The notes under the pieces are model-generated. The model was not told where the DNA came from, searched no databases, and worked only from the letters and a program-made list of their open reading frames with translations. From assembly GCA_947311255.1 (NCBI GenBank), contig CAMZKL010000040.1, positions 95,135-159,134 of the forward strand: DNA of 64,000 bases, written 5' to 3'. Below are positions 1-64,000 of the stretch, piece after piece. The position numbers and the translations under genes are program-made. Position 1 is the stretch's first letter, and every line of letters begins with the position of its first letter. The stretch comes from an uncultured Chlorobiota bacterium (GTDB lineage Bacteria > Bacteroidota > Bacteroidia > Bacteroidales > JAADGE01).

Positions 1-749
1 ATAGAAAATTTCAAAAAAGGTTCTGCTGAAATAATTTTACCGAAGCAAAAATCATTTTCAGATGTTCCATATGTTATAACTTCTTGGTCTTTTATAAGTT
101 TTTTTAATAATTCATTATCATTATTAATAAATAGCTTAGCATTTTTTTTATTAATTGCCTCGTAGAGTTCTGCTTTTGTTTTAATTAAAACTTCAAAAGT
201 ACCAAAACCTTCTAGGTGTGCTTTACCAATATTTGTAATTATTCCATAATCTGGTATTGCTATATTGCAAAGAAACTCAATTTCATTTTGATGGTTTGCT
301 CCCATTTCAACAATACCAATTTCTGTTTCATTATTAAATGACAAGAGAGTAAGCGGTACTCCTATATGATTATTATAATTACCTTTTGTTGCTTTTACTT
401 TATATTTCTTTTTCAAAACTATATGGATAAGTTCTTTGGTGGTTGTTTTTCCATTAGTGCCAGTAATAGCAATGATAGGAAGTCCTAATTTAATTCTATG
501 ATATTTAGCTAATTGCTGAAGAGCTAACAAACTATCATCTACATAGATACATTTATTATTGCTCTTATAATTATTATCATCAGTTATTACGAAAGAAGCA
601 CCTTTTTCAATTGCCTTCTTAATAAAATTATTACCGTTAAAATTTTCTCCTTTAAGGGCCCAAAATAAATATCCTTTTTTTATAGACCTACTATCTGTAG
701 AAATAAAAGGGTGCTTTATAAAAACCTTATATAATTCTGAAATTATCAT
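1..749 (-). CDS. murF: UDP-N-acetylmuramoyl-tripeptide--D-alanyl-D-alanine ligase MurF (3' part runs off the window edge)
   Basis: Minus-strand reading from ATG at 747-749: MIISELYKVFIKHPFISTDSRSIKKGYLFWALKGENFNGN...AITGTNGKTTTKELI...GNYNNHIGVPLTLL; Mur ligase P-loop GTNGKTTTKE. Confidence 0.9.
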   Translation of the reverse strand, partial: MIISELYKVFIKHPFISTDSRSIKKGYLFWALKGENFNGNNFIKKAIEKGASFVITDDNNYKSNNKCIYVDDSLLALQQLAKYHRIKLGLPIIAITGTNGKTTTKELIHIVLKKKYKVKATKGNYNNHIGVPLTLLSFNNETEIGIVEMGANHQNEIEFLCNIAIPDYGIITNIGKAHLEGFGTFEVLIKTKAELYEAINKKNAKLFINNDNELLKKLIKDQEVITYGTSENDFCFGKIISAEPFLKFS

Positions 750-772
750 TCTTTTATTTGGATTGCGAATAT

Positions 773-808
773 AAAAAAAAGACCTCAAAATTGAGGTCTT
801 TTTTTTAA
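773..808 (-). terminator. Intrinsic terminator-like hairpin between gldJ and murF
   Basis: AAAAAAAAGACCTCAAAATTGAGGTCTTTTTTTT, perfect stem with T tract. Confidence 0.75.
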
Positions 809-821
809 AAATTTTTATTTT

Positions 822-2339
822 TTATCTATTTCCGCTTGGGCTTCCAAGTCTAACCATTGAGCATCTGAAACCTAAATCATCACTTGATTGATTTTCGTCA
901 AGAAATCTTCTATTTCCAGGCACTAACCAGTATGCTTTATCTCTCCATCCTCCACCTTTATAGACTCTTGCTTTATCAGTAATCAATGAACTCATTCCTA
1001 TACCATTTTCATCTCCTTGCCCATACATTCTACTTGAACCAGGCTCATCTTCACCTAACCAATCTCCATCGTCAGTTACACTTGATTGAATATCACCATC
1101 TTTATAATTAACATTATAAGCTCTTCTATAATTATGTCTATTTTCACTTTCTGCATCAGTCATTAGGCGATATTTCATTCTTCCTAAACTATCTTTTGTT
1201 ACAAAACTTCCATCTTCATCTTTTTCTTTTACCATAAATATATTACCTCTGAAAGGATTAAAATCGTCAACATCTTGCGATGAAGAAGCTCTATATACGT
1301 CTCTTACCCATTCGTTAACATTTCCTGCCATACAATATAATCCAAAATCATTTGGCCAATAAGAATCAACGGGTACTGTAATAGAGCCATTATCATTTAA
1401 TGCTCCTGCAACTCCCATCATATCACCTCTTCCTCTTTTGAAGTTAGCCATAAAACGTCCTAATTCTTTTTTAGTATCTTTTCTAAGATAATGTCCATTC
1501 CAAGGATATAGTCTATGCGACCATATTCTTTCTGGCGAATCCTTTGAATTTCCTAATAAAGCAAGTGCAGCATATTCCCATTCTGCTTCAGTTGGTAATT
1601 GATATTTAGGAAGTAATATTCCATCTTCCATTCTAACTCTTCTTTCTCCTTCGCCACTTAAACTTGGCAATCCTGTTTCAACTCCCAAATCATATTGCCC
1701 TGCAAGATAAGCCTCTGTATTAAAGTTCTCAGCACCGCTTTGATCTTCGGGTGTAAATCTAAGTATTCCTTCATCAACCAGTAATTGTTCGTTTACTCTG
1801 TCGGTTCTCCAATCACAGAACTTTGATGCTTGATGCCAATTAACACCAACAACAGGATAAGTGTAGTACATCGGTGACCTAAAATAATATTCGACAAAAG
1901 GCTCATTGTAAGCCAATCTTCTTCTCCAAGCCAAAGTGTCTGGCAAAGCTTCTTGATAAACTTGTGGCATATCAACAAATACTCTTCTTAACCAATGTAA
2001 ATATTCTAAATAATCAACATTTCGAACTTCCGTTTCATCCATATAAAATGAAGAAACAGTAACTCTTCTTTGTAAATTATTCCAAGAGTAAGAAACGTCT
2101 TGTTCTACTCTTCCCATTTGGAAAGCTCCGCCTTCAATAAACACAAGACCTGGTCCTGTTTTCTGTTCATTATAGGAAGATACTTCGAATCCTCCGTTCT
2201 CAACTTCGTTGTACATCCAACCTGTTGCAGCAGAATGTGTTCCTACATCTGCATTACCAGTTGAACCTCCTCCACATGAACTAAGTATTAACGCTAAGCT
2301 TACAAAAGCTGCAATTGGAAATAATAATTTCATTTTCAT
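822..2339 (-). CDS. gldJ: Gliding motility/T9SS lipoprotein GldJ-like (FGE-sulfatase domain)
   Basis: Lipobox LILSSCGGG; FGE-like GLVFIEGGAFQMG, DETEVRNVDYLEYL, QLPTEAEWEYAA, GNVNEWVRDVY, YKGGGWRD; next to porU and murF as in other Bacteroidota. Confidence 0.88.
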   Translation of the reverse strand: MKMKLLFPIAAFVSLALILSSCGGGSTGNADVGTHSAATGWMYNEVENGGFEVSSYNEQKTGPGLVFIEGGAFQMGRVEQDVSYSWNNLQRRVTVSSFYMDETEVRNVDYLEYLHWLRRVFVDMPQVYQEALPDTLAWRRRLAYNEPFVEYYFRSPMYYTYPVVGVNWHQASKFCDWRTDRVNEQLLVDEGILRFTPEDQSGAENFNTEAYLAGQYDLGVETGLPSLSGEGERRVRMEDGILLPKYQLPTEAEWEYAALALLGNSKDSPERIWSHRLYPWNGHYLRKDTKKELGRFMANFKRGRGDMMGVAGALNDNGSITVPVDSYWPNDFGLYCMAGNVNEWVRDVYRASSSQDVDDFNPFRGNIFMVKEKDEDGSFVTKDSLGRMKYRLMTDAESENRHNYRRAYNVNYKDGDIQSSVTDDGDWLGEDEPGSSRMYGQGDENGIGMSSLITDKARVYKGGGWRDKAYWLVPGNRRFLDENQSSDDLGFRCSMVRLGSPSGNR

Positions 2340-2455
2340 CTGTATTTTTTGTTTTTGTTTTCAATTATCAAATAAAATATTTACAACTTACACATTTTGT
2401 TATAAATAATTTAAAAGAACCTGTTTAAAAGTATTTTTTCAATCCACAAATATAA

Positions 2456-3409
2456 CTAAAATTTTAAACAAAATATTGCATTCTTACCATTTCTTTTTTT
2501 CTTACATTTAAAAATATAAGTTAAAGTTAATTGATTTGAACTTATAGGTAAGCCAATATTTTTTGTTAACAACATATCGTAACTGTATGATAATCTGAAA
2601 CTTTTTAAAAACAATCCTAGTGTAAATACTCCTGATACTGATTTGAAATTTAGACTATGTTTTATAAAAAACCTTGTTAAAAAAATGTTATTAACTAAGT
2701 GTACTCCATACAATATTTGGTTAAATCTGCCTTGATGATAATAAATAATTTCAGGAGTAATAGTCCTGATATTATCTTTTGTTATCTTTTTCTTTACAGA
2801 AAAAACCTTGCCAATGTTAATTTTAATGAATGGTTTTACATTAAAAGAAGAATAATTATATATTATTTTATCTATGTGTTGTACAGAAACCCCAGCTCTG
2901 TATTTATTTGAGATAAAAACAGTAGCAATAGAAAAATCTAGTTTTTTATTTGAACTAAAACTATTTTCACCTGAAGATTGTGAAATATTTCCAGAAATGG
3001 GATTAATTTGGTCATTAAAAGTTAGATTGTTTATATTTACGTTTTGTTGTAAATAACTTATTTGCATTGCAGTATTGACAAAACTTTTATGTCCTGTTTT
3101 TATTTTATAACTATAAATAAAATCTGCTTTAAAATTATTTAATGCTCCATTTCCTTGTTTTAAATTAGATATTAATACTCCAATTCCACTTTTATATTTA
3201 TTGATATATTTATTGAATGAAACACTATAATAGTCATAAATAAAATTTTTATTATAAGTAAGGTTTATCTCAGAACAATAATTAATTCCAGAATAAGCAG
3301 GATTTAGCACTATTTTTTCAGAATATGGATCTGAAAAAGTGATTTCTTGAGACTTTAAAGAATAAAAAATCATTAAAATTATACTCAATGAAATAAAAAA
3401 TCGTTTCAT
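2456..3409 (-). CDS. PorP/SprF family type IX secretion membrane protein
   Basis: Signal peptide, then QEITFSDPYSEKIVLNPAYSGI...YDYYSVSFNKYI...GIGVLISNLKQGNG, typical PorP/SprF N-terminus. Confidence 0.8.
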   Translation of the reverse strand: MKRFFISLSIILMIFYSLKSQEITFSDPYSEKIVLNPAYSGINYCSEINLTYNKNFIYDYYSVSFNKYINKYKSGIGVLISNLKQGNGALNNFKADFIYSYKIKTGHKSFVNTAMQISYLQQNVNINNLTFNDQINPISGNISQSSGENSFSSNKKLDFSIATVFISNKYRAGVSVQHIDKIIYNYSSFNVKPFIKINIGKVFSVKKKITKDNIRTITPEIIYYHQGRFNQILYGVHLVNNIFLTRFFIKHSLNFKSVSGVFTLGLFLKSFRLSYSYDMLLTKNIGLPISSNQLTLTYIFKCKKKRNGKNAIFCLKF

Positions 3410-3436
3410 AAAAATACTGACTAAATATTATTTCAA

Positions 3437-3444
3437 TAGTTTTG
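3437..3444 (+). promoter_or_regulatory. Bacteroidota -7 box (TAnnTTTG) candidate for porU
   Basis: TAGTTTTG located 23 nt upstream of the porU ATG. Confidence 0.4.
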
Positions 3445-3466
3445 TAATTTTTCTAAAAACCTTAAA

Positions 3467-6400
3467 ATGAGCTTAAAAAAAATAAAAATACTAATTTTAA
3501 CTTTATTAATTCTAACTATTTCCGAAAATTATATTTACTCTCAAACTTTTTCTACAAAAATAAATTGGAAAAGTAAAAGAGAAATAAAGGATTCTTTAAA
3601 TTCATTTTTTTTATTTGACTCTGAAAATATTTCTTTTGACAAAAACCTTACTCCTTTTTATTCAAATCAAATAAATATAAGCAATTTTTATAATAAAGGG
3701 TTTAGTTACAGTTTAAAACCAAAAAACATTAAATATATTGCTTTAAATGAAGCTGAAATTTCAGGCATTAAAAACATTAATAAAATTCCCTCAAATTACA
3801 TTTTTGATTCAAAACTACAATTTGCCAGAGGAATACCTTATGTTACATACAAAATTTCTTCCATAATAAAAAACTCATCATCTGGAAAATATGAGAAACT
3901 AATAAGTTTAGATTTAATTATTGAAAAAACAAGACTTAGTTCCCAAAAAAGCGAACAAGTTTATGCCGAAAATTCAATTTTGAGTTCCGGAACTTGGAAA
4001 AAAATTAGAATTAGTGAAAGCGGTTTATATAAATTAACTTTTGATGAACTTGAAAGTATAGGAATTGACAACCCTCAAAATGTTAGAATCTTTGGTAACG
4101 CTACAGGATGGCTTCCTATGATGGCAGGAGATGAAAGACCGGACGATTTAGTTGAGAATGACATTTTAATTGAAGGTAATTCTGTTATTTTTTATGCTCA
4201 AGGTGCTGACAGATGGGATTATAATGAAACAACACAAGTCTTTGAACCTAAAAATCATTTTTATTCAGATTATTCTTATTATTTTTTAACTTCTGATGTA
4301 AATACAAATTATAATAATACCATAAAACAAGAAACTCAAAGCAGTTTATCTGAAACCCACAATGTTTCAACTTATAACTCTTATGCAGTTCACGAAGAAA
4401 ATCTATACAATATTGCTGAAACAGGAAGAAATTGGTATGGTGAGATTTTTGATATTGACAATAACCAAGATTTCGAATTTTCATTTCCAAATCTTATTGA
4501 CAACCAAGATGCTAAAATAAAAATCTTTGTTGCAGCCACAGGCACATCAAATTTCGTTGTTAATACTAATGGTACTTCAAAAACAATTTCTTGCACAGGA
4601 CCAATTTCTCATAATTTTGCTGCCAGAAAAACAAGTAATTATACTTTTAATACCGGAAATTCCGATAACATTTCAATAAACATTAAATTTAACAGCAATT
4701 CTCCTTCAACAAAATCTTGGTTAGATTACTTTTATATAAATGCAAAAAGTGAATTAAAATTTACAGGAGGACAAATGTCTTTTAGAAATGCTGAAACTAT
4801 TGGAGAAACAAATATTACAAAATACACTTTAAGCAATGCCGGAAGCTCTGTTATAATTTGGGATATAAGCGACAAAACAAAACCTAAAAAGATAAATGCT
4901 TCTGTTTCCGGGAATACTCAAACATTTAAACTTTCAAGTAAAAATCTAAAAGAATTTATTGCTTTTGATAATTCTGTATTTAAAAAACCAGAATTATCAG
5001 AAGTTGAAGATGTTGCAAATCAAAACCTTCATGCAACATCTGGCAATACAGATATGCTTATTATTACTTTCCCAGGTTTTATTTCGCAAGCAAATGAATT
5101 AAAAGAATTACATGAAAGAATTGATGGAATGAATGTTAAAGTTGTAACCCAACAACAAATTTACAATGAATTTTCTTCTGGTGCAGCAGATTTTTCAGCT
5201 ATAAGAGATTATGTTAGAATGATTTACAAAAAAGCAAACAATGGGGATACATTAAGATATTTATTATTATTTGGAGATGGTTCTTATGACAATAAATCCG
5301 GTATAGGTGTAAATGGAAATTTCATGATTACTTACCAACAAAATTGGTCTGAGGGATTAGGAAACTCTTATGTAACAGATGACTTTTTTGGAACATTAGA
5401 CGATAATGAAGGGGATGACGGAGACAGTTTAAAAGGTTTACTTGACATAGGAATTGGGCGTTTAATTGTTAGTAATGTTCAACAAGCCAATGAACATATT
5501 GCCAAAATTAAAAATTATATAAGCACATCAACTTTTGGAGATTGGAGGAACCAACTTTGTTTTATAGCTGATGATGAAAATGGTGTGGTGCATATGTCTC
5601 AAACGGATTATTTAACAAACTATATTAAAGAGAATCATCCAATTTATAATATTGACAAGATTTATTTAGATGCTTACACCCAATATACTGAATCCGGAGG
5701 AGAGAGATATCCGGATGTAAACAATGCAATAAATAGCAGAATACAAAAAGGCAGTTTAATTTTAAATTATGTTGGGCATGGAGGAGAACACGGCTTAGCT
5801 CATGAAAGAGTTATTACAATTAGTGAAATTGAAAGTTGGCGAAACTTTGATAAACTTTCTTTATTTGTTACTGCAACTTGTTCATTTACAAGATTTGATG
5901 ATTACAAATATAAATCAGCAGGGGAAAGAGTTTTTCTTAATCCTCATGGTGGGGCAATAGCAATTTTTACTACTGCAAGAATTGCTTGGGTACATTCTAA
6001 CGGAGACTTAACAAAAGAACTTTACAGAAATATGTTTGGTAAATATAATTCTGGAGAACCATACAGATTAGGCGACATTATTAGAATTACAAAAAACAAA
6101 GCTTATTACCACAAAAATAACTTAATTTTCTTTTTGATGGGAGACCCTGCATTAAAATTAGGATACGCTTCTGAATGCAATGTGGTTACAAATAGTATAA
6201 ACGGAAACCCTATCTCTGAAATTGATACTTTAAAAGCACTAAGTACTGCTACTTTTTCTGGAGAATTACAAGATAAAAACGGTAATAAACTTACTAATTT
6301 TAACGGATCTGTTTCACCAACTGTTTACGACAAGGAAAGAATTATTAATACTCAGAATAATGATGGAGAAGGTGTTTACACATACCAAACAAGAGATAAC

Positions 6401-7249
6401 ATAATATACAAAGGAAGAGCAAATGTTATAAATGGTGAATTTGAATTTAGCTTTATTGTACCGCGTGATATTGCTTTAAATGTAGATACAGGAAAAATAA
6501 GCTATTATGCTCACAATGATGTTTTTGATGCAAAAGGATATTCCTTTAACTTTTTAGTGGGAGATATTGCAAAAGATTATGAAGAAGACAACAAAGGACC
6601 TGAAATTGAATTGTTTATGAATGATGAAAATTTTGTTTCAGGAGGCATCACTAATGCAAGTCCTAGAATTTTTGCAAAACTAAGTGATGAACATGGAATT
6701 AATACTTCTTCCGGAGGTATTGGGCACGACATTACTGCAATTATTGATGATGACATCCAAAATGTTATTATAATGAATGATGATTACAGAGCAAATGCAA
6801 ATACATATAAGAGTGGAGAGCTTGAACACTTTTTATTTAATGTTGATGCCGGTAATCATAAACTAAAGTTTAAAGTATGGGATGTTTATAATAATTCTTC
6901 CGAAGAATATTTAGAATTTTTAGTAGTTGAAGCAAAAAACTTATCAATTGATAAATTATTGAACTACCCTAACCCATTTACAACACACACCGATTTTTAT
7001 TTTGAACACAATCAAGCAGGAACAGAACTAGACCTAATGATTCAAATTTTTACTATTTCAGGAAAATTGGTAAAAACAATTGAATCTAATTTCTTAGCAG
7101 ACGGGTACAGAGCTGGTCCATATCCTTGGGATGGAACAGACGATTTCGGCAATAGAATTGGAAGAGGCGTATACGTTTACAGAGTTAAATTACGCTCATC
7201 AACCGGACAAGTTGAAGAGAAGTTTGAAAAATTACTTATATTAAAATAA
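3467..7249 (+). CDS. porU: Type IX secretion system sortase PorU (C25-like peptidase with FlgD-like C-terminus)
   Basis: 1260 aa; LILNYVGHGGEHGLAHERV and LFVTATCSFTRFDD catalytic regions of C25 peptidases; C-terminal YPNPF..GRGVYVYRVKL. Confidence 0.92.
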   Translation: MSLKKIKILILTLLILTISENYIYSQTFSTKINWKSKREIKDSLNSFFLFDSENISFDKNLTPFYSNQINISNFYNKGFSYSLKPKNIKYIALNEAEISGIKNINKIPSNYIFDSKLQFARGIPYVTYKISSIIKNSSSGKYEKLISLDLIIEKTRLSSQKSEQVYAENSILSSGTWKKIRISESGLYKLTFDELESIGIDNPQNVRIFGNATGWLPMMAGDERPDDLVENDILIEGNSVIFYAQGADRWDYNETTQVFEPKNHFYSDYSYYFLTSDVNTNYNNTIKQETQSSLSETHNVSTYNSYAVHEENLYNIAETGRNWYGEIFDIDNNQDFEFSFPNLIDNQDAKIKIFVAATGTSNFVVNTNGTSKTISCTGPISHNFAARKTSNYTFNTGNSDNISINIKFNSNSPSTKSWLDYFYINAKSELKFTGGQMSFRNAETIGETNITKYTLSNAGSSVIIWDISDKTKPKKINASVSGNTQTFKLSSKNLKEFIAFDNSVFKKPELSEVEDVANQNLHATSGNTDMLIITFPGFISQANELKELHERIDGMNVKVVTQQQIYNEFSSGAADFSAIRDYVRMIYKKANNGDTLRYLLLFGDGSYDNKSGIGVNGNFMITYQQNWSEGLGNSYVTDDFFGTLDDNEGDDGDSLKGLLDIGIGRLIVSNVQQANEHIAKIKNYISTSTFGDWRNQLCFIADDENGVVHMSQTDYLTNYIKENHPIYNIDKIYLDAYTQYTESGGERYPDVNNAINSRIQKGSLILNYVGHGGEHGLAHERVITISEIESWRNFDKLSLFVTATCSFTRFDDYKYKSAGERVFLNPHGGAIAIFTTARIAWVHSNGDLTKELYRNMFGKYNSGEPYRLGDIIRITKNKAYYHKNNLIFFLMGDPALKLGYASECNVVTNSINGNPISEIDTLKALSTATFSGELQDKNGNKLTNFNGSVSPTVYDKERIINTQNNDGEGVYTYQTRDNIIYKGRANVINGEFEFSFIVPRDIALNVDTGKISYYAHNDVFDAKGYSFNFLVGDIAKDYEEDNKGPEIELFMNDENFVSGGITNASPRIFAKLSDEHGINTSSGGIGHDITAIIDDDIQNVIIMNDDYRANANTYKSGELEHFLFNVDAGNHKLKFKVWDVYNNSSEEYLEFLVVEAKNLSIDKLLNYPNPFTTHTDFYFEHNQAGTELDLMIQIFTISGKLVKTIESNFLADGYRAGPYPWDGTDDFGNRIGRGVYVYRVKLRSSTGQVEEKFEKLLILK

Positions 7250-7326
7250 ACATATACAGCAACTCACTAAATACTAACACATTAGACTAGCTTTTAAAAA
7301 CATATTAAATATATACTTTCCTAATT

Positions 7327-7363
7327 AAAAAAGCCTAAGAAAAAATATTTCTTAGGCTTTTTT
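7327..7363 (+). terminator. Intrinsic terminator downstream of porU
   Basis: AAAAAAGCCTAAGAAA..TTTCTTAGGCTTTTTT. Confidence 0.8.
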
Positions 7364-7404
7364 ATTATTTTTGAACAAATTTAATAAAACACAAAAAACA
7401 TAAT

Positions 7405-7412
7405 TATCTTTG
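7405..7412 (+). promoter_or_regulatory. Bacteroidota -7 box candidate for pepD
   Basis: TATCTTTG matches TAnnTTTG, 35 nt upstream of the ATG. Confidence 0.35.
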
Positions 7413-7446
7413 ACAGAATAAATATAAATCTAAAAAAACAAATATA

Positions 7447-8895
7447 ATGACAATAAAAGATTTAAAACCGACTGAAATTTGGAAATATTTTGATGAAATT
7501 ACTAAAATTCCAAGAGCTTCAAAAAAAGAAGAAAAAATAATTCAATATCTTCTAGATTTTGCAAAAAAACATAACTTAGATGCTAAAAAAGATGAAGTTG
7601 GAAACGTAATTATTAAGAAACCTGCAACAAAAGGAAAAGAAAATTCAAAAACTGTTATTTTGCAATCTCATTCAGATATGGTTTGTGAAAAAAATGCAGA
7701 TACAGAACATAATTTTGACACAGACCCAATCCAAACCTATATTGATGGTGATTGGGTAAAAGCAAAAGGAACAACTCTTGGGGGTGATGACGGAATTGGA
7801 ATTGCAGCAGCATTAGACATTTTAGCATCCAAAAACATTAAACATCCTGCAATTGAAGCACTTTTTACATCCGATGAAGAAACCGGAATGACAGGTGCAT
7901 TTGGTCTTCAAGAAGGATTTATGAAAGGTGAGATTTTAATAAACTTAGATTCAGAAGACGAAGGAGAAATTTTTATTGGTTGTGCCGGCGGAATTGATAC
8001 AGTTGCAGAATTTAAATACAAAAAAAATGAAGTGCCTAAAAAATCTGTTGCATACAAAATTTCTGTAACAGGCTTAAATGGAGGTCATTCCGGAGATGAA
8101 ATAGACAAAGGACTTGGTAACGCTAATAAAATTTTAAACAGAATTATTTTTGATGCCAGCAATAAATATAAAGTAAGACTTTCTGATTTTAATGGAGGAA
8201 ACCTAAGAAATGCAATTGCTCGTGAGGCATTTGGAATTGTTACCATAAATAAAAAACATGCAGAAAAATTTGAAAAAACGATTCTTACTCTTGCAGAAAA
8301 AATTAAAAATGAATTATCTGTAACTGAAAAAAATCTTTCTATTGAGTATGAAGTTACTGAACTTCCAAAATTTGTTATTTCAAAAAACACACAAAACAAG
8401 CTAATGCACTCAATTAATGCTTGTTGGCACGGAGTGTATTCTATGAGTGCAGATATGCCGGGTTTGGTTGAAACTTCTACAAATTTAGCTTCTGTCAAAT
8501 TCATTAAAAAGAATAAAATTAAGATTGAAACAAGCCAAAGAAGTTCTGTTGAAAGTGCAAAATATGAAATGGCACAAACAGTTGCATCAGTTTTTAAACT
8601 TGCAGGTGCAAAAGTTAAGCATGGAGATGGATACCCTGGGTGGAAACCAAATACAGATTCTGAAATAATGAAAATTACTGAAATTTCTTATAAAAAATTA
8701 TTTAAAATATCTCCCGATGTAAAAGCCATACATGCAGGTTTAGAATGTGGTCTTTTTTTAGAGAAATATCCTTATTTAGATATGATTTCATTTGGACCAA
8801 CAATAAAAGGAGCTCACTCTCCAGATGAAAGAATGAACATTCCTACTGTTAAAAAATTTAGAGATTTATTGATTGATGTTTTGGAGAAAATATAA
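7447..8895 (+). CDS. pepD: Aminoacyl-histidine dipeptidase (cytosol nonspecific dipeptidase, M20)
   Basis: TKIPRASKKEEKI, ILQSHSDMVCEKN, TTLGGDDGIGIAAALDILA, TSDEETGMTGA. Confidence 0.93.
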   Translation: MTIKDLKPTEIWKYFDEITKIPRASKKEEKIIQYLLDFAKKHNLDAKKDEVGNVIIKKPATKGKENSKTVILQSHSDMVCEKNADTEHNFDTDPIQTYIDGDWVKAKGTTLGGDDGIGIAAALDILASKNIKHPAIEALFTSDEETGMTGAFGLQEGFMKGEILINLDSEDEGEIFIGCAGGIDTVAEFKYKKNEVPKKSVAYKISVTGLNGGHSGDEIDKGLGNANKILNRIIFDASNKYKVRLSDFNGGNLRNAIAREAFGIVTINKKHAEKFEKTILTLAEKIKNELSVTEKNLSIEYEVTELPKFVISKNTQNKLMHSINACWHGVYSMSADMPGLVETSTNLASVKFIKKNKIKIETSQRSSVESAKYEMAQTVASVFKLAGAKVKHGDGYPGWKPNTDSEIMKITEISYKKLFKISPDVKAIHAGLECGLFLEKYPYLDMISFGPTIKGAHSPDERMNIPTVKKFRDLLIDVLEKI

Positions 8896-8930
8896 TATAT
8901 ACTCTAAATTTTAGGAGTTATAGAATATTA

Positions 8931-8964
8931 AAAAGGTCGAAAATTATTTGTTTTCGACCTTTTT
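8931..8964. terminator. Bidirectional terminator between convergent pepD and wbpA
   Basis: AAAAGGTCGAAAA...TTTTCGACCTTTTT. Confidence 0.8.
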
Positions 8965-8983
8965 TAATTTCAATTTAACAATT

Positions 8984-10273
8984 TTACAAACTCATATAAA
9001 TTAAATTATTAATTTTATCTCTATAAATACCTTTAATATCATAAAGAATTCCATTTTTATTTAATTTATCTTTAAAGAATTTCTCTTCTAATCCTGAATA
9101 TTCTTTATGATTAACTGCTACAATAATTGCATCATAATCTTTTTCGCATTTTTCTTTTAAAATAATATCAAACTCTTCTTTAACTTCTTCTTTTGAAGCG
9201 TAAGGATCAATAGTATCTACAATTACTTTATAAGATTCTAGCTCTTTTACAATATTTGCAACTTTTGTATTTCTAATATCACTTACATTTTCTTTAAAAG
9301 TTATTCCCATTACTAATACTTTTGCGTTAAGAATATGTTTGTCTTGAGCAGCAATCATTTTAACTGTTTGCTTCGCAACATAACCACCCATTGAATCATT
9401 TACAAATCTTCCGGAATTTATAATATGTGGATGGTATCCAAGTTCTTTTGCTTTATGAACAAGATAATAGGGATCAACACCAATACAATGCCCTCCAACT
9501 AAACCAGGAGTGAATTTTAGAAAGTTCCATTTTGTTCCAGCAGCTTCAAGCACTTCAAAAGTATTGATATTCAACTTATTAAAAATTATTGAAAGTTCAT
9601 TCATCAATGCAATATTTACATCTCTTTGAGTGTTCTCAATGATTTTTGCTGCTTCTGCAACCTTTATTGAACTTGCTCTGTGAGTCCCATTTTTTAATAT
9701 TATTTCATAAATTTTAGCAATATTATCTAGGGATTCTTCATCACACCCTGAGACTACTTTTGTTATTGTTGTAAGAGTATTTACTTTATCGCCAGGATTT
9801 ATTCTTTCGGGAGAATAGCCAACTTTAAAATCTTCACAAAATTTTAGTCCGGAATGTTTTTCTAAAACAGGGACACAATCTTCTTCTGTACAGCCTGGAT
9901 ATACAGTTGATTCAAAAACTACATAATCATCTTTTTTAAGAATTTTTCCAACAGTATCACAAGCACCTAACAAAGGGCGTAAGTCTGGTTGGTTATGTTC
10001 ATTAATAGGAGTTGGTACTGCAACAATATGAAAATGAGCTTGTTTTAAATCCTCAGCATTTGATGTAAAAAGAATATTTGTACCATCAAATTCATTTGCA
10101 TCGACCTCTTTACTCGGATCAATTTTATTTTTCATCATTTCAATTCTTTCTTCACTAATATCAAAACCGATAACTCTTATTCTTTTTGCAAACTCTAGGG
10201 CAATAGGCAATCCTACGTATCCTAGTCCAATTACAGATATAGTTGCTTTTTCTCTTATTATCTTATTGTACAT
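8984..10273 (-). CDS. wbpA: Nucleotide-sugar (UDP-GlcNAc/UDP-GalNAc type) 6-dehydrogenase
   Basis: ISVIGLGYVGLPIALEFAK; ENTQRDVNIALMNELS; GLVGGHCIGVDPYYLVHKA; GITFKENVSDIRNTK. Confidence 0.88.
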   Translation of the reverse strand: MYNKIIREKATISVIGLGYVGLPIALEFAKRIRVIGFDISEERIEMMKNKIDPSKEVDANEFDGTNILFTSNAEDLKQAHFHIVAVPTPINEHNQPDLRPLLGACDTVGKILKKDDYVVFESTVYPGCTEEDCVPVLEKHSGLKFCEDFKVGYSPERINPGDKVNTLTTITKVVSGCDEESLDNIAKIYEIILKNGTHRASSIKVAEAAKIIENTQRDVNIALMNELSIIFNKLNINTFEVLEAAGTKWNFLKFTPGLVGGHCIGVDPYYLVHKAKELGYHPHIINSGRFVNDSMGGYVAKQTVKMIAAQDKHILNAKVLVMGITFKENVSDIRNTKVANIVKELESYKVIVDTIDPYASKEEVKEEFDIILKEKCEKDYDAIIVAVNHKEYSGLEEKFFKDKLNKNGILYDIKGIYRDKINNLIYMSL

Positions 10274-10323
10274 AATTATTTTGTTATACTTTTAATATAA
10301 AAACTAAACTTTAAAATATATTT

Positions 10324-11262
10324 TTATTTCAATAAAGGATGGTAATCTCCTTTTAATCCAATAGGTTTTGCATTTCTAATATTGTAAACTGTTTCAATAG
10401 TTGGTTTTACGTCTTGCAAACCAAAACCATTCCCTTTCAATATTTCTTGATAGCTTAAAGTGTGTAAATCTGTAAAACCTCCACTAAATTCAATTTCTTT
10501 TCCGTCCACAGTTATTGAACGATATATTCTTTGTCCTTTTTTCTTAATATTTTCTGGAATATTTTTATAATCTACACTTAAAAACCATCTCACATTTGCT
10601 TTCTTAAGTTTTAAAAATCCAGCAGCTTTTGCGTCTTCTGAAACATGGACTATGTTTTCTTGAACATCGCCAAAAATCCATGTAAGCATATCAAAAAAAT
10701 GTACTCCAATATTTGTTGCTACACCACCAGCTTTTTGCATTTCTCCTTTCCAACTAATAAAATACCAGCGTCCTCTAGATGTTAAATATGTTAAATCAAT
10801 ATCATAAATTTTATCTTTCGGTGCTTTTGCAACTTCTTCTTTTAACTTAATAATGTTAGGGTGTAATCTTAATTGCAAAATACTGTTAATTCTTTGTCCT
10901 GTTTCAGTTTCAACTTCTGCAAGTGCATCAACATTCCATGGGTTGAGAACCATTGGTTTTTCGCAAATTGCATCTGCATGTTGTTTTAGTGCAAAACGAA
11001 TATGAGAATCGTGTAAATAATTTGGCGTACAAATACTTACATAGTCAATTCGCTTATTTTCATTGTGTCTTAATTTATCAATATGTCTGTCAAATCTTTC
11101 AAATTCAGTAAAAAAGTCGGCATTTGGAAAATAACTATCAATTATTCCTACACTATCAAATTTATCTAGTGCAGCAATTAAATTGTTTCCTGTTTCTTTT
11201 ATTGCTTGCATATGCCGAACTGCAATGTATCCGGCTGCTCCTATTAATGCAAAATTTTTCAT
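10324..11262 (-). CDS. wbpB: Gfo/Idh/MocA oxidoreductase, WbpB-like UDP-GlcNAcA 3-dehydrogenase
   Basis: FALIGAAGYIAVRHMQAIKETGN; CEKPMVLNPWNVDAL; GGVATNIGVHFFDML. Confidence 0.85.
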   Translation of the reverse strand: MKNFALIGAAGYIAVRHMQAIKETGNNLIAALDKFDSVGIIDSYFPNADFFTEFERFDRHIDKLRHNENKRIDYVSICTPNYLHDSHIRFALKQHADAICEKPMVLNPWNVDALAEVETETGQRINSILQLRLHPNIIKLKEEVAKAPKDKIYDIDLTYLTSRGRWYFISWKGEMQKAGGVATNIGVHFFDMLTWIFGDVQENIVHVSEDAKAAGFLKLKKANVRWFLSVDYKNIPENIKKKGQRIYRSITVDGKEIEFSGGFTDLHTLSYQEILKGNGFGLQDVKPTIETVYNIRNAKPIGLKGDYHPLLK

Positions 11263-11433
11263 GCGTCTAAAATTATATAATTAATTTATATTGAATATGT
11301 TGCTTATGTGTTTGTATTTATAATAATTGTTTTGCTCTGCACACAGGAACACTTATTTTCTTTTGCACGTAACCATTGTGTTGAATTATAGTCATGCCCT
11401 TGGGTGTCAAAATCTTTGTCATGGGTGTTTCAT
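11260..11433 (-). repeat. Copy A of a ~170-nt conserved intergenic element, filling the wbpD-wbpB gap
   Basis: Reverse complement ATGAAACACCCATGACAAAGATTTTGACACCCAAGGGCATGACTATA...TTTTAGACGCATGAAA aligns without gaps to 22370-22546; about 117/147 identical over the core by hand count. Confidence 0.85.
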
Positions 11434-12017
11434 TTTATTATTTTTGAAACTTTATTATTATTGATTACATATTTTTCATTACTTTCAGGGCAAACTGCAA
11501 GTCCTTCATCATCAAATTCTAGTCTATGTCCATATTCGCTCATCCATCCAATTTGTTTTGCTGGATTTCCTACTACTAATGCATAATCTTTAATTTCTTT
11601 TGTAACAACTGCTCCTGCACCAATAAAAGCAAATTTTCCAATATTATGCCCACAAACTATTGTAGCATTTGCACCAATTGATGCTCCTTTTCTAACAATT
11701 GTTTGTTCATAACTTCCTCTTCTTACAACTGCACTTCGAGGGTTTGTAACATTTGTAAAAACCATTGAAGGTCCAAGAAAAACATCGTCTTCACAAATAA
11801 CTCCCGTATATAGCGAAACATTATTTTGAATTTTTACATTATTTCCAAGAATTACATCGGGAGAAACTACAACATTTTGACCAATATTGCACTTCTCTCC
11901 TATTTTACAATTTGACATTATATGAGAAAAATGCCATATTTTTGTCCCTTCTCCTATTGTACAATTGTTGTCAATAACAGCAGTTTCATGTGCGAAATAT
12001 TTTTTATCTTTTTGCAT
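11430..12017 (-). CDS. wbpD: WbpD-like UDP-2-acetamido-3-amino sugar N-acetyltransferase (left-handed beta-helix)
   Basis: Hexapeptide repeats [56 protein letters not shown]. Confidence 0.88.
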
Positions 12018-13134
12018 ATTCTAGAACAGTTTCAGTTATATATTTTAATTGTGTGTAAGATAATTCAGTATGCATTGGCAAAGATAATACCTTATTGCTT
12101 AGTTCTTCTGTTATAGGAAAATCATTTTCTTTGTATCCCAGATATTTATAGGCTTTTTGTAAATGCAAAGGATAAGGGTAATAAATCATTGCAGGAATAT
12201 CTTTACTGTTAAGGTGTTCTTTGAGTGCATCTCTGTCAATACCGCTAAGTTGAATTGTATATTGATGAAAAACATGAGTTGATTGTTTATCTCTTGCAGG
12301 TATTTTAATTTTAGGATGATTTTTAAAAGCTCTGTCATAAAAATCAGCAGCTTCTTGTCTTGCAGAAATATATTTGTCAAGATATTTTAATTTAACATTT
12401 AAAATTGCTGCTTGAATTGAATCTAACCTGGAATTTACTCCTATTTCATCATGAAAATATTTCACTTTTGAACCATGGTTAGTTATCTGTTTTAACTTTA
12501 TTGCAAGCTCATCATCGTCTGTAAAGATTGCTCCTCCATCTCCGTATGCTCCAAGATTTTTTGAAGGAAAAAATGAAGTACAACCGATAGTTCCTATAGT
12601 TCCGGACTTGTATTTTTTTCCATTTTCAAATGTATATTCTGCTCCTATTGTTTGTGCAGTATCTTCAATAACAAATAGCTTATGTTTTTTTGCAATATTC
12701 ATAATTTCCTCCATATCTGCATTTTGCCCAAACATATGTACAGGAACTATTGCTTTTGTTTTAGGGTTTATTGCTTTTTCTACTTCTTCTGGAAGTAAAT
12801 TGAAAGTATTTTTATCAACATCAACAAATTTCAGCTTCAATCCTAAAAGTGCAACAACTTCTACTGTTGCAATAAATGTAAAATCTGAGGTTATTACTTC
12901 GTCTCCGGGTTTTAAACCTAGTGCCATAAGTGCTATTTGAAGAGCATCTGTGCCGTTTGCACACGGAATAACATGTTTTACATTCAAATATTTTTCAAGA
13001 TTTTTTGAAAAGTTTTTTACGGCAGAACCATTAATAAAAGCGGCAGAATCTATTACTTCTTTTATTGCATTATCAATTTCACTTTTTATTTCTTTATACT
13101 GACTTTTTAAGTCAACCATTTGAATTTGTTTCAT
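12004..13134 (-). CDS. wbpE: DegT/DnrJ/EryC1 aminotransferase, WbpE-like
   Basis: [63 protein letters not shown]. Confidence 0.88.
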
Positions 13135-13168
13135 ATTTTAGAATTATTAAATCTATTTTAATATATCC

Positions 13169-13364
13169 TCAATTTTCTCCTGTTTTTATTCTGTGTAATT
13201 GGATTTCAGAAACGCCAAATCGTTTCGCTATCAATCTAATTCTTGTTTTTCTATCAGGATTATTTAATTGTTCCGTGGTTTGAAATTATAAATTTTTGAT
13301 CTTTACATATTTCATCACAAAATTTTAGAACTTTCCATGTTTCGTTTCAGTGGCTTTCTTGCAT
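13169..13364 (-). pseudogene. Decayed coding remnant with NUMOD4-like and helix-turn-helix-like pieces
   Basis: Minus-strand frames, interrupted: NETWKVLKFCDEICKDQKFIISNHGTIK followed in another frame by TTEQLNNPDRKTRIRLIAKRFGVSEIQLHRIKTGEN*. Confidence 0.3.
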
Positions 13365-13391
13365 TTTTCTTTCTTTTTTAGAACTTATCTT

Positions 13392-14951
13392 TTATTTAGC
13401 ATAGTTAACTGCTCTAACTTCTCTAATTACTGTAATTTTAACTTGTCCTGGATATGTCATTTCTTCTTCAATTTTTTTTGCAATATTGAATGAAATTTTC
13501 TCAATGTCTTTATCGGATACTTTATCACTACCAACAATTACTCTTAATTCTCTTCCTGCTTGTATTGCATATGTTTTAACAACACCTTCTTCTTCTGCGG
13601 CTAGGGTTTCAAGTTTTTTAATTCTTTTAATATAAGATTCTGCTACTTCGCGTCTTGCTCCGGGTCTTGCCCCTGAAATTGCATCACATACCTGAACTAG
13701 TGGAGATATTAAACTTGACATTTCAACTTCATCATGATGAGAGCCAATTGCATTACAAACTTCTTTAGATTCTTTATATCTTTCTGCTAGTTTCATTCCG
13801 TATATTGCATGAGGTATTTCAATTTCTTCATCTGGCACTTTTCCAATATCATGAAGTAATCCTGCTCTTTTTGCAAGTTTAACATTAAGTCCCAATTCAG
13901 ATGCCATAACTGCACATAATTTTGCAGTTTCTTTGGAGTGTTGGAGTAAGTTTTGACCATATGATGAACGATATTTCATTTTACCTACTAAACGTAAAAT
14001 TTCTCTATGCATACCATGTAATCCTAAATCAATAGCAGTTTTTTTGCCTGTTTCCATAATCTCTTCTTCAAGTTGTTTTTTTGTTTTGCTAACAACTTCT
14101 TCTATTCTTGCAGGATGTATTCTGCCATCTGTAACTAACTGGTGTAGAGCTAATCTTGCTATTTCGCGTCTTATTGGATCAAAACTTGACAAAACAATTG
14201 ATTCAGGAGTATCATCAACAATAATTTCAATTCCTGTTGCAGCTTCTAAGGCTCTTATATTTCTTCCTTCTCTTCCAATAATTCTTCCTTTTATATCATC
14301 ACTTTCAATATGGAAAACTGTTACTGCATTTTCTATTGCACTTTCAGTACCAATTCTTTGTATTGTTTTGATAACTATTTTTTTAGCTTCTTTATTTGCG
14401 GTTATTTTAGCTTCTTCAATAATATCATTAATATGAGCCATTGCTTCTGTTTTTGCTTCGGCTTTCATGGATGCTATTAGTTCAGTTTTTGCATCTGCAG
14501 AAGAAATACCTGCAATATTTTCTAATTTTTCTAGGTGTTGTCTTCTTACTTTTTCTAATTCTTCTGTCTTATGTTCAACAACTGCTAATTGTTTTTTTAA
14601 ATTTTCGCGAATTAAATTACTTTCATGTTTAGTTTTTTCAAATTCGCTAAATTTATTTTTCAAATCTTCTTTTCGTTGGTTTAACGTGTTTTCTTTCTGT
14701 TTTAATCTATTTTCTTCTACTTGAATTTTTGAATTTTTTTCATTAATAGATTTTTCGTGTTTTTCTTTTAGTTGCAAAAACTTTTCTTTTGCTTGTAAAA
14801 TCTTTTCTTTTTTGGTTACTTCTGCTTCTGCTTCTGCTTCTTTTATTATTTTATCGGCTTTTTTGTGCATTGCTTTTATTTTAACTAAATAACCGAAAGC
14901 AAAACCGATTATTAAAGTTAAAACGCTTATTATTACTACCATTATGTCCAT
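13392..14951 (-). CDS. rny: Ribonuclease Y
   Basis: N-terminal TM plus coiled coil; KH domain [32 protein letters not shown] domain LLHDIGK; SHHDEVE. Confidence 0.95.
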
Positions 14952-14980
14952 ACTTGTTGTTTAGTTTATATAATTAAAAA

Positions 14981-15176
14981 AACCCGCAATTTCTCATGTA
15001 TTTAAAAAGAAGCTCCATATAAAGCATTCCTGAAGTTGCCTTTTATTTCAAACTTCCACTGCTTGCAAACAAGTTTTTGACGAATCAAAATTGCGGCCTG
15101 TTTTCCATAAAAATGAGCATTACTCCAAATTTGTTAGTGTTGAGCTTAACAAATAGTATTGAGAAATATGCGGGTT
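14981..15176 (-). ncRNA. ssrS: 6S RNA (ssrS) candidate
   Basis: ~196-nt intergenic stretch between zapA and rny; ends complementary (minus strand AACCCGCATATTTCTCA ... TGAGAAATTGCGGGTT) followed by a T tract; size and location fit Bacteroidota 6S RNA. Confidence 0.75.
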
Positions 15177-15233
15177 ATGTATTTTTATTCTTATCAAAAT
15201 TACGAATTATTTTACAAAAATACGAATCTATAA

Positions 15234-15530
15234 TTATTTATTTTTGATAATGTATTCGTTTAATTCAATGTTTATTTGATTTATTTCTTCGTTAATTGAT
15301 GTTGTTTGATTTTCTTTTTCTTCTTTATCTAAGAACTTTTTTGTGTATTGCAGTGCTGTCATAGCCAACAAATCTACCATATCTCTATCGGCATATCTTG
15401 TTTTATATTGTATAAGTTTATCATTTATAATTTTTGCTGCTTTTCTTATAAGTTCTTCCTCGTCTTTGTTTATACGCATAGGATAATATTCGTCACCAAT
15501 ATTAAGTCTTATTGAAAGTTTATCATCCAT
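15234..15530 (-). CDS. zapA: Cell division protein ZapA
   Basis: SIRLNIGDEYYPMRINKDEEELIRKAAKIINDKLIQYKTRYADRDMVDLLAMTALQYT. Confidence 0.85.
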   Translation of the reverse strand: MDDKLSIRLNIGDEYYPMRINKDEEELIRKAAKIINDKLIQYKTRYADRDMVDLLAMTALQYTKKFLDKEEKENQTTSINEEINQINIELNEYIIKNK

Positions 15531-15532
15531 TT

Positions 15533-15841
15533 TTATTCGTTTAATAATCCTATGCTTTTATCAATTTCCCGCACAATTTTATTTATTTTATTTTTTACTT
15601 CTTGTTTATCTTCTTCTGTCAAACTAATTATTTTTGCAATTTTTAATGTTTGTGTTTTGTTTTTAAGATTATTAATTAATTCTTTTTTTTCGTTTAATTC
15701 TGAAATTAATTTTTCAATATTTATATTTAATTCTGAATTTTTTTGTTTTTCATTTTCATACATTGATAAAATTTGCTTAATATAGTCTTTAAGTTTATTT
15801 ATTTCTGCAAATTTATCTTCCATTTTATATGTTTTCTGCAT
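15533..15841 (-). CDS. Small coiled-coil protein upstream of zapA
   Basis: 102 aa, heptad-rich; separated from zapA by 2 nt. Confidence 0.6.
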   Translation of the reverse strand: MQKTYKMEDKFAEINKLKDYIKQILSMYENEKQKNSELNINIEKLISELNEKKELINNLKNKTQTLKIAKIISLTEEDKQEVKNKINKIVREIDKSIGLLNE

Positions 15842-16001
15842 ACAAAAGTACTATAGTAATTTTAATAATAAAAATTTATAGTTTTAAAGTTTATTTTTTT
15901 AGTTTTTTTAGCTTACAGGAAAAATGTATAATTATTAAGACTGTGTAAAATAAAGTTATTGATATATGGTATAATTAATTTTAAGCAAAATATCATTTTT
16001 T

Positions 16002-16591
16002 TTAATAATACATACAAATACCAATAGTAATCCCGAGTTTTTGTTTATTTATAGAGTTATAATCCAACATAGAAGTTCTTACACTATATTTAAATCGTAT
16101 TTTTTCTTGTTTATTTTTCAACATATATTTTCCATGAATAATATCAAACAAATAAGTACCTGCTATAATAATTATGGAAGCACCAGTTATGTACGAATGT
16201 GTTTTTTCTCCATCAGTATTGGGGGTTTCTTTTTTAAAAAATAAAAAAAAGGAGGAAGTATCGGAACTTGTTTTTTTATAGTGAAAATATTCATAAGTTA
16301 ATGCCGCATATGCAGCACTTCTTATTCCGAGTAAACTATATCCTATTTTTTTTCTTGTGCTTTAAAATGGATATATCCGGGAACAATTGATGCGTACATC
16401 ATATCTTGCATCCTGAATGTTTGAGATAAAAGATAATATTCTTCATATGTCATGCTTTCAGGAATTTCGGGGAAAGAGTAATTTTCGTTTTTATGTTTTT
16501 GATAAAAATCAATATCTTGTCCGTGAACAATGTTAGCGTATTGAAATATTATTATTCCTATAATTATTAATATTTTAATATATTTTTTCAT
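16002..16591 (-). pseudogene. Exported protein gene split by a 1-nt frameshift in an A8 tract (track shows only the 5' part, 16343-16591)
   Basis: Adding one A at the tract near 16350 lets ...VPGYIHFKAQEKK continue as IGYSLLGIRSAAYAALTYEYFHYKKTSSDTSSFFLFFKKETPNTDGEKTHSYITGASIIIIAGTYLFDIIHGKYMLKNKQEKIRFKYSVRTSMLDYNSINKQKLGITIGICMYY*. Confidence 0.75.
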
Positions 16592-16711
16592 TCTTTTTTC
16601 ATTTTACGGACAACAAATATAAAAAAAACAGATTTAATTTACTCTTTGAGATAATATTTTTATACGAGGTACATTTTTAGTCTTTTATGCTGGTAGCTAG
16701 TTAATTATCTT

Positions 16712-19567
16712 TTAAAAAGGAATACTAAACATAATAAATTCCGGGACAATTGAACCATCAGGAAGGTATGAAACTCTTCCTCCAAGTTCTACTGGCTCAC
16801 CTAATCTTAGTAAATTAACTTGAAAGAATATTTCTAAACCAGCAGAAGAAAAGTCCTCTGTTTTATTATTCCCAAGATGATCTATACTTACATAATCGAA
16901 AAAGATATTTGCTCTTATTCTTTTAAAATAAACAAAAGGTCCTATATTAATATCCGGATGCCAAACCGGTAATGAATAATTAATACTTGCACTTGATAGT
17001 TTGTCAAAAGCATAATAAGTATGACCTCTTGGAAAAGATTGTGGACTTGAAAACCAATAATAATTATTTACATTAAAATCTTTATCTGAACGTTGCTGCT
17101 CGTATCCTGCTTTAAGATTTATAGAGTGATGTTTAAAAAATCCGGGAAGATAAACAGATACAATTGCCGAAATCTGACTTCCAAAAATATTTATATTTTG
17201 AGGTGTATGTTGATAAACTCCATAAAAAAAATATCCAAGCCTAGGGTTGACATCTTGTGTTGCTTGTTTTCTAAAAGAATACAAACTCCCTGAATATGAG
17301 AGAGTTGAAAAGTTACCACTAGCTGACTCAGTTATACTTCTAATATTTTTATTTGTCCGCTGTATAAATGAATAAGATGTTTTTAATGTAGCTCCTTTTG
17401 TATAAATTCCTTTACTAAAATTTAACGGTATTGAAACTCCAAGTTTCGAATACATTTCTTCCCAATCATCCGGAACATAAACAAATTTATTATTTGCAAC
17501 ATCATATAGTTTGTAATTCAAATGTCGTTGTGCCCATCCTCCTGTTATTGATAACTCAGGATAAAATCTTTTAAAAATTGCAGTTATATTTGAACTTACT
17601 GTTCCTTCATTTATGTTATAAGTTGCTCCTGCTTTTCCAAAAACAGTATTCAAAATATTTGCTGAAAGAATTTCAATTCCAACTTCTGGTTTATATGCTG
17701 TAACTTCATCCGGATAATTCAAACTTAATCCCCATGAATGAATGTTTATTGCGTGTTTGTACTTTTTATACTTTGTTACTTCAAATTCTTTTTGAGGAAT
17801 TAAATTGGGTGTTAAAACGTTTTTACTTTGCTCTTGTTTTTGAAGTGTTTTTGCAATATAGTTTTTTGATTTTTTAACAGATGAAATTGGTTTCCATTCT
17901 TTTTCTGTTAATTCAATTTCTGCTATATCGTAACCATCAATAGAATAATCAATAAACATCATTTTATTATCTTTAACTTTTGGATTGTATGCTCCAAATT
18001 TACGAGATGTAATTTTATACTTATCTTTCGTTTTAATATTAATTGCATAAATATTACCTATTCCGCTCAAATTTGAGTTGAAAATTATATAATTTTTATA
18101 AAAAACAGGGCGACCAACATTTTCAAAGGAACGTTTTGTTAGGTCTGATCTTTTATCATTTTCAACATTAATAATTGTTAGAACTGTTCCTGTTTCATTA
18201 CTTTTAGTAAAAACAACTCTTTGATTATCAACATCCCAAGAAGGAGTTCTAAAAAAATCATTATTTTTTGCAGGAAAACGTTTTATTTCATTTCCTGTAT
18301 CACTATTTAAAATAACCAATGCAGATTTCATTTCTGTTGTGTATTCAACTGTTGCAATTTTTTTACCATCAGGAGAAAGTGCAGGAGCGAAAAATTTTTG
18401 TTTTTTTGTCAATCTTTTTTCTTCTTTTGTTCTATAATCAAAACAAACAATATCAGAATAATCTTTTAGTTGAAAACGCAAATCAGGATATGTTCTTGCC
18501 CACACAACCTTTCCTTTTGCAGTTGAAACAATTCCTGCATCAGTAGCTAAAAGTTTTTCTTCTTTTCCGTTTTTATCAAGAATATAAAAACTTGTCAAAT
18601 CACTTTTCATACTACTTTTCTTAACTAAGATATGATTATTTTCAATATAATTTGGCTCTGTATATTTAGTCCAAGATTTCTTTTTTGTATTATTTAAAAT
18701 TTTAGCATCAGTAAAAGTATTTTTTTCAGATTGAGTAGTCCAAATAGAATCGTAATAGTGCATTGCTTCTTTGTAAAGTTTTCTTTCATTAAGTCCAGTA
18801 TGATGTTTTAGTGCCATTGAAAACGCAAATGGCCAGAAAGAGAATTTAGATGAGCTTTCTAGCGTTTTATCAAAAATATCTGCACCGTATTTTGTTCTAG
18901 CATAGGAAGTTAATATCCAACCTAGTTTGTAATGGTTAGGATAAAATGTTTTATATGAGCCAAGTTTTGCTTTATCGTAAGATATTCTTTTGTTATTTTG
19001 CAATATTGTTCTTATTCCCATATTAAATTGAGGGATTCTACCTCTTCCGCTTTCTGTTAATGCTGTTTCCATTGCAACAGCATCTCCTTCAAAAAACCAA
19101 TATGGATACGAATATTGCCCTATTAATGTTCCTGTTTGCCCAAGAAGAATACTTAAAAATTTAGTAAAATATTTATTACTTTTAGAATATTGAACTGCGT
19201 GCCTAAACTCGTGTGAACCAAGAGTATAAAACCAATCCTCAGTTCCTAAATCAGCTGCATATTGAGATGGTGTTATAAACCATGCAGAACGATATGGTCG
19301 TAATCCTACAAAACCATTAGAAATTGTTGATTGATTATATAACAAAATCGGAAGTTTTTTTGGTTTTCCTTTTAAAGTTTTTGTTTCAAATTCATACAAA
19401 TAATCAATAAGGTTTGCAGATTTTGTTGCTTGTTTTTCCAGTCCTTTTTCAAAAACTATTTTAGTATGTTTTGAATTTATTTCCATCCATTTTATATTGC
19501 AAGGGTTTTGTTGAGCATATATAAAAAATGGTAAAAACATTGCTAAGAATAATAATTTTGTTTTCAT
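16712..19567 (-). CDS. Exported TolB-like beta-propeller protein with outer-membrane barrel-like C-terminus
   Basis: Signal peptide; SHEFRHAVQYSKSNKYF; APALSPDGKKIATVEYT propeller repeats; aromatic C-terminus EFIMFSIPF. Confidence 0.65.
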   Translation of the reverse strand: MKTKLLFLAMFLPFFIYAQQNPCNIKWMEINSKHTKIVFEKGLEKQATKSANLIDYLYEFETKTLKGKPKKLPILLYNQSTISNGFVGLRPYRSAWFITPSQYAADLGTEDWFYTLGSHEFRHAVQYSKSNKYFTKFLSILLGQTGTLIGQYSYPYWFFEGDAVAMETALTESGRGRIPQFNMGIRTILQNNKRISYDKAKLGSYKTFYPNHYKLGWILTSYARTKYGADIFDKTLESSSKFSFWPFAFSMALKHHTGLNERKLYKEAMHYYDSIWTTQSEKNTFTDAKILNNTKKKSWTKYTEPNYIENNHILVKKSSMKSDLTSFYILDKNGKEEKLLATDAGIVSTAKGKVVWARTYPDLRFQLKDYSDIVCFDYRTKEEKRLTKKQKFFAPALSPDGKKIATVEYTTEMKSALVILNSDTGNEIKRFPAKNNDFFRTPSWDVDNQRVVFTKSNETGTVLTIINVENDKRSDLTKRSFENVGRPVFYKNYIIFNSNLSGIGNIYAINIKTKDKYKITSRKFGAYNPKVKDNKMMFIDYSIDGYDIAEIELTEKEWKPISSVKKSKNYIAKTLQKQEQSKNVLTPNLIPQKEFEVTKYKKYKHAINIHSWGLSLNYPDEVTAYKPEVGIEILSANILNTVFGKAGATYNINEGTVSSNITAIFKRFYPELSITGGWAQRHLNYKLYDVANNKFVYVPDDWEEMYSKLGVSIPLNFSKGIYTKGATLKTSYSFIQRTNKNIRSITESASGNFSTLSYSGSLYSFRKQATQDVNPRLGYFFYGVYQHTPQNINIFGSQISAIVSVYLPGFFKHHSINLKAGYEQQRSDKDFNVNNYYWFSSPQSFPRGHTYYAFDKLSSASINYSLPVWHPDINIGPFVYFKRIRANIFFDYVSIDHLGNNKTEDFSSAGLEIFFQVNLLRLGEPVELGGRVSYLPDGSIVPEFIMFSIPF

Positions 19568-19585
19568 TTTTATGTTTTTTGTAAG

Positions 19586-20035
19586 TTATAATTTCATATC
19601 TTCAAATAAAAGATAATGGTTACTTTGCATTCCAATTTTTGAGTAAACTTTTTGTGCAATAAGATTAGTTTTATCAACATATAATCTAATTCCTGAAAAA
19701 TCTAAACTTTCAGAAACAATTTTTTTTATTTCAGAATACATCAGTTTAAAAACACCTTTTCCTCTGTATTCGGGCAATACATATACTGATTGTATCCAAA
19801 TAATTTTATTATTTCGCCAGTCGCTCCATTCGTAAGTAATTAACAAAGATGCTATTACTTTTCCATCATCCTCAACAATATAATATTTGCCTTTCTCAAA
19901 TTTTTTAAAAACTGCTTTAACACCTTTCAAAACTGTTTCAATATCCAAGTTAAAATTTTCAGTTTCAAGAGCCATTTTTTTCTGAAATCCAGCAATTATT
20001 TTATATTCTGATTTTATTGCTTCTCTAAAAATCAT
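19586..20035 (-). CDS. GNAT family N-acetyltransferase
   Basis: IIWIQSVYVLPEYRGKGVFKLMYSEI; VDKTNLIAQKVYSKIGMQ. Confidence 0.85.
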   Translation of the reverse strand: MIFREAIKSEYKIIAGFQKKMALETENFNLDIETVLKGVKAVFKKFEKGKYYIVEDDGKVIASLLITYEWSDWRNNKIIWIQSVYVLPEYRGKGVFKLMYSEIKKIVSESLDFSGIRLYVDKTNLIAQKVYSKIGMQSNHYLLFEDMKL

Positions 20036-21012
20036 TTTCTTTTACATTTATTTAATAAAACAAAATCTGCGAGAGTACAAGCAGAAAGTGCTTCAACAAT
20101 TACAGGAATTCTAAGTGCAATACAAGCATCATGCCTACCCTTAATTTCTAATTTTTCAATTTTTTTTGTCTTAAAATTAAAAGTCTCTTGAGGCAATGAA
20201 ATACTTGAAGTAGGTTTAACAGCAATTCTAAAAACTATGTTATTACCATTTGTAATTCCTCCATTTATACCGGCAGCATAGTTCGTTTGTGTTTCTCCTT
20301 TATCGTTTACAATCAAGTCATTATGTTCTTTCCCTTTCATCTTTGCCGCTTCAAATCCACTGCCAAATTCAATTGCTTTAATTCCTGGTATAGAAAACAT
20401 TGCTGAGCTTAAAACAGATTCAACAGAGTTAAAAAATGGTTCTCCTAATCCAATAGGCAAGTTTGATATTTGACATTCTATTACTCCTCCAATAGAATTT
20501 TTCTCTATAATTGCTTTTTCAACAGCTTTTGAAATATTATTGTTTCCTCCTGCTTCAATTAATTTTGCGTGGATATTTATCTCTGGAATTATTTTTTTTG
20601 CAATCACACCGGCTGCTACAAGTCCAACCGTTATCCTTCCTGAGAAATGACCTCCTCCCCTATCATCATTGTATGACTTAAACTTTTTATCAGCAACAAA
20701 ATCTGAATGCCCGGGTCTTGGATGAGCTCTAAAATTATAATCTTTTGACCTAGTATCTAAATTATTAAAAATAATAGAAATTGGTGCACCCGTCGTAAAT
20801 CCATTATATATTCCACTCATAATCAGCGGATTATCATCTTCTTTCCGAGAGGTTGTTCCTTTTGCTCCGCTTTTGCGTCTTAATAAATCTTTCCTAAAAT
20901 CTTTATCTATAAATGAGATTCCGGAAGGGCAACCATCAATTAAAACACCGGCAGACTTTCCATGAGATTCACCAAAAATTTGGATTTTAAAGATTCTTCC
21001 AAAAGAATTCAT
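20032..21012 (-). CDS. aroC: Chorismate synthase
   Basis: IQIFGESHGKSAGVLIDGCPSG; RAHPRPGHSDFVADKKF; DDRGGGHFSGRITVGLVAAG; GRHDACIALRIPVIVEA. Confidence 0.95.
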   Translation of the reverse strand: MNSFGRIFKIQIFGESHGKSAGVLIDGCPSGISFIDKDFRKDLLRRKSGAKGTTSRKEDDNPLIMSGIYNGFTTGAPISIIFNNLDTRSKDYNFRAHPRPGHSDFVADKKFKSYNDDRGGGHFSGRITVGLVAAGVIAKKIIPEINIHAKLIEAGGNNNISKAVEKAIIEKNSIGGVIECQISNLPIGLGEPFFNSVESVLSSAMFSIPGIKAIEFGSGFEAAKMKGKEHNDLIVNDKGETQTNYAAGINGGITNGNNIVFRIAVKPTSSISLPQETFNFKTKKIEKLEIKGRHDACIALRIPVIVEALSACTLADFVLLNKCKRK

Positions 21013-21410
21013 GTTAAATATTTTATTTATTCTGATGCCAAAGTTAATATAAAAATTATGGTTTTACTGACTTTATAGTGAGTAATTATTTGTTATGTAT
21101 TCTAAAACTGTATAAGAAGTAAATATTGTAAATATTAAATTTATATAAATATTCAATGAAATAGCAATTTTACTAACCACATTAATTAACTGTATATGAA
21201 ACAATTAAAACAATAATCACAAATATCTATTTTCAATATGATATCGTAATTTAGTTGCTTAGTTTGAAAAAATAAATAATATATTATTTAAAACCTTCAA
21301 TTTATCTAGTAAATTTATTGTATTAATAAAATTATGAATTGATTTGTCAATTTTTTTTCTACTTTTGAGTAGATTTTTTTAAAAAAATTCAATCTTAAAA
21401 AACTTCAAAA

Positions 21411-22193
21411 ATGGAAAATTTTAAATGGTTTGATAAATGGTATTCTAAACATGTGATTGAACATCATAAAGAAAAAGCACATTTTAAAATTGAAAATTCC
21501 AAAGAAGATCATTCTTGGAAATTGACAGCTGACTTAACAGAAACAGAATACAAGCATATTAAATACATGAACGAAGCTAAAAAAATTTCAGATTATAATT
21601 ATTATAGAGTAGATGCAAAAGAAAAAAACTTTTATGCAGAAGGAGATTTTACAAAATTAGACTTTTTAATTGGAAAATTCAGAGTTTATATTGGTGAAAT
21701 AGACCATGCTTCCTATGGAAATGATTTTTTCTTAAACCCCGATATTCAAAAATATATTTTTGAAGATGAAAAAAATTCCAAAATATACTTGCACTACACA
21801 TCTGAAAAAGATGTTGTTGAAAAGATTTCTAAAAATGGATTTGAATTTTTAGCTTTTGACAAAACTACGACTCCTGCTAATAATAACCCTATTGACATAA
21901 GCTATAACCATATGATAAGAAAACCTTACGGAAAATTTATTGTGGTTATTTCCATTAGTAAAAAGATTTTTAATAAATATTCATCTTTAATTAATAAATC
22001 CCAAAAGAAAGATTTAAAAGTAGAAGAAGTACTATCAGAAAAAGCTCCTTATAAAGTTGATTTTGGAGAAAATGTTTTTACTCTGCACCATAAATTTGTA
22101 AAAGGTTTCATAAATTATTCAACAGGTGAAATTTTCAAAAATACTGATTTTGACAGGAATTATGATAAAGTTCAATTTGAAGAACAGATATAA
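21411..22193 (+). CDS. Uncharacterised protein: Imm53-like N-terminal segment plus a C-terminal segment with an ART-like HYTSEKDVVEKISKNGF motif (tentative)
   Basis: FKWFDKWYSKHVIEHHKEKAHFKIENSKEDHSWKLTADLTETEYK; YLHYTSEKDVVEKISKNGFEF. Confidence 0.5.
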   Translation: MENFKWFDKWYSKHVIEHHKEKAHFKIENSKEDHSWKLTADLTETEYKHIKYMNEAKKISDYNYYRVDAKEKNFYAEGDFTKLDFLIGKFRVYIGEIDHASYGNDFFLNPDIQKYIFEDEKNSKIYLHYTSEKDVVEKISKNGFEFLAFDKTTTPANNNPIDISYNHMIRKPYGKFIVVISISKKIFNKYSSLINKSQKKDLKVEEVLSEKAPYKVDFGENVFTLHHKFVKGFINYSTGEIFKNTDFDRNYDKVQFEEQI

Positions 22194-22360
22194 ACACACA
22201 AATAATTTACTTAATATCAATTAATTAGAAAACTTTAAACACATGGACACTCATTCTAAATGCTTAATAACCAAGCAAATGACTAAAAATAAGTTTTCCC
22301 CTTGCATATTTAATAAATACAAATTAACTATTAAGTTTATACTTTTAAACTTTTAACTTT

Positions 22361-22376
22361 TTTAGACACATGAAAC
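22361..22376 (+). repeat. Direct repeat 1 flanking element copy B
   Basis: TTTAGACACATGAAAC, identical to 22532-22547. Confidence 0.8.
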
Positions 22377-22547
22377 ACCCACGACAAATATTTTGGCACC
22401 CAAGGACATGACTATATCCCTGCATACAAATTACTTGCAGAAGAAAGCAAGTGTTCCTATGTGCAGAACAACACAATTATTATAAATACAGGTGAGCAAG
22501 CAACTTATTCAACATAAGCTAATTAAAAAAATTTAGACACATGAAAC
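22370..22547 (+). repeat. Copy B of the conserved intergenic element, ending at the start of the TPM-domain gene
   Basis: ATGAAACACCCACGACAAATATTTTGGCACCCAAGGACATGACTATA...TTTAGACACATGAAA; see copy A. Confidence 0.85.
22532..22547 (+). repeat. Direct repeat 2, overlapping the TPM gene start codon
   Basis: TTTAGACACATGAAAC. Confidence 0.8.
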
Positions 22548-23164
22548 GTTTCAACGAAGATTTCAAATCAAAATTATACGACACAATTGAGGACATAGAA
22601 AACAATTCACTTGTTGAAATTGTTGCAATAATCAAATCTAAATCAGGAATATACAGAGATGTTTCGCTATGGTTTGCAATAGCTGTTATGTTTGTAGCAT
22701 CTAGTTTTTTCATGTTCTCTCCAATAATATTTGATGTTTATATGATATATGTTTTTTCATTTTTAATATTTATTCTGGCTTATTTATTTTCTGAATTTTT
22801 TAAAAAATTAAAACGTCTTTTTATTAAAGATAAAAGAATGACCCGAAATATTGACATTTATGCAAGAGCTATTTTCCAAAAAGGAGGAATAAGATTTACA
22901 CAAGAAAAAATAGGTGTTTTAATATATGTTTCACTATTTGAAAAAAAAATTAAACTAATTGGAGACAGAGGAGCATTTACACTTGTTCCAAATGAATTGT
23001 GGAGAGAAATGAAAAAAGATTTTAACTCAATTTTTGATAAAGATGATGTTCCTGCTGCATTTATAAAAGAACTGCAAAAAACAAAAGAAATTTTTGCAGA
23101 ATTCATTTTACCTATTGAAAATGACATTAATGAACTCCCTGATGATTTAGAAGTTGAATTGTAA
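22541..23164 (+). CDS. TPM-domain (TLP18.3/Psb32/MOLO-1) membrane protein
   Basis: DTIEDIENNSLVEIVAIIKSKSGIYRDVSLWFAIAVMF; ARAIFQKGGIRFTQEKIGVLIYVSLFEKKIKLIGDRG. Confidence 0.7.
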   Translation: MKRFNEDFKSKLYDTIEDIENNSLVEIVAIIKSKSGIYRDVSLWFAIAVMFVASSFFMFSPIIFDVYMIYVFSFLIFILAYLFSEFFKKLKRLFIKDKRMTRNIDIYARAIFQKGGIRFTQEKIGVLIYVSLFEKKIKLIGDRGAFTLVPNELWREMKKDFNSIFDKDDVPAAFIKELQKTKEIFAEFILPIENDINELPDDLEVEL

Positions 23165-23210
23165 ACAATAATAAATAATATATTTTCTTAACAAGCTAAG
23201 CTATTTTACA

Positions 23211-24728
23211 ATGCAAAATATTAAAAACAATAAAAAACTTACAATATTTATAATATTAACATCAATATTAACCATCCTATTTTTTTTAAGTCCTTTGGGA
23301 ATTGAACTTGCAAATGCAAGGCCAGGTGGCGGACATTCTTATTCCGGAGGAGGAAGCTCATCAAATGGTGGTGGTGGCGGTGGAGATATTGGATTTCTTA
23401 TTTATTTAATATTTACAAAATTACCTCCTCAGGTTTCAATTCCTTTAGTTATAGGAATAATTGTTTTCAGAATAATAATTATGAAACGAAGAGAAAGAGA
23501 AAGCAAGACAATTATTTCAAGTCCTGGTGTTCATGCAATTATGAACAGAAGTGAAGAAAATGAAAGAGAAATTGCTAGATTGAAATCTTACGATCCTAAT
23601 TTTTCTAAAGTCCTTTTTCTTGACTTTGTATCATCTATTTACAACAAATTTTATACTTGGTACGGAACAAAAGATTTCAAAAATCTTTCTCCTTTTTTTA
23701 GTAATACAGAGATACAATCTTCAATACACCTTCTAAACAAAAGGACTGTAAATGAGATAGTTATAGGAAGTATAAAAATTAGCGAAATAAATAACTTAGA
23801 AACTGTAACAGGAATATCTGTCGATATTGAGGCAAATTACACTATAAATATACAAGAAAAAAAAACAAGATATAGAGTAGTTGAAAGATGGTATTTTAAC
23901 CGAAAAGCAGGAATTTTATCTTCTGAACCTGAAAAAATGCGAAAATTATCCTGCCCTAATTGTGGAGCTCCTGGCAACTTCACAGACAAAGGAGAATGCC
24001 AAAGCTGTGGAACTCAAATTAATAAAGGAGAAATGCAATGGTTCGTAAAAAAACATAAAATTTTAAAACAGGAAGTATTTATATCCGAAGGATTAGCTCA
24101 TTATGAGCAAGAAAGAGGGACAAACCTTCCAACAATCTTCCAAGCTAATTTTAGTGAAATTTCTGAACGTTTTGCACAAAAACACAATTTTGAATGGAAC
24201 TCATGGCGATTAAATTTTTCTTCTAATATTGCCACAAATTACTTTTTAAAAATATATGCAGCTTGGAGTACAAATAAATTAGAAGACGTTCGAAATTTAT
24301 TATCAGATAGAATTTATGAATCGTTTATGTTTTGGATTAACACATATAAAAAAGCTGGACTAACAAACAAATTAGAAGAAATTAAAATTTCAAACATACA
24401 GGCTGTAAGAATTGATATTGATAAATATTACGAATCAATTACTGTTAGAATTTTTGCATCAGCATTAGATTATGTTGAAGACAGTTCAGGAAATATCGAA
24501 GGGGGTTCAAAAAACAATGCACGTTTTTTTAGTGAATATTGGACTTTCATAAGAAGAAATGGGGTTGAAAAAGACACATATAATTTATCAACTTGTCCTA
24601 ATTGCGGTGCACCAGCAGACAAAATGGGACAGGCAGGCATTTGTGAATATTGCGATACTAAAATCAGCAATGGAGATTTTTCTTGGGTGCTTGCAATAAT
24701 TACTCAAGATGAAGTTTATGCTGGATAA
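23211..24728 (+). CDS. Tim44-like domain protein with two zinc ribbons
   Basis: Gly-rich GGGHSYSGGGSSSNGGGGGG; CPNCGAPGNFTDKGECQSCG and CPNCGAPADKMGQAGICEYC. Confidence 0.75.
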   Translation: MQNIKNNKKLTIFIILTSILTILFFLSPLGIELANARPGGGHSYSGGGSSSNGGGGGGDIGFLIYLIFTKLPPQVSIPLVIGIIVFRIIIMKRRERESKTIISSPGVHAIMNRSEENEREIARLKSYDPNFSKVLFLDFVSSIYNKFYTWYGTKDFKNLSPFFSNTEIQSSIHLLNKRTVNEIVIGSIKISEINNLETVTGISVDIEANYTINIQEKKTRYRVVERWYFNRKAGILSSEPEKMRKLSCPNCGAPGNFTDKGECQSCGTQINKGEMQWFVKKHKILKQEVFISEGLAHYEQERGTNLPTIFQANFSEISERFAQKHNFEWNSWRLNFSSNIATNYFLKIYAAWSTNKLEDVRNLLSDRIYESFMFWINTYKKAGLTNKLEEIKISNIQAVRIDIDKYYESITVRIFASALDYVEDSSGNIEGGSKNNARFFSEYWTFIRRNGVEKDTYNLSTCPNCGAPADKMGQAGICEYCDTKISNGDFSWVLAIITQDEVYAG

Positions 24729-24731
24729 AAA

Positions 24732-24765
24732 CCCTGTTAGTGCTTTTTTTTAGCCTGACAGCGGT
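24732..24765 (+). repeat. Single copy of CTGTCAG hairpin / CTGACAGCGGTT family
   Basis: CCCTGTTAGTGCTTTTTTTTAGCCTGACAGCGGTT; inverted near-identical copy at 51659-51695. Confidence 0.75.
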
Positions 24766-24945
24766 TATCAAGTAAAGAGTTTAAGAAAAATTTTATAAAT
24801 TTGAAAGATTAAAAAGTTTTAGTCTTAAAACTAAGACAAATTCAATTTTTAGCAACCTACTTATTGTCAAGTGATTACATTGTACAATATGTAAACTTTG
24901 TGCTTTTAATACAAACATACTATATTAATTATAAAAAATTAAAAG

Positions 24946-27336
24946 ATGAAAAAAACACTAAAAATAATATCAATCATACTTATTTTAATAGCTATTGCAG
25001 TATTTTTCATGCTACAATCTTACAAACCTCAATATTCAGGAGAAATAAAGTTAAAAGGCCTAAAAAAGGAAGTGACAGTATATCATGACAAATATGGTAT
25101 TCCGCATATATACGCAGAGAATAAAGATGATTTGTATTTTGCTCTTGGATATTTACATGCACAAGAAAGACTATTTCAGATGGAAATGTTAAGAAGAATT
25201 ACAAGCGGAAGACTATCTGAAATAATAGGAACAAAAACTATTGAAACAGATAAATATTTTAGAACATTACAAATTAATAAAGCATCGGAATTAAGTATTA
25301 AAAAATACTTTTCGGATAAAAGTAAGCCATATGTAAAAGATGCAAATAATTATTTGAGAGGAATAAATGATTTTTTAATGAACGGAAAAACCCCAATCGA
25401 GTACCAACTAATGGGAATTAAAAAAGAAAAATTTAAAATTGTAGATTTATTCAATATTGCTGGTTTTATGGCTTTCAGTTTTGCTGAAGCATTTAAAATA
25501 GACCCTATGATTTCTAAAATCCAGAATGAACTAGGAAACAAATATCTTGAAGACATTGTTTCAAGCTATGTACCTGGAACAGAAAGAGTTCCTCTTTCAA
25601 ACAATCAAGAAATTGATTATTCTGCTTTAAGTAAAATAACTAAAACAACATCCGAACTTATTGACAATTTACCTGTGCCGTTCTTTGAAGGAAGTAATTC
25701 TTGGATTTTATCACAGAAAAAAACAGAATCAGGAGGTGTTATATTTGCAAATGATACTCATATTGGATATTCACAGCCTTCGGTTTGGTACGAAGCACAT
25801 CTTGAATGCCCAAACTTTAACCTTTACGGAAATTTCATAGCAGGAATTCCTTTTTCATTGCTGGGACACAACAGAAATCTAGCTTGGGGACTAACAATGT
25901 TTGAAAACGATGATGTAGATTTTTATTACGAAGAGCTTAATCCTAACGATAGCACACAATACAAAAGTAATAATACTTGGAAAAATTTTAAACTTATTAC
26001 TGAAACTATAAAAGTTAAAGATTCTTCTGATGTTACAATAACAGTAAGAAAAACCGAAAGAGGGAGTATAATAAATGATTATATAAAGGATGCAGGAGAT
26101 AAACCAATTTCAGTTTTTTGGACTTTCACTCATATTCCCATTGAAACTGTTCTTGCTTTTTACGAATTAAACAATTCTAACAATATTGAAGATGTTAAAA
26201 ATGCAGCTTCAAAAATAAGTTCTCCCGGTCTTAATATTATGTATGGTGATAAATTAGGCAATATTGCATATTGGGCAGCCGGAAAAATAACTAAATTTAA
26301 AGACAGTATTTTTCAATCGGACAGAATTCAGGAACACGAAAAAGGAGATATCTCTTTTTACAATTTCAAAAACAATCCAAAATCTGTAAACCCTAGTTCT
26401 GGCTTTGTTTATTCCTCTAATAATCAGCCCGATAGTGTTAATGGGATTTTATATCCGGGTTATTACCCTTCAGAAGACAGAGCAGTAAGAGTTTTGGAAT
26501 TTTTAAAGAATGAAAATAAATGGAATGTTGAAAAAACTAAAAAAATGCAAACTGATGTCAAGTCTGCTGTAATGCCAAAAACAGTAAAAGAGATCTTGAC
26601 AAATATTGACATCTCAATTTTAGAAAAAACAAAGAATCATAAAAAAGCATATGATATTTTATTAAAATGGGATGGAGAACATCAAAAAGAAAGTAAAGGA
26701 CCCGTTATTTACAATCGTCTTCTTAGAAAAATTTTAGAACTTACAATGATTGATGAACTAGGCGAAGAAGATTTTGATTTCATGACTTATGGGCATACAC
26801 CGGAAAGATCAATTCCTGTATTACTTAGCAACAATAATTCTGTGTGGTGGAATAATATAAAAACAGAAAAAAAGGAAACCCGAAAAGACATCTTTACCGC
26901 AGCTTTTGATAGCACAATTGTTGCACTAAATAAAGAACTTGGTAACAATACAGATGAGTGGAAATGGGAGAATGTTCACACAGTAGAATATCAACACTTT
27001 ATAGCAAAATCTGTTAAACCTTTAAGAAAAATATTTAATGTTGGACCTTTTAATGTTTGGGGAGCAAAACAAGTTATAAACCAAATAGCTTATAAAATAA
27101 GTAAAGACGGAAAATACAAATCAACATCAGGTCCGGCAATGAGAACAATTATTGATTTTTCAGATGTAGAAAACAAATCGTACAGCATAATCCCCACAGG
27201 ACAATCTGGCATTTTTATGAGTAAACATTATTCAGACCAAGCAGAAATGTATAATAAAGGAGAATATAGAAAACAAATGATGAATAAAGATGAAATTATT
27301 AAAGAGAGTGTAAAATTGGTACTGAAACCTAAGTAA
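24946..27336 (+). CDS. Penicillin acylase family protein (Ntn hydrolase)
   Basis: VYHDKYGIPHIYAENKDDLYFALGYLHAQERLFQMEMLRR; GSNSWILSQKKTESGGVIFANDTH. Confidence 0.92.
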   Translation: MKKTLKIISIILILIAIAVFFMLQSYKPQYSGEIKLKGLKKEVTVYHDKYGIPHIYAENKDDLYFALGYLHAQERLFQMEMLRRITSGRLSEIIGTKTIETDKYFRTLQINKASELSIKKYFSDKSKPYVKDANNYLRGINDFLMNGKTPIEYQLMGIKKEKFKIVDLFNIAGFMAFSFAEAFKIDPMISKIQNELGNKYLEDIVSSYVPGTERVPLSNNQEIDYSALSKITKTTSELIDNLPVPFFEGSNSWILSQKKTESGGVIFANDTHIGYSQPSVWYEAHLECPNFNLYGNFIAGIPFSLLGHNRNLAWGLTMFENDDVDFYYEELNPNDSTQYKSNNTWKNFKLITETIKVKDSSDVTITVRKTERGSIINDYIKDAGDKPISVFWTFTHIPIETVLAFYELNNSNNIEDVKNAASKISSPGLNIMYGDKLGNIAYWAAGKITKFKDSIFQSDRIQEHEKGDISFYNFKNNPKSVNPSSGFVYSSNNQPDSVNGILYPGYYPSEDRAVRVLEFLKNENKWNVEKTKKMQTDVKSAVMPKTVKEILTNIDISILEKTKNHKKAYDILLKWDGEHQKESKGPVIYNRLLRKILELTMIDELGEEDFDFMTYGHTPERSIPVLLSNNNSVWWNNIKTEKKETRKDIFTAAFDSTIVALNKELGNNTDEWKWENVHTVEYQHFIAKSVKPLRKIFNVGPFNVWGAKQVINQIAYKISKDGKYKSTSGPAMRTIIDFSDVENKSYSIIPTGQSGIFMSKHYSDQAEMYNKGEYRKQMMNKDEIIKESVKLVLKPK

Positions 27337-27489
27337 TTACTAAATGGAAAATAACTCAAGTCTTTTTTGCTAAAAAAATAATTTAATAATTTTTAATTTA
27401 AAACAGGTCTTATTCATTTTCAGTATCTCACTTTTTATATTATTGTTAATAAAAAAATACAATACTTCTTAAGTTAAAAAAAAGAAAAT

Positions 27490-28221
27490 ATGAATAACAA
27501 TATAAGCAGAACATTTGACCTTTTAGAAAGATATAAAAAAAACTTTTTAAAAGAAGATGTGTTTGTTGCAAAGCAAAATGGAAAATGGACAAAATATTCA
27601 ACACAACAATATATTGATTATTCGCACTTTATCAGCTCAGGTTTATTGGAATTAGGATTTAAAAAAGGCGATAAAATAATAACAATAACTAAAAATTGTC
27701 CCGAGTGGAATTTTATGGACATGGGAATGGCAATGATAGGAGTTGTCCATGTACCTGTTTTTTCAAATCTTAATGAAACGGAATATAAATATATATTTGA
27801 GCATTCTGATGCTAAGATGCTAATTGTTGCAGATAAAAAGTTCTACAATATGCTCCAACCCACTGCAAATGAAACTGATAATATTGAAAAAATATACACC
27901 TTTGAAAAAGTTGAAAATGCTCCATTTTGGAAAGAAATTAAAAATTTAGGAGAAAAATACTTTAGCAAAAACTTACCCAAAATTGAAAAAATAAAAGAAA
28001 GTATTCTTCCTAATGATTTTGCTTCATTAATTTATACATCAGGAACAACCGGACAAGCAAAAGGAGTTATGCTTTCACATAAAAATATGGTTCATAATGC
28101 TGTTGAAGCATCAAAAGTTTTCAATTTAAAACCCAGTCAAAAATATTTAAGCGTGTTGCCTTTGTGCCATGTTGGGGGAAGAATGGGAATTTGCACAAAC
28201 TCCACAAAAAGCATTAATTGA
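27490..28221 (+). pseudogene. Truncated long-chain acyl-CoA ligase (AMP-binding), N-terminal part only
   Basis: LIYTSGTTGQAKGVMLSHKNM, LPLCHVGGRMG, then homology ends abruptly after ~230 aa. Confidence 0.85.
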
Positions 28222-28342
28222 AAACTTAGAAACTATTGAAAATTTACATTTTGCATCTGCTTGGGGAAATTTTGGCGGAGGATTATTAGGAGCAATTTAT
28301 AGTGGATATTTTAGTGCAGTAGGAATATTAAGAACAAAATAA
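28172..28342 (+). pseudogene. C-terminal fragment of an NAD(P)/FAD-dependent oxidoreductase, out of frame with the upstream ligase fragment
   Basis: Reading frame LGEEWEFAQTPQKALIENLETIENLHFASAWGNFGGGLLGAIYSGYFSAVGILRTK*. Confidence 0.7.
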
Positions 28343-28347
28343 TAAAA

Positions 28348-29199
28348 ATGCAAAACTCAAATAAAAAAAAATTCAATCTTATAGACCTTGATTCTGTAAT
28401 CAGAAATCAAAAAAATGAGTTTATAAGCAAACTACCACAGTTTGTAATAAATATAATGAAAAAAATAATTAAGCAAGACGATTTAAATAAATTAATTATT
28501 AATAATAACGATAAACATGGAATTGAATTTGTTAATGCTTGCATAAATGATTTGGGTGTAAACATTAATATTATTAATGAAGAAAACATTCCTGATAAAG
28601 GAAATTTTATTTTTGTTTCAAACCATCCGCTTGGAGGTGTTGATGTTGGAGTTGTAATTGCAATTATATCACATAAATATAAAAATTTAAAGGCAGTTGC
28701 AAATGAAATCTTATCAAATGTTGATAAATTTAAAGAGATTATAATTGAAGTTGGTGTATTCTCAAAGACTGATATTCAATCTATTAAAAAAATGAATGAC
28801 ATTTATTCTTCCAATGAAATTCAAATTTATATACTCCCTTCCGGTTTAGTTTCAAGAAAAACAAAGGGAATTGTAAAAGACCTTCCTTGGAAACATAGTT
28901 TTATAAAAAATGCAGTAAAATATGAAAGAGATGTTATTCCTATTTTGGTTGATGATAAAAATTCAAGAAAATTTTATTTTATTGCCAATTTACGAAAGTT
29001 ATTAAAAATAAAAATGAGCATCGAAACTATTTTTATTCCTGCCGAAATTTTTAAAAAACGAAACAAAACAATTGATGTTTATATCGGCAAACCAATTTCC
29101 TACAAAACATTTGACAAGTCAAAATCTCCAAAAAAATGGGCATTGGCAGTTCAGGATATTGTTTATGAATTAAAAACTTCCCAAGCTTCTTCTGCTTGA
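28348..29199 (+). CDS. PlsC-like 1-acylglycerol-phosphate acyltransferase family protein
   Basis: NFIFVSNHPLGGVDVG (HxxxxD-like variant); IYILPSGLVSRK. Confidence 0.65.
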   Translation: MQNSNKKKFNLIDLDSVIRNQKNEFISKLPQFVINIMKKIIKQDDLNKLIINNNDKHGIEFVNACINDLGVNINIINEENIPDKGNFIFVSNHPLGGVDVGVVIAIISHKYKNLKAVANEILSNVDKFKEIIIEVGVFSKTDIQSIKKMNDIYSSNEIQIYILPSGLVSRKTKGIVKDLPWKHSFIKNAVKYERDVIPILVDDKNSRKFYFIANLRKLLKIKMSIETIFIPAEIFKKRNKTIDVYIGKPISYKTFDKSKSPKKWALAVQDIVYELKTSQASSA

Positions 29200-29915
29200 A
29201 AAATCAGCATTTCATAACCATTAATAATTTTTGCATTTCTGATTTTTCCTTCTTTTAAAAATAAAGTCTCCGTAGGATTATATATTAAATCAAAAAGAAT
29301 ATGTGATTTTGAAATAAACTTATAGGGAATATAAGGTTTTTTATTTATATCTGGAAAAATCCCTAATGGCGTTGCATTTACAATTAATTTATTGTTTGCT
29401 ATAATTTCAGAACTCAAATCTGAATATTGAATTGTTTTATTATTAATTTTTTCTTTTTTAGAACTAACAAAAAGATAGTCAATTTTTAAGGTCCTAAGAG
29501 CATATGCAACAGCTTTGGCAGCTCCTCCTGTTCCTAAAATTAGGGCATTTTTAATATCAGAATTTAAATGTTTTTTTAAAGATTTTTCAAATCCATAAAC
29601 ATCTGTATTATAACCTATTAGCTCAATATTACCATCGCATTTTTTAATCTTTATTACGTTTACTGCACCAATTTCTTTTGCAAGCAAATCAAGTTTATCT
29701 AAAAATGGAATAATTTGCTTTTTATAAGGAGATGTTACATTAAAACCTGCAATATTTTTTTCTGTTTTTATAATGTCTGGAAAAAGATTAATTGAATTGA
29801 TTGAAAAGTTTTTATAAGAAACTCCATTAATATTTTCTAACTTAAACTTTTCTAAGAAATATTTTCTTGAAAAAGAATGAGAAAGAGGATAACCAATTAA
29901 GCCAAAAGTTTTCAT
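29163..29915 (-). CDS. aroE: Shikimate dehydrogenase
   Basis: GLIGYPLSHSFSRKYF; GFNVTSPYKKQIIPFLD; ALILGTGGAAKAVAYAL; GYEMLIFQAEEAWE. Confidence 0.93.
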   Translation of the reverse strand: MKTFGLIGYPLSHSFSRKYFLEKFKLENINGVSYKNFSINSINLFPDIIKTEKNIAGFNVTSPYKKQIIPFLDKLDLLAKEIGAVNVIKIKKCDGNIELIGYNTDVYGFEKSLKKHLNSDIKNALILGTGGAAKAVAYALRTLKIDYLFVSSKKEKINNKTIQYSDLSSEIIANNKLIVNATPLGIFPDINKKPYIPYKFISKSHILFDLIYNPTETLFLKEGKIRNAKIINGYEMLIFQAEEAWEVFNS

Positions 29916-30844
29916 TATTTTTTTTCATTATTTGTAGCAAAACGCTCAATTAACCAAATGGAAAGAATTCCTATTATAAAAAATGCAATAACTAGTAAAA
30001 CTTCAAGATTTAAAGTTTGAGGAAAAAATCTCTCATATCCACTTATAATTTTTTCACCGTCTTTATTTAAAACTTCTAAACCATTTTCTCCTAATAAATA
30101 ATGCTCTGTTTTCCAAGGCCATAGAATAAATAAAGATCCTAGTATAAAACCTGTGAGAGAAGCAATTGTTTGGTCTTTAAATTTTTTATACACCCAAGAA
30201 AGAACATTTGAGAATGCAGGCAAGCCAATAGCTGCTCCAATTGCAACAGGCAATAACACCTTAAAATCCAACACATTAACTGAGTGAAGAATTAAAGTGT
30301 AATTCCCCATAAGTATTAAAACAAAAGAACCTGAAAGTCCAGGAAGAATCATACTTATAATGGCAACAATTCCGCAAATAAAAAGAAAATAAAAGGCATC
30401 GTTTTCAGTTGCAGGATTCATAAAAGAAATCCAAACAGCTATTCCTGTTCCAATAATAAAAGACAAAATTACTGCAAAATTATATTTTTCAACAGTTCTA
30501 CCTACAAAATAAACTGAGGCGAATATTAAACCAAAAAAATATGCCCAAACGTAAACAGGAAAGGCATCAAAAAGGTATTCAAGAAGTCTTGCAAATGTTA
30601 AAATACTTACCAAAACTCCAAAAAGAACTGTTGACAAGAAAACCAAATCAGTTTCTTTTATAAAATCTTTTAACTTTAATTTAAATAATAGTTTTAAAGA
30701 TTTTAAATTAAATGATTTCAAGGCATCAATAAGGCGTTCAAAAATTCCGGTAATTAAGGCAATTGTTCCTCCGGAGACTCCGGGAATTACATTTGCAGCT
30801 CCTATTCCGAAACCTTTTGCAAACCATGAGATTATTTCTTTCAT
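29915..30844 (-). CDS. DUF368 family membrane protein
   Basis: GFGIGAANVIPGVSGGTIALITGIFERLI; ISMILPGLSGSFVLILMG. Confidence 0.88.
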   Translation of the reverse strand: MKEIISWFAKGFGIGAANVIPGVSGGTIALITGIFERLIDALKSFNLKSLKLLFKLKLKDFIKETDLVFLSTVLFGVLVSILTFARLLEYLFDAFPVYVWAYFFGLIFASVYFVGRTVEKYNFAVILSFIIGTGIAVWISFMNPATENDAFYFLFICGIVAIISMILPGLSGSFVLILMGNYTLILHSVNVLDFKVLLPVAIGAAIGLPAFSNVLSWVYKKFKDQTIASLTGFILGSLFILWPWKTEHYLLGENGLEVLNKDGEKIISGYERFFPQTLNLEVLLVIAFFIIGILSIWLIERFATNNEKK

Positions 30845-30999
30845 TGATTTTTATTGTGTTTTACAGCATACAAAAATATAAAAATATATTTAGTTTTACT
30901 ATTGTCGTTTTTTTTCATTCTCAAATTGGCTAAAACTTTACAAAACACTAAAAAAGGCAAATCAATGCTTGTTATTAGACTAATAAAAATTAAGGAATT

Positions 31000-33900
31000 T
31001 TATTTCATTTCAAATAAATTCAAAAACTTTCTAAATAAATTAAAAATCAGTGCTAAATAAATAACGAAGGAAGTAAACCAAATAAATATAAAATTAAACC
31101 AAAAAGTATCAATCTTAAAATTTCCAATTTTTTTGTAAGGTGCATAAAAATGAGCTCTCCCATTAGTTTGTTTGGGATTATTAAAAATTGGATCTATTAT
31201 TTGAATCAATCTATTATTTTCTTCTTTAATAGCATCAAATTCTCCATTATTTCTTAAAATTTCACTTAATTTTTTGTTATTATTTTGCATTTTAAGTCTA
31301 TAAACTTCTTCAACACTTCCAAGTTTTTTAATAAGAAAATGAGAAACAGAGTCTGATTTTAAGTTAATTTTATATTGATTTGAATTAAATTCTTTTTTTA
31401 GTTTTTGATAATAATTTTTTAATTCTTCATGTACTTCATTATTAAATTTATTTATTTTTAAATTTTCTATATTGTTAAATTTATTCGTAGTTGTTTTATT
31501 TAATTCTATAATTTCATTTTTAATAATTTCAAAATATTTTATTGTTTGTACATTATTTTTCTTCTTAGAAATATTTTCTACACAAACTCCCGTACATTTT
31601 TCAAGTTCAGGAATTAAATACGATAAATTAAAATTATTGTTGCTTTTCTCCTTATCAACATCAAAATAGTACTTTTCAAACTTATTTCCTTTAAATTGCT
31701 CTACCGCAAGTGCTTCATATGCCCATCTAGAAGTCATCAAATCTCCAATAACAGGAACAACTTCATAAGATGTAAATTTTTTATGCAATTTTGTAAAATC
31801 TACAATAACACCGCTAAAAAGAAGTTGAGGAACTAAAATAAAAGGAATTGTTATGTATATAGTTACAACAGAGTTGAAAGCAGCCGAAATATTTAATCCT
31901 AATATATTTGCAAAAGCAGATGACGAAAATAAAATTAACCAATATGTTAAAGTCATTCCTTGAATGCCAAGAATCCAATTACCTACTATGATAAAAGTAA
32001 ACATTTGAACAGCAGAAATTATAAAAAGAACAATTATTTTTGAATTCAAATAACTAAATCTACTTAAATGTAGAAATTTTTCTCTATTTAAAATTTTCCT
32101 ATCTCTAATAATTTCTTCGGCACTCAGAGTCATTCCAAAAAACAAAGAAACTGTAACTGCCATAAATAAATATGCAATTAAATTAACATTTTCAGCAAAT
32201 ATATATGCGTTTGGGTCTGCATCTGTTCCACTAATATATTTAGTGAAATAACCTAAAATTACAGCTAAAATAGGTGCTTCTAAGAAAGTAATTAATAAAT
32301 ATTGTTTACTTGTAAGTTTCGTTTTTATGTTTCTTGATGTAAAAATTAAAAATTGTTTAAATTTTGATGGAATCTTGAAGTAATTCTCGGGCAATTTAGA
32401 AATGACCAAGTTTTTAGATGTAAAATTAATTTTAGCTTCAATTTCTTTTTTATATTTTAAATACCATTCTTTAGGAGTTACTTTTCTATCTTTTGTATAT
32501 TTGCCAAACTCATCAACTATCTTTGATTCAAGAATTTGCAAAGGTTGTTCTGCCTCTGTATTCCCACATACAGAACAACTGTTCTCTTCTGGATTTACAT
32601 AATTTGCAGCTTCTTTAAAGTATGTTATAGCATCAACAGGATTTCCATAATAAACAGGATACCCACCAGTGTCCATCATTAATAAACTGTCAAATAACTT
32701 GTATATATCCGAAGATGGCTGATGAATATTTACAATAACTAACTTTCCTTTTAATGCTTGCTCCTTCAATAAATTAATTACCATATCGGAATCCATAGAC
32801 GAAAGACCTGATGTTGGTTCATCTACAATTAAAATTGAGGGCTCTCTCATTAACTCAAGGGCAATATTTAATCGTTTTCTTTGTCCTCCGCTTATATATT
32901 TATTTACTGGGCTTCCTACTGCTAAATCTTTTGTTATTGTAAGATCTAAATCATTCAATATTTTATTAACCGAATCTTGTATTTCTTGTTCAGAAAAATC
33001 ACTAAAACATAGTTTTGCATTATAATATAGATTTTGATAAACAGTTAATTCTTCAATTAGCAAATCGTCTTGTGGCACAAAACCAATAACTCCCGTTAGT
33101 TTATCTTTATCCTTATGTAAATCATATCCGTTTATTGTAATTTTTCCTCCATGTAAAGGGAAGTTTCCATTAAAAACATTCAGTAAAGTTGACTTTCCTA
33201 CTCCGCTACCACCCATAATTCCAATCATTCTACCAGATTGTTCTTCAAAACTAAATTTTTGTATTCCGCTTTTTGAGTTTTTATAATAAAATTCAATATT
33301 CTCTGCTTTGAAAATTACTTTTGCACTATCGCTAGAATGAATAAATTTACCTGAAATATCACTATAGTATAAAGGTATAATCTTTGGGTTCTTAATAACA
33401 GAACCGTGATCAAAAATATAAAATCTATAAGGCGTAATATTTTGACTATTCAAAAACAAACTATCATTTCCTACATATTTCAACACAAAAGTATTTGTTG
33501 TTTCAATATGAAGAATAAATATTGTTCCTAAGATATTTTCAGAAAAAATGTGCTTATGTTTTTTATCGTGCTTTTCATTGTTTATGGTAAGTAAGCCGGC
33601 ATCATTATCAATTTTTTCAGTTTTATTAATGGCTAAATTAAAAAGACTTTCAAATTCATTCTCAGGTATATTAAAAATATCTGATACAGTTTTAACAAAA
33701 TCTATCTCTTTTTCAGTTATAATTTCATTTTCATTAATAAATTCTAAGAGTCTTATTAATACTACAATTTTTTCTTTTTGATGAAGTTGTTCATTTATTT
33801 CGCTACAAATTTTTAAAACCTTAACTGAATTAAGAGAAGTTTGTTTTTTAAACTTTCTACTATCATTTTTCTTAACATGATGATAAATTTTTACATAATC

Positions 33901-34059
33901 ATCAAAATTTTTCAAATAAATTTCAACATGCTTTTTATTTAGCATAACCGAAAGATATGTTCTAACAACTTTACGTTCTCTTTCAGAAACTTCACTAATA
34001 TCGGCATTTGCAATAATTGCAAACAAACGCATAAGTGCTTTTAATATCGATTCATTCAT
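31000..34059 (-). CDS. ABC-2 type transporter: N-terminal TerB-like region, ABC ATPase (ABCG-like) and permease in one chain
   Basis: IIANADISEVSERERKVVRTYL; GIMGGSGVGKSTLLNVFNG; YISGGQRKRLNIALELMREPSILIVDEPTSGLSSMDS; ABC2 membrane segment. Confidence 0.85.
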   Translation of the reverse strand: MNESILKALMRLFAIIANADISEVSERERKVVRTYLSVMLNKKHVEIYLKNFDDYVKIYHHVKKNDSRKFKKQTSLNSVKVLKICSEINEQLHQKEKIVVLIRLLEFINENEIITEKEIDFVKTVSDIFNIPENEFESLFNLAINKTEKIDNDAGLLTINNEKHDKKHKHIFSENILGTIFILHIETTNTFVLKYVGNDSLFLNSQNITPYRFYIFDHGSVIKNPKIIPLYYSDISGKFIHSSDSAKVIFKAENIEFYYKNSKSGIQKFSFEEQSGRMIGIMGGSGVGKSTLLNVFNGNFPLHGGKITINGYDLHKDKDKLTGVIGFVPQDDLLIEELTVYQNLYYNAKLCFSDFSEQEIQDSVNKILNDLDLTITKDLAVGSPVNKYISGGQRKRLNIALELMREPSILIVDEPTSGLSSMDSDMVINLLKEQALKGKLVIVNIHQPSSDIYKLFDSLLMMDTGGYPVYYGNPVDAITYFKEAANYVNPEENSCSVCGNTEAEQPLQILESKIVDEFGKYTKDRKVTPKEWYLKYKKEIEAKINFTSKNLVISKLPENYFKIPSKFKQFLIFTSRNIKTKLTSKQYLLITFLEAPILAVILGYFTKYISGTDADPNAYIFAENVNLIAYLFMAVTVSLFFGMTLSAEEIIRDRKILNREKFLHLSRFSYLNSKIIVLFIISAVQMFTFIIVGNWILGIQGMTLTYWLILFSSSAFANILGLNISAAFNSVVTIYITIPFILVPQLLFSGVIVDFTKLHKKFTSYEVVPVIGDLMTSRWAYEALAVEQFKGNKFEKYYFDVDKEKSNNNFNLSYLIPELEKCTGVCVENISKKKNNVQTIKYFEIIKNEIIELNKTTTNKFNNIENLKINKFNNEVHEELKNYYQKLKKEFNSNQYKINLKSDSVSHFLIKKLGSVEEVYRLKMQNNNKKLSEILRNNGEFDAIKEENNRLIQIIDPIFNNPKQTNGRAHFYAPYKKIGNFKIDTFWFNFIFIWFTSFVIYLALIFNLFRKFLNLFEMK

Positions 34060-34062
34060 AAT

Positions 34063-35496
34063 TTATACTTTCAATTTTTCTCCTTCTGATTTTGCAATAA
34101 TTACTGCACCACAGCTATCACTCCAAACATTAACAGATGTTCTGAACATATCTAAAATTCTATCAACAGGAAGAATAAGTGCAATTCCTGCCAAAGGCAA
34201 ATCAACAGCTGAAAGAATTATTGTAATCATAAAAAGACCTGCCATAGGTATTCCTGCTGCACCAATAGAAACTAACAAAGCTGTTACAACAATAATTATT
34301 TGTTCGGCAATTCCTAAATCAAAACCATATGCTTGTGCTATAAAAATAGCTGCAATTGCCTCATAAAGAGCTGTTCCATCCATATTTATGGTTGCTCCCA
34401 AAGGTAGTGTAAATCCTGATATTTTATTTGAAACACCTGAATTATTTTCTACCGATTCCATTGTCAATGATAATGTTGCTCCCGAAGATGATGTAGAAAA
34501 AGCTGTTAATAAAGCAGTTCTCATAGCTCTAAGATGTGCCCAAGGATTTACTTTTGCAATAAATTTTAAAAAAATTGGCAAAATAACTAGTGCATGAAAA
34601 AGCAAGGCAGACAAAACTGTTATTGTGTATAAACCAAGCATACTAAAAAAACTTGTTAATTCTCCCGATTGATCAGCAACAACTTTTGAAACAAGCCCAA
34701 ACACACCAATTGGTGTAAATAAAATTATGAACATAGTTATTTTCATCATAACTTCAAAACTTGCATTAAAAAAGTCTGTCAGAAATATTCTTGATTTAGT
34801 ATTAATTCGGGTTATAAAGAATCCAAACAAAATTGAAAAAAATATAACAGATAACATTTGATTTTCAGAAAATGCTTTAAATATATTTTCCGGTATAATA
34901 TTCAACAAAGTATCGGATAAAGAATGTGTTGATGTTTCAGGAATTTGAATATTGTTTCCATAACTTTTGTCAATTCCAATTCCCGGTTTTAAAACATTTA
35001 CAAAAAATAATCCTGTAATAATTGCAACTGTACTCGTAAGTAAATAATACAAAAATGTTTTCAATCCTAATCTGCCAAGGTTTCCAGCAGAACCAATATT
35101 GGCTATACCAGAAATAATTGACATTAAAATTAAAGGAACAATTAACATTTTCAATGCCTTTAAAAAAATTATTCCTAACCAACTTACAAATTTAATTGGA
35201 GGATTATATTTTGAATGTTCTAAAATTATTTGTTTTTGAGATTCAGATAATTTTACATTTGAGTTTTTTTCAATATAATTAATTATTTCAGATTTATCTA
35301 CTGCAGGATTACCAATTAAGTTTTCAATGTATTGAAGCGTGTTAGAACTAAGTTTTTCAGATTGTTCTTCTTTAATAATTTTTTCGTATGAAATAGTTGA
35401 AATAAGGTATTTATTTGGAAATAAAATACCATATATAACAGCAAAAATTAGCGCAATTAGTATTTGCCAATGTAATGCAAGTTTCTTTTTCTTCAT
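34063..35496 (-). CDS. Dicarboxylate/amino acid:cation symporter (DAACS/SLC1 family)
   Basis: LGATINMDGTALYEAIAAIFIAQAYG; SIGAAGIPMAGL; DRILDMFRTSVNVWSDS. Confidence 0.93.
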   Translation of the reverse strand: MKKKKLALHWQILIALIFAVIYGILFPNKYLISTISYEKIIKEEQSEKLSSNTLQYIENLIGNPAVDKSEIINYIEKNSNVKLSESQKQIILEHSKYNPPIKFVSWLGIIFLKALKMLIVPLILMSIISGIANIGSAGNLGRLGLKTFLYYLLTSTVAIITGLFFVNVLKPGIGIDKSYGNNIQIPETSTHSLSDTLLNIIPENIFKAFSENQMLSVIFFSILFGFFITRINTKSRIFLTDFFNASFEVMMKITMFIILFTPIGVFGLVSKVVADQSGELTSFFSMLGLYTITVLSALLFHALVILPIFLKFIAKVNPWAHLRAMRTALLTAFSTSSSGATLSLTMESVENNSGVSNKISGFTLPLGATINMDGTALYEAIAAIFIAQAYGFDLGIAEQIIIVVTALLVSIGAAGIPMAGLFMITIILSAVDLPLAGIALILPVDRILDMFRTSVNVWSDSCGAVIIAKSEGEKLKV

Positions 35497-35854
35497 TTCA
35501 AAAATACATTTTATTAAAAATTCAATATATTAGATTAAAGTTTGGTAAAAATATATTTTTTTTTGTAAAAGAAAGTAATACTAGTTCGAAAAATTTATTT
35601 TAATATTATTACAATTATTGAATTAATAATCTTAGAAATAACATATTAAAATAAATTTGCATACTAAAAAATTTATGTATTTCTTTGTTGTTTAGGTAAA
35701 TACGAACTTAATATATTTCTTACTAAAATCCTACAACATAACATCTAAGCTAAAATATTACTTTCTGTTTTTAGCAGAACATACCTTTAATCTTATTTCA
35801 CCTTTAACTAAAAAAAACATTTTTTATAAGAATACTTGTGTTTAATAGATTTAT

Positions 35855-37501
35855 TTACATCTTTATCAATTTCTTAACATACTTAATCTTTCCCGCTTTA
35901 AAAGTATAGTAATAAATTCCTGAACGTAAAGCAGAAATATCTGTTATAATTTCATGTTTACCTTTTGTGTTTTTTAAAGATATTATATTTTTAACTACAT
36001 TTCCTTTTTCATTTCTTATTTGCAAAGATACAGCTACATCTTCTATAAGAAAATATGATAAAGTTAATGTGCTTTTTGCTGGATTAGGGTAGCAATCATA
36101 CAATTTATGAGAATCAGGATTTTTATTCTTATTATTTTTTGATAATCCAAATAAATCTAGTTTGTCATCAACAAAACCATCAAAATATACTGCTGCTAAT
36201 GCTGCATCACTTGCTCCAAGCCAATCTTGAAGTACAGATGTGTAAATTTGCCTATAATCAATTTTCCATTTTAAGTTACCTCTGTCTAAATCATTTAAAT
36301 CAGCATTATCTCCGTAAACTCCACCTTTTAATCCTGGTCCGAAAAGCATAACGGGTTGAGCTTTTCCATGGTCAGTTCCGTAACTAGCATTTGAATATAC
36401 TCTTCTTCCAAATTCAGAGAATGTCATTGTAACAACCTTTTCATCAAGACCTTGTGCTTTTAAATCATCATAAAATGCCTTTACCGCAGATGTTAAATGG
36501 TATAATAATGCAGAATGTCTTCCCATTGTATTGTCATATGCTTCAACTTGATCTGCGTGAGTATCAAATCCTCCTATTCTTATAATATAAACTTGTGTAG
36601 TACTTCCGCCACTTATAAGTCTTGATAATATTTTTAATTGCTCAGAAAGTGGATTATGCATATTATTTTCAGGTGCTGATAACAAATATCTTTCAGGATA
36701 TATAACTCCTGATGAATTTGAACCATTATCATACAAATATTTTAAACGTTCGGCATAACTCATTGCTTTGTTTTCCATATTCATAAGAAATGCTAATTCG
36801 TCTCCATAATAACTGTCAGGAAAATTAATAGGAAGTTCTCCTCCTACTCCATTAATTAAATCGTAAAATGCTTGCGGGTTTGCAATTGATAGGCCGATAG
36901 GTATTCCAAGTTCTCTATGAAAAGCAAGTGAATTTGTATTTCCGAGTTCCAGTGCAAGAGGATCTGGATATTCTGTTGATGGATAATTATTCGGATAACC
37001 GGGATAATCATGATTCAACCATCTTCCTATCCAACCTGACCTGTAATTACTATTATAATCTCCTCCCATGAAATAAATATCTCTTGACCTAAAATGAGAC
37101 ATATTCATATTCTCATACCCTACATTTTGCACAACTGCTGCTGAGGCTTCGTCGTACATTTTTTTAAAATTAAATATATCGGGATGTAATCCTAATTGTT
37201 GTTTATCAGAAATGTTTTCATCAAGTTTTATTAGTTTTCTTTTTCCGTTTACGGGCAAAGCAACATTTGCACGGATATTATAATATTCATCATACATATT
37301 TAAAGGAACAAAAGTATTTAGTCCGTCGTTACCACCATGTAGTTGGATAAGAACCATAATATTTCCGTTATTATCGGCTTTATTTAATACTTTATTAAAG
37401 AAACTTGTATTGCTTAATGCTTTCATAGGGATTCCGTTTATGAGAAACGGTGTTGCTGCTCCTACTATTGCTGCCTGTTTTATAAATTTTCTTCTATCCA
37501 T
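35855..37501 (-). CDS. DUF1501 protein with C-terminal T9SS type A sorting domain
   Basis: Tat-like MDRRKFIKQAAIVG; MSHFRSRDIYFMGG; FSEFGRRVYSN; YPNPAKSTLTLSY..GIYYYTFKAGKIKYVKKLIKM. Confidence 0.88.
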   Translation of the reverse strand: MDRRKFIKQAAIVGAATPFLINGIPMKALSNTSFFNKVLNKADNNGNIMVLIQLHGGNDGLNTFVPLNMYDEYYNIRANVALPVNGKRKLIKLDENISDKQQLGLHPDIFNFKKMYDEASAAVVQNVGYENMNMSHFRSRDIYFMGGDYNSNYRSGWIGRWLNHDYPGYPNNYPSTEYPDPLALELGNTNSLAFHRELGIPIGLSIANPQAFYDLINGVGGELPINFPDSYYGDELAFLMNMENKAMSYAERLKYLYDNGSNSSGVIYPERYLLSAPENNMHNPLSEQLKILSRLISGGSTTQVYIIRIGGFDTHADQVEAYDNTMGRHSALLYHLTSAVKAFYDDLKAQGLDEKVVTMTFSEFGRRVYSNASYGTDHGKAQPVMLFGPGLKGGVYGDNADLNDLDRGNLKWKIDYRQIYTSVLQDWLGASDAALAAVYFDGFVDDKLDLFGLSKNNKNKNPDSHKLYDCYPNPAKSTLTLSYFLIEDVAVSLQIRNEKGNVVKNIISLKNTKGKHEIITDISALRSGIYYYTFKAGKIKYVKKLIKM

Positions 37502-37589
37502 CTTATTGACGTTTAATGTGTGTATTTGTTTAATGTTTAGCTGTTTTTTTGTTTATACACTTTATTATGTTAACAAATTAACAACGCAT

Positions 37590-39218
37590 TTAACAAAGCT
37601 GATATTCAGGCGATTGCATAATTGCTGTTATCAGATTTTCTAGTTGTGTTCTTGTTGCACTCGTATCTTTACTTTCCTTAGAGTATTCCCATTCTTCTTT
37701 CCAATGTTTTACAGAAAATTTACTTGTTAGAATATCCAAAAAATAATTATATCTATCAATTGGCAATGGTTCTGGAAGCATATATGTAACTAATTCTGAA
37801 AGTATTGTATTGGGGTCAGTAGGATTAGAGATATTATTATTTACATAGTCCACAATATCTAACCCGAATCCCAGACCTGAGCTCATACCATTAATTAATA
37901 AAGTTGCAAATTCATATCTGTGTGCCATATTATTTGGTGTAACCCAAAAACGGTTATAAACAGGTGCTTGATGATAAGCAGAATATCCGGCAACATCAAC
38001 AGGCTCATAAAATCTCATTCCCTGATTATCAATCATATTTAAAAGTTTTGAATATGAATTATAAAATTCTTCCGTATCAGTAGGAATCTCAATATTAAAA
38101 AATCGTAAAGTTCCTATTACTAATTCTATTGGAGATTTTATAATTGCTCCTATATGATCATCGGTTGTTATTCCGTTATCGGCATCAAAAAAATGTTCAC
38201 TTGCTAAAAGTTGCCTAATTACAGGGGTAAGTTCGTAATCATTATCTCTGAAAGTTTGAGCAAGAGGTGTTATTATATCATTCTCAATTTCTTCATTTAT
38301 TTCATAATAGACAAACTGTCGATATATTTTTCGACATAAAAATTCTGCCGTTGCATTCTGACTGAAAATCATATCCATTAAATCATCAAGTTCTTGAAGT
38401 GTTGCTTCTTCCGATGCGTAGCTTCCTATAAATTCATTAGGTTGAATTTGTTGATTTTGAAATTTATCAGTAAAAGTCTTTACTCCCGAATGATGCAAAT
38501 ATGCAGCTCCTTCAGAATTTGTTTTTATTATTCCGCGTGGTATTCCAGTATCTGGATCTAGATTTGTAAAAGTATTGTCAAGTTTATAACCAGAAATAAC
38601 TTTTGCAGCTTCTTGAATATCTTCTTCTGTATATGTTGTATAGTCTCCGGGGGCAATTTGTTCTCCTTTCCCTATTGAGTATAGTTCCATCATCTCTCTT
38701 GCATAGTTTTCATTTGGGCTACTGGCTGTATTAAGAAAATTATCAATATATTTCAACATTGCGTTGTCAAGAGTAAGTTTTGTAAACATTGTTTTAAAAT
38801 TGCCAAGTGCATAATATCTGTATAGTGCATTTTGATAATATAATTGCTCACTTCTTGTAACAATTGAATATTGAACAGGCAAATGTGTATGTAAAAAATA
38901 AACAATTCTCTCTTTTGCTGACATTCCGGATGCTCTCATTTGTTCTAGATGCCAAGATAAATAATATCTTCTGAGCAAGAAACCTTCAGTATTTACATCT
39001 TGTACGGCAGCGGGATTCAACCAAGTTTCTCCTGTAAGAGGATCTATTGGCGGATTAGGAATTGGAACATCTTGAAATAGATTGTTTAATGCTTGTGTTG
39101 CAGTCATACTAGCGTAACTATCTATTTCTTGGCGAGTTCCACCGAAAGTAATTCTTCGTAGTAGATGTGATGCGTTTTTTATTCCAAGATTTCCTGTGTA
39201 TGGGGTTAATGATGCCAT
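37590..39218 (-). CDS. DUF1800 family protein
   Basis: HLLRRITFGGTRQEIDSYA; NENYAREMMELYSIGKGE; FLCRKIYRQFVYYE. Confidence 0.9.
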   Translation of the reverse strand: MASLTPYTGNLGIKNASHLLRRITFGGTRQEIDSYASMTATQALNNLFQDVPIPNPPIDPLTGETWLNPAAVQDVNTEGFLLRRYYLSWHLEQMRASGMSAKERIVYFLHTHLPVQYSIVTRSEQLYYQNALYRYYALGNFKTMFTKLTLDNAMLKYIDNFLNTASSPNENYAREMMELYSIGKGEQIAPGDYTTYTEEDIQEAAKVISGYKLDNTFTNLDPDTGIPRGIIKTNSEGAAYLHHSGVKTFTDKFQNQQIQPNEFIGSYASEEATLQELDDLMDMIFSQNATAEFLCRKIYRQFVYYEINEEIENDIITPLAQTFRDNDYELTPVIRQLLASEHFFDADNGITTDDHIGAIIKSPIELVIGTLRFFNIEIPTDTEEFYNSYSKLLNMIDNQGMRFYEPVDVAGYSAYHQAPVYNRFWVTPNNMAHRYEFATLLINGMSSGLGFGLDIVDYVNNNISNPTDPNTILSELVTYMLPEPLPIDRYNYFLDILTSKFSVKHWKEEWEYSKESKDTSATRTQLENLITAIMQSPEYQLC

Positions 39219-39292
39219 ATTATATTTTTTAATTGTGTACTTTATATTTAAAACATTTCATGCAAAATCGCAAAGAGACAGAGTATTTTTAT

Positions 39293-40492
39293 TTATTTCT
39301 CAAAACTTTTAGCAGATAATTTCACAATATAAATTCTAGAGAATTGTCCACTTACATAGGTTCTTCCAAGAACTGCAAGTCCACCTTCCGATGTTGAAAT
39401 AACTTTTGTTACTTCAATGGGATTTTTTTCTGCAATTTCTTTGTAGAAGGCTAAATCATTTGTACCTGCATTGTAACAATATAATTTTATTTGATTGTTT
39501 TTTGTATTTGCTGCAAAAACTGTCAGTTGTTTACTGTTAATTGTGGCAGTTGTTACACTTATTGTTGCATCTTTATTTAATTCAAGAATTGGATTTTCGG
39601 AAATATTCTCGATTGAATTTATTGAATTAGTATTTATTTCTTCCGAAGGAAATATATAATTAACTCCTTCGTTAAAAACGGAATATGCATAATTGTTTCC
39701 TGATAAATTTATTGCAGAGCTTACAGCTCCGGAATACCTATATCCATTCATAACTCCCAGTGCAGCACCGCTTAATTTATTTATAAAAACCATTGAGAAT
39801 GTATAATTATAAAGTCCGTTATAAAAATATGAATTATTACTTTCCCCAATAAAAAAAGGATATTGTTTCCCACTTTTACTGATGTGGTTTATTAGAATTT
39901 CTTCTGCATCTTCATTTAAAGGATAAGTTTGTGTCCATATATTTGAAAAATTGTTGCTTATTTTACTTAAAATTGTTTCCCTTGCCAAATTATCATATCC
40001 TTGAACAAGAAAAGACCCGTCTGCATTTTGAGAAGCTGCAGTAGGATAGGTAATATTAGTATAATCTGCTTTAAGTGTAGTAGAGCCGTCAGCTTCGTTA
40101 ATACTTAAAAGGTGTGTTGTCAAGTTTATTTCGTGCATTGCAAAAAAGTAATAATTCCCTCCTGAAACTATAATATTTCCAATTGGATTTACAAAAGGCG
40201 AGGCAACAGTTGTTTCCCAAAGAACAGTTCCTGTTTCGTCAGTTTTAATGATATAGGGTGTTTGCCAAACATATGCATTGTCTTCATTGTGTAAAGATGC
40301 AAGAATTAAGAAACCGTTGTCGGAAGTTTGTACAATATCTTCGGGATAAAACTCTGACGAGAAGTTTGAATTACTAATAATCTTAATAAACTCTTCTTTT
40401 GGTTCAATCTTATTTTTTAAAATATCGCATCCCGAAAAAAGGAAAATTATAATTACTGTAAAAATTGTTGTTGATTTTATATATTTTATCAT
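39293..40492 (-). CDS. Putative lipoprotein, beta-propeller-like
   Basis: Lipobox IIIFLFSGCDIL; repeated propeller-like strands. Confidence 0.55.
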   Translation of the reverse strand: MIKYIKSTTIFTVIIIFLFSGCDILKNKIEPKEEFIKIISNSNFSSEFYPEDIVQTSDNGFLILASLHNEDNAYVWQTPYIIKTDETGTVLWETTVASPFVNPIGNIIVSGGNYYFFAMHEINLTTHLLSINEADGSTTLKADYTNITYPTAASQNADGSFLVQGYDNLARETILSKISNNFSNIWTQTYPLNEDAEEILINHISKSGKQYPFFIGESNNSYFYNGLYNYTFSMVFINKLSGAALGVMNGYRYSGAVSSAINLSGNNYAYSVFNEGVNYIFPSEEINTNSINSIENISENPILELNKDATISVTTATINSKQLTVFAANTKNNQIKLYCYNAGTNDLAFYKEIAEKNPIEVTKVISTSEGGLAVLGRTYVSGQFSRIYIVKLSAKSFEK

Positions 40493-40571
40493 GATAGATT
40501 TATTATTTTAGTCTTTTAAAATCTCATTTATTACTTAATAAACACTTTATTAGGCATAAAGATTTAATATT

Positions 40572-41399
40572 TTAATAATTTCTGTATTGTGGCAAAGGAT
40601 ACTTTTTCACGCATTTTAAAGATATTGCATATAAAATCCCTATTGAAATATTCAATAGTCTTACATCATCAGGCACATCATAATATTTTCCTGCCATTGT
40701 GTTACTTTTGTATCTAAAATCTTTTTTTGTAACCGTATTAAAACCGTACCTGAAATTTACTTCTATTCCTATTTTTGAATGTTCAAATTTGTATTCTACA
40801 CCTCCTCCTGCAAATATTCCTATATTGGAAGTTATAACAGTTTTATCGGCACCTAGTGCTTCTTTTTCAAATTTATATTCTCCAAGACTGCTACTTTCAG
40901 TTTTTGTAATATATTTTGTTGAATTTTCTTTTAACCCATAATAAAATCCTGCATGAAAATATGGGTTATATTTTTTCCAATTCAAGTTATACTTTATTCC
41001 AAGTGGTAAATCTATGTATCTAATATTATGTTTAAAATTATAGATTACTGAATAATCTTGCGTTCCCGTCCAATTATACTCGTTTTTATATTTGTAATTA
41101 TAGTTAAATAATCCTGGCTGAAAAGTAAATTCAATATTATTGTTAAAAGTGTAATACACTAAAAAAGCATACTGCGAACCTACATTTTTAATAAAAGAAC
41201 CATATTCTTTTTCAAAAATACTTGAATTTGCAGATTCTGAATTTTCAAAAATAGAATGTTTTACCGATGTATTTACTATAGTAAAATTAGTTCCACTTTT
41301 TATTCCAATTGTAAAGTTTCGCATAATCTGAGAGTTGGCTGCGAAGGAAATTAATGCTGAAAATAAAAAGATTAATGTAATTTGTTTTAACAAGCTCAT
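40572..41399 (-). CDS. Outer membrane beta-barrel protein
   Basis: Signal peptide; alternating strands, YNPYFHAGFYYGLKE, GGGVEYKFEHSKIGIEVNFRYGFN. Confidence 0.65.
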   Translation of the reverse strand: MSLLKQITLIFLFSALISFAANSQIMRNFTIGIKSGTNFTIVNTSVKHSIFENSESANSSIFEKEYGSFIKNVGSQYAFLVYYTFNNNIEFTFQPGLFNYNYKYKNEYNWTGTQDYSVIYNFKHNIRYIDLPLGIKYNLNWKKYNPYFHAGFYYGLKENSTKYITKTESSSLGEYKFEKEALGADKTVITSNIGIFAGGGVEYKFEHSKIGIEVNFRYGFNTVTKKDFRYKSNTMAGKYYDVPDDVRLLNISIGILYAISLKCVKKYPLPQYRNY

Positions 41400-41501
41400 A
41401 TCTTTTGTTTTAATGTTTAAATTTTAACTGTTTAATGTTTATATAAACTGCATGATGTTTCATTATAAATCAGCAATGCAAAAACACAGAATTTAATACT
41501 T

Positions 41502-43448
41502 CTATTTATCTTTTATTGTAAATTCTACTCTTCTATTTTTTTGGCGTCCATCTTCTGTATCATTTGTATCAATAGGTTTATCAAAAGAGTAACCTTTATA
41601 AGTTATTTGATTTCTTCTTACTCTTTTAGAAATTAAATACTCGACTACTGCTTTTGCTCTATTAGTTGACAGTTCCAAATTATACTGATGTGTTCCTTTA
41701 TTATCTGTATGTCCTCCAATTTCCACTTTCATGCTTGGATTTTTTAAGATATAATCTGCAACACTATTTAATGCAGGAGATGATTCTTTTCTTAAATTTG
41801 CAGAATTAAAATCAAATTCAACAGCCCCTAGAATAATTTTATTGCCTTTAACTGCTTTTGTTAGTTTTATTTCTTTTGTAATAAGATTATAACATAGACT
41901 TTTATCTGAAATGTCAAATTTTTCTGAGTAAAACAAGAAATTTTTTGAATTAACTACTAAAGTATGGTTTTTTCCGGCAGGAATTGTTCCTAAGAATTTT
42001 CCATCTTTTCTGTTTGTTGTTTTAACAAATATTTCATTTTCATCTTTATCAAAAACTTTTACCAGGGCTTGTAAGGGGATGTTTCCTTTAAGGCTTGTGA
42101 TTTTACCTTCCAAGAAATTAACGTGTAAAATTTTGTCATTTATTTCACAAGAATAAATATCGTGCATTCCTTCGCCACCTTTTCTGTCGGATGCGAAATA
42201 GGCAGTTTTGCAATCAGGCGAAATTGTAAAATGAATATCATTTCCAGTTGTGTTTATCGGGTAACCAATATTAACGGGTTTTGACCAAGAAGTATCTTCT
42301 TTAACAGTTCTATAAATATCATAACCTCCCATTCCCCCGAGTCTTTTTGAACTAAAAAAAAGTGTGTTTGTAGGATAATGTAAAAATAATCCGTCTTCAT
42401 CAAATTGAGAATTAACAGGTTCTCCAATATTTACGGCTTTTCCCCACTTACCATTATTTTTACGTTCGGAATAATAAATATCTTTTCCTCCAAAACTGTC
42501 ATCTTTTTTATTGCTAATAAAATAAAGTGTTTTTCCGTCTTTTGATAGGACAGCGGAAGTTTCACTAAATTCAGTATTTATTGTCTCAGGAAAAGGTTTT
42601 GCTTCTTCGTTTTTATGTTTTATATATAAATCTCCGTTATTTTCTGCTCTATAAAGTATCTGAATTGAACCTGCTGTACTAACAATGCCATTGTGCGAGA
42701 CTTTATTTTCACTTTTCCCAACATTTTTTGCTTTTCCCCACTTATTTTCTTCCTTTTTTGATGTATAAACATCTTCATAAAACTGAAAATCAATGGAATC
42801 ACATGAAGTTTTATCAGTATTGCCGGATTTTCTTCTTGATGTGAATAATAAAGTTTCATTATTTCCAAAAACAGGAGAATAATCAGCATACATTGAATTT
42901 ACAGAAGACCCAAGATTTTCAACGCCTTTTACCACGGGTTGCTGAATCAATTTTGCGGCAAATTGAGATTCAATTATTCCTTTTTCTGCAAGTTTGCGAT
43001 ATTTTTTATCATTACTACGAGAAATGTTTTTCAGAAACATATTGTAAGCTATTATTGCTTCTCTAAATCTGTGTTGGAAATGGTATGCTTGTCCTAGAAA
43101 ACATTTTACAGGAAGTTTACTATTTGCATCTAATCCGATTGATTTTTCAAGAAACTGTATGGCTTTTTCTTTATTGTCAGAATGTAAGTAACATCTTCCA
43201 ATTTTATAGTTTAGTTCTGCATTGTTTGGATTAAAAGAATTTGCTCTTAAATAAAATTTAAGAGCAATTCTGTATGCTCCTGGACTTATATTAAAATAAA
43301 CATTAGCATTTTCAATGTCTTTTAAGGCATTTTGTAAGCCAATTTCATTGTTTTGGAAATTCTTTTTTGAAAATTCAATATTTTTTTGCGCATTTACTAA
43401 GATTACCGAAAAAAGAATTATAAGAATAAGAATTTTTAGTTTTAACAT
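41502..43448 (-). CDS. OmpA-family protein with TPR + PD40 propeller + CRD + OmpA_C (PorE-like architecture)
   Basis: AELNYKIGRCYLHSDNKEKAIQFLEKS; DGKTLYFISNKKDDSFGGKDIYYSER; GGHTDNKGTHQYNLELSTNRAKAVVEYLISKRV. Confidence 0.85.
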   Translation of the reverse strand: MLKLKILILIILFSVILVNAQKNIEFSKKNFQNNEIGLQNALKDIENANVYFNISPGAYRIALKFYLRANSFNPNNAELNYKIGRCYLHSDNKEKAIQFLEKSIGLDANSKLPVKCFLGQAYHFQHRFREAIIAYNMFLKNISRSNDKKYRKLAEKGIIESQFAAKLIQQPVVKGVENLGSSVNSMYADYSPVFGNNETLLFTSRRKSGNTDKTSCDSIDFQFYEDVYTSKKEENKWGKAKNVGKSENKVSHNGIVSTAGSIQILYRAENNGDLYIKHKNEEAKPFPETINTEFSETSAVLSKDGKTLYFISNKKDDSFGGKDIYYSERKNNGKWGKAVNIGEPVNSQFDEDGLFLHYPTNTLFFSSKRLGGMGGYDIYRTVKEDTSWSKPVNIGYPINTTGNDIHFTISPDCKTAYFASDRKGGEGMHDIYSCEINDKILHVNFLEGKITSLKGNIPLQALVKVFDKDENEIFVKTTNRKDGKFLGTIPAGKNHTLVVNSKNFLFYSEKFDISDKSLCYNLITKEIKLTKAVKGNKIILGAVEFDFNSANLRKESSPALNSVADYILKNPSMKVEIGGHTDNKGTHQYNLELSTNRAKAVVEYLISKRVRRNQITYKGYSFDKPIDTNDTEDGRQKNRRVEFTIKDK

Positions 43449-43828
43449 AAAAACAAATTTACGTTAAAAAAATGATAATTGCAAAAATGTTAAATTGTAA
43501 TTGGTAAGATATTAACACTTTATAAATTTATAAAATGAGGTGTGTTTGGGCAAAACAAATTGACTCTACCGTTATTTTAATGGGTTACTATAAAAAAAAA
43601 TAGTTTTAAATATTGAATAATAAATGTGAAACTTTGAATTTTGAAGTAAAAAAATAAATAAAAAGTTTTTTATATATATTTTATAAATTACAAGTTGAAT
43701 TAATATTTTTGTTTATTGTTATGTGTAATCAATCTTCTGGGAACTTCATTATTTAATGTTCGACATTTGTTTTTATTTATTTATTTAACAAAACAATTAT
43801 CCACTAAATTTGTGGAAGAACCAACAAA

Positions 43829-45109
43829 TTACGTTCTTTCAACTATCATCCCCGCTCCTACAGTTTCATTAGTAACTTCATCTACCAAAATAAAACTTCC
43901 AGTATATCTGTTTTTTTTATAAGAATCAAAAAATAAAGGTTTTGTTGTTCTGAGTTTTATTCTTGCTATATCATTGACTTTCACTTCCTTATCCTCGTAG
44001 TCTCTTTCAAGAGAATTTATATCCATTTTAAAACGAACTTCTTGAATCATACACCTTACTTCATTAGTTGTATGTTTTATTGCATACTTACCTTTTATTT
44101 GCAAAGGTCTTTCATTAAACCACGAAATCATTGCAGTTATATCTTGACTTTGATTTGGTAAATTGTTTGATTTAACAATCATGTCTCCCCGACTAATATC
44201 AATATCATCTTCAATTGTAATAGAAACAGATTGCGGAGCATATGCTATTTCTAGTTTTTCGTTTAATGTATCAATAGATTTAATTTTAGATTCAAAACCT
44301 GAGGGCAAAATTTTTACTTTATCGCCCACTTTAAAAATTCCACCATCAATTCTACCACCATAACCTCTGTAATCATGAAATTCATCAGATTGAGGTCTTA
44401 TTACATATTGTACAGGAAAACGTGCATCAGCATGATTGTAATCTCCTGAAATATAAACATTTTCAAGAAGATGCAATAGAGTTGAACCGTTGTACCAATT
44501 CATTTTTTCAGAACGTTCAACTACATTATCACCAAACAATGCACTTATTGGTATAAAATCTATGTCTTTTACATCTAATTTTGGTGCAAATTCCAAAAAT
44601 TGTTTTTTGATTTTTTTATATTCATTTTCATCATAGTTAACCAAGTCCATTTTATTTATACAAACCACAACATGAGGTATTTGAAGCAGAGATGCTATAT
44701 AAGAATGTCTTTTTGTTTGTTCTATAACACCGTGTCTGGCATCAATCAAAATAATTGCAAGGTTGGCAGTTGATGCTCCTGTTACCATATTTCTAGTGTA
44801 TTGAATATGTCCTGGAGTATCTGCAATAATAAACTTTCTTTTTGGAGTTGCAAAGTATCGGTATGCAACATCAATTGTAATACCTTGTTCTCTTTCAGCT
44901 TTTAAGCCATCAGTAAGAAGAGCTAAATCTGCTTTTTCAGCACCTTTGTTTTTACTTGCTTTTTCAATTGCTTCAAGTTGATCTTCAAAGATTGATTTGC
45001 TGTCGTATAAAAGACGACCTATTAATGTACTTTTACCATCGTCAACGCTTCCTGCTGTTGTAAAACGAAGAAGTTCCATGTCTAAATAGCCGTTATTATT
45101 ATTTTGCAT
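43829..45109 (-). CDS. cysN: Sulfate adenylyltransferase subunit 1
   Basis: TAGSVDDGKSTLIGRLLYDSK; ADTPGHIQYTRNMVTGAS; no CysC domain at C-terminus. Confidence 0.93.
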   Translation of the reverse strand: MQNNNNGYLDMELLRFTTAGSVDDGKSTLIGRLLYDSKSIFEDQLEAIEKASKNKGAEKADLALLTDGLKAEREQGITIDVAYRYFATPKRKFIIADTPGHIQYTRNMVTGASTANLAIILIDARHGVIEQTKRHSYIASLLQIPHVVVCINKMDLVNYDENEYKKIKKQFLEFAPKLDVKDIDFIPISALFGDNVVERSEKMNWYNGSTLLHLLENVYISGDYNHADARFPVQYVIRPQSDEFHDYRGYGGRIDGGIFKVGDKVKILPSGFESKIKSIDTLNEKLEIAYAPQSVSITIEDDIDISRGDMIVKSNNLPNQSQDITAMISWFNERPLQIKGKYAIKHTTNEVRCMIQEVRFKMDINSLERDYEDKEVKVNDIARIKLRTTKPLFFDSYKKNRYTGSFILVDEVTNETVGAGMIVERT

Positions 45110-45184
45110 TGTTATATTTTTTTATTGTTGCATTGTTATATCTTCTATATATTGAAGCAGTTTAACAATTTTAATTTTCTATTT

Positions 45185-46090
45185 TTAAAAATACCCGTCT
45201 TTTTTTCGGTCTTCCATTGCAGTTTCAGATCGTTTATCATCAAAACGTTGTCCTCTTTCAGTAGTTCTTTCTGCAGCAATTTCATCAATAATATCTTTTA
45301 AATTATCGGCTTTAGATTCTGTTAAACCGGTATTTGTAATATCTCCTATTGTTCTGCATCTAACATTTAATATCTCTGCTTTTTCATTTGGTTTAAGTTT
45401 CATAAATGGTGCTGTTGCTAATAACACACCATCTCGCATAAATACTTCTCTTTTATGAGAATAATATAATGATGGAATTTCTATTTTTTCCATATAAATA
45501 TATTGCCAAACATCAAGTTCTGTCCAATTGCTTAAAGGAAAAACTCTGAAGTGTTCACCCATTCTTTTTTTTCCGTTAAATAAATTCCAAAGTTCAGGTC
45601 TTTGGTTTTTTGGGTCCCATTGCCCAAAATCATCTCTATGAGAGAAAAAACGTTCTTTTGCTCTTGCTTTTTCCTCATCTCTTCTTCCCCCTCCTATTGC
45701 AGCATCAAATTTATATTCTTCAATAGAATCAAGTAAAGTTGTGGTTTGCAACATATTACGACTTGCATTAAATCCTGTTTCTTCTCTAACTTTACCATCA
45801 TCAATTGATTTTTGAACTGAGCCTACATAAAGTTTTACTCCATGTTTTTTAACTAAATTATCTCTAAATTCTATTGCTTCATCAAAATTATGCCCTGTAT
45901 CAATATGCAATAAAGGGATTGGTACTTTTGCAGGAAAGAAAGCCTTTCTTGCTATGTGGAACATAACTATTGAATCTTTTCCACCTGAAAATAAAATAAC
46001 AGGATTATCGAATTGTGCTGCAACTTCTCTAAATATAAAAATTGCTTCTGATTCTAATTCTTTTAAATGTGTAAGATTATATTTATTCAT
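45185..46090 (-). CDS. cysD: Sulfate adenylyltransferase subunit 2
   Basis: YNLTHLKELESEAIFIFREVAAQFDNPVILFSGGKDSIVMFHIARKAF; GGGRRDEEKARAKERFFSHRD. Confidence 0.95.
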   Translation of the reverse strand: MNKYNLTHLKELESEAIFIFREVAAQFDNPVILFSGGKDSIVMFHIARKAFFPAKVPIPLLHIDTGHNFDEAIEFRDNLVKKHGVKLYVGSVQKSIDDGKVREETGFNASRNMLQTTTLLDSIEEYKFDAAIGGGRRDEEKARAKERFFSHRDDFGQWDPKNQRPELWNLFNGKKRMGEHFRVFPLSNWTELDVWQYIYMEKIEIPSLYYSHKREVFMRDGVLLATAPFMKLKPNEKAEILNVRCRTIGDITNTGLTESKADNLKDIIDEIAAERTTERGQRFDDKRSETAMEDRKKDGYF

Positions 46091-46190
46091 GTTTATTGGA
46101 AATTTGAAACTTGAAATTAGAGTATTGAAAATTGCATTTAACTATTTCTTGTTTTGTTAATGAATGTTTTAATTTTGTTCTAAATTTAAT

Positions 46191-46922
46191 TTATTCTTTT
46201 AGTTTTTTAATACTTATAATATTTTCGCTTTGTTCAACATGAAGTCCACACTCTTTTTTATCTTTACTTTCCCACCACCATCTTCCAGCTCTAATATCTT
46301 CTCCCTCTTTAATTGCTCTTGTACAAGGAGAACATCCAATGCTCAAAAAGCCTTTATCATGCAGTTCATTATAAGGAACATTATTTTCTTTTAAATATTT
46401 TAACACATCATTTATCGTCCAAGCTGTCAATGGATTAAACTTTATTGTGTTAAAAGTTTTGTTTTCTTCCAACAATGCAAGTTCAGTTCTGGTAACAGAT
46501 TGTTCGGCTCTTAATCCGGTAATCCACAAATCAACATTTTTTAATGCTCTTTTTAAAGGATGTACTTTTCTAATATTACAACACTCCTTTCGATCTTCAA
46601 TTGAATTATAAAAACTGTGAGTTCCTTTTTCTAAAAGCATTTTTTCAACATCTTCTTTTACAGGAAAATATGGAATTATTTTAGTATTATATTTTTCATT
46701 TGTTTTGTTCCAAACTTTATATGTTTCTTCAAACATTCGCCCAGTATCAAGCGTAAAAACATCAATAGAAATTGTGTTTTTTAGAATTATATCAGTAATA
46801 ATCTGGTCTTCTTGTCCAAAACTTGTAGAAAAAGCGATTTTTCCTTTAAATTGTTTTGCAAGAAATTCAAGTTGCTCTTTTATTGATTTTTTATTAATCT
46901 TTTCTGTCAATTGTTTTACCAT
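46191..46922 (-). CDS. cysH: Phosphoadenylyl/adenylyl-sulfate reductase, [4Fe-4S] (APS reductase) type
   Basis: FSTSFGQEDQIITD; KECCNIRKVHPLKRAL; SIGCSPCTRAIKEGEDIRAGRWWWES; KECGLH. Confidence 0.92.
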   Translation of the reverse strand: MVKQLTEKINKKSIKEQLEFLAKQFKGKIAFSTSFGQEDQIITDIILKNTISIDVFTLDTGRMFEETYKVWNKTNEKYNTKIIPYFPVKEDVEKMLLEKGTHSFYNSIEDRKECCNIRKVHPLKRALKNVDLWITGLRAEQSVTRTELALLEENKTFNTIKFNPLTAWTINDVLKYLKENNVPYNELHDKGFLSIGCSPCTRAIKEGEDIRAGRWWWESKDKKECGLHVEQSENIISIKKLKE

Positions 46923-47119
46923 GAAAATATTAATTTTTTTATTCTAAAAATAGTAAATATTTATGAGTTTGGTCTAAAAATACATTTTAGGGGGAATATG
47001 TAAATTCTAAAAACAATTATTTCCTTATTTACAGCTAATTAACAAACCCTAACATGGTTATTTTTCGATTATTTAATCTTTTTAGACAGAAGTCATTTAT
47101 TAATTTAAAAATGAGAGTC

Positions 47120-47157
47120 ATAGTATCACTACAATTATTATTTTTTTGTGATACTAT
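47120..47157. repeat. 10-bp perfect inverted repeat downstream of icd
   Basis: ATAGTATCAC...GTGATACTAT with an 18-nt loop. Confidence 0.6.
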
Positions 47158-47175
47158 TACTTAAAAATTATTTTA

Positions 47176-49410
47176 CTATGAAATATTATCAATTATTTTA
47201 TTAAAAGTTATAGAAGGTCGCATTGCTTTTACAGCTTTTTCATTATCGGGATAATAATATCCACCAATGTCAGTTGCTTTTCCTTCGGCTGCTGCTATTT
47301 CTTTAAGAATTATAGTTTCCTTGTCTTTTAATTCTTTATAAATATTTTCAAAATTTGATTTTAAATCAGCATCTTCATTTTGTTTTGAAAGTGCTTTTGC
47401 CCAAAATTGTGCAAGGTAGTAGTGTGTACCTCTGTTGTCAAGTTCTCCGGCTTTTCTTGAAGGAGCTTTATTTTCATTAAGATATTCACTTACTGCTTTG
47501 TCTAGAGTATCGGCAAGTGTTTGAGCTCTTTTATTGTTAAAATTTGTTGCAAGGTGTTCCAAAGAAACCGTAAGAGCCAAAAACTCGCCAAGAGAATTCC
47601 AACGCAGATGTCCTTCTTTTAAAAATTGTTGAACATGTTTAGGTGCTGAACCTCCGGCACCGGTTTCAAATAAACCTCCACCTTTAAGCAAAGGAACAAT
47701 GGAAAGCATTTTTGCACTTGTTCCTAGTTCTAAAATTGGGAATAAATCTGTTAGATAATCTCTTAAAACATTTCCTGTTACTGAAATTGTATCTTCTCCT
47801 TTTCTGGTTCTTTCCAAAGTAAATTTTATTGCATCAACAGGAGATAATATTCTTATATCCAATCCGTTAGTATCAAAATTTTGCAAATACTTTTCAACTT
47901 TAGTAATTACATTTGTGTCATGTGCTCTATTTTTGTCTAACCAAAATATTGTTGGAGAACCTGTAGCTTTGGCTCTTGTAACAGCTAATTTTACCCAGTC
48001 TTCAATAGGTATATCTTTTGCTCTTGACATTCTCCAGATATCACCTTTTTCAACATTGTGCGACATTAAAATATTTTCTTTTTCATCAATTACTTCAACT
48101 TTTCCATCGGAGAGTATCTCAAAAGTGGTTGGATGAGAACCATATTCTTCGGCTTTTTGAGCCATTAATCCAACATTTGCTACACTTCCCATTGTTGCAG
48201 GATTAAATTGTCCATTTATTTGACAATCTTCAACGGTTGCTTGATAAATTGTTGCATAAGACCTGTCTGGTATCATTGCATTTGTGTCGTGCAATTTATT
48301 ATCTGTTCCCCACATTTTACCTCCGTCTCTGATTACAACTGGCATTGAGGCATCAATAATAATATTATTAGGAACATGCAAATTTGTAATTCCTTTGTCA
48401 GAATCTACCATTGCAAGTTCTGGTCTATTCTTATATAAATTTTTAATATCATTTTCTATTTCAGTTCTTTTTGATTGGGGCAAGTTTTGTATTCTTAAAT
48501 ATAAGTCTGCAATCCCATTATTAAGATTAAATCCGATATTTTCAATAGTTTCAGAGTGTTTTTCAAGAACATCTTTATAAAAAACTGCAACTGCATGGCC
48601 AAACATTTTTGGGTCGGATATTTTCATCATTGTTGCTTTTAGATGTAAAGAAAGTAATACATCTTTTTGTTTTGCCTCATTCATTTGCTCTTCGTAGAAT
48701 TTTCGAAGTTTTAAAACACTCATAAAAGTACCGTCAAGAATTTCGCCATCAAATGATTTTAAATTATCTGCTAAAATTGTTTTATTTCCATTTTTATTTG
48801 TGAGAACAATTTTAAAAGAAATTGCTTTTTCAGTAACTATAGACTTTTCATTTCCGTAAAAATCACCATCTTTCATATATGAAACATACGTTTTTGAGTT
48901 GTCGCTCCAAGGTTTCATCATTTTATGAGGGTTTTTTTGAGCGTGTTTTTTAACTGAGACAGCTGAACGTCTATCAGAGTTACCTTCACGAAGAACAGGA
49001 TTTACAGCACTTCCAAGAACTTTTGCAAATCTTTTAACGAGTTCTTTTTCTGAGTTTGTTTTTGGATTTTCAGGATAATTTGGCAAATCATAGCCTTTTT
49101 CTTGTAATTCTTTTATTGCTGCTTGAAGTTGTGGTATTGATGCACTAATATTCGGAAGTTTTATAATATTTGTTTCAGGAAACTGAGTTAGTTTGCCTAA
49201 TTCTGCTAAATAATCTTTAAGTTTTTGTTCTTCTTTCAGATTATCAGGAAAATTTGCGATAATTCTACCTGCAAGAGAAATATCTTTAGTTTCTACTGTT
49301 ACACCTGCAGCTTTTGTAAAAGCATTAACAATAGGTAATAATGAATATGTTGCCAAAGCTGGTGCTTCGTCAATTTTTGTCCAAATGATTTTTGAAGTTT
49401 GTTTTGCCAT
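47176..49410 (-). CDS. icd: NADP-dependent isocitrate dehydrogenase, monomeric type
   Basis: [73 protein letters not shown]. Confidence 0.95.
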
Positions 49411-49743
49411 TTTAATTTTTAATTATTTATTAGTAATTGTTAAAAAATACCTAATACACTAATTATCAAATACTTATTAAGTAAGTTTATGTTTGCAAAG
49501 ATATAATAAATATGATGATTTTAAAAGTTTATTTTTCTTGTTTTTATATAAAAATACGTGTAAATAATGCAGATAAAGAAGTGATATAATTAAGACTAAA
49601 TATATCTTTTGCTAAACTAGGTAAAATATATATTTAAATTGGAGTTTATTGGAATGATGATATATGGCAAAAGCACACTTTATTGAAATTTGTTAAAACT
49701 TGATAATTTTATAATAAGTTAGAGTTTGTAGTGAATTATGAAA

Positions 49744-51444
49744 TTAATAATCTAAATCAAATTCATTTTTCATTTTTTCAATGTATGGATTTTTTTCTAC
49801 TAGATATTTGTATTTATCTCTGTCGGTGTAAAGATGTTCAGTTTTTTTTTTTTTAACATCTTCTATTTTTATTATTAATTCAAAATCTTTGTTATTTAGT
49901 TCTTGTCTTAACAAAGAAAGAATTCTTAATTTTAACTTATCAAGAGTTTGTGCTAATGATTTATTACTTACAATGAGTTCTGCCGTATTATTGTCTAATA
50001 TTGTTAATTCCTTATCTTTTAAAGCGTTAAAAAGTCGTGGTTTTTCCACAAGTTTTTGTGTAAATTTTGCCCATGCAAGTTGTAAGTTGTCTTGTTTCAG
50101 AGCTATTGTTCCTTCAACAACAATTGTATTTTCTTCTTTTTCAGATTTTTCTTTTTTTATTTCAGTTTTTAATGAAATACCTGATTTTTTTATTGATATG
50201 TTTTGTTTTGCAGGAGCATCAGGCTTTTGCCTCATTTTTTGATATTCTTCCTTTTTTTCTTCAACTATATTAGTTTTTTCAATCTTATTTTTTTGTTTAA
50301 GTTCTGAATTATCTGTTTTTCTTTGTTCAATATTTATTTGCTTTGTTAATGTACACATCTGCATTAGAGCGAGTTCTATTTGAAGCCTCTTATTCTTGCT
50401 TCCTCTATAGTCTAAATCAGTTTTATTACTTATTTCCAAGGCTTTTAGAAGAAATCCAAGTCCCGTTTTTTGCGATTGTATAATATATTTTTCTTTAATT
50501 GTTACTCCTACTTCAAGCAATTCAACAGTTGCAATATCTTTACAAACCATTAAATCTCTAAAATGAGAAGCTAAACCGTATATAAAGTGATGTCCATCAA
50601 AACCATTATTTAAAATTTCGTTAAATATTAATAACGATTCTGAAATATTATTTTCATAAATAAAATCAGTAATTTTGAAATAATATGTGTAATCAAGAAC
50701 ATTTAGGTTTTCAATTGTAGATTCATAAGTTATTTTTTTTCCTGAGAAACTTACGATTTGATCAAAAAATGAAAGAGCATCTCTCATTGCTCCATCTGCT
50801 TTTTGAGCTATAATATTTAAAGCATCTTTGTCTGCATCAATACCTTCTTGTTCAGCAACATAAGATAAATATCTCACACTATCTTCAACTTTAATTCTAT
50901 TAAAATCAAATATTTGACAACGAGACAGAATCGTAGGAATAATTTTATGTTTTTCAGTTGTTGCAAGTACAAAAATTGCGTAAGATGGCGGTTCTTCTAA
51001 TGTTTTAAGGAAGGCATTAAATGCTTGTGAAGAAAGCATATGTACCTCATCAATTATATATACACTATGTGTGCCAATTTGAGGAGGAATTCTAACCTGC
51101 TCAATTAGATTCCTAATATCTTCAACAGAATTGTTTGATGCTGCATCCAATTCATGTATATTATATGAACGATTATCATCAAAAGCTTTGCATGATTCAC
51201 ATTTGTTACATGCTTCAAACTCGCTTGTAGGATTTTCACAATTAATAGTTTTTGCAAAAATTCTTGCACAAGTAGTTTTTCCAACACCTCTTGGACCACA
51301 GAAAAGATATGCGTGTGCAAGTTGTTGTGTTTTTATTGAATTTTTTAAGGTTACAGTTATAGATTGTTGTCCTACAACGGATTTAAAATCATTTGGTCTG
51401 TACTTTCTTGCTGATACAATATAATTTTCCATAATCTGCAACAA
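49744..51444 (-). CDS. dnaX: DNA polymerase III subunit gamma/tau
   Basis: YRPNDFKSVVGQQSITVTLKNSI; HAYLFCGPRGVGKTTCARIFAK; Zn cluster CENPTSEFEACNKCESC. Confidence 0.95.
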   Translation of the reverse strand: MLQIMENYIVSARKYRPNDFKSVVGQQSITVTLKNSIKTQQLAHAYLFCGPRGVGKTTCARIFAKTINCENPTSEFEACNKCESCKAFDDNRSYNIHELDAASNNSVEDIRNLIEQVRIPPQIGTHSVYIIDEVHMLSSQAFNAFLKTLEEPPSYAIFVLATTEKHKIIPTILSRCQIFDFNRIKVEDSVRYLSYVAEQEGIDADKDALNIIAQKADGAMRDALSFFDQIVSFSGKKITYESTIENLNVLDYTYYFKITDFIYENNISESLLIFNEILNNGFDGHHFIYGLASHFRDLMVCKDIATVELLEVGVTIKEKYIIQSQKTGLGFLLKALEISNKTDLDYRGSKNKRLQIELALMQMCTLTKQINIEQRKTDNSELKQKNKIEKTNIVEEKKEEYQKMRQKPDAPAKQNISIKKSGISLKTEIKKEKSEKEENTIVVEGTIALKQDNLQLAWAKFTQKLVEKPRLFNALKDKELTILDNNTAELIVSNKSLAQTLDKLKLRILSLLRQELNNKDFELIIKIEDVKKKKTEHLYTDRDKYKYLVEKNPYIEKMKNEFDLDY

Positions 51445-51524
51445 AAATATAAAAGATTATTACTTTTTGCAATTAGAATTGTTAATTGTTGATAATTTAT
51501 AAATTTGATAATTATGATTTTATG

Positions 51525-51696
51525 TTTAAAAAACCAACTGGTGTCAGGTTTTAAAAAACCAACTGTGTCAGGTTTTAAAAAACCAACTGTGTCAGGTTTT
51601 AAAAAACCAACTGGTGTCAGGTTTTAAAAAACCAACTGGTGTCAGGTTTTAAAAAACCAACCGCTGTCAGGCTAAAAAAGCACTGACAGGGTTTTC
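51525..51696 (-). repeat. Tandem 24/25-nt repeats ending in the CTGACAGCGGTT hairpin motif
   Basis: AAAAAACCAACTGGTGTCAGGTTTT x5 (two units lack one G) then AAAAAACCAACCGCTGTCAGGCTAAAAAAGCACTGACAGGGTTTT. Confidence 0.95.
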
Positions 51697-51705
51697 TTTG
51701 TATTT

Positions 51706-54096
51706 TTATCTTGCTTCCCAAAGCAAAGACGCTTTTACATCAAAAATATCTGAACGTCTGGGTTTTATGTAGAAAGTTGAAATTTCATGATTTTCAATAG
51801 CAAAATCATCTTTTAAAATTGAGATTTCTTGCGATAAATCATTTTTTAAATCTTCCATATCTTTTTGAATTTCGTATATTTGATTTTCTACTCTACGAAC
51901 ATCGGCTTTTTCTTTTGCAATTTTTCCGGCACTGCTAATACCTCGCATTGTTTTTCTTTTTGTTCCACCTCCAAGAAAAGAACCTAGAATTGCCATTCCA
52001 AAAGACATTGCAGTATCAGTTCTTTTTGATGCAACATCTGCTTTTTCTTTATCTAATCTTGTTAAAAGTGTTTCATATTTCTTTTGTAAGCTATTGCTTT
52101 TAGTGTGATATTTTTTTCTTAATTTTTCAATAGCTTTGTCTTTTTCTTCTCGTAAAATATCAATTAATCTTATTTTGAAATCTTTGATGCTTTCGCCTGG
52201 TTTTGATTCTACTTTTAGAGATTTGCATCTAAAAAGTTCTAGTTTCTTTGTACGATATAAATAATCAGAAAAGGCTTTTTCAATTGTTTTTAAAGTTTTT
52301 AATTCGGCAATAAAAACTGGCAAAGACAAAAATTTACTTTGTTCAAGCGGTTTTTTATCAAAAAGCAGTAAATCATCGGTGTAATCATAATCTTCGCCTC
52401 TATTCATTTCCAATTGTGTAAGTTCTTTATCAAGAAAGAATTTTTTTGATATTGAAGTTTGCCTATCAATTCCTTTGCTTGCATTTACATATTTTACTTT
52501 GCCTTCGGTAAGTAGATAAGGCTCATATACAACCTCTTGCCCGTATGGTGTTTTAACTGAATAAAATTGTTTAATTCCATCTGTAACTACTGGTTTAACG
52601 ACATTTGCGTCTGAAATTTCAATTGTTTCGGTTTGTTTTTCTATTTTAATTTCTTTTTTTTCATTAGTTTGTGATTTTTCTTTTCTTTTTTTCATCAAAA
52701 TTCTAACTTCTTTTTTAGAAAGCGGTCCTTTTAAATATGATAGCACCCATCTTGTTTGCATAAGTTTTATGCGGTCTTCATGTGCACTTTTAAATAAAAA
52801 CACTCTAGATTGAAGGTTTGAAAGTAATGATTCTATTTCTTTTTTGTTTAATGAATCTTCACCGCTTTTCAACAAACCATCCATTACTCTTTCTTTGTCT
52901 TGTTTGGTTTGTAAACGACCTATAAACCAAGTTCCTATATTAGATAATCCTTTGTAATCCAAATCAATAGGATTTTGAGTTGAAAGAATTATGCTTATTC
53001 CGAATGCTCTTGCCTGTTTCAAAAGCATTAGCATAGGTTTTTTTGTTGGCGGATTAGAAACTGCGGGAAAATAACCAAAAATTTCATCCATATATAATAA
53101 TGCTCTTAATGAAGATGTACCACTTTGTTGTCTCATCCAACTTATGTATTTATTCAAAAACAAGGTTACGAAAAACATTCTTTGACTGTCGTCTAAATGA
53201 GAAATTGAAAGTATTGAAACTTTTGGTTTTCCGTCTTTTGAATATAGTAAATTTTTAATATCTAGCGATTCGCCTTCTGTCCATGCAGAGAAACTTGGGC
53301 TTGCTAGCACAGTATTTAATTTCATTGCTAAATCAAGCCTTTGTTTTTGAGTGTAGAAACTTTTCAATGGTAAAACTCCTATTTTTTCGAAAGGAGGGTT
53401 TGTTACATAACCAATTAATTCTTCAAGGCTTACACTTATGCCTTTTTTCCAAAGATGAACAAATATTGTTGATAGTAATAAAAATTCTTTGCTTTGCAAA
53501 GGGTCTCCGCTGATTTTTATAAGAGCTAGCAAACTACTTACAGTTGAATTAATTACTGATGTAAAAGAATCCGGGTCATCAATAACATCTTCCGAAGGTG
53601 CATCAAAACTGCTTAGAACGGAGAGTTGAACTCCTGCCGTACTTCCTGGAGTATAAATTACATATTCTGCATTATTTTTTAATGCCTTAATACGAGACTT
53701 ATCTTGATGCCAAGATTGAATTCCTTTGTCCCACATTGCAGCAGTCTTCACGGCAAAATCTTTAACGCTTAGTCCTTTTGTTTCGGCAGCACCAGGATCA
53801 ACCCAAGGTTCAAAATCTTTTGGTTTTAGTTCTGGAAATGTAAGTAGTAGATTTCCCATATCTCCTTTGGGGTCTATTAAAATTGCCGGAACATTATCTA
53901 GAATAGCTTCTTCAATTATTCCTATTCCAAGTCCGGTTTTTCCACTGCCTGTCATTCCTATTAGTGCAGCATGAGTAGTAAAATTTTTATTTTTATACAA
54001 TACAAGCTCATCTGTGAGTTCTTGTGTTTTTGGATTAACTTCTTTTCCAAGATAAAAAATTCCAAGTTTCTCGTATGCTTTTGTTATATTTTCCAT
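51706..54096 (-). CDS. HerA/DUF853-like P-loop ATPase with long C-terminal coiled coil
   Basis: HAALIGMTGSGKTGLGIGIIEEAI; AILIDPKGDMGNLLLTFP; LLYMDEIFGYFPAVSNPPTKKPMLMLLKQARAFG; ILSTQNPIDLDYKGLSN. Confidence 0.85.
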   Translation of the reverse strand: MENITKAYEKLGIFYLGKEVNPKTQELTDELVLYKNKNFTTHAALIGMTGSGKTGLGIGIIEEAILDNVPAILIDPKGDMGNLLLTFPELKPKDFEPWVDPGAAETKGLSVKDFAVKTAAMWDKGIQSWHQDKSRIKALKNNAEYVIYTPGSTAGVQLSVLSSFDAPSEDVIDDPDSFTSVINSTVSSLLALIKISGDPLQSKEFLLLSTIFVHLWKKGISVSLEELIGYVTNPPFEKIGVLPLKSFYTQKQRLDLAMKLNTVLASPSFSAWTEGESLDIKNLLYSKDGKPKVSILSISHLDDSQRMFFVTLFLNKYISWMRQQSGTSSLRALLYMDEIFGYFPAVSNPPTKKPMLMLLKQARAFGISIILSTQNPIDLDYKGLSNIGTWFIGRLQTKQDKERVMDGLLKSGEDSLNKKEIESLLSNLQSRVFLFKSAHEDRIKLMQTRWVLSYLKGPLSKKEVRILMKKRKEKSQTNEKKEIKIEKQTETIEISDANVVKPVVTDGIKQFYSVKTPYGQEVVYEPYLLTEGKVKYVNASKGIDRQTSISKKFFLDKELTQLEMNRGEDYDYTDDLLLFDKKPLEQSKFLSLPVFIAELKTLKTIEKAFSDYLYRTKKLELFRCKSLKVESKPGESIKDFKIRLIDILREEKDKAIEKLRKKYHTKSNSLQKKYETLLTRLDKEKADVASKRTDTAMSFGMAILGSFLGGGTKRKTMRGISSAGKIAKEKADVRRVENQIYEIQKDMEDLKNDLSQEISILKDDFAIENHEISTFYIKPRRSDIFDVKASLLWEAR

Positions 54097-54350
54097 CTTT
54101 GTGTTTTATTTTTAATTTTTTAATAATTTTGTGCAATTTTTTTTATTACTTTTTTCAAAAATCGCTTTTTTAGAGTAATTATTTTTGCTTTTGGTTTTAG
54201 TTTTATTTAGACAATTCTTTTTTGTCTTGACACAAAAGTAACAAAAAGTGAATACTGACAATAATTTTTGTAAATTTCTTGTAGATTGCTAGGCAGTTTA
54301 CAAAATTTAAGGTTTAAATTAAGAATATTCTATTTCTAGAAAATCGAGAA

Positions 54351-55268
54351 TTAAAATTCCTTAGAGATTTCTTTTTTAACAAAACGAATATCTTTCTTAA
54401 CAATCATCTTATAAATACGGTCATTTTTAAATTTATGTTTTCCTTTATTTTTAGGAAAAATTAAATCGGCAATTTCATAATTTTTATTAGCAATTGCCAA
54501 ATCATAAGTTGAATATGTTTGAGATATTTGTCTATTCTTTTTTGCTCCTTTTGAAATCAAATATTTTGCAATTTCTATATGATTATTATAAACAGCAATA
54601 TCATATGCTGTCATATTTTCAATATTTGTTTTATGAATATTGGCTTCTCGTTGGGTAAGAAATTTTACGGCTTCAAGTTTTCCTTCTTGTGATGCAATCA
54701 TTAATGGTGTGAAATTATCTTTGTCTTGTGAATTGAAATCTGCATAATAATCATAAAGGACTTCTAGTATTTCAATATCTCCAAAATAAGCGGCAATCAT
54801 TGTAGCATCTGTTCCGAAAGAATTTTTCTCCATTAGGTTTGCTCCATATTCACATAAGTATGAGGATGTTAGCGGGTATCCGTAATATGCTGTATACATT
54901 AAAGATGTTGCGTTTAATTTGTCTTTTGCATTTACATTTGCTTTGTTTTGTAATAAAAGCTCAACGATTTCAGGATGATTTTTTTCGGATGCTGAAATTA
55001 ATGCAGTTTTTTTATTGAAAGGGATTTTATTGACATCAGCTTTGTATTTTATTAGTAATTTACAAAGATAAATATTCCCAATATCTGCTGCATACATTAA
55101 TGGAGTAACTCCTTCATTAGTTTGAACATTAGGATTTTTTCCAGATTTTAATATATAAAAAACCTTTTTTTCGTTTTGTTCAAATACGGCATTTATCAAA
55201 TCTGGTTCTTGTGCTTTTAACAGATTAACTATTATAAAAAGTATAAGTGTTGTAAAACTTAATTTCAT
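54351..55268 (-). CDS. Exported ankyrin-repeat protein
   Basis: Signal peptide; GVTPLMYAADIGNIYLCKLLIKYKADVNK; NFTPLMIASQEGKLEAVKFLTQREANIHK. Confidence 0.85.
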   Translation of the reverse strand: MKLSFTTLILFIIVNLLKAQEPDLINAVFEQNEKKVFYILKSGKNPNVQTNEGVTPLMYAADIGNIYLCKLLIKYKADVNKIPFNKKTALISASEKNHPEIVELLLQNKANVNAKDKLNATSLMYTAYYGYPLTSSYLCEYGANLMEKNSFGTDATMIAAYFGDIEILEVLYDYYADFNSQDKDNFTPLMIASQEGKLEAVKFLTQREANIHKTNIENMTAYDIAVYNNHIEIAKYLISKGAKKNRQISQTYSTYDLAIANKNYEIADLIFPKNKGKHKFKNDRIYKMIVKKDIRFVKKEISKEF

Positions 55269-55387
55269 GTATCTAAAAAAATAAAAAATTTGAAAGTATA
55301 AAATTAAAAGTTAATTTTCATTTATTAAAGAATGTACTTGAAAGACTTATTTTCAGTTGTTCTCTTGTATATAAAATTTTTGTATTT

Positions 55388-56242
55388 TTATTCTATTTCT
55401 TCTAATGCTTCAAAATCCTTTTTCAAGAACTTATTTGGCAATCTTTTCCCTTTTACTCTATGAAAATCGAAATAAAAAATTTGAGCATTTTCGGCACTTA
55501 AAATCATTTTCGTAACAACAGAACCTTTAATATTTCTTGTAGGTGCGACTAAATGCAAAACAAGAACATCTTTCTTTTTATTATCAACAGCATTTTTAAT
55601 TTCTTCTTGTGAAACAAACTTTACTTTTCCTGAATAAAATTCCTTAATTTTTGATATTGAATTAACTTCTTCTTCCATTTCTCTTTTAAGCAAATATAAT
55701 ATTTTTTCTTTTGTATTCCTTTTACTGTTTTTATAATGATTTAAAAGAGCTTTATCTTCAACATTCGGATTTTCTTGTAGCCATTTTACATGATTTTGCA
55801 TAAAAATTAGAGCTAAACCTAGTTTATAATGATACCTATCGTAATCTACATCGCTATAAGCTAATGGAAGAGTAATGATATCCGGCATTGTGTTTATGTT
55901 ACCTCCGCTTTTTCCTAGTACAAGACTTAAAGATGTAAAAACACCAAGGTCTTCTTGCCCTTCAAAATGAGATTCAGTTTGAATAAGCATTGATGCTTCC
56001 GGTACTTTTCTTTTTTTATTATAATCATCTTTATTAATCATAAAGAATTTTGTTATTTTCCAATGTTTTTCTGCGGCTTCTTTAATTGCACCATTGTACA
56101 TTCCAAACAGATTATTGTCTTGAACAAAGTATGTTCTGGAATTAAGAAAAGTTTTTACTTGTTTTGCCGTTGGTAACATTTGCTGTGCAAAAATTGTTGT
56201 ACTAAGCAGAATTGAAATTAAAATAAGGCTAATTGTTTTCAT
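55388..56242 (-). CDS. Exported hypothetical protein
   Basis: Signal peptide MKTISLILISILLSTTIFAQQ; no family recognised. Confidence 0.6.
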   Translation of the reverse strand: MKTISLILISILLSTTIFAQQMLPTAKQVKTFLNSRTYFVQDNNLFGMYNGAIKEAAEKHWKITKFFMINKDDYNKKRKVPEASMLIQTESHFEGQEDLGVFTSLSLVLGKSGGNINTMPDIITLPLAYSDVDYDRYHYKLGLALIFMQNHVKWLQENPNVEDKALLNHYKNSKRNTKEKILYLLKREMEEEVNSISKIKEFYSGKVKFVSQEEIKNAVDNKKKDVLVLHLVAPTRNIKGSVVTKMILSAENAQIFYFDFHRVKGKRLPNKFLKKDFEALEEIE

Positions 56243-56256
56243 GATTAATGTTTTAG

Positions 56257-56934
56257 TTATTGTTTTGGGAAATAAACCGGATGTTTTTTATTGTATTTTC
56301 TAATATATAAGAATTTAAGTTTCTTCTTTTTTCTTGTACTTAGTTTAGAAAATTCTTCATACAAATCTGGGTCTTTTGAGATTAATAATTCAACAGATTT
56401 ATAAGAGAAATCATATATTTTTCCTGTTTCAAAATCAAGTAGATATTGAATTAAAACTGTTTTTGTTGTTTGGTTATCATATCTGTTATAGTTATTATAT
56501 GAGTTATACGAACCATATCTATATGGGTCGTATTCTACGTAAGTTTTGTTTGCAATAAAATGACTTATACTTCCAAAAACAGGAATTCTGTTAAATTCTT
56601 CATTCAAATTTATGTATAAAACTCCTTTATTACTAAATCCCCATATATCATTAGTACTTACAACTTTTTTTACTCCCATATTGTCATAAACTGTAATTGT
56701 TTTTTCTTCAAACAAACGTTCAAAAAAATCATATCTTTTATAATCTAAATTAGTTACAATTTGAGATTTTTTAATAGGAGAATTATTTTTTACTTGTAAG
56801 AAATTGAAATATAAACCGTCTTTAAATTTAAAAGATTGAGAGTACTTAACATATCCCGTTGGAGTATCATTATTTTGAGAATGAAGATTTAAGGATAAAA
56901 TTAGCAGTAATACTATGTATTTAATTTTCAACAT
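56257..56934 (-). CDS. Exported hypothetical protein
   Basis: Signal peptide; Tyr/Asn-rich central YDPYRYGSYNSYNNYNRYDN. Confidence 0.6.
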   Translation of the reverse strand: MLKIKYIVLLLILSLNLHSQNNDTPTGYVKYSQSFKFKDGLYFNFLQVKNNSPIKKSQIVTNLDYKRYDFFERLFEEKTITVYDNMGVKKVVSTNDIWGFSNKGVLYINLNEEFNRIPVFGSISHFIANKTYVEYDPYRYGSYNSYNNYNRYDNQTTKTVLIQYLLDFETGKIYDFSYKSVELLISKDPDLYEEFSKLSTRKKKKLKFLYIRKYNKKHPVYFPKQ

Positions 56935-56978
56935 ATAACTAAGTTCAATTCTTCTAACGTAATTTAATAAGAACTATT

Positions 56979-59051
56979 TCATTCAGGATAAACAACTCTT
57001 GTATGATAAATATTTTTAAGTTTAGTTTTTAATACTTTTTTAACTTTATTAATTTCTGCAAAAGTAATGTTAGCTTCGATTAGTAAGTTGTCTGAAATCT
57101 TACTTTTTACAATATTTTCAACTAAATTATCGATGCTTTTTTCAGAATATTCAGGCAAACTTCTGGATGCTGCTTCAACAGAATCTACAATCATCACAAT
57201 TGCTGTTTCTTTTGAATATGGCAGGATTCCGTGATGTCTAAATTTATCTTCATCAATATCTTCGCCTTTGTGTTGTTCTTTATACTTATGCAAAAACCAT
57301 GTTATTTTAGCATTTGCATGATGAGTTATTATAAAATCTGATACTTCTTTCGGTAAAGAATGTTTTTTGGCAAGTTTAACACCATCTGTTACATGTTTTT
57401 TAATTATTTCAACACTTTTTAAAGCTTTAATTTTATCGTGAGGGTTGTCTGAATGTTGGTTTTCAATAAAAAAGGAAGGATTTTTCATTTTTCCAATATC
57501 GTGATACATTGCTCCTGCTCTAACTAACAATGGGTTTGCTCCTATTTTCCTTGCAGCTGCTTCGGATATATTTGCAACCTGAACAGAGTGTTGAAATGAA
57601 CCGGGAGCTTTTTCTGCAAGTTCTTTTAAAACAGGTCTATTAGTATCTGAAAGTTCAATTAGTGTAACATCCGATAAAAATCCAAAAACTTTTTCAAAGA
57701 AGTAAATCAAAGGGTAGGCAGCAAGAACTAAAATACTACTTCCTGCAAACCATGCAATTTTTGATAAATCTATTTTTGCAATTTCGCCTTCACGAATAAC
57801 TGTTAAAGCACTATAGAGAACAAAATATGTTATAAAAATAAGCAAAGCAGTCCATAAAACTTGACTTCTTCTATTAAGTCTACTTACACCTGAAATGGCA
57901 ACAAACCCAACAACAAACTGAATAAAAATATATTCAAACCCATTTGCTGCAATATATCCTATTAGTAGAATAGTAATAATATGATGTAAAAATGCTGTTC
58001 TAGGTTTATAAAAAGTAGCGGTTATTAATGGTAAAATTGTAAACGGAACTAAATAGATATCAAGCACTTGTTGTTTTGCAACAGCTGCTGAAATCACAAC
58101 TATTAATACCGAAAAGAAAGGAAAATATAATAATTTACGATTATTATTAAATATTTTCGTATTGTAAAAAAATAGATATAAAAACAGAATAGCAAAAATT
58201 GAACTTACCAAAATAAACTGCCCCGAAAACACTAAAATTCCATTAGAATGAGAATCATATTCAGACAAATATTGCCTTTTTAAGGATGTAAGTATTTGGT
58301 ACTTATCATCATTAATAAGTTGTCCTTTGTATATTATACGTTCACCGGCTTGTACCATTCCTCTTACTGGAGATATGCTTTCGAGCAATTGTTCTTCTGC
58401 TTTTTGAGTCATTTGCTTATCATAAATTACATTGTATTTTATGTAATTTAAAAAATTAATGTCCGGTAAAGGAAAATCATATTTAGATTTTAGATTAGAG
58501 TAAAATTTTACTATTTCATTATATGCTTTTTTTTGCGTATAAATTTGCTTAGAAGGATATGATTCTGCAATATTATCTTTAACAATAAAAATTTCTGAAC
58601 TTTCAGGTATTAAAAGTGTTTCATCCGAAATTGGCTCAAAAATCCCTTGTTTATAAAAAGATATAATTTTATTTCTTAAGTCTTTCTTAATTTTTGGCAC
58701 GTTTTGTTTTAAGTCCAAAGTTTGTTCCGTATTTTTTAATCCGGATAAAATGTTGGTAGCGAGTAAATCAAATTCTGAATTAAATTTTTCAAGAACAGAA
58801 TTTAACATTTCACCATTATATTTAAAATACGGCTTAGTATTTTTTAAAATACTATCTCTTTCCTGTTTAAAAACATCATCATTTTTATAAACCGGAAAAT
58901 CATATTCTGCTATCAAGTTTTTATGTTTCCATGGCTCTCCTTTTTGAAATTCATATCCAAATTTATTACTATTTGGTAATAAAAACACAGTTATAACAGA
59001 TGCAATTAAAAATATTAGTATCTTAAAGAATAAATTAAATTTATCTAACAT
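56979..59051 (-). CDS. pgpH: 7TM-HD phosphohydrolase, PgpH-like (candidate c-di-AMP phosphodiesterase)
   Basis: Periplasmic 7TMR-HDED region, ~7 TM, EKAPGSFQHSVQVANISEAAARKIGANPLLVRAGAMYHDIGKM, ITHHANAK. Confidence 0.9.
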   Translation of the reverse strand: MLDKFNLFFKILIFLIASVITVFLLPNSNKFGYEFQKGEPWKHKNLIAEYDFPVYKNDDVFKQERDSILKNTKPYFKYNGEMLNSVLEKFNSEFDLLATNILSGLKNTEQTLDLKQNVPKIKKDLRNKIISFYKQGIFEPISDETLLIPESSEIFIVKDNIAESYPSKQIYTQKKAYNEIVKFYSNLKSKYDFPLPDINFLNYIKYNVIYDKQMTQKAEEQLLESISPVRGMVQAGERIIYKGQLINDDKYQILTSLKRQYLSEYDSHSNGILVFSGQFILVSSIFAILFLYLFFYNTKIFNNNRKLLYFPFFSVLIVVISAAVAKQQVLDIYLVPFTILPLITATFYKPRTAFLHHIITILLIGYIAANGFEYIFIQFVVGFVAISGVSRLNRRSQVLWTALLIFITYFVLYSALTVIREGEIAKIDLSKIAWFAGSSILVLAAYPLIYFFEKVFGFLSDVTLIELSDTNRPVLKELAEKAPGSFQHSVQVANISEAAARKIGANPLLVRAGAMYHDIGKMKNPSFFIENQHSDNPHDKIKALKSVEIIKKHVTDGVKLAKKHSLPKEVSDFIITHHANAKITWFLHKYKEQHKGEDIDEDKFRHHGILPYSKETAIVMIVDSVEAASRSLPEYSEKSIDNLVENIVKSKISDNLLIEANITFAEINKVKKVLKTKLKNIYHTRVVYPE

Positions 59052-59216
59052 TAAATATAGATTTTTAAGTTTTTAAATTTAGCGTAAAAATAAGTATTGA
59101 AATCGAGAAATAAAAATCTATATTTTTATAAAAAAAGTCATTTATTATTTTTTTTATTATTTTTTATTTATTTTTGCCTCTCAGTAATTAATTATATCTA
59201 TAAAATTCTAATACAA

Positions 59217-59585
59217 ATGGAAGAACAAGTAACTGACGGAGCAAATAAATTCAGAGATAATATTTTTACAAGTTCTGTAAAAGCTGGAAAAAGAACATAT
59301 TATTTTGACGTTAAAGAAACGAAAAGCGGAGAAAGATATATTACTGTTACTGAAAGAAAACGCAGATATAATGATGACGGTAGTTTTAAAGTAGAAAAAC
59401 ATAAAATATTTTTATACAAAGAAGATTTTGACAAATTTGCTGATGCTCTTGATGATGTAATTGAATTTATTGAAACAGGAAAAATGCCTGAAAAGGTTGA
59501 AGAAAAAGAGGAAGATAAAGCTGAGAAATTAAAAGATGAGTTTACTGATGTTAAATTTGAAGATCTTGATTCTGACATAGATTAA
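59217..59585 (+). CDS. PUR family nucleic-acid-binding protein (DUF3276)
   Basis: ATG at 59217 preferred over the track start 59097: MEEQVTDGANKFRDNIFTSSVKAGKRTYYFDVKETKSGERYITVTERKRR. Confidence 0.85.
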   Translation: MEEQVTDGANKFRDNIFTSSVKAGKRTYYFDVKETKSGERYITVTERKRRYNDDGSFKVEKHKIFLYKEDFDKFADALDDVIEFIETGKMPEKVEEKEEDKAEKLKDEFTDVKFEDLDSDID

Positions 59586-59649
59586 TTTGGAAAAAGTAAA
59601 ATTTTACAAATATTAGATTTAGTATAAATACCTTTTAAGGTAAATCATA

Positions 59650-59680
59650 AAAAAACAGCTTAAAATTTAAGCTGTTTTTT
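59650..59680. terminator. Bidirectional terminator between convergent genes
   Basis: AAAAAACAGCTTAAA..TTTAAGCTGTTTTTT. Confidence 0.8.
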
Positions 59681-59717
59681 TATATTAAAATATGTAACAC
59701 TCTCTAAAACAATGTTA

Positions 59718-61520
59718 TTACTTAACTTTTGATAAATTATATGAAATTACAATTCCTAACAAAACGGAACCAACAATAAAAGAAAAACCAATTAAATATT
59801 CAGCAAAAATGAGTTTGCCTATACCAAATAATGTAAGCATAACCATTAAACTTCCTGCAAACCAATTAAAAAACAACCTTCCATATCCTGTATCACTTTT
59901 TACATCAGGTAATTTTTTAGAAATACGTCGCCAACCATAGCCGCCGGGATGCACTTTTTTGTAAAAAGATTTTAATTTATCTTCTTTCTCAGATTTGGTA
60001 AGAAATGTAACTGAAATCCAAACTATTGATGACCAAATTACAATTAAAATTAAACTTAACTCAAAATCTTTTTTAAGTACATCTAATCCAAAAACATAAG
60101 TTAAAACCGGATAAATAGTATAAGGTGCAATCATTGCTGAAATTTCAGACCAAGCATTAATTCGCCACCAAAACCATCTTAATAATAATACTAAACCAAT
60201 ACCTCCGCTCATTGCAAGAACAAATTTCCAAGCATCACTAATTCTGTCAAACTGAGTTGTTATAATTATTGAAAAAATCATCAATATAAAAGTTGTAATT
60301 CTTGATACTTTTACATATTTACTTTCATCTGCATTTTTATTAATAAAAGGTTTATAAAGGTCATTTACAATATATGAAGTTCCCCAAACTGTTTGCGATG
60401 CAATTGTTGACATATAAGCTGCAAGAAAAGCTGCAAAAAGCAAACCTAATAATCCTGCAGGCAATAAATCTCTAATTAACATAACATAAGTTGAGCCTTT
60501 ATCTGCAACATCTGGGTATAAAATTAAAGCAGCAAAAGCAGCAATAATCCAGGGCCAAGGTCTTAGAGCATAATGAGCAATTTGAAACCATAGAGTTGCC
60601 AATACAGAATGTTTCTCATTTTTTGCAGACATCATTCTTTGTGCAATGTAACCTCCACCGCCGGGTTCTGCACCTGGATACCAACTAGACCACCATTGAA
60701 CGCCCAAATACGCAATTAATGCTGTAACTGTCATTTTTAAAATCCCTGATGTTCCATTGCTTACATCATTTCCTGATTTTAAATCAGGAAAAAAATCAAA
60801 ACTCCATTCCGGTAATTTCTCTTTTAAACCGGCAATTCCACCAACATCTATATGGTTAACTGCAAAAACAGCAAGAATAATACTTCCTGTCATTGCTATT
60901 ACAAATTGAAAACTATCAGTTAAAGAAACACCCCACAAACCGGACAATGCAGAATATGCAGTAGTAAATAACATTAATCCTGCAACTGCAACAAGATGCG
61001 AACTAAATTCAATTCCAATAAAAGAAAATTCTTGTGAACCGAATATACTAAATTCCGGAAATAAAACTTTTAAAATTTTTACCATTGCAAGATTTACCCA
61101 TGCAATTACTATTGTGTTCATAAAAATTCCAATATAAACAGCTCTAAATCCTCTTAGAAAATTTGCAGGTCTTCCTGAATATCTTAAATCTACAAATTCA
61201 GCATCTGTAAGAATACCGGAACGCCTCCAAAGTCTTGCAAAGAAAAAAACCGTAAGCATTCCGCCAAAAAGCATATTCCACCAAAGCCAATTTCCTGCAA
61301 TACCGTTTTGTGCAACAAGTTCGGTAACCGCAAGAGGTGTATCTGCTGCAAAAGTTGTTGCAACCATACTTGTTCCCGCAATATACCAAGGCAACTTCCT
61401 CCCACTTAAAAAGAAATCATCCATTCCTTTGCCTGCTCGTTTAGACATATACAAACCTATGCCAATACTTACAAAAAAATAAACTCCAATAATTAACCAA
61501 TCAATAAAAACTAAATTCAT
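59718..61520 (-). CDS. Sodium:solute symporter family protein
   Basis: FFLSGRKLPWYIAGTSMVATTFAADTPLAVTELV; SALSGLWGVSLTDSFQFVIAMTGS; AAFLAAYMSTIASQTVWGTSYIVNDLY. Confidence 0.92.
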   Translation of the reverse strand: MNLVFIDWLIIGVYFFVSIGIGLYMSKRAGKGMDDFFLSGRKLPWYIAGTSMVATTFAADTPLAVTELVAQNGIAGNWLWWNMLFGGMLTVFFFARLWRRSGILTDAEFVDLRYSGRPANFLRGFRAVYIGIFMNTIVIAWVNLAMVKILKVLFPEFSIFGSQEFSFIGIEFSSHLVAVAGLMLFTTAYSALSGLWGVSLTDSFQFVIAMTGSIILAVFAVNHIDVGGIAGLKEKLPEWSFDFFPDLKSGNDVSNGTSGILKMTVTALIAYLGVQWWSSWYPGAEPGGGGYIAQRMMSAKNEKHSVLATLWFQIAHYALRPWPWIIAAFAALILYPDVADKGSTYVMLIRDLLPAGLLGLLFAAFLAAYMSTIASQTVWGTSYIVNDLYKPFINKNADESKYVKVSRITTFILMIFSIIITTQFDRISDAWKFVLAMSGGIGLVLLLRWFWWRINAWSEISAMIAPYTIYPVLTYVFGLDVLKKDFELSLILIVIWSSIVWISVTFLTKSEKEDKLKSFYKKVHPGGYGWRRISKKLPDVKSDTGYGRLFFNWFAGSLMVMLTLFGIGKLIFAEYLIGFSFIVGSVLLGIVISYNLSKVK

Positions 61521-61579
61521 TTAACTTTATTTTAAATATTTAACAAACATAACAATTTTCATTTTAATTTATGATAAAT

Positions 61580-61890
61580 CAATGTCGTTTAGTTAAGAAT
61601 ATTGTTTAAATGTTTATATATCAATATTATAATTGCAAAAAGCATTTAAATGTTTTATTTTTTCAGCACAAACGGTGTGATTATCAGTAGCCTTGCCGTA
61701 TAAGGCAAGGAAATAATAATAAAAACTTGCACCAGGCACCAACGGTGCAGTATCATTGTTGTTTCGCACCATTGGTGCAAAAAAAAAAAATAATTCTATC
61801 ATTATAAAAATAACAAGCTTAAATTATAGAAAAATTTTATTTGCTGAATATTAATAAGTTAAAGTAAATTCTTATCTAAACGACATTGTT
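61580..61890. mobile_element. Non-autonomous MITE-like element with 21-bp TIRs
   Basis: CAATGTCGTTTAGTTAAGAAT (61580-61600) vs reverse complement of ATTCTTATCTAAACGACATTG (61868-61888), 20/21; TGATAAAT at 61572-61579 and 61891-61898; internal palindromes at 61667, 61691, 61736 and 61766. Confidence 0.75.
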
Positions 61891-62035
61891 TGATAAATTA
61901 TAAAATCTAAAAAATAAAAAAATATAATAAACTAACAGATAATTAATTATATTTATTGATGTTTACAGACTTATTAACAATAATAAAAATATTCTTGGCA
62001 TACGAATTGAAACATATAAAATAAATCAAACAAAA

Positions 62036-62042
62036 AAGGAGG
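62036..62042 (+). promoter_or_regulatory. Strong Shine-Dalgarno sequence upstream of the DUF4476 gene
   Basis: AAGGAGG, 5 nt before ATG at 62048. Confidence 0.6.
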
Positions 62043-62047
62043 AAGCT

Positions 62048-62776
62048 ATGAAAAACTTAATTATTACAATCATTATTTTAGGAGCAATTATTTTTGTCCC
62101 AAAATATTCAGAAGCCCAAAGACACTACAGATCAGATAATACTTCTGAATTAAAATTAAGAATGTATGACAACGCAATCTACGAAGTTATTTTTGACAGA
62201 AAAATTTATAAAGTTTCAAATTCTTTTTTCAGAATTTCAAATGTAAGATCTGGTAACCACCGAATTATTGTAAAAGAAATATACGGCAGATATGGAAACC
62301 AAAGAATAATTTACAGAGGGAATATAAACATTAGTCCTCGTTCAATAATTACTGCTAGAATAAATAGATATAACAATCTTATTATTACAAGAGTTAGTCC
62401 TATTTACAATGATGAATATGATGATTATGAAGATAATTATTACAGAAAACCACTTTTAGATATAGCAAGATTAAAGAACTCATTAAGAAGAGCAAATTTT
62501 GAAAGTGATAAAAAAAGAATTGCAAGACAAGCAATCTCAACTCACAGAGTTCGTGCAAATCAAGTATATCAAATTTTGATGATGTTCAGTTTTGAATCTA
62601 CAAAACTAAAAATTGCAAAATTCTCATACAGATATTGTATTGACAAAAGAAATTATTACAGAGTAAATGATGCTTTCACATTCAGTAGCAGCATAAGAGA
62701 ATTAGACAATTACATAGGAAGTTATCGTTCGGAATATTATGATGACGACTGGGAATATTACAGACCAAGATATTAA
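62048..62776 (+). CDS. Exported DUF4476-domain protein
   Basis: Signal peptide; SLRRANFESDKKRIARQAISTHRVRANQVYQILMMFSFESTKLKIAKFSYRYCIDKRNYYRVNDAFTFSSSIRELDNYI. Confidence 0.85.
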   Translation: MKNLIITIIILGAIIFVPKYSEAQRHYRSDNTSELKLRMYDNAIYEVIFDRKIYKVSNSFFRISNVRSGNHRIIVKEIYGRYGNQRIIYRGNINISPRSIITARINRYNNLIITRVSPIYNDEYDDYEDNYYRKPLLDIARLKNSLRRANFESDKKRIARQAISTHRVRANQVYQILMMFSFESTKLKIAKFSYRYCIDKRNYYRVNDAFTFSSSIRELDNYIGSYRSEYYDDDWEYYRPRY

Positions 62777-62791
62777 ATTCTCATACCATCA

Positions 62792-62942
62792 CAGCGGTTT
62801 TCAAAATCCCTGTCAGCGGTTCCAAAACCCTGACAGCGGTTGAAAATCCCTGTCAGCGGTTCCAAAACCCTGACAGCGGTTTAAAATACTTGTCAGCGGT
62901 TGAAAATCCCTGTCAGCGGTTCAAAAATCCCTGACAGCGGTT
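62792..62942 (+). repeat. Tandem array of 8 CAGCGGTT units, 20-22 nt period
   Basis: CAGCGGTTTTCAAAATCCCTGT CAGCGGTTCCAAAACCCTGA CAGCGGTTGAAAATCCCTGT ... alternating CTGTCAGCGGTT / CTGACAGCGGTT. Confidence 0.95.
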
Positions 62943-63081
62943 CCACCCTCCCCATATACAATCTAACAATCAAAATATTTTCAAAAATTTAAAAACAATT
63001 TAAAAATTAATCATTTATACAGATTAAATTTAAAAATATTTAATTTTATTAAGTTTTTTTTAGTAAATAAGTATTTTTTAA

Positions 63082-63089
63082 TACTTTTG
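63082..63089 (+). promoter_or_regulatory. Bacteroidota -7 box candidate upstream of the TPR gene
   Basis: TACTTTTG matches TAnnTTTG. Confidence 0.4.
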
Positions 63090-63803
63090 CCGTTCGATTT
63101 TTTAACAGAAAACAAAATGGCAAAGAAAAAGGAAAAAAAAATAGATAATAGTTTTGAAAATTTAGAAAGTTCAATATCAAGAACCGAACAATTTATTGAA
63201 GACAACCAGAAACTTCTAACTATTATATTTGGAGTACTTGTACTTATAGTAGGTGCATATTTTGCATACACAAAATTTGTAGTAGAACCCCAAACTATTG
63301 AAGCACAAGAACAAATTTTTACAGCACAACTCTATTTTGAAAGAGACTCTTTTGATTTAGCACTTAACGGAGATGGAGACTTCCCAGGAGTTCTTGGAAT
63401 AATTGACGAATACGGTGCAACAAATGTTTCGGAACTTGCAAACTACTATGCAGGAGTTTCATATTTCAAACTTGGAGAATATGATAATGCAATAGACTAT
63501 CTATCAGACTTTTCTACAAGCGACAAGTTACTTTCTGCAGTTTCAATGGGAACTTTGGGAGATGCATATTCTGAAAAAGGAAATTTCAACAAAGCTGCAA
63601 GTTATTATAAAAAAGCAGCAGATGAAACCGACAATAAATTAACCTGCCCTATTTATCTCAAAAAATATGGAGTAGTTAGTGAAGAACTAAAAGACTTTAA
63701 AGAAGCATTGGAAGTTTACAAAAAAATTAAACTGGATTTTCCGGACTCTGAAGAAGGAAGAACTATTGATAAATATATTACAAGAGTAAAATTAAAAATG
63801 TAA
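63087..63803 (+). CDS. TPR-repeat membrane-anchored protein (true start probably ATG at 63117)
   Basis: KLLTIIFGVLVLIVGAYFAYTKFV TM; SELANYYAGVSYFKLGEYDNAIDYL; GTLGDAYSEKGNFNKAASYYKKAA; MAKKKEKKIDNSF start follows the candidate promoter. Confidence 0.85.
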   Translation: MPFDFLTENKMAKKKEKKIDNSFENLESSISRTEQFIEDNQKLLTIIFGVLVLIVGAYFAYTKFVVEPQTIEAQEQIFTAQLYFERDSFDLALNGDGDFPGVLGIIDEYGATNVSELANYYAGVSYFKLGEYDNAIDYLSDFSTSDKLLSAVSMGTLGDAYSEKGNFNKAASYYKKAADETDNKLTCPIYLKKYGVVSEELKDFKEALEVYKKIKLDFPDSEEGRTIDKYITRVKLKM

Positions 63804-63829
63804 CTTTTTTTTACATAAAAAACATAGCA

Positions 63830-63852
63830 AAAGACCGACTAATCTCGGTCTT
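63830..63852 (+). terminator. Intrinsic terminator of the TPR gene
   Basis: AAAGACCGActaatcTCGGTCTTTTTTT. Confidence 0.75.
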
Positions 63853-64000
63853 TTTTTGTTTAAAACTGTTAATTAAGTATAAATAAACCATTTAACCCGT
63901 ATTATTCATACGTTTTTTCTTTTTCTGAGACGAGGCGTCAAACTTTGCAGCTGTATATGGATACTGCAAAGAGTTTGCAACATTCTTTTCTGTTTAAAGA

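Follow-up and report, generated by a model that had tools for sequence, protein, structure and literature searches.

A short segment bounded by inverted repeats lies between the divergent genes for a symporter (59718–61520, Pfam SSF) and a DUF4476 protein (62048–62776, Pfam PF14771) in the window, i.e., the whole 64-kb stretch of DNA analyzed here. An earlier note, made from the sequence alone, took the segment for a MITE-like element. This raises the questions of whether the segment is a transposable element and where its interior comes from. We show below that it is a MITE: its ends are recognizable, its 10-bp target is duplicated, the corresponding site of a close relative is empty, and an intact IS with the same ends occurs in the genus. 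We further conclude that it is very probably a hybrid MITE, in which an IS4-type DDE-transposase shell encloses a Y1/REP-like hairpin core.

The element is 309 bp long (61580–61888), and the region 61570–61898 reads TATGATAAAT - CAATGTCGTTTAGTTAAGAAT ... ATTCTTATCTAAACGACATTG - TTTGATAAAT (Table 1). The 21-bp terminal inverted repeats (TIRs) with 20 matching positions described in the earlier note are present, the right one (61868–61888) being CAATGTCGTTTAGATAAGAAT when inverted, and so is the weaker complementarity further inside, which gives 61-nt arms at 72%. Its length of 311 bp, with an end at 61890, has to be corrected because the conserved IS4-type end is CAATG, which places the boundary at 61888. 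The proposed 8-bp target duplication is also ruled out by the empty site described below and by related elements: the duplicated stretch comprises 10 bp, one of them mismatched, since the empty site holds a single TATGATAAAT and perfect 10-bp repeats flank many same-ended elements. The right copy acquired its one change later. Based on the local base composition, 0.013 such TIR pairs are expected by chance in the 64-kb window, and about 2e-6 when the flanking 10-bp repeat is included. No protein-coding gene or transposase was found within 61580–61888, in agreement with the note, the longest ORF being a mechanical one of 62 aa, and the element has no Rfam match. The predicted folding of the single strand is far stronger than that of shuffled sequences (z = −6.4 for RNA and z = −5.2 for DNA).

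Table 1. Features of the element and its immediate flanks, in window coordinates
Feature	Coordinates	Strand	Remarks
Left target-site duplication TATGATAAAT	61570–61579		10-bp direct repeat, 9/10 versus right copy; single copy at G018 empty site
Left terminal inverted repeat CAATGTCGTTTAGTTAAGAAT	61580–61600	+	20/21 inverted match to 61868–61888
AT-rich left arm	61601–61660		Common to truncated copy G000:C13:1503–1607
Y1-associated hairpin (REP-like) module, hairpins A, B and C	61666–61748	+	nhmmer profile match
Hairpin A GCACAAACGGTGTG	61666–61679	+	Module alignment A1; relatives GCACCAAAGGTGCG
Hairpin B, CCTTGCC-loop-GGCAAGG	61691–61710		7-bp stem
Hairpin C GCACCAACGGTGC	61736–61748		GCACCNNNGGTGC in G000 confined to window element
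Hairpin D, inverted orientation, TTCGCACCATTGGTGC	61763–61778	−	Layout match in relatives
Right terminal inverted repeat	61868–61888	−	20/21 match to left TIR
Right target-site duplication TTTGATAAAT	61889–61898		One mismatch versus left copy

The boundaries are fixed, together with the 10-bp duplication, by a precise empty site in a congener (G018). The DUF4476 protein of this genome is 95% identical to that of the window, and upstream of its gene stands CATTTTAATTTATGATAAATTATAAAAT, in which both window flanks are joined and the 10-mer occurs once. The left flank agrees with that of the window at 279/280 positions, and the right flank is 93% identical. The insertion of the MITE in the window was recent. 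As a separate observation, the 280 bp to the left of the insertion (61300–61579 compared with locus L168) are 99.6% identical to G018, set against the 93% of the right flank; this is perhaps a recent recombination tract that ends near the insertion.

The home genome (G000) is a draft assembly of 2.8 Mb in 75 contigs, and the search of it located TIR sites at the window element, C13:1504 and C71:1778. It holds one full and one truncated copy of the MITE, others being possibly lost from the draft. The truncated copy (C13) starts at the left TIR, matches the window element along 106 bp with 92% identity and is broken past hairpin A. The third site (C71) is a decayed IS, consisting of a TIR with 1 mismatch in 18 and adjoining IS4 transposase fragments that are 69–81% identical to the transposase of another congener, G011. 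This remnant is the only IS4 partner in the home genome, where no intact one was found. The G011 genome (contig C1) possesses a full IS of 1498 bp with the same ends as the MITE (CAATGTCGTTTAGTTA) and the duplication ATACTTGAAT on both sides (10/10). A related IS of 1451 bp, which also has the left-TIR end of the window element, occurs in another genome of the collection (L119); no matching 10-bp flanks were seen around it. The two transposases are 55.5% identical. That of L119 scored 161 bits against NCBIfam NF033592 (IS4; cut-off, 115) and also matched Pfam DDE_Tnp_1, while that of G011 reads YHFRWNEEEAYKLLK, which fits Y(2)R(3)E(6)K. A lone copy in conserved synteny with no related IS, the contrary case named in the earlier note, is excluded. 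All the checks that the note had listed gave a positive result, with a second (truncated) copy in the genome, a full-length IS with the same TIRs in a congener and a precise empty site in a relative; many related elements with differing target duplications were also found.

The IS4 subgroup is characterized by ends of the form -AATR--------WTW, a length of 1400–1650 bp and direct repeats of 10–13 bp (De Palmenaer et al. 2008, PMC2266710, Table 1). Both window TIRs fit this end pattern, their sole mismatch (T/A) falling on a W position, and the direct repeat is 10 bp; the transposases of the 1451- and 1498-bp ISs exhibit the DDE and YREK motifs of the subgroup. Judged from these signatures, the parent of the MITE is assignable to the IS4 subgroup of the IS4 family, and we infer that an IS of this subgroup mobilized the MITE in trans. 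The interior of the MITE and the IS have nothing clear in common beyond the TIRs, and we reject the view of the interior as a remnant of IS deletion.

What, then, is the interior? The short palindromes that the earlier note saw clustered there are indeed present; they are not mere decoration, as they form a module related to hairpins that flank Y1 transposase genes. An nhmmer profile built from three modules beside Y1 genes (G005, G015 and G016) had a single significant match in the window, at 61666–61748 (E = 2.1e-9), and no match on the reversed window; with a profile of 8 module copies, the core was found at E = 7.1e-12. The core is laid out as GCACC-N3-GGTGC, a variable 7-bp hairpin, a further GCACC-N3-GGTGC and an inverted copy, and the aligned modules run from hairpin A through a linker with an invariant ATCA to hairpins B and C. 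The order A-B-C recurs in G005, G010 and G020, and the complete layout with the inverted D in G010:C52 and G020:C110. In 8 of the 9 aligned copies, all 7 pairs of hairpin B are kept, the ninth having one mismatch, while its sequence varies with two-sided changes at several positions. The module itself stands beside Y1 genes at G005:C17, G015:C276 and G016:C611. At these same sites, GCACCNNNGGTGC, which has 28 copies in G005, adjoins the Y1 genes, and it flanks the Y1 gene at G006:C15 on both sides. Taken together, we infer with good support that the hairpins of the window core belong to a module of Y1 type. In the home genome itself, the Y1 gene (C67) is flanked by other hairpins, AGTGCGTTTNAACGCACT, which rules out these as the source of the core; because of this difference, the cognate enzyme of the core was not found in the home genome.

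The proteins encoded beside the modules have about 150 aa with DH[IV]H, WQ and Y---Q--HH motifs, and the Y1 genes relevant to the core carry the signatures YILNQEEHH, YISEQENHH and YIMQQEKHH. They scored above the cut-off of NCBIfam NF033573 (IS200/IS605), and REP_Tyr_transpos stayed under its cut-off; the idea that they are RAYTs was dropped because of this NCBIfam assignment to IS200/IS605. Inspection of the module revealed no GT[AG]G foot. For these two reasons, i.e., the missing foot and the low REP_Tyr_transpos score, we do not file the module as a canonical REP, which would have such a foot and a class 2 TnpAREP, though it is REP-like in layout. The motifs correspond to TnpAY1 subclass 1.2, which occurs mainly in Cyanobacteria and Bacteroidetes, has about 148 aa with Y---Q--HH, and is listed without REPs (PMC6006769, Quentin et al. 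2018; Table 1). The subclass 1.2 signature was present in 59 of 62 distinct classifiable Y1 genes, 26 more loci being unclassified (assignment by motif only). Among 55 subclass 1.2-type Y1 genes (loci L191–L323; subclass again by motif only), 33 have inverted copies of a multi-hairpin repeat on both sides, compared with 1.75% of mismatched flank pairs. Hairpin density was 4.9/kb within 250 bp of Y1 genes versus 0.7/kb beyond, a difference confounded by that between intergenic and coding sequence. These patterns suggest that Y1 proteins of the subclass 1.2 type, which were thought to be repeat-less, do have DNA repeats.

We also examined how widely the ends of the window element occur. An exact 18-mer of the end was found at no fewer than 119 loci in a scan of the genome collection, and almost all matches listed bear Bacteroidota titles. 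In an even sample of the phylum, 6 of 396 genomes, the home genome included, carry the end with at most 1 mismatch, so that its distribution in Bacteroidota is patchy. TIR pairs with a spacing below 700 bp numbered 48, and in 33 of them (under 520 bp) the flanking 10-mers match at 8–10 of 10 positions; the preferred target resembles AWTNNWNAWT. These elements have their ends in common, and their interiors are mostly different. The interiors are rich in hairpins: 24 of the 33 elements with a target duplication of at least 8/10 had a folding z below −3, while only 7 of 64 stretches taken from the flanks did (Mann-Whitney p = 1.6e-11). The core of one five-copy element (L012, in G002) matches both flanks, in inverted arrangement, of a Y1_Tnp gene (G002:C30:3862–4206). 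For 31 cores, Y1 loci were fetched from the same genomes; at E < 0.001, 7 cores matched a Y1 flank from the genome to which they belong, and 0.56 such matches were expected from shuffled genome labels (p = 5e-5). The match of L081 to L277 is doubtful, as it concerns a copy that has TIRs around it and lies close to a Y1 gene; leaving it out gives 6 of 31 versus 0.47 expected (p = 5e-5). The other 24 of the 31 cores had no Y1-flank match in their own genome, and a Y1 origin is therefore shown for a minority. In L093, L152, L012 and L285, the first hairpin borders directly on the TIR or overlaps with it; the junction in L285 reads GGCTTTCAGCCTTAACTAAACG. A search for intact Y1 genes enclosed by IS4 ends on both sides yielded only half-bounded cases (L310 and L285).

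Several other IS4-type elements deserve mention in their own right. L074 and L099, both from one genome, share about 40 bp beside the left TIR and have different cores, and the CGTCATTGCGAG hairpin of L099 seems to be broken up by an array of Y1-type repeats. The core of L203 and L209 (G258) differs from the hairpin cores in that it contains GAACTAGTTAGTTAACC-like units in series.

The same core module was found inside other shells. In G005, it lies within CATAGCCGTCAAGCTAA ends on three contigs, C291, C28 and C375, with flanking 10-mers GGATTTAGGG/GGATTTAGGG, CCCCTAACCT/CACCTAACGC and CCCTTTAGGA/CCCTTTAGGG, respectively; such ends conform to the pattern of the IS231 subgroup, CAT-------AA--TAA. 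In G010, a 187-bp element (C52:92905–93091; L340:306–492) encloses the same hairpin core between TTCTACTTTACGAAGTTAAAA ends, which are perfect TIRs of 21 bp or longer (~22 bp) with the 4-bp repeat CTAA on both sides. That a single core occurs in three different shells is the best indication of recombination between cores and shells. With regard to the ends of the G010 element, similar solo ends were noticed in G011 and G016 loci, and a resemblance to the IS701 pattern at 6 of 7 fixed positions was also seen.

Given these data, we propose the following origin of the window element. The DDE/YREK transposase of an IS4-subgroup IS, now decayed in the home genome, would have bound the CAATGTCGTTTAGTTAAG ends in trans, excised the double-stranded element and attached it to a staggered target of 10 bp in the gap that separates the symporter and DUF4476 genes. 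The interior very probably stems not from IS deletion but from the module that flanks genes for IS200-like Y1 (HUH) single-strand transposases in related genomes. This core was probably either brought into a MITE by Y1-mediated insertion or taken up between a pair of IS4 ends, after which the IS4 transposase would have spread it, and it may also remain a substrate of a Y1 enzyme.

MITEs are usually regarded as deleted ISs. An ordinary IS4 MITE of this kind, in which the palindromes arose by local drift and resemble Y1 hairpins by convergence, would account for the wholly IS4-like TIRs and target duplication, and GC-rich palindromes are frequent in the intergenic DNA of bacteria. Nevertheless, we consider this very improbable and close to refuted, as the interior has no clear likeness to the IS, the Y1-adjacent profile spans 83 bp from end to end (E = 2e-9) with an empty reversed control, and the order of the three hairpins recurs in three other genomes. 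A more serious contender is nested insertion, in which a plain IS4 MITE was later entered by an IS200-like/REP unit that lost its gene, the core being carried along passively and contributing nothing to its spread. It is also one of the two routes of core entry in our preferred explanation, and we rate it as possible, if somewhat less likely than not. The five-copy element L012 holds the left and inverted right flanks of the G002 Y1 gene with the gene absent, as expected for a gene-less Y1 unit in a MITE, and L074 and L099 have their outer sequence, not their core, in common. A hairpin that abuts or overlaps the TIR, however, is unexpected for random entry into an existing interior. Capture between two IS4 ends is a possible route in view of the four elements in which TIR and first hairpin are fused and of the Y1 genes bounded on one side only.

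A structured RNA or regulatory cassette that is kept for its function at this locus, with only a superficial likeness to a transposon, would agree with the strong folding and the paired changes in hairpin B. As the primary explanation it is refuted because the closest relative has an empty site here, and the second copy elsewhere in the home genome, the lack of an Rfam match and the patchy spread (TIRs in 6 of 396 phylum genomes) likewise speak against it; we give it hardly any credence. Returning to the hybrid MITE, a wider proposal can be made tentatively, with slightly more doubt than confidence: in Bacteroidota, subclass 1.2 Y1 hairpin modules may have been repeatedly captured by unrelated DDE TIR shells (IS4, IS231 and 4-bp-duplication types), giving hybrid MITEs that would be spread on double-stranded DNA by one chemistry and copied or rearranged on single-stranded DNA by another. 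A highly conserved 18-bp IS4 end around many hairpin cores, together with one core in three shells, would mean that it is core capture, not internal deletion, that needs explaining. Such hybrids offer an additional route by which REP-like repeats could spread, and they suggest that a Y1 protein class believed to lack DNA repeats has them after all.

Mobile insertion cassettes of the MIC231 type consist of IS231 ends around a cargo of genes. These cassettes, which are named in PMC2266710, resemble the window element in their IS4-family ends, trans-mobilization and foreign interior; the cargo here, in contrast, is a hairpin array. The ISs of the IS4 subgroup (PMC2266710) are like the window element in their ends and 10-bp duplication, the partner ISs being 1451 and 1498 bp with a YREK-type DDE transposase, whereas the element has no transposase and an interior that is not IS-derived. 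The MITEs of Porphyromonas gingivalis (BrickBuilt, MITE239 and others), also from Bacteroidota, share IS-matching TIRs and a foreign or repetitive interior, but they are of IS5 type with short variable duplications, and the BrickBuilt core consists of 23-nt minisatellites (PMC4596501). REPtrons and REPINs with TnpAREP (PMC6006769) are similar in their multi-hairpin modules, inverted pairs beside a small HUH/Y1 gene and dispersed copies; they differ in that the Y1 genes here have the subclass 1.2 signature, which is listed without REPs, the modules sit within DDE-type TIRs and a GT[AG]G foot was not observed. An IS4 MITE as such is of a known kind. In the literature searched (open-access papers), we found nothing on the TIR sequence, the hybrid build or repeats at subclass 1.2-like Y1 genes.

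One further locus in the collection has IS4-type ends around genes. At L087:2373–3835, 1463 bp lie between such ends, the far end having 3 mismatches, and the 10-bp flanks match at 9 of 10 positions. The cargo is a pair of Gp49-like (HigB-type) and HTH_3 genes without a transposase, possibly a toxin-antitoxin cassette mobilized by IS4 ends.
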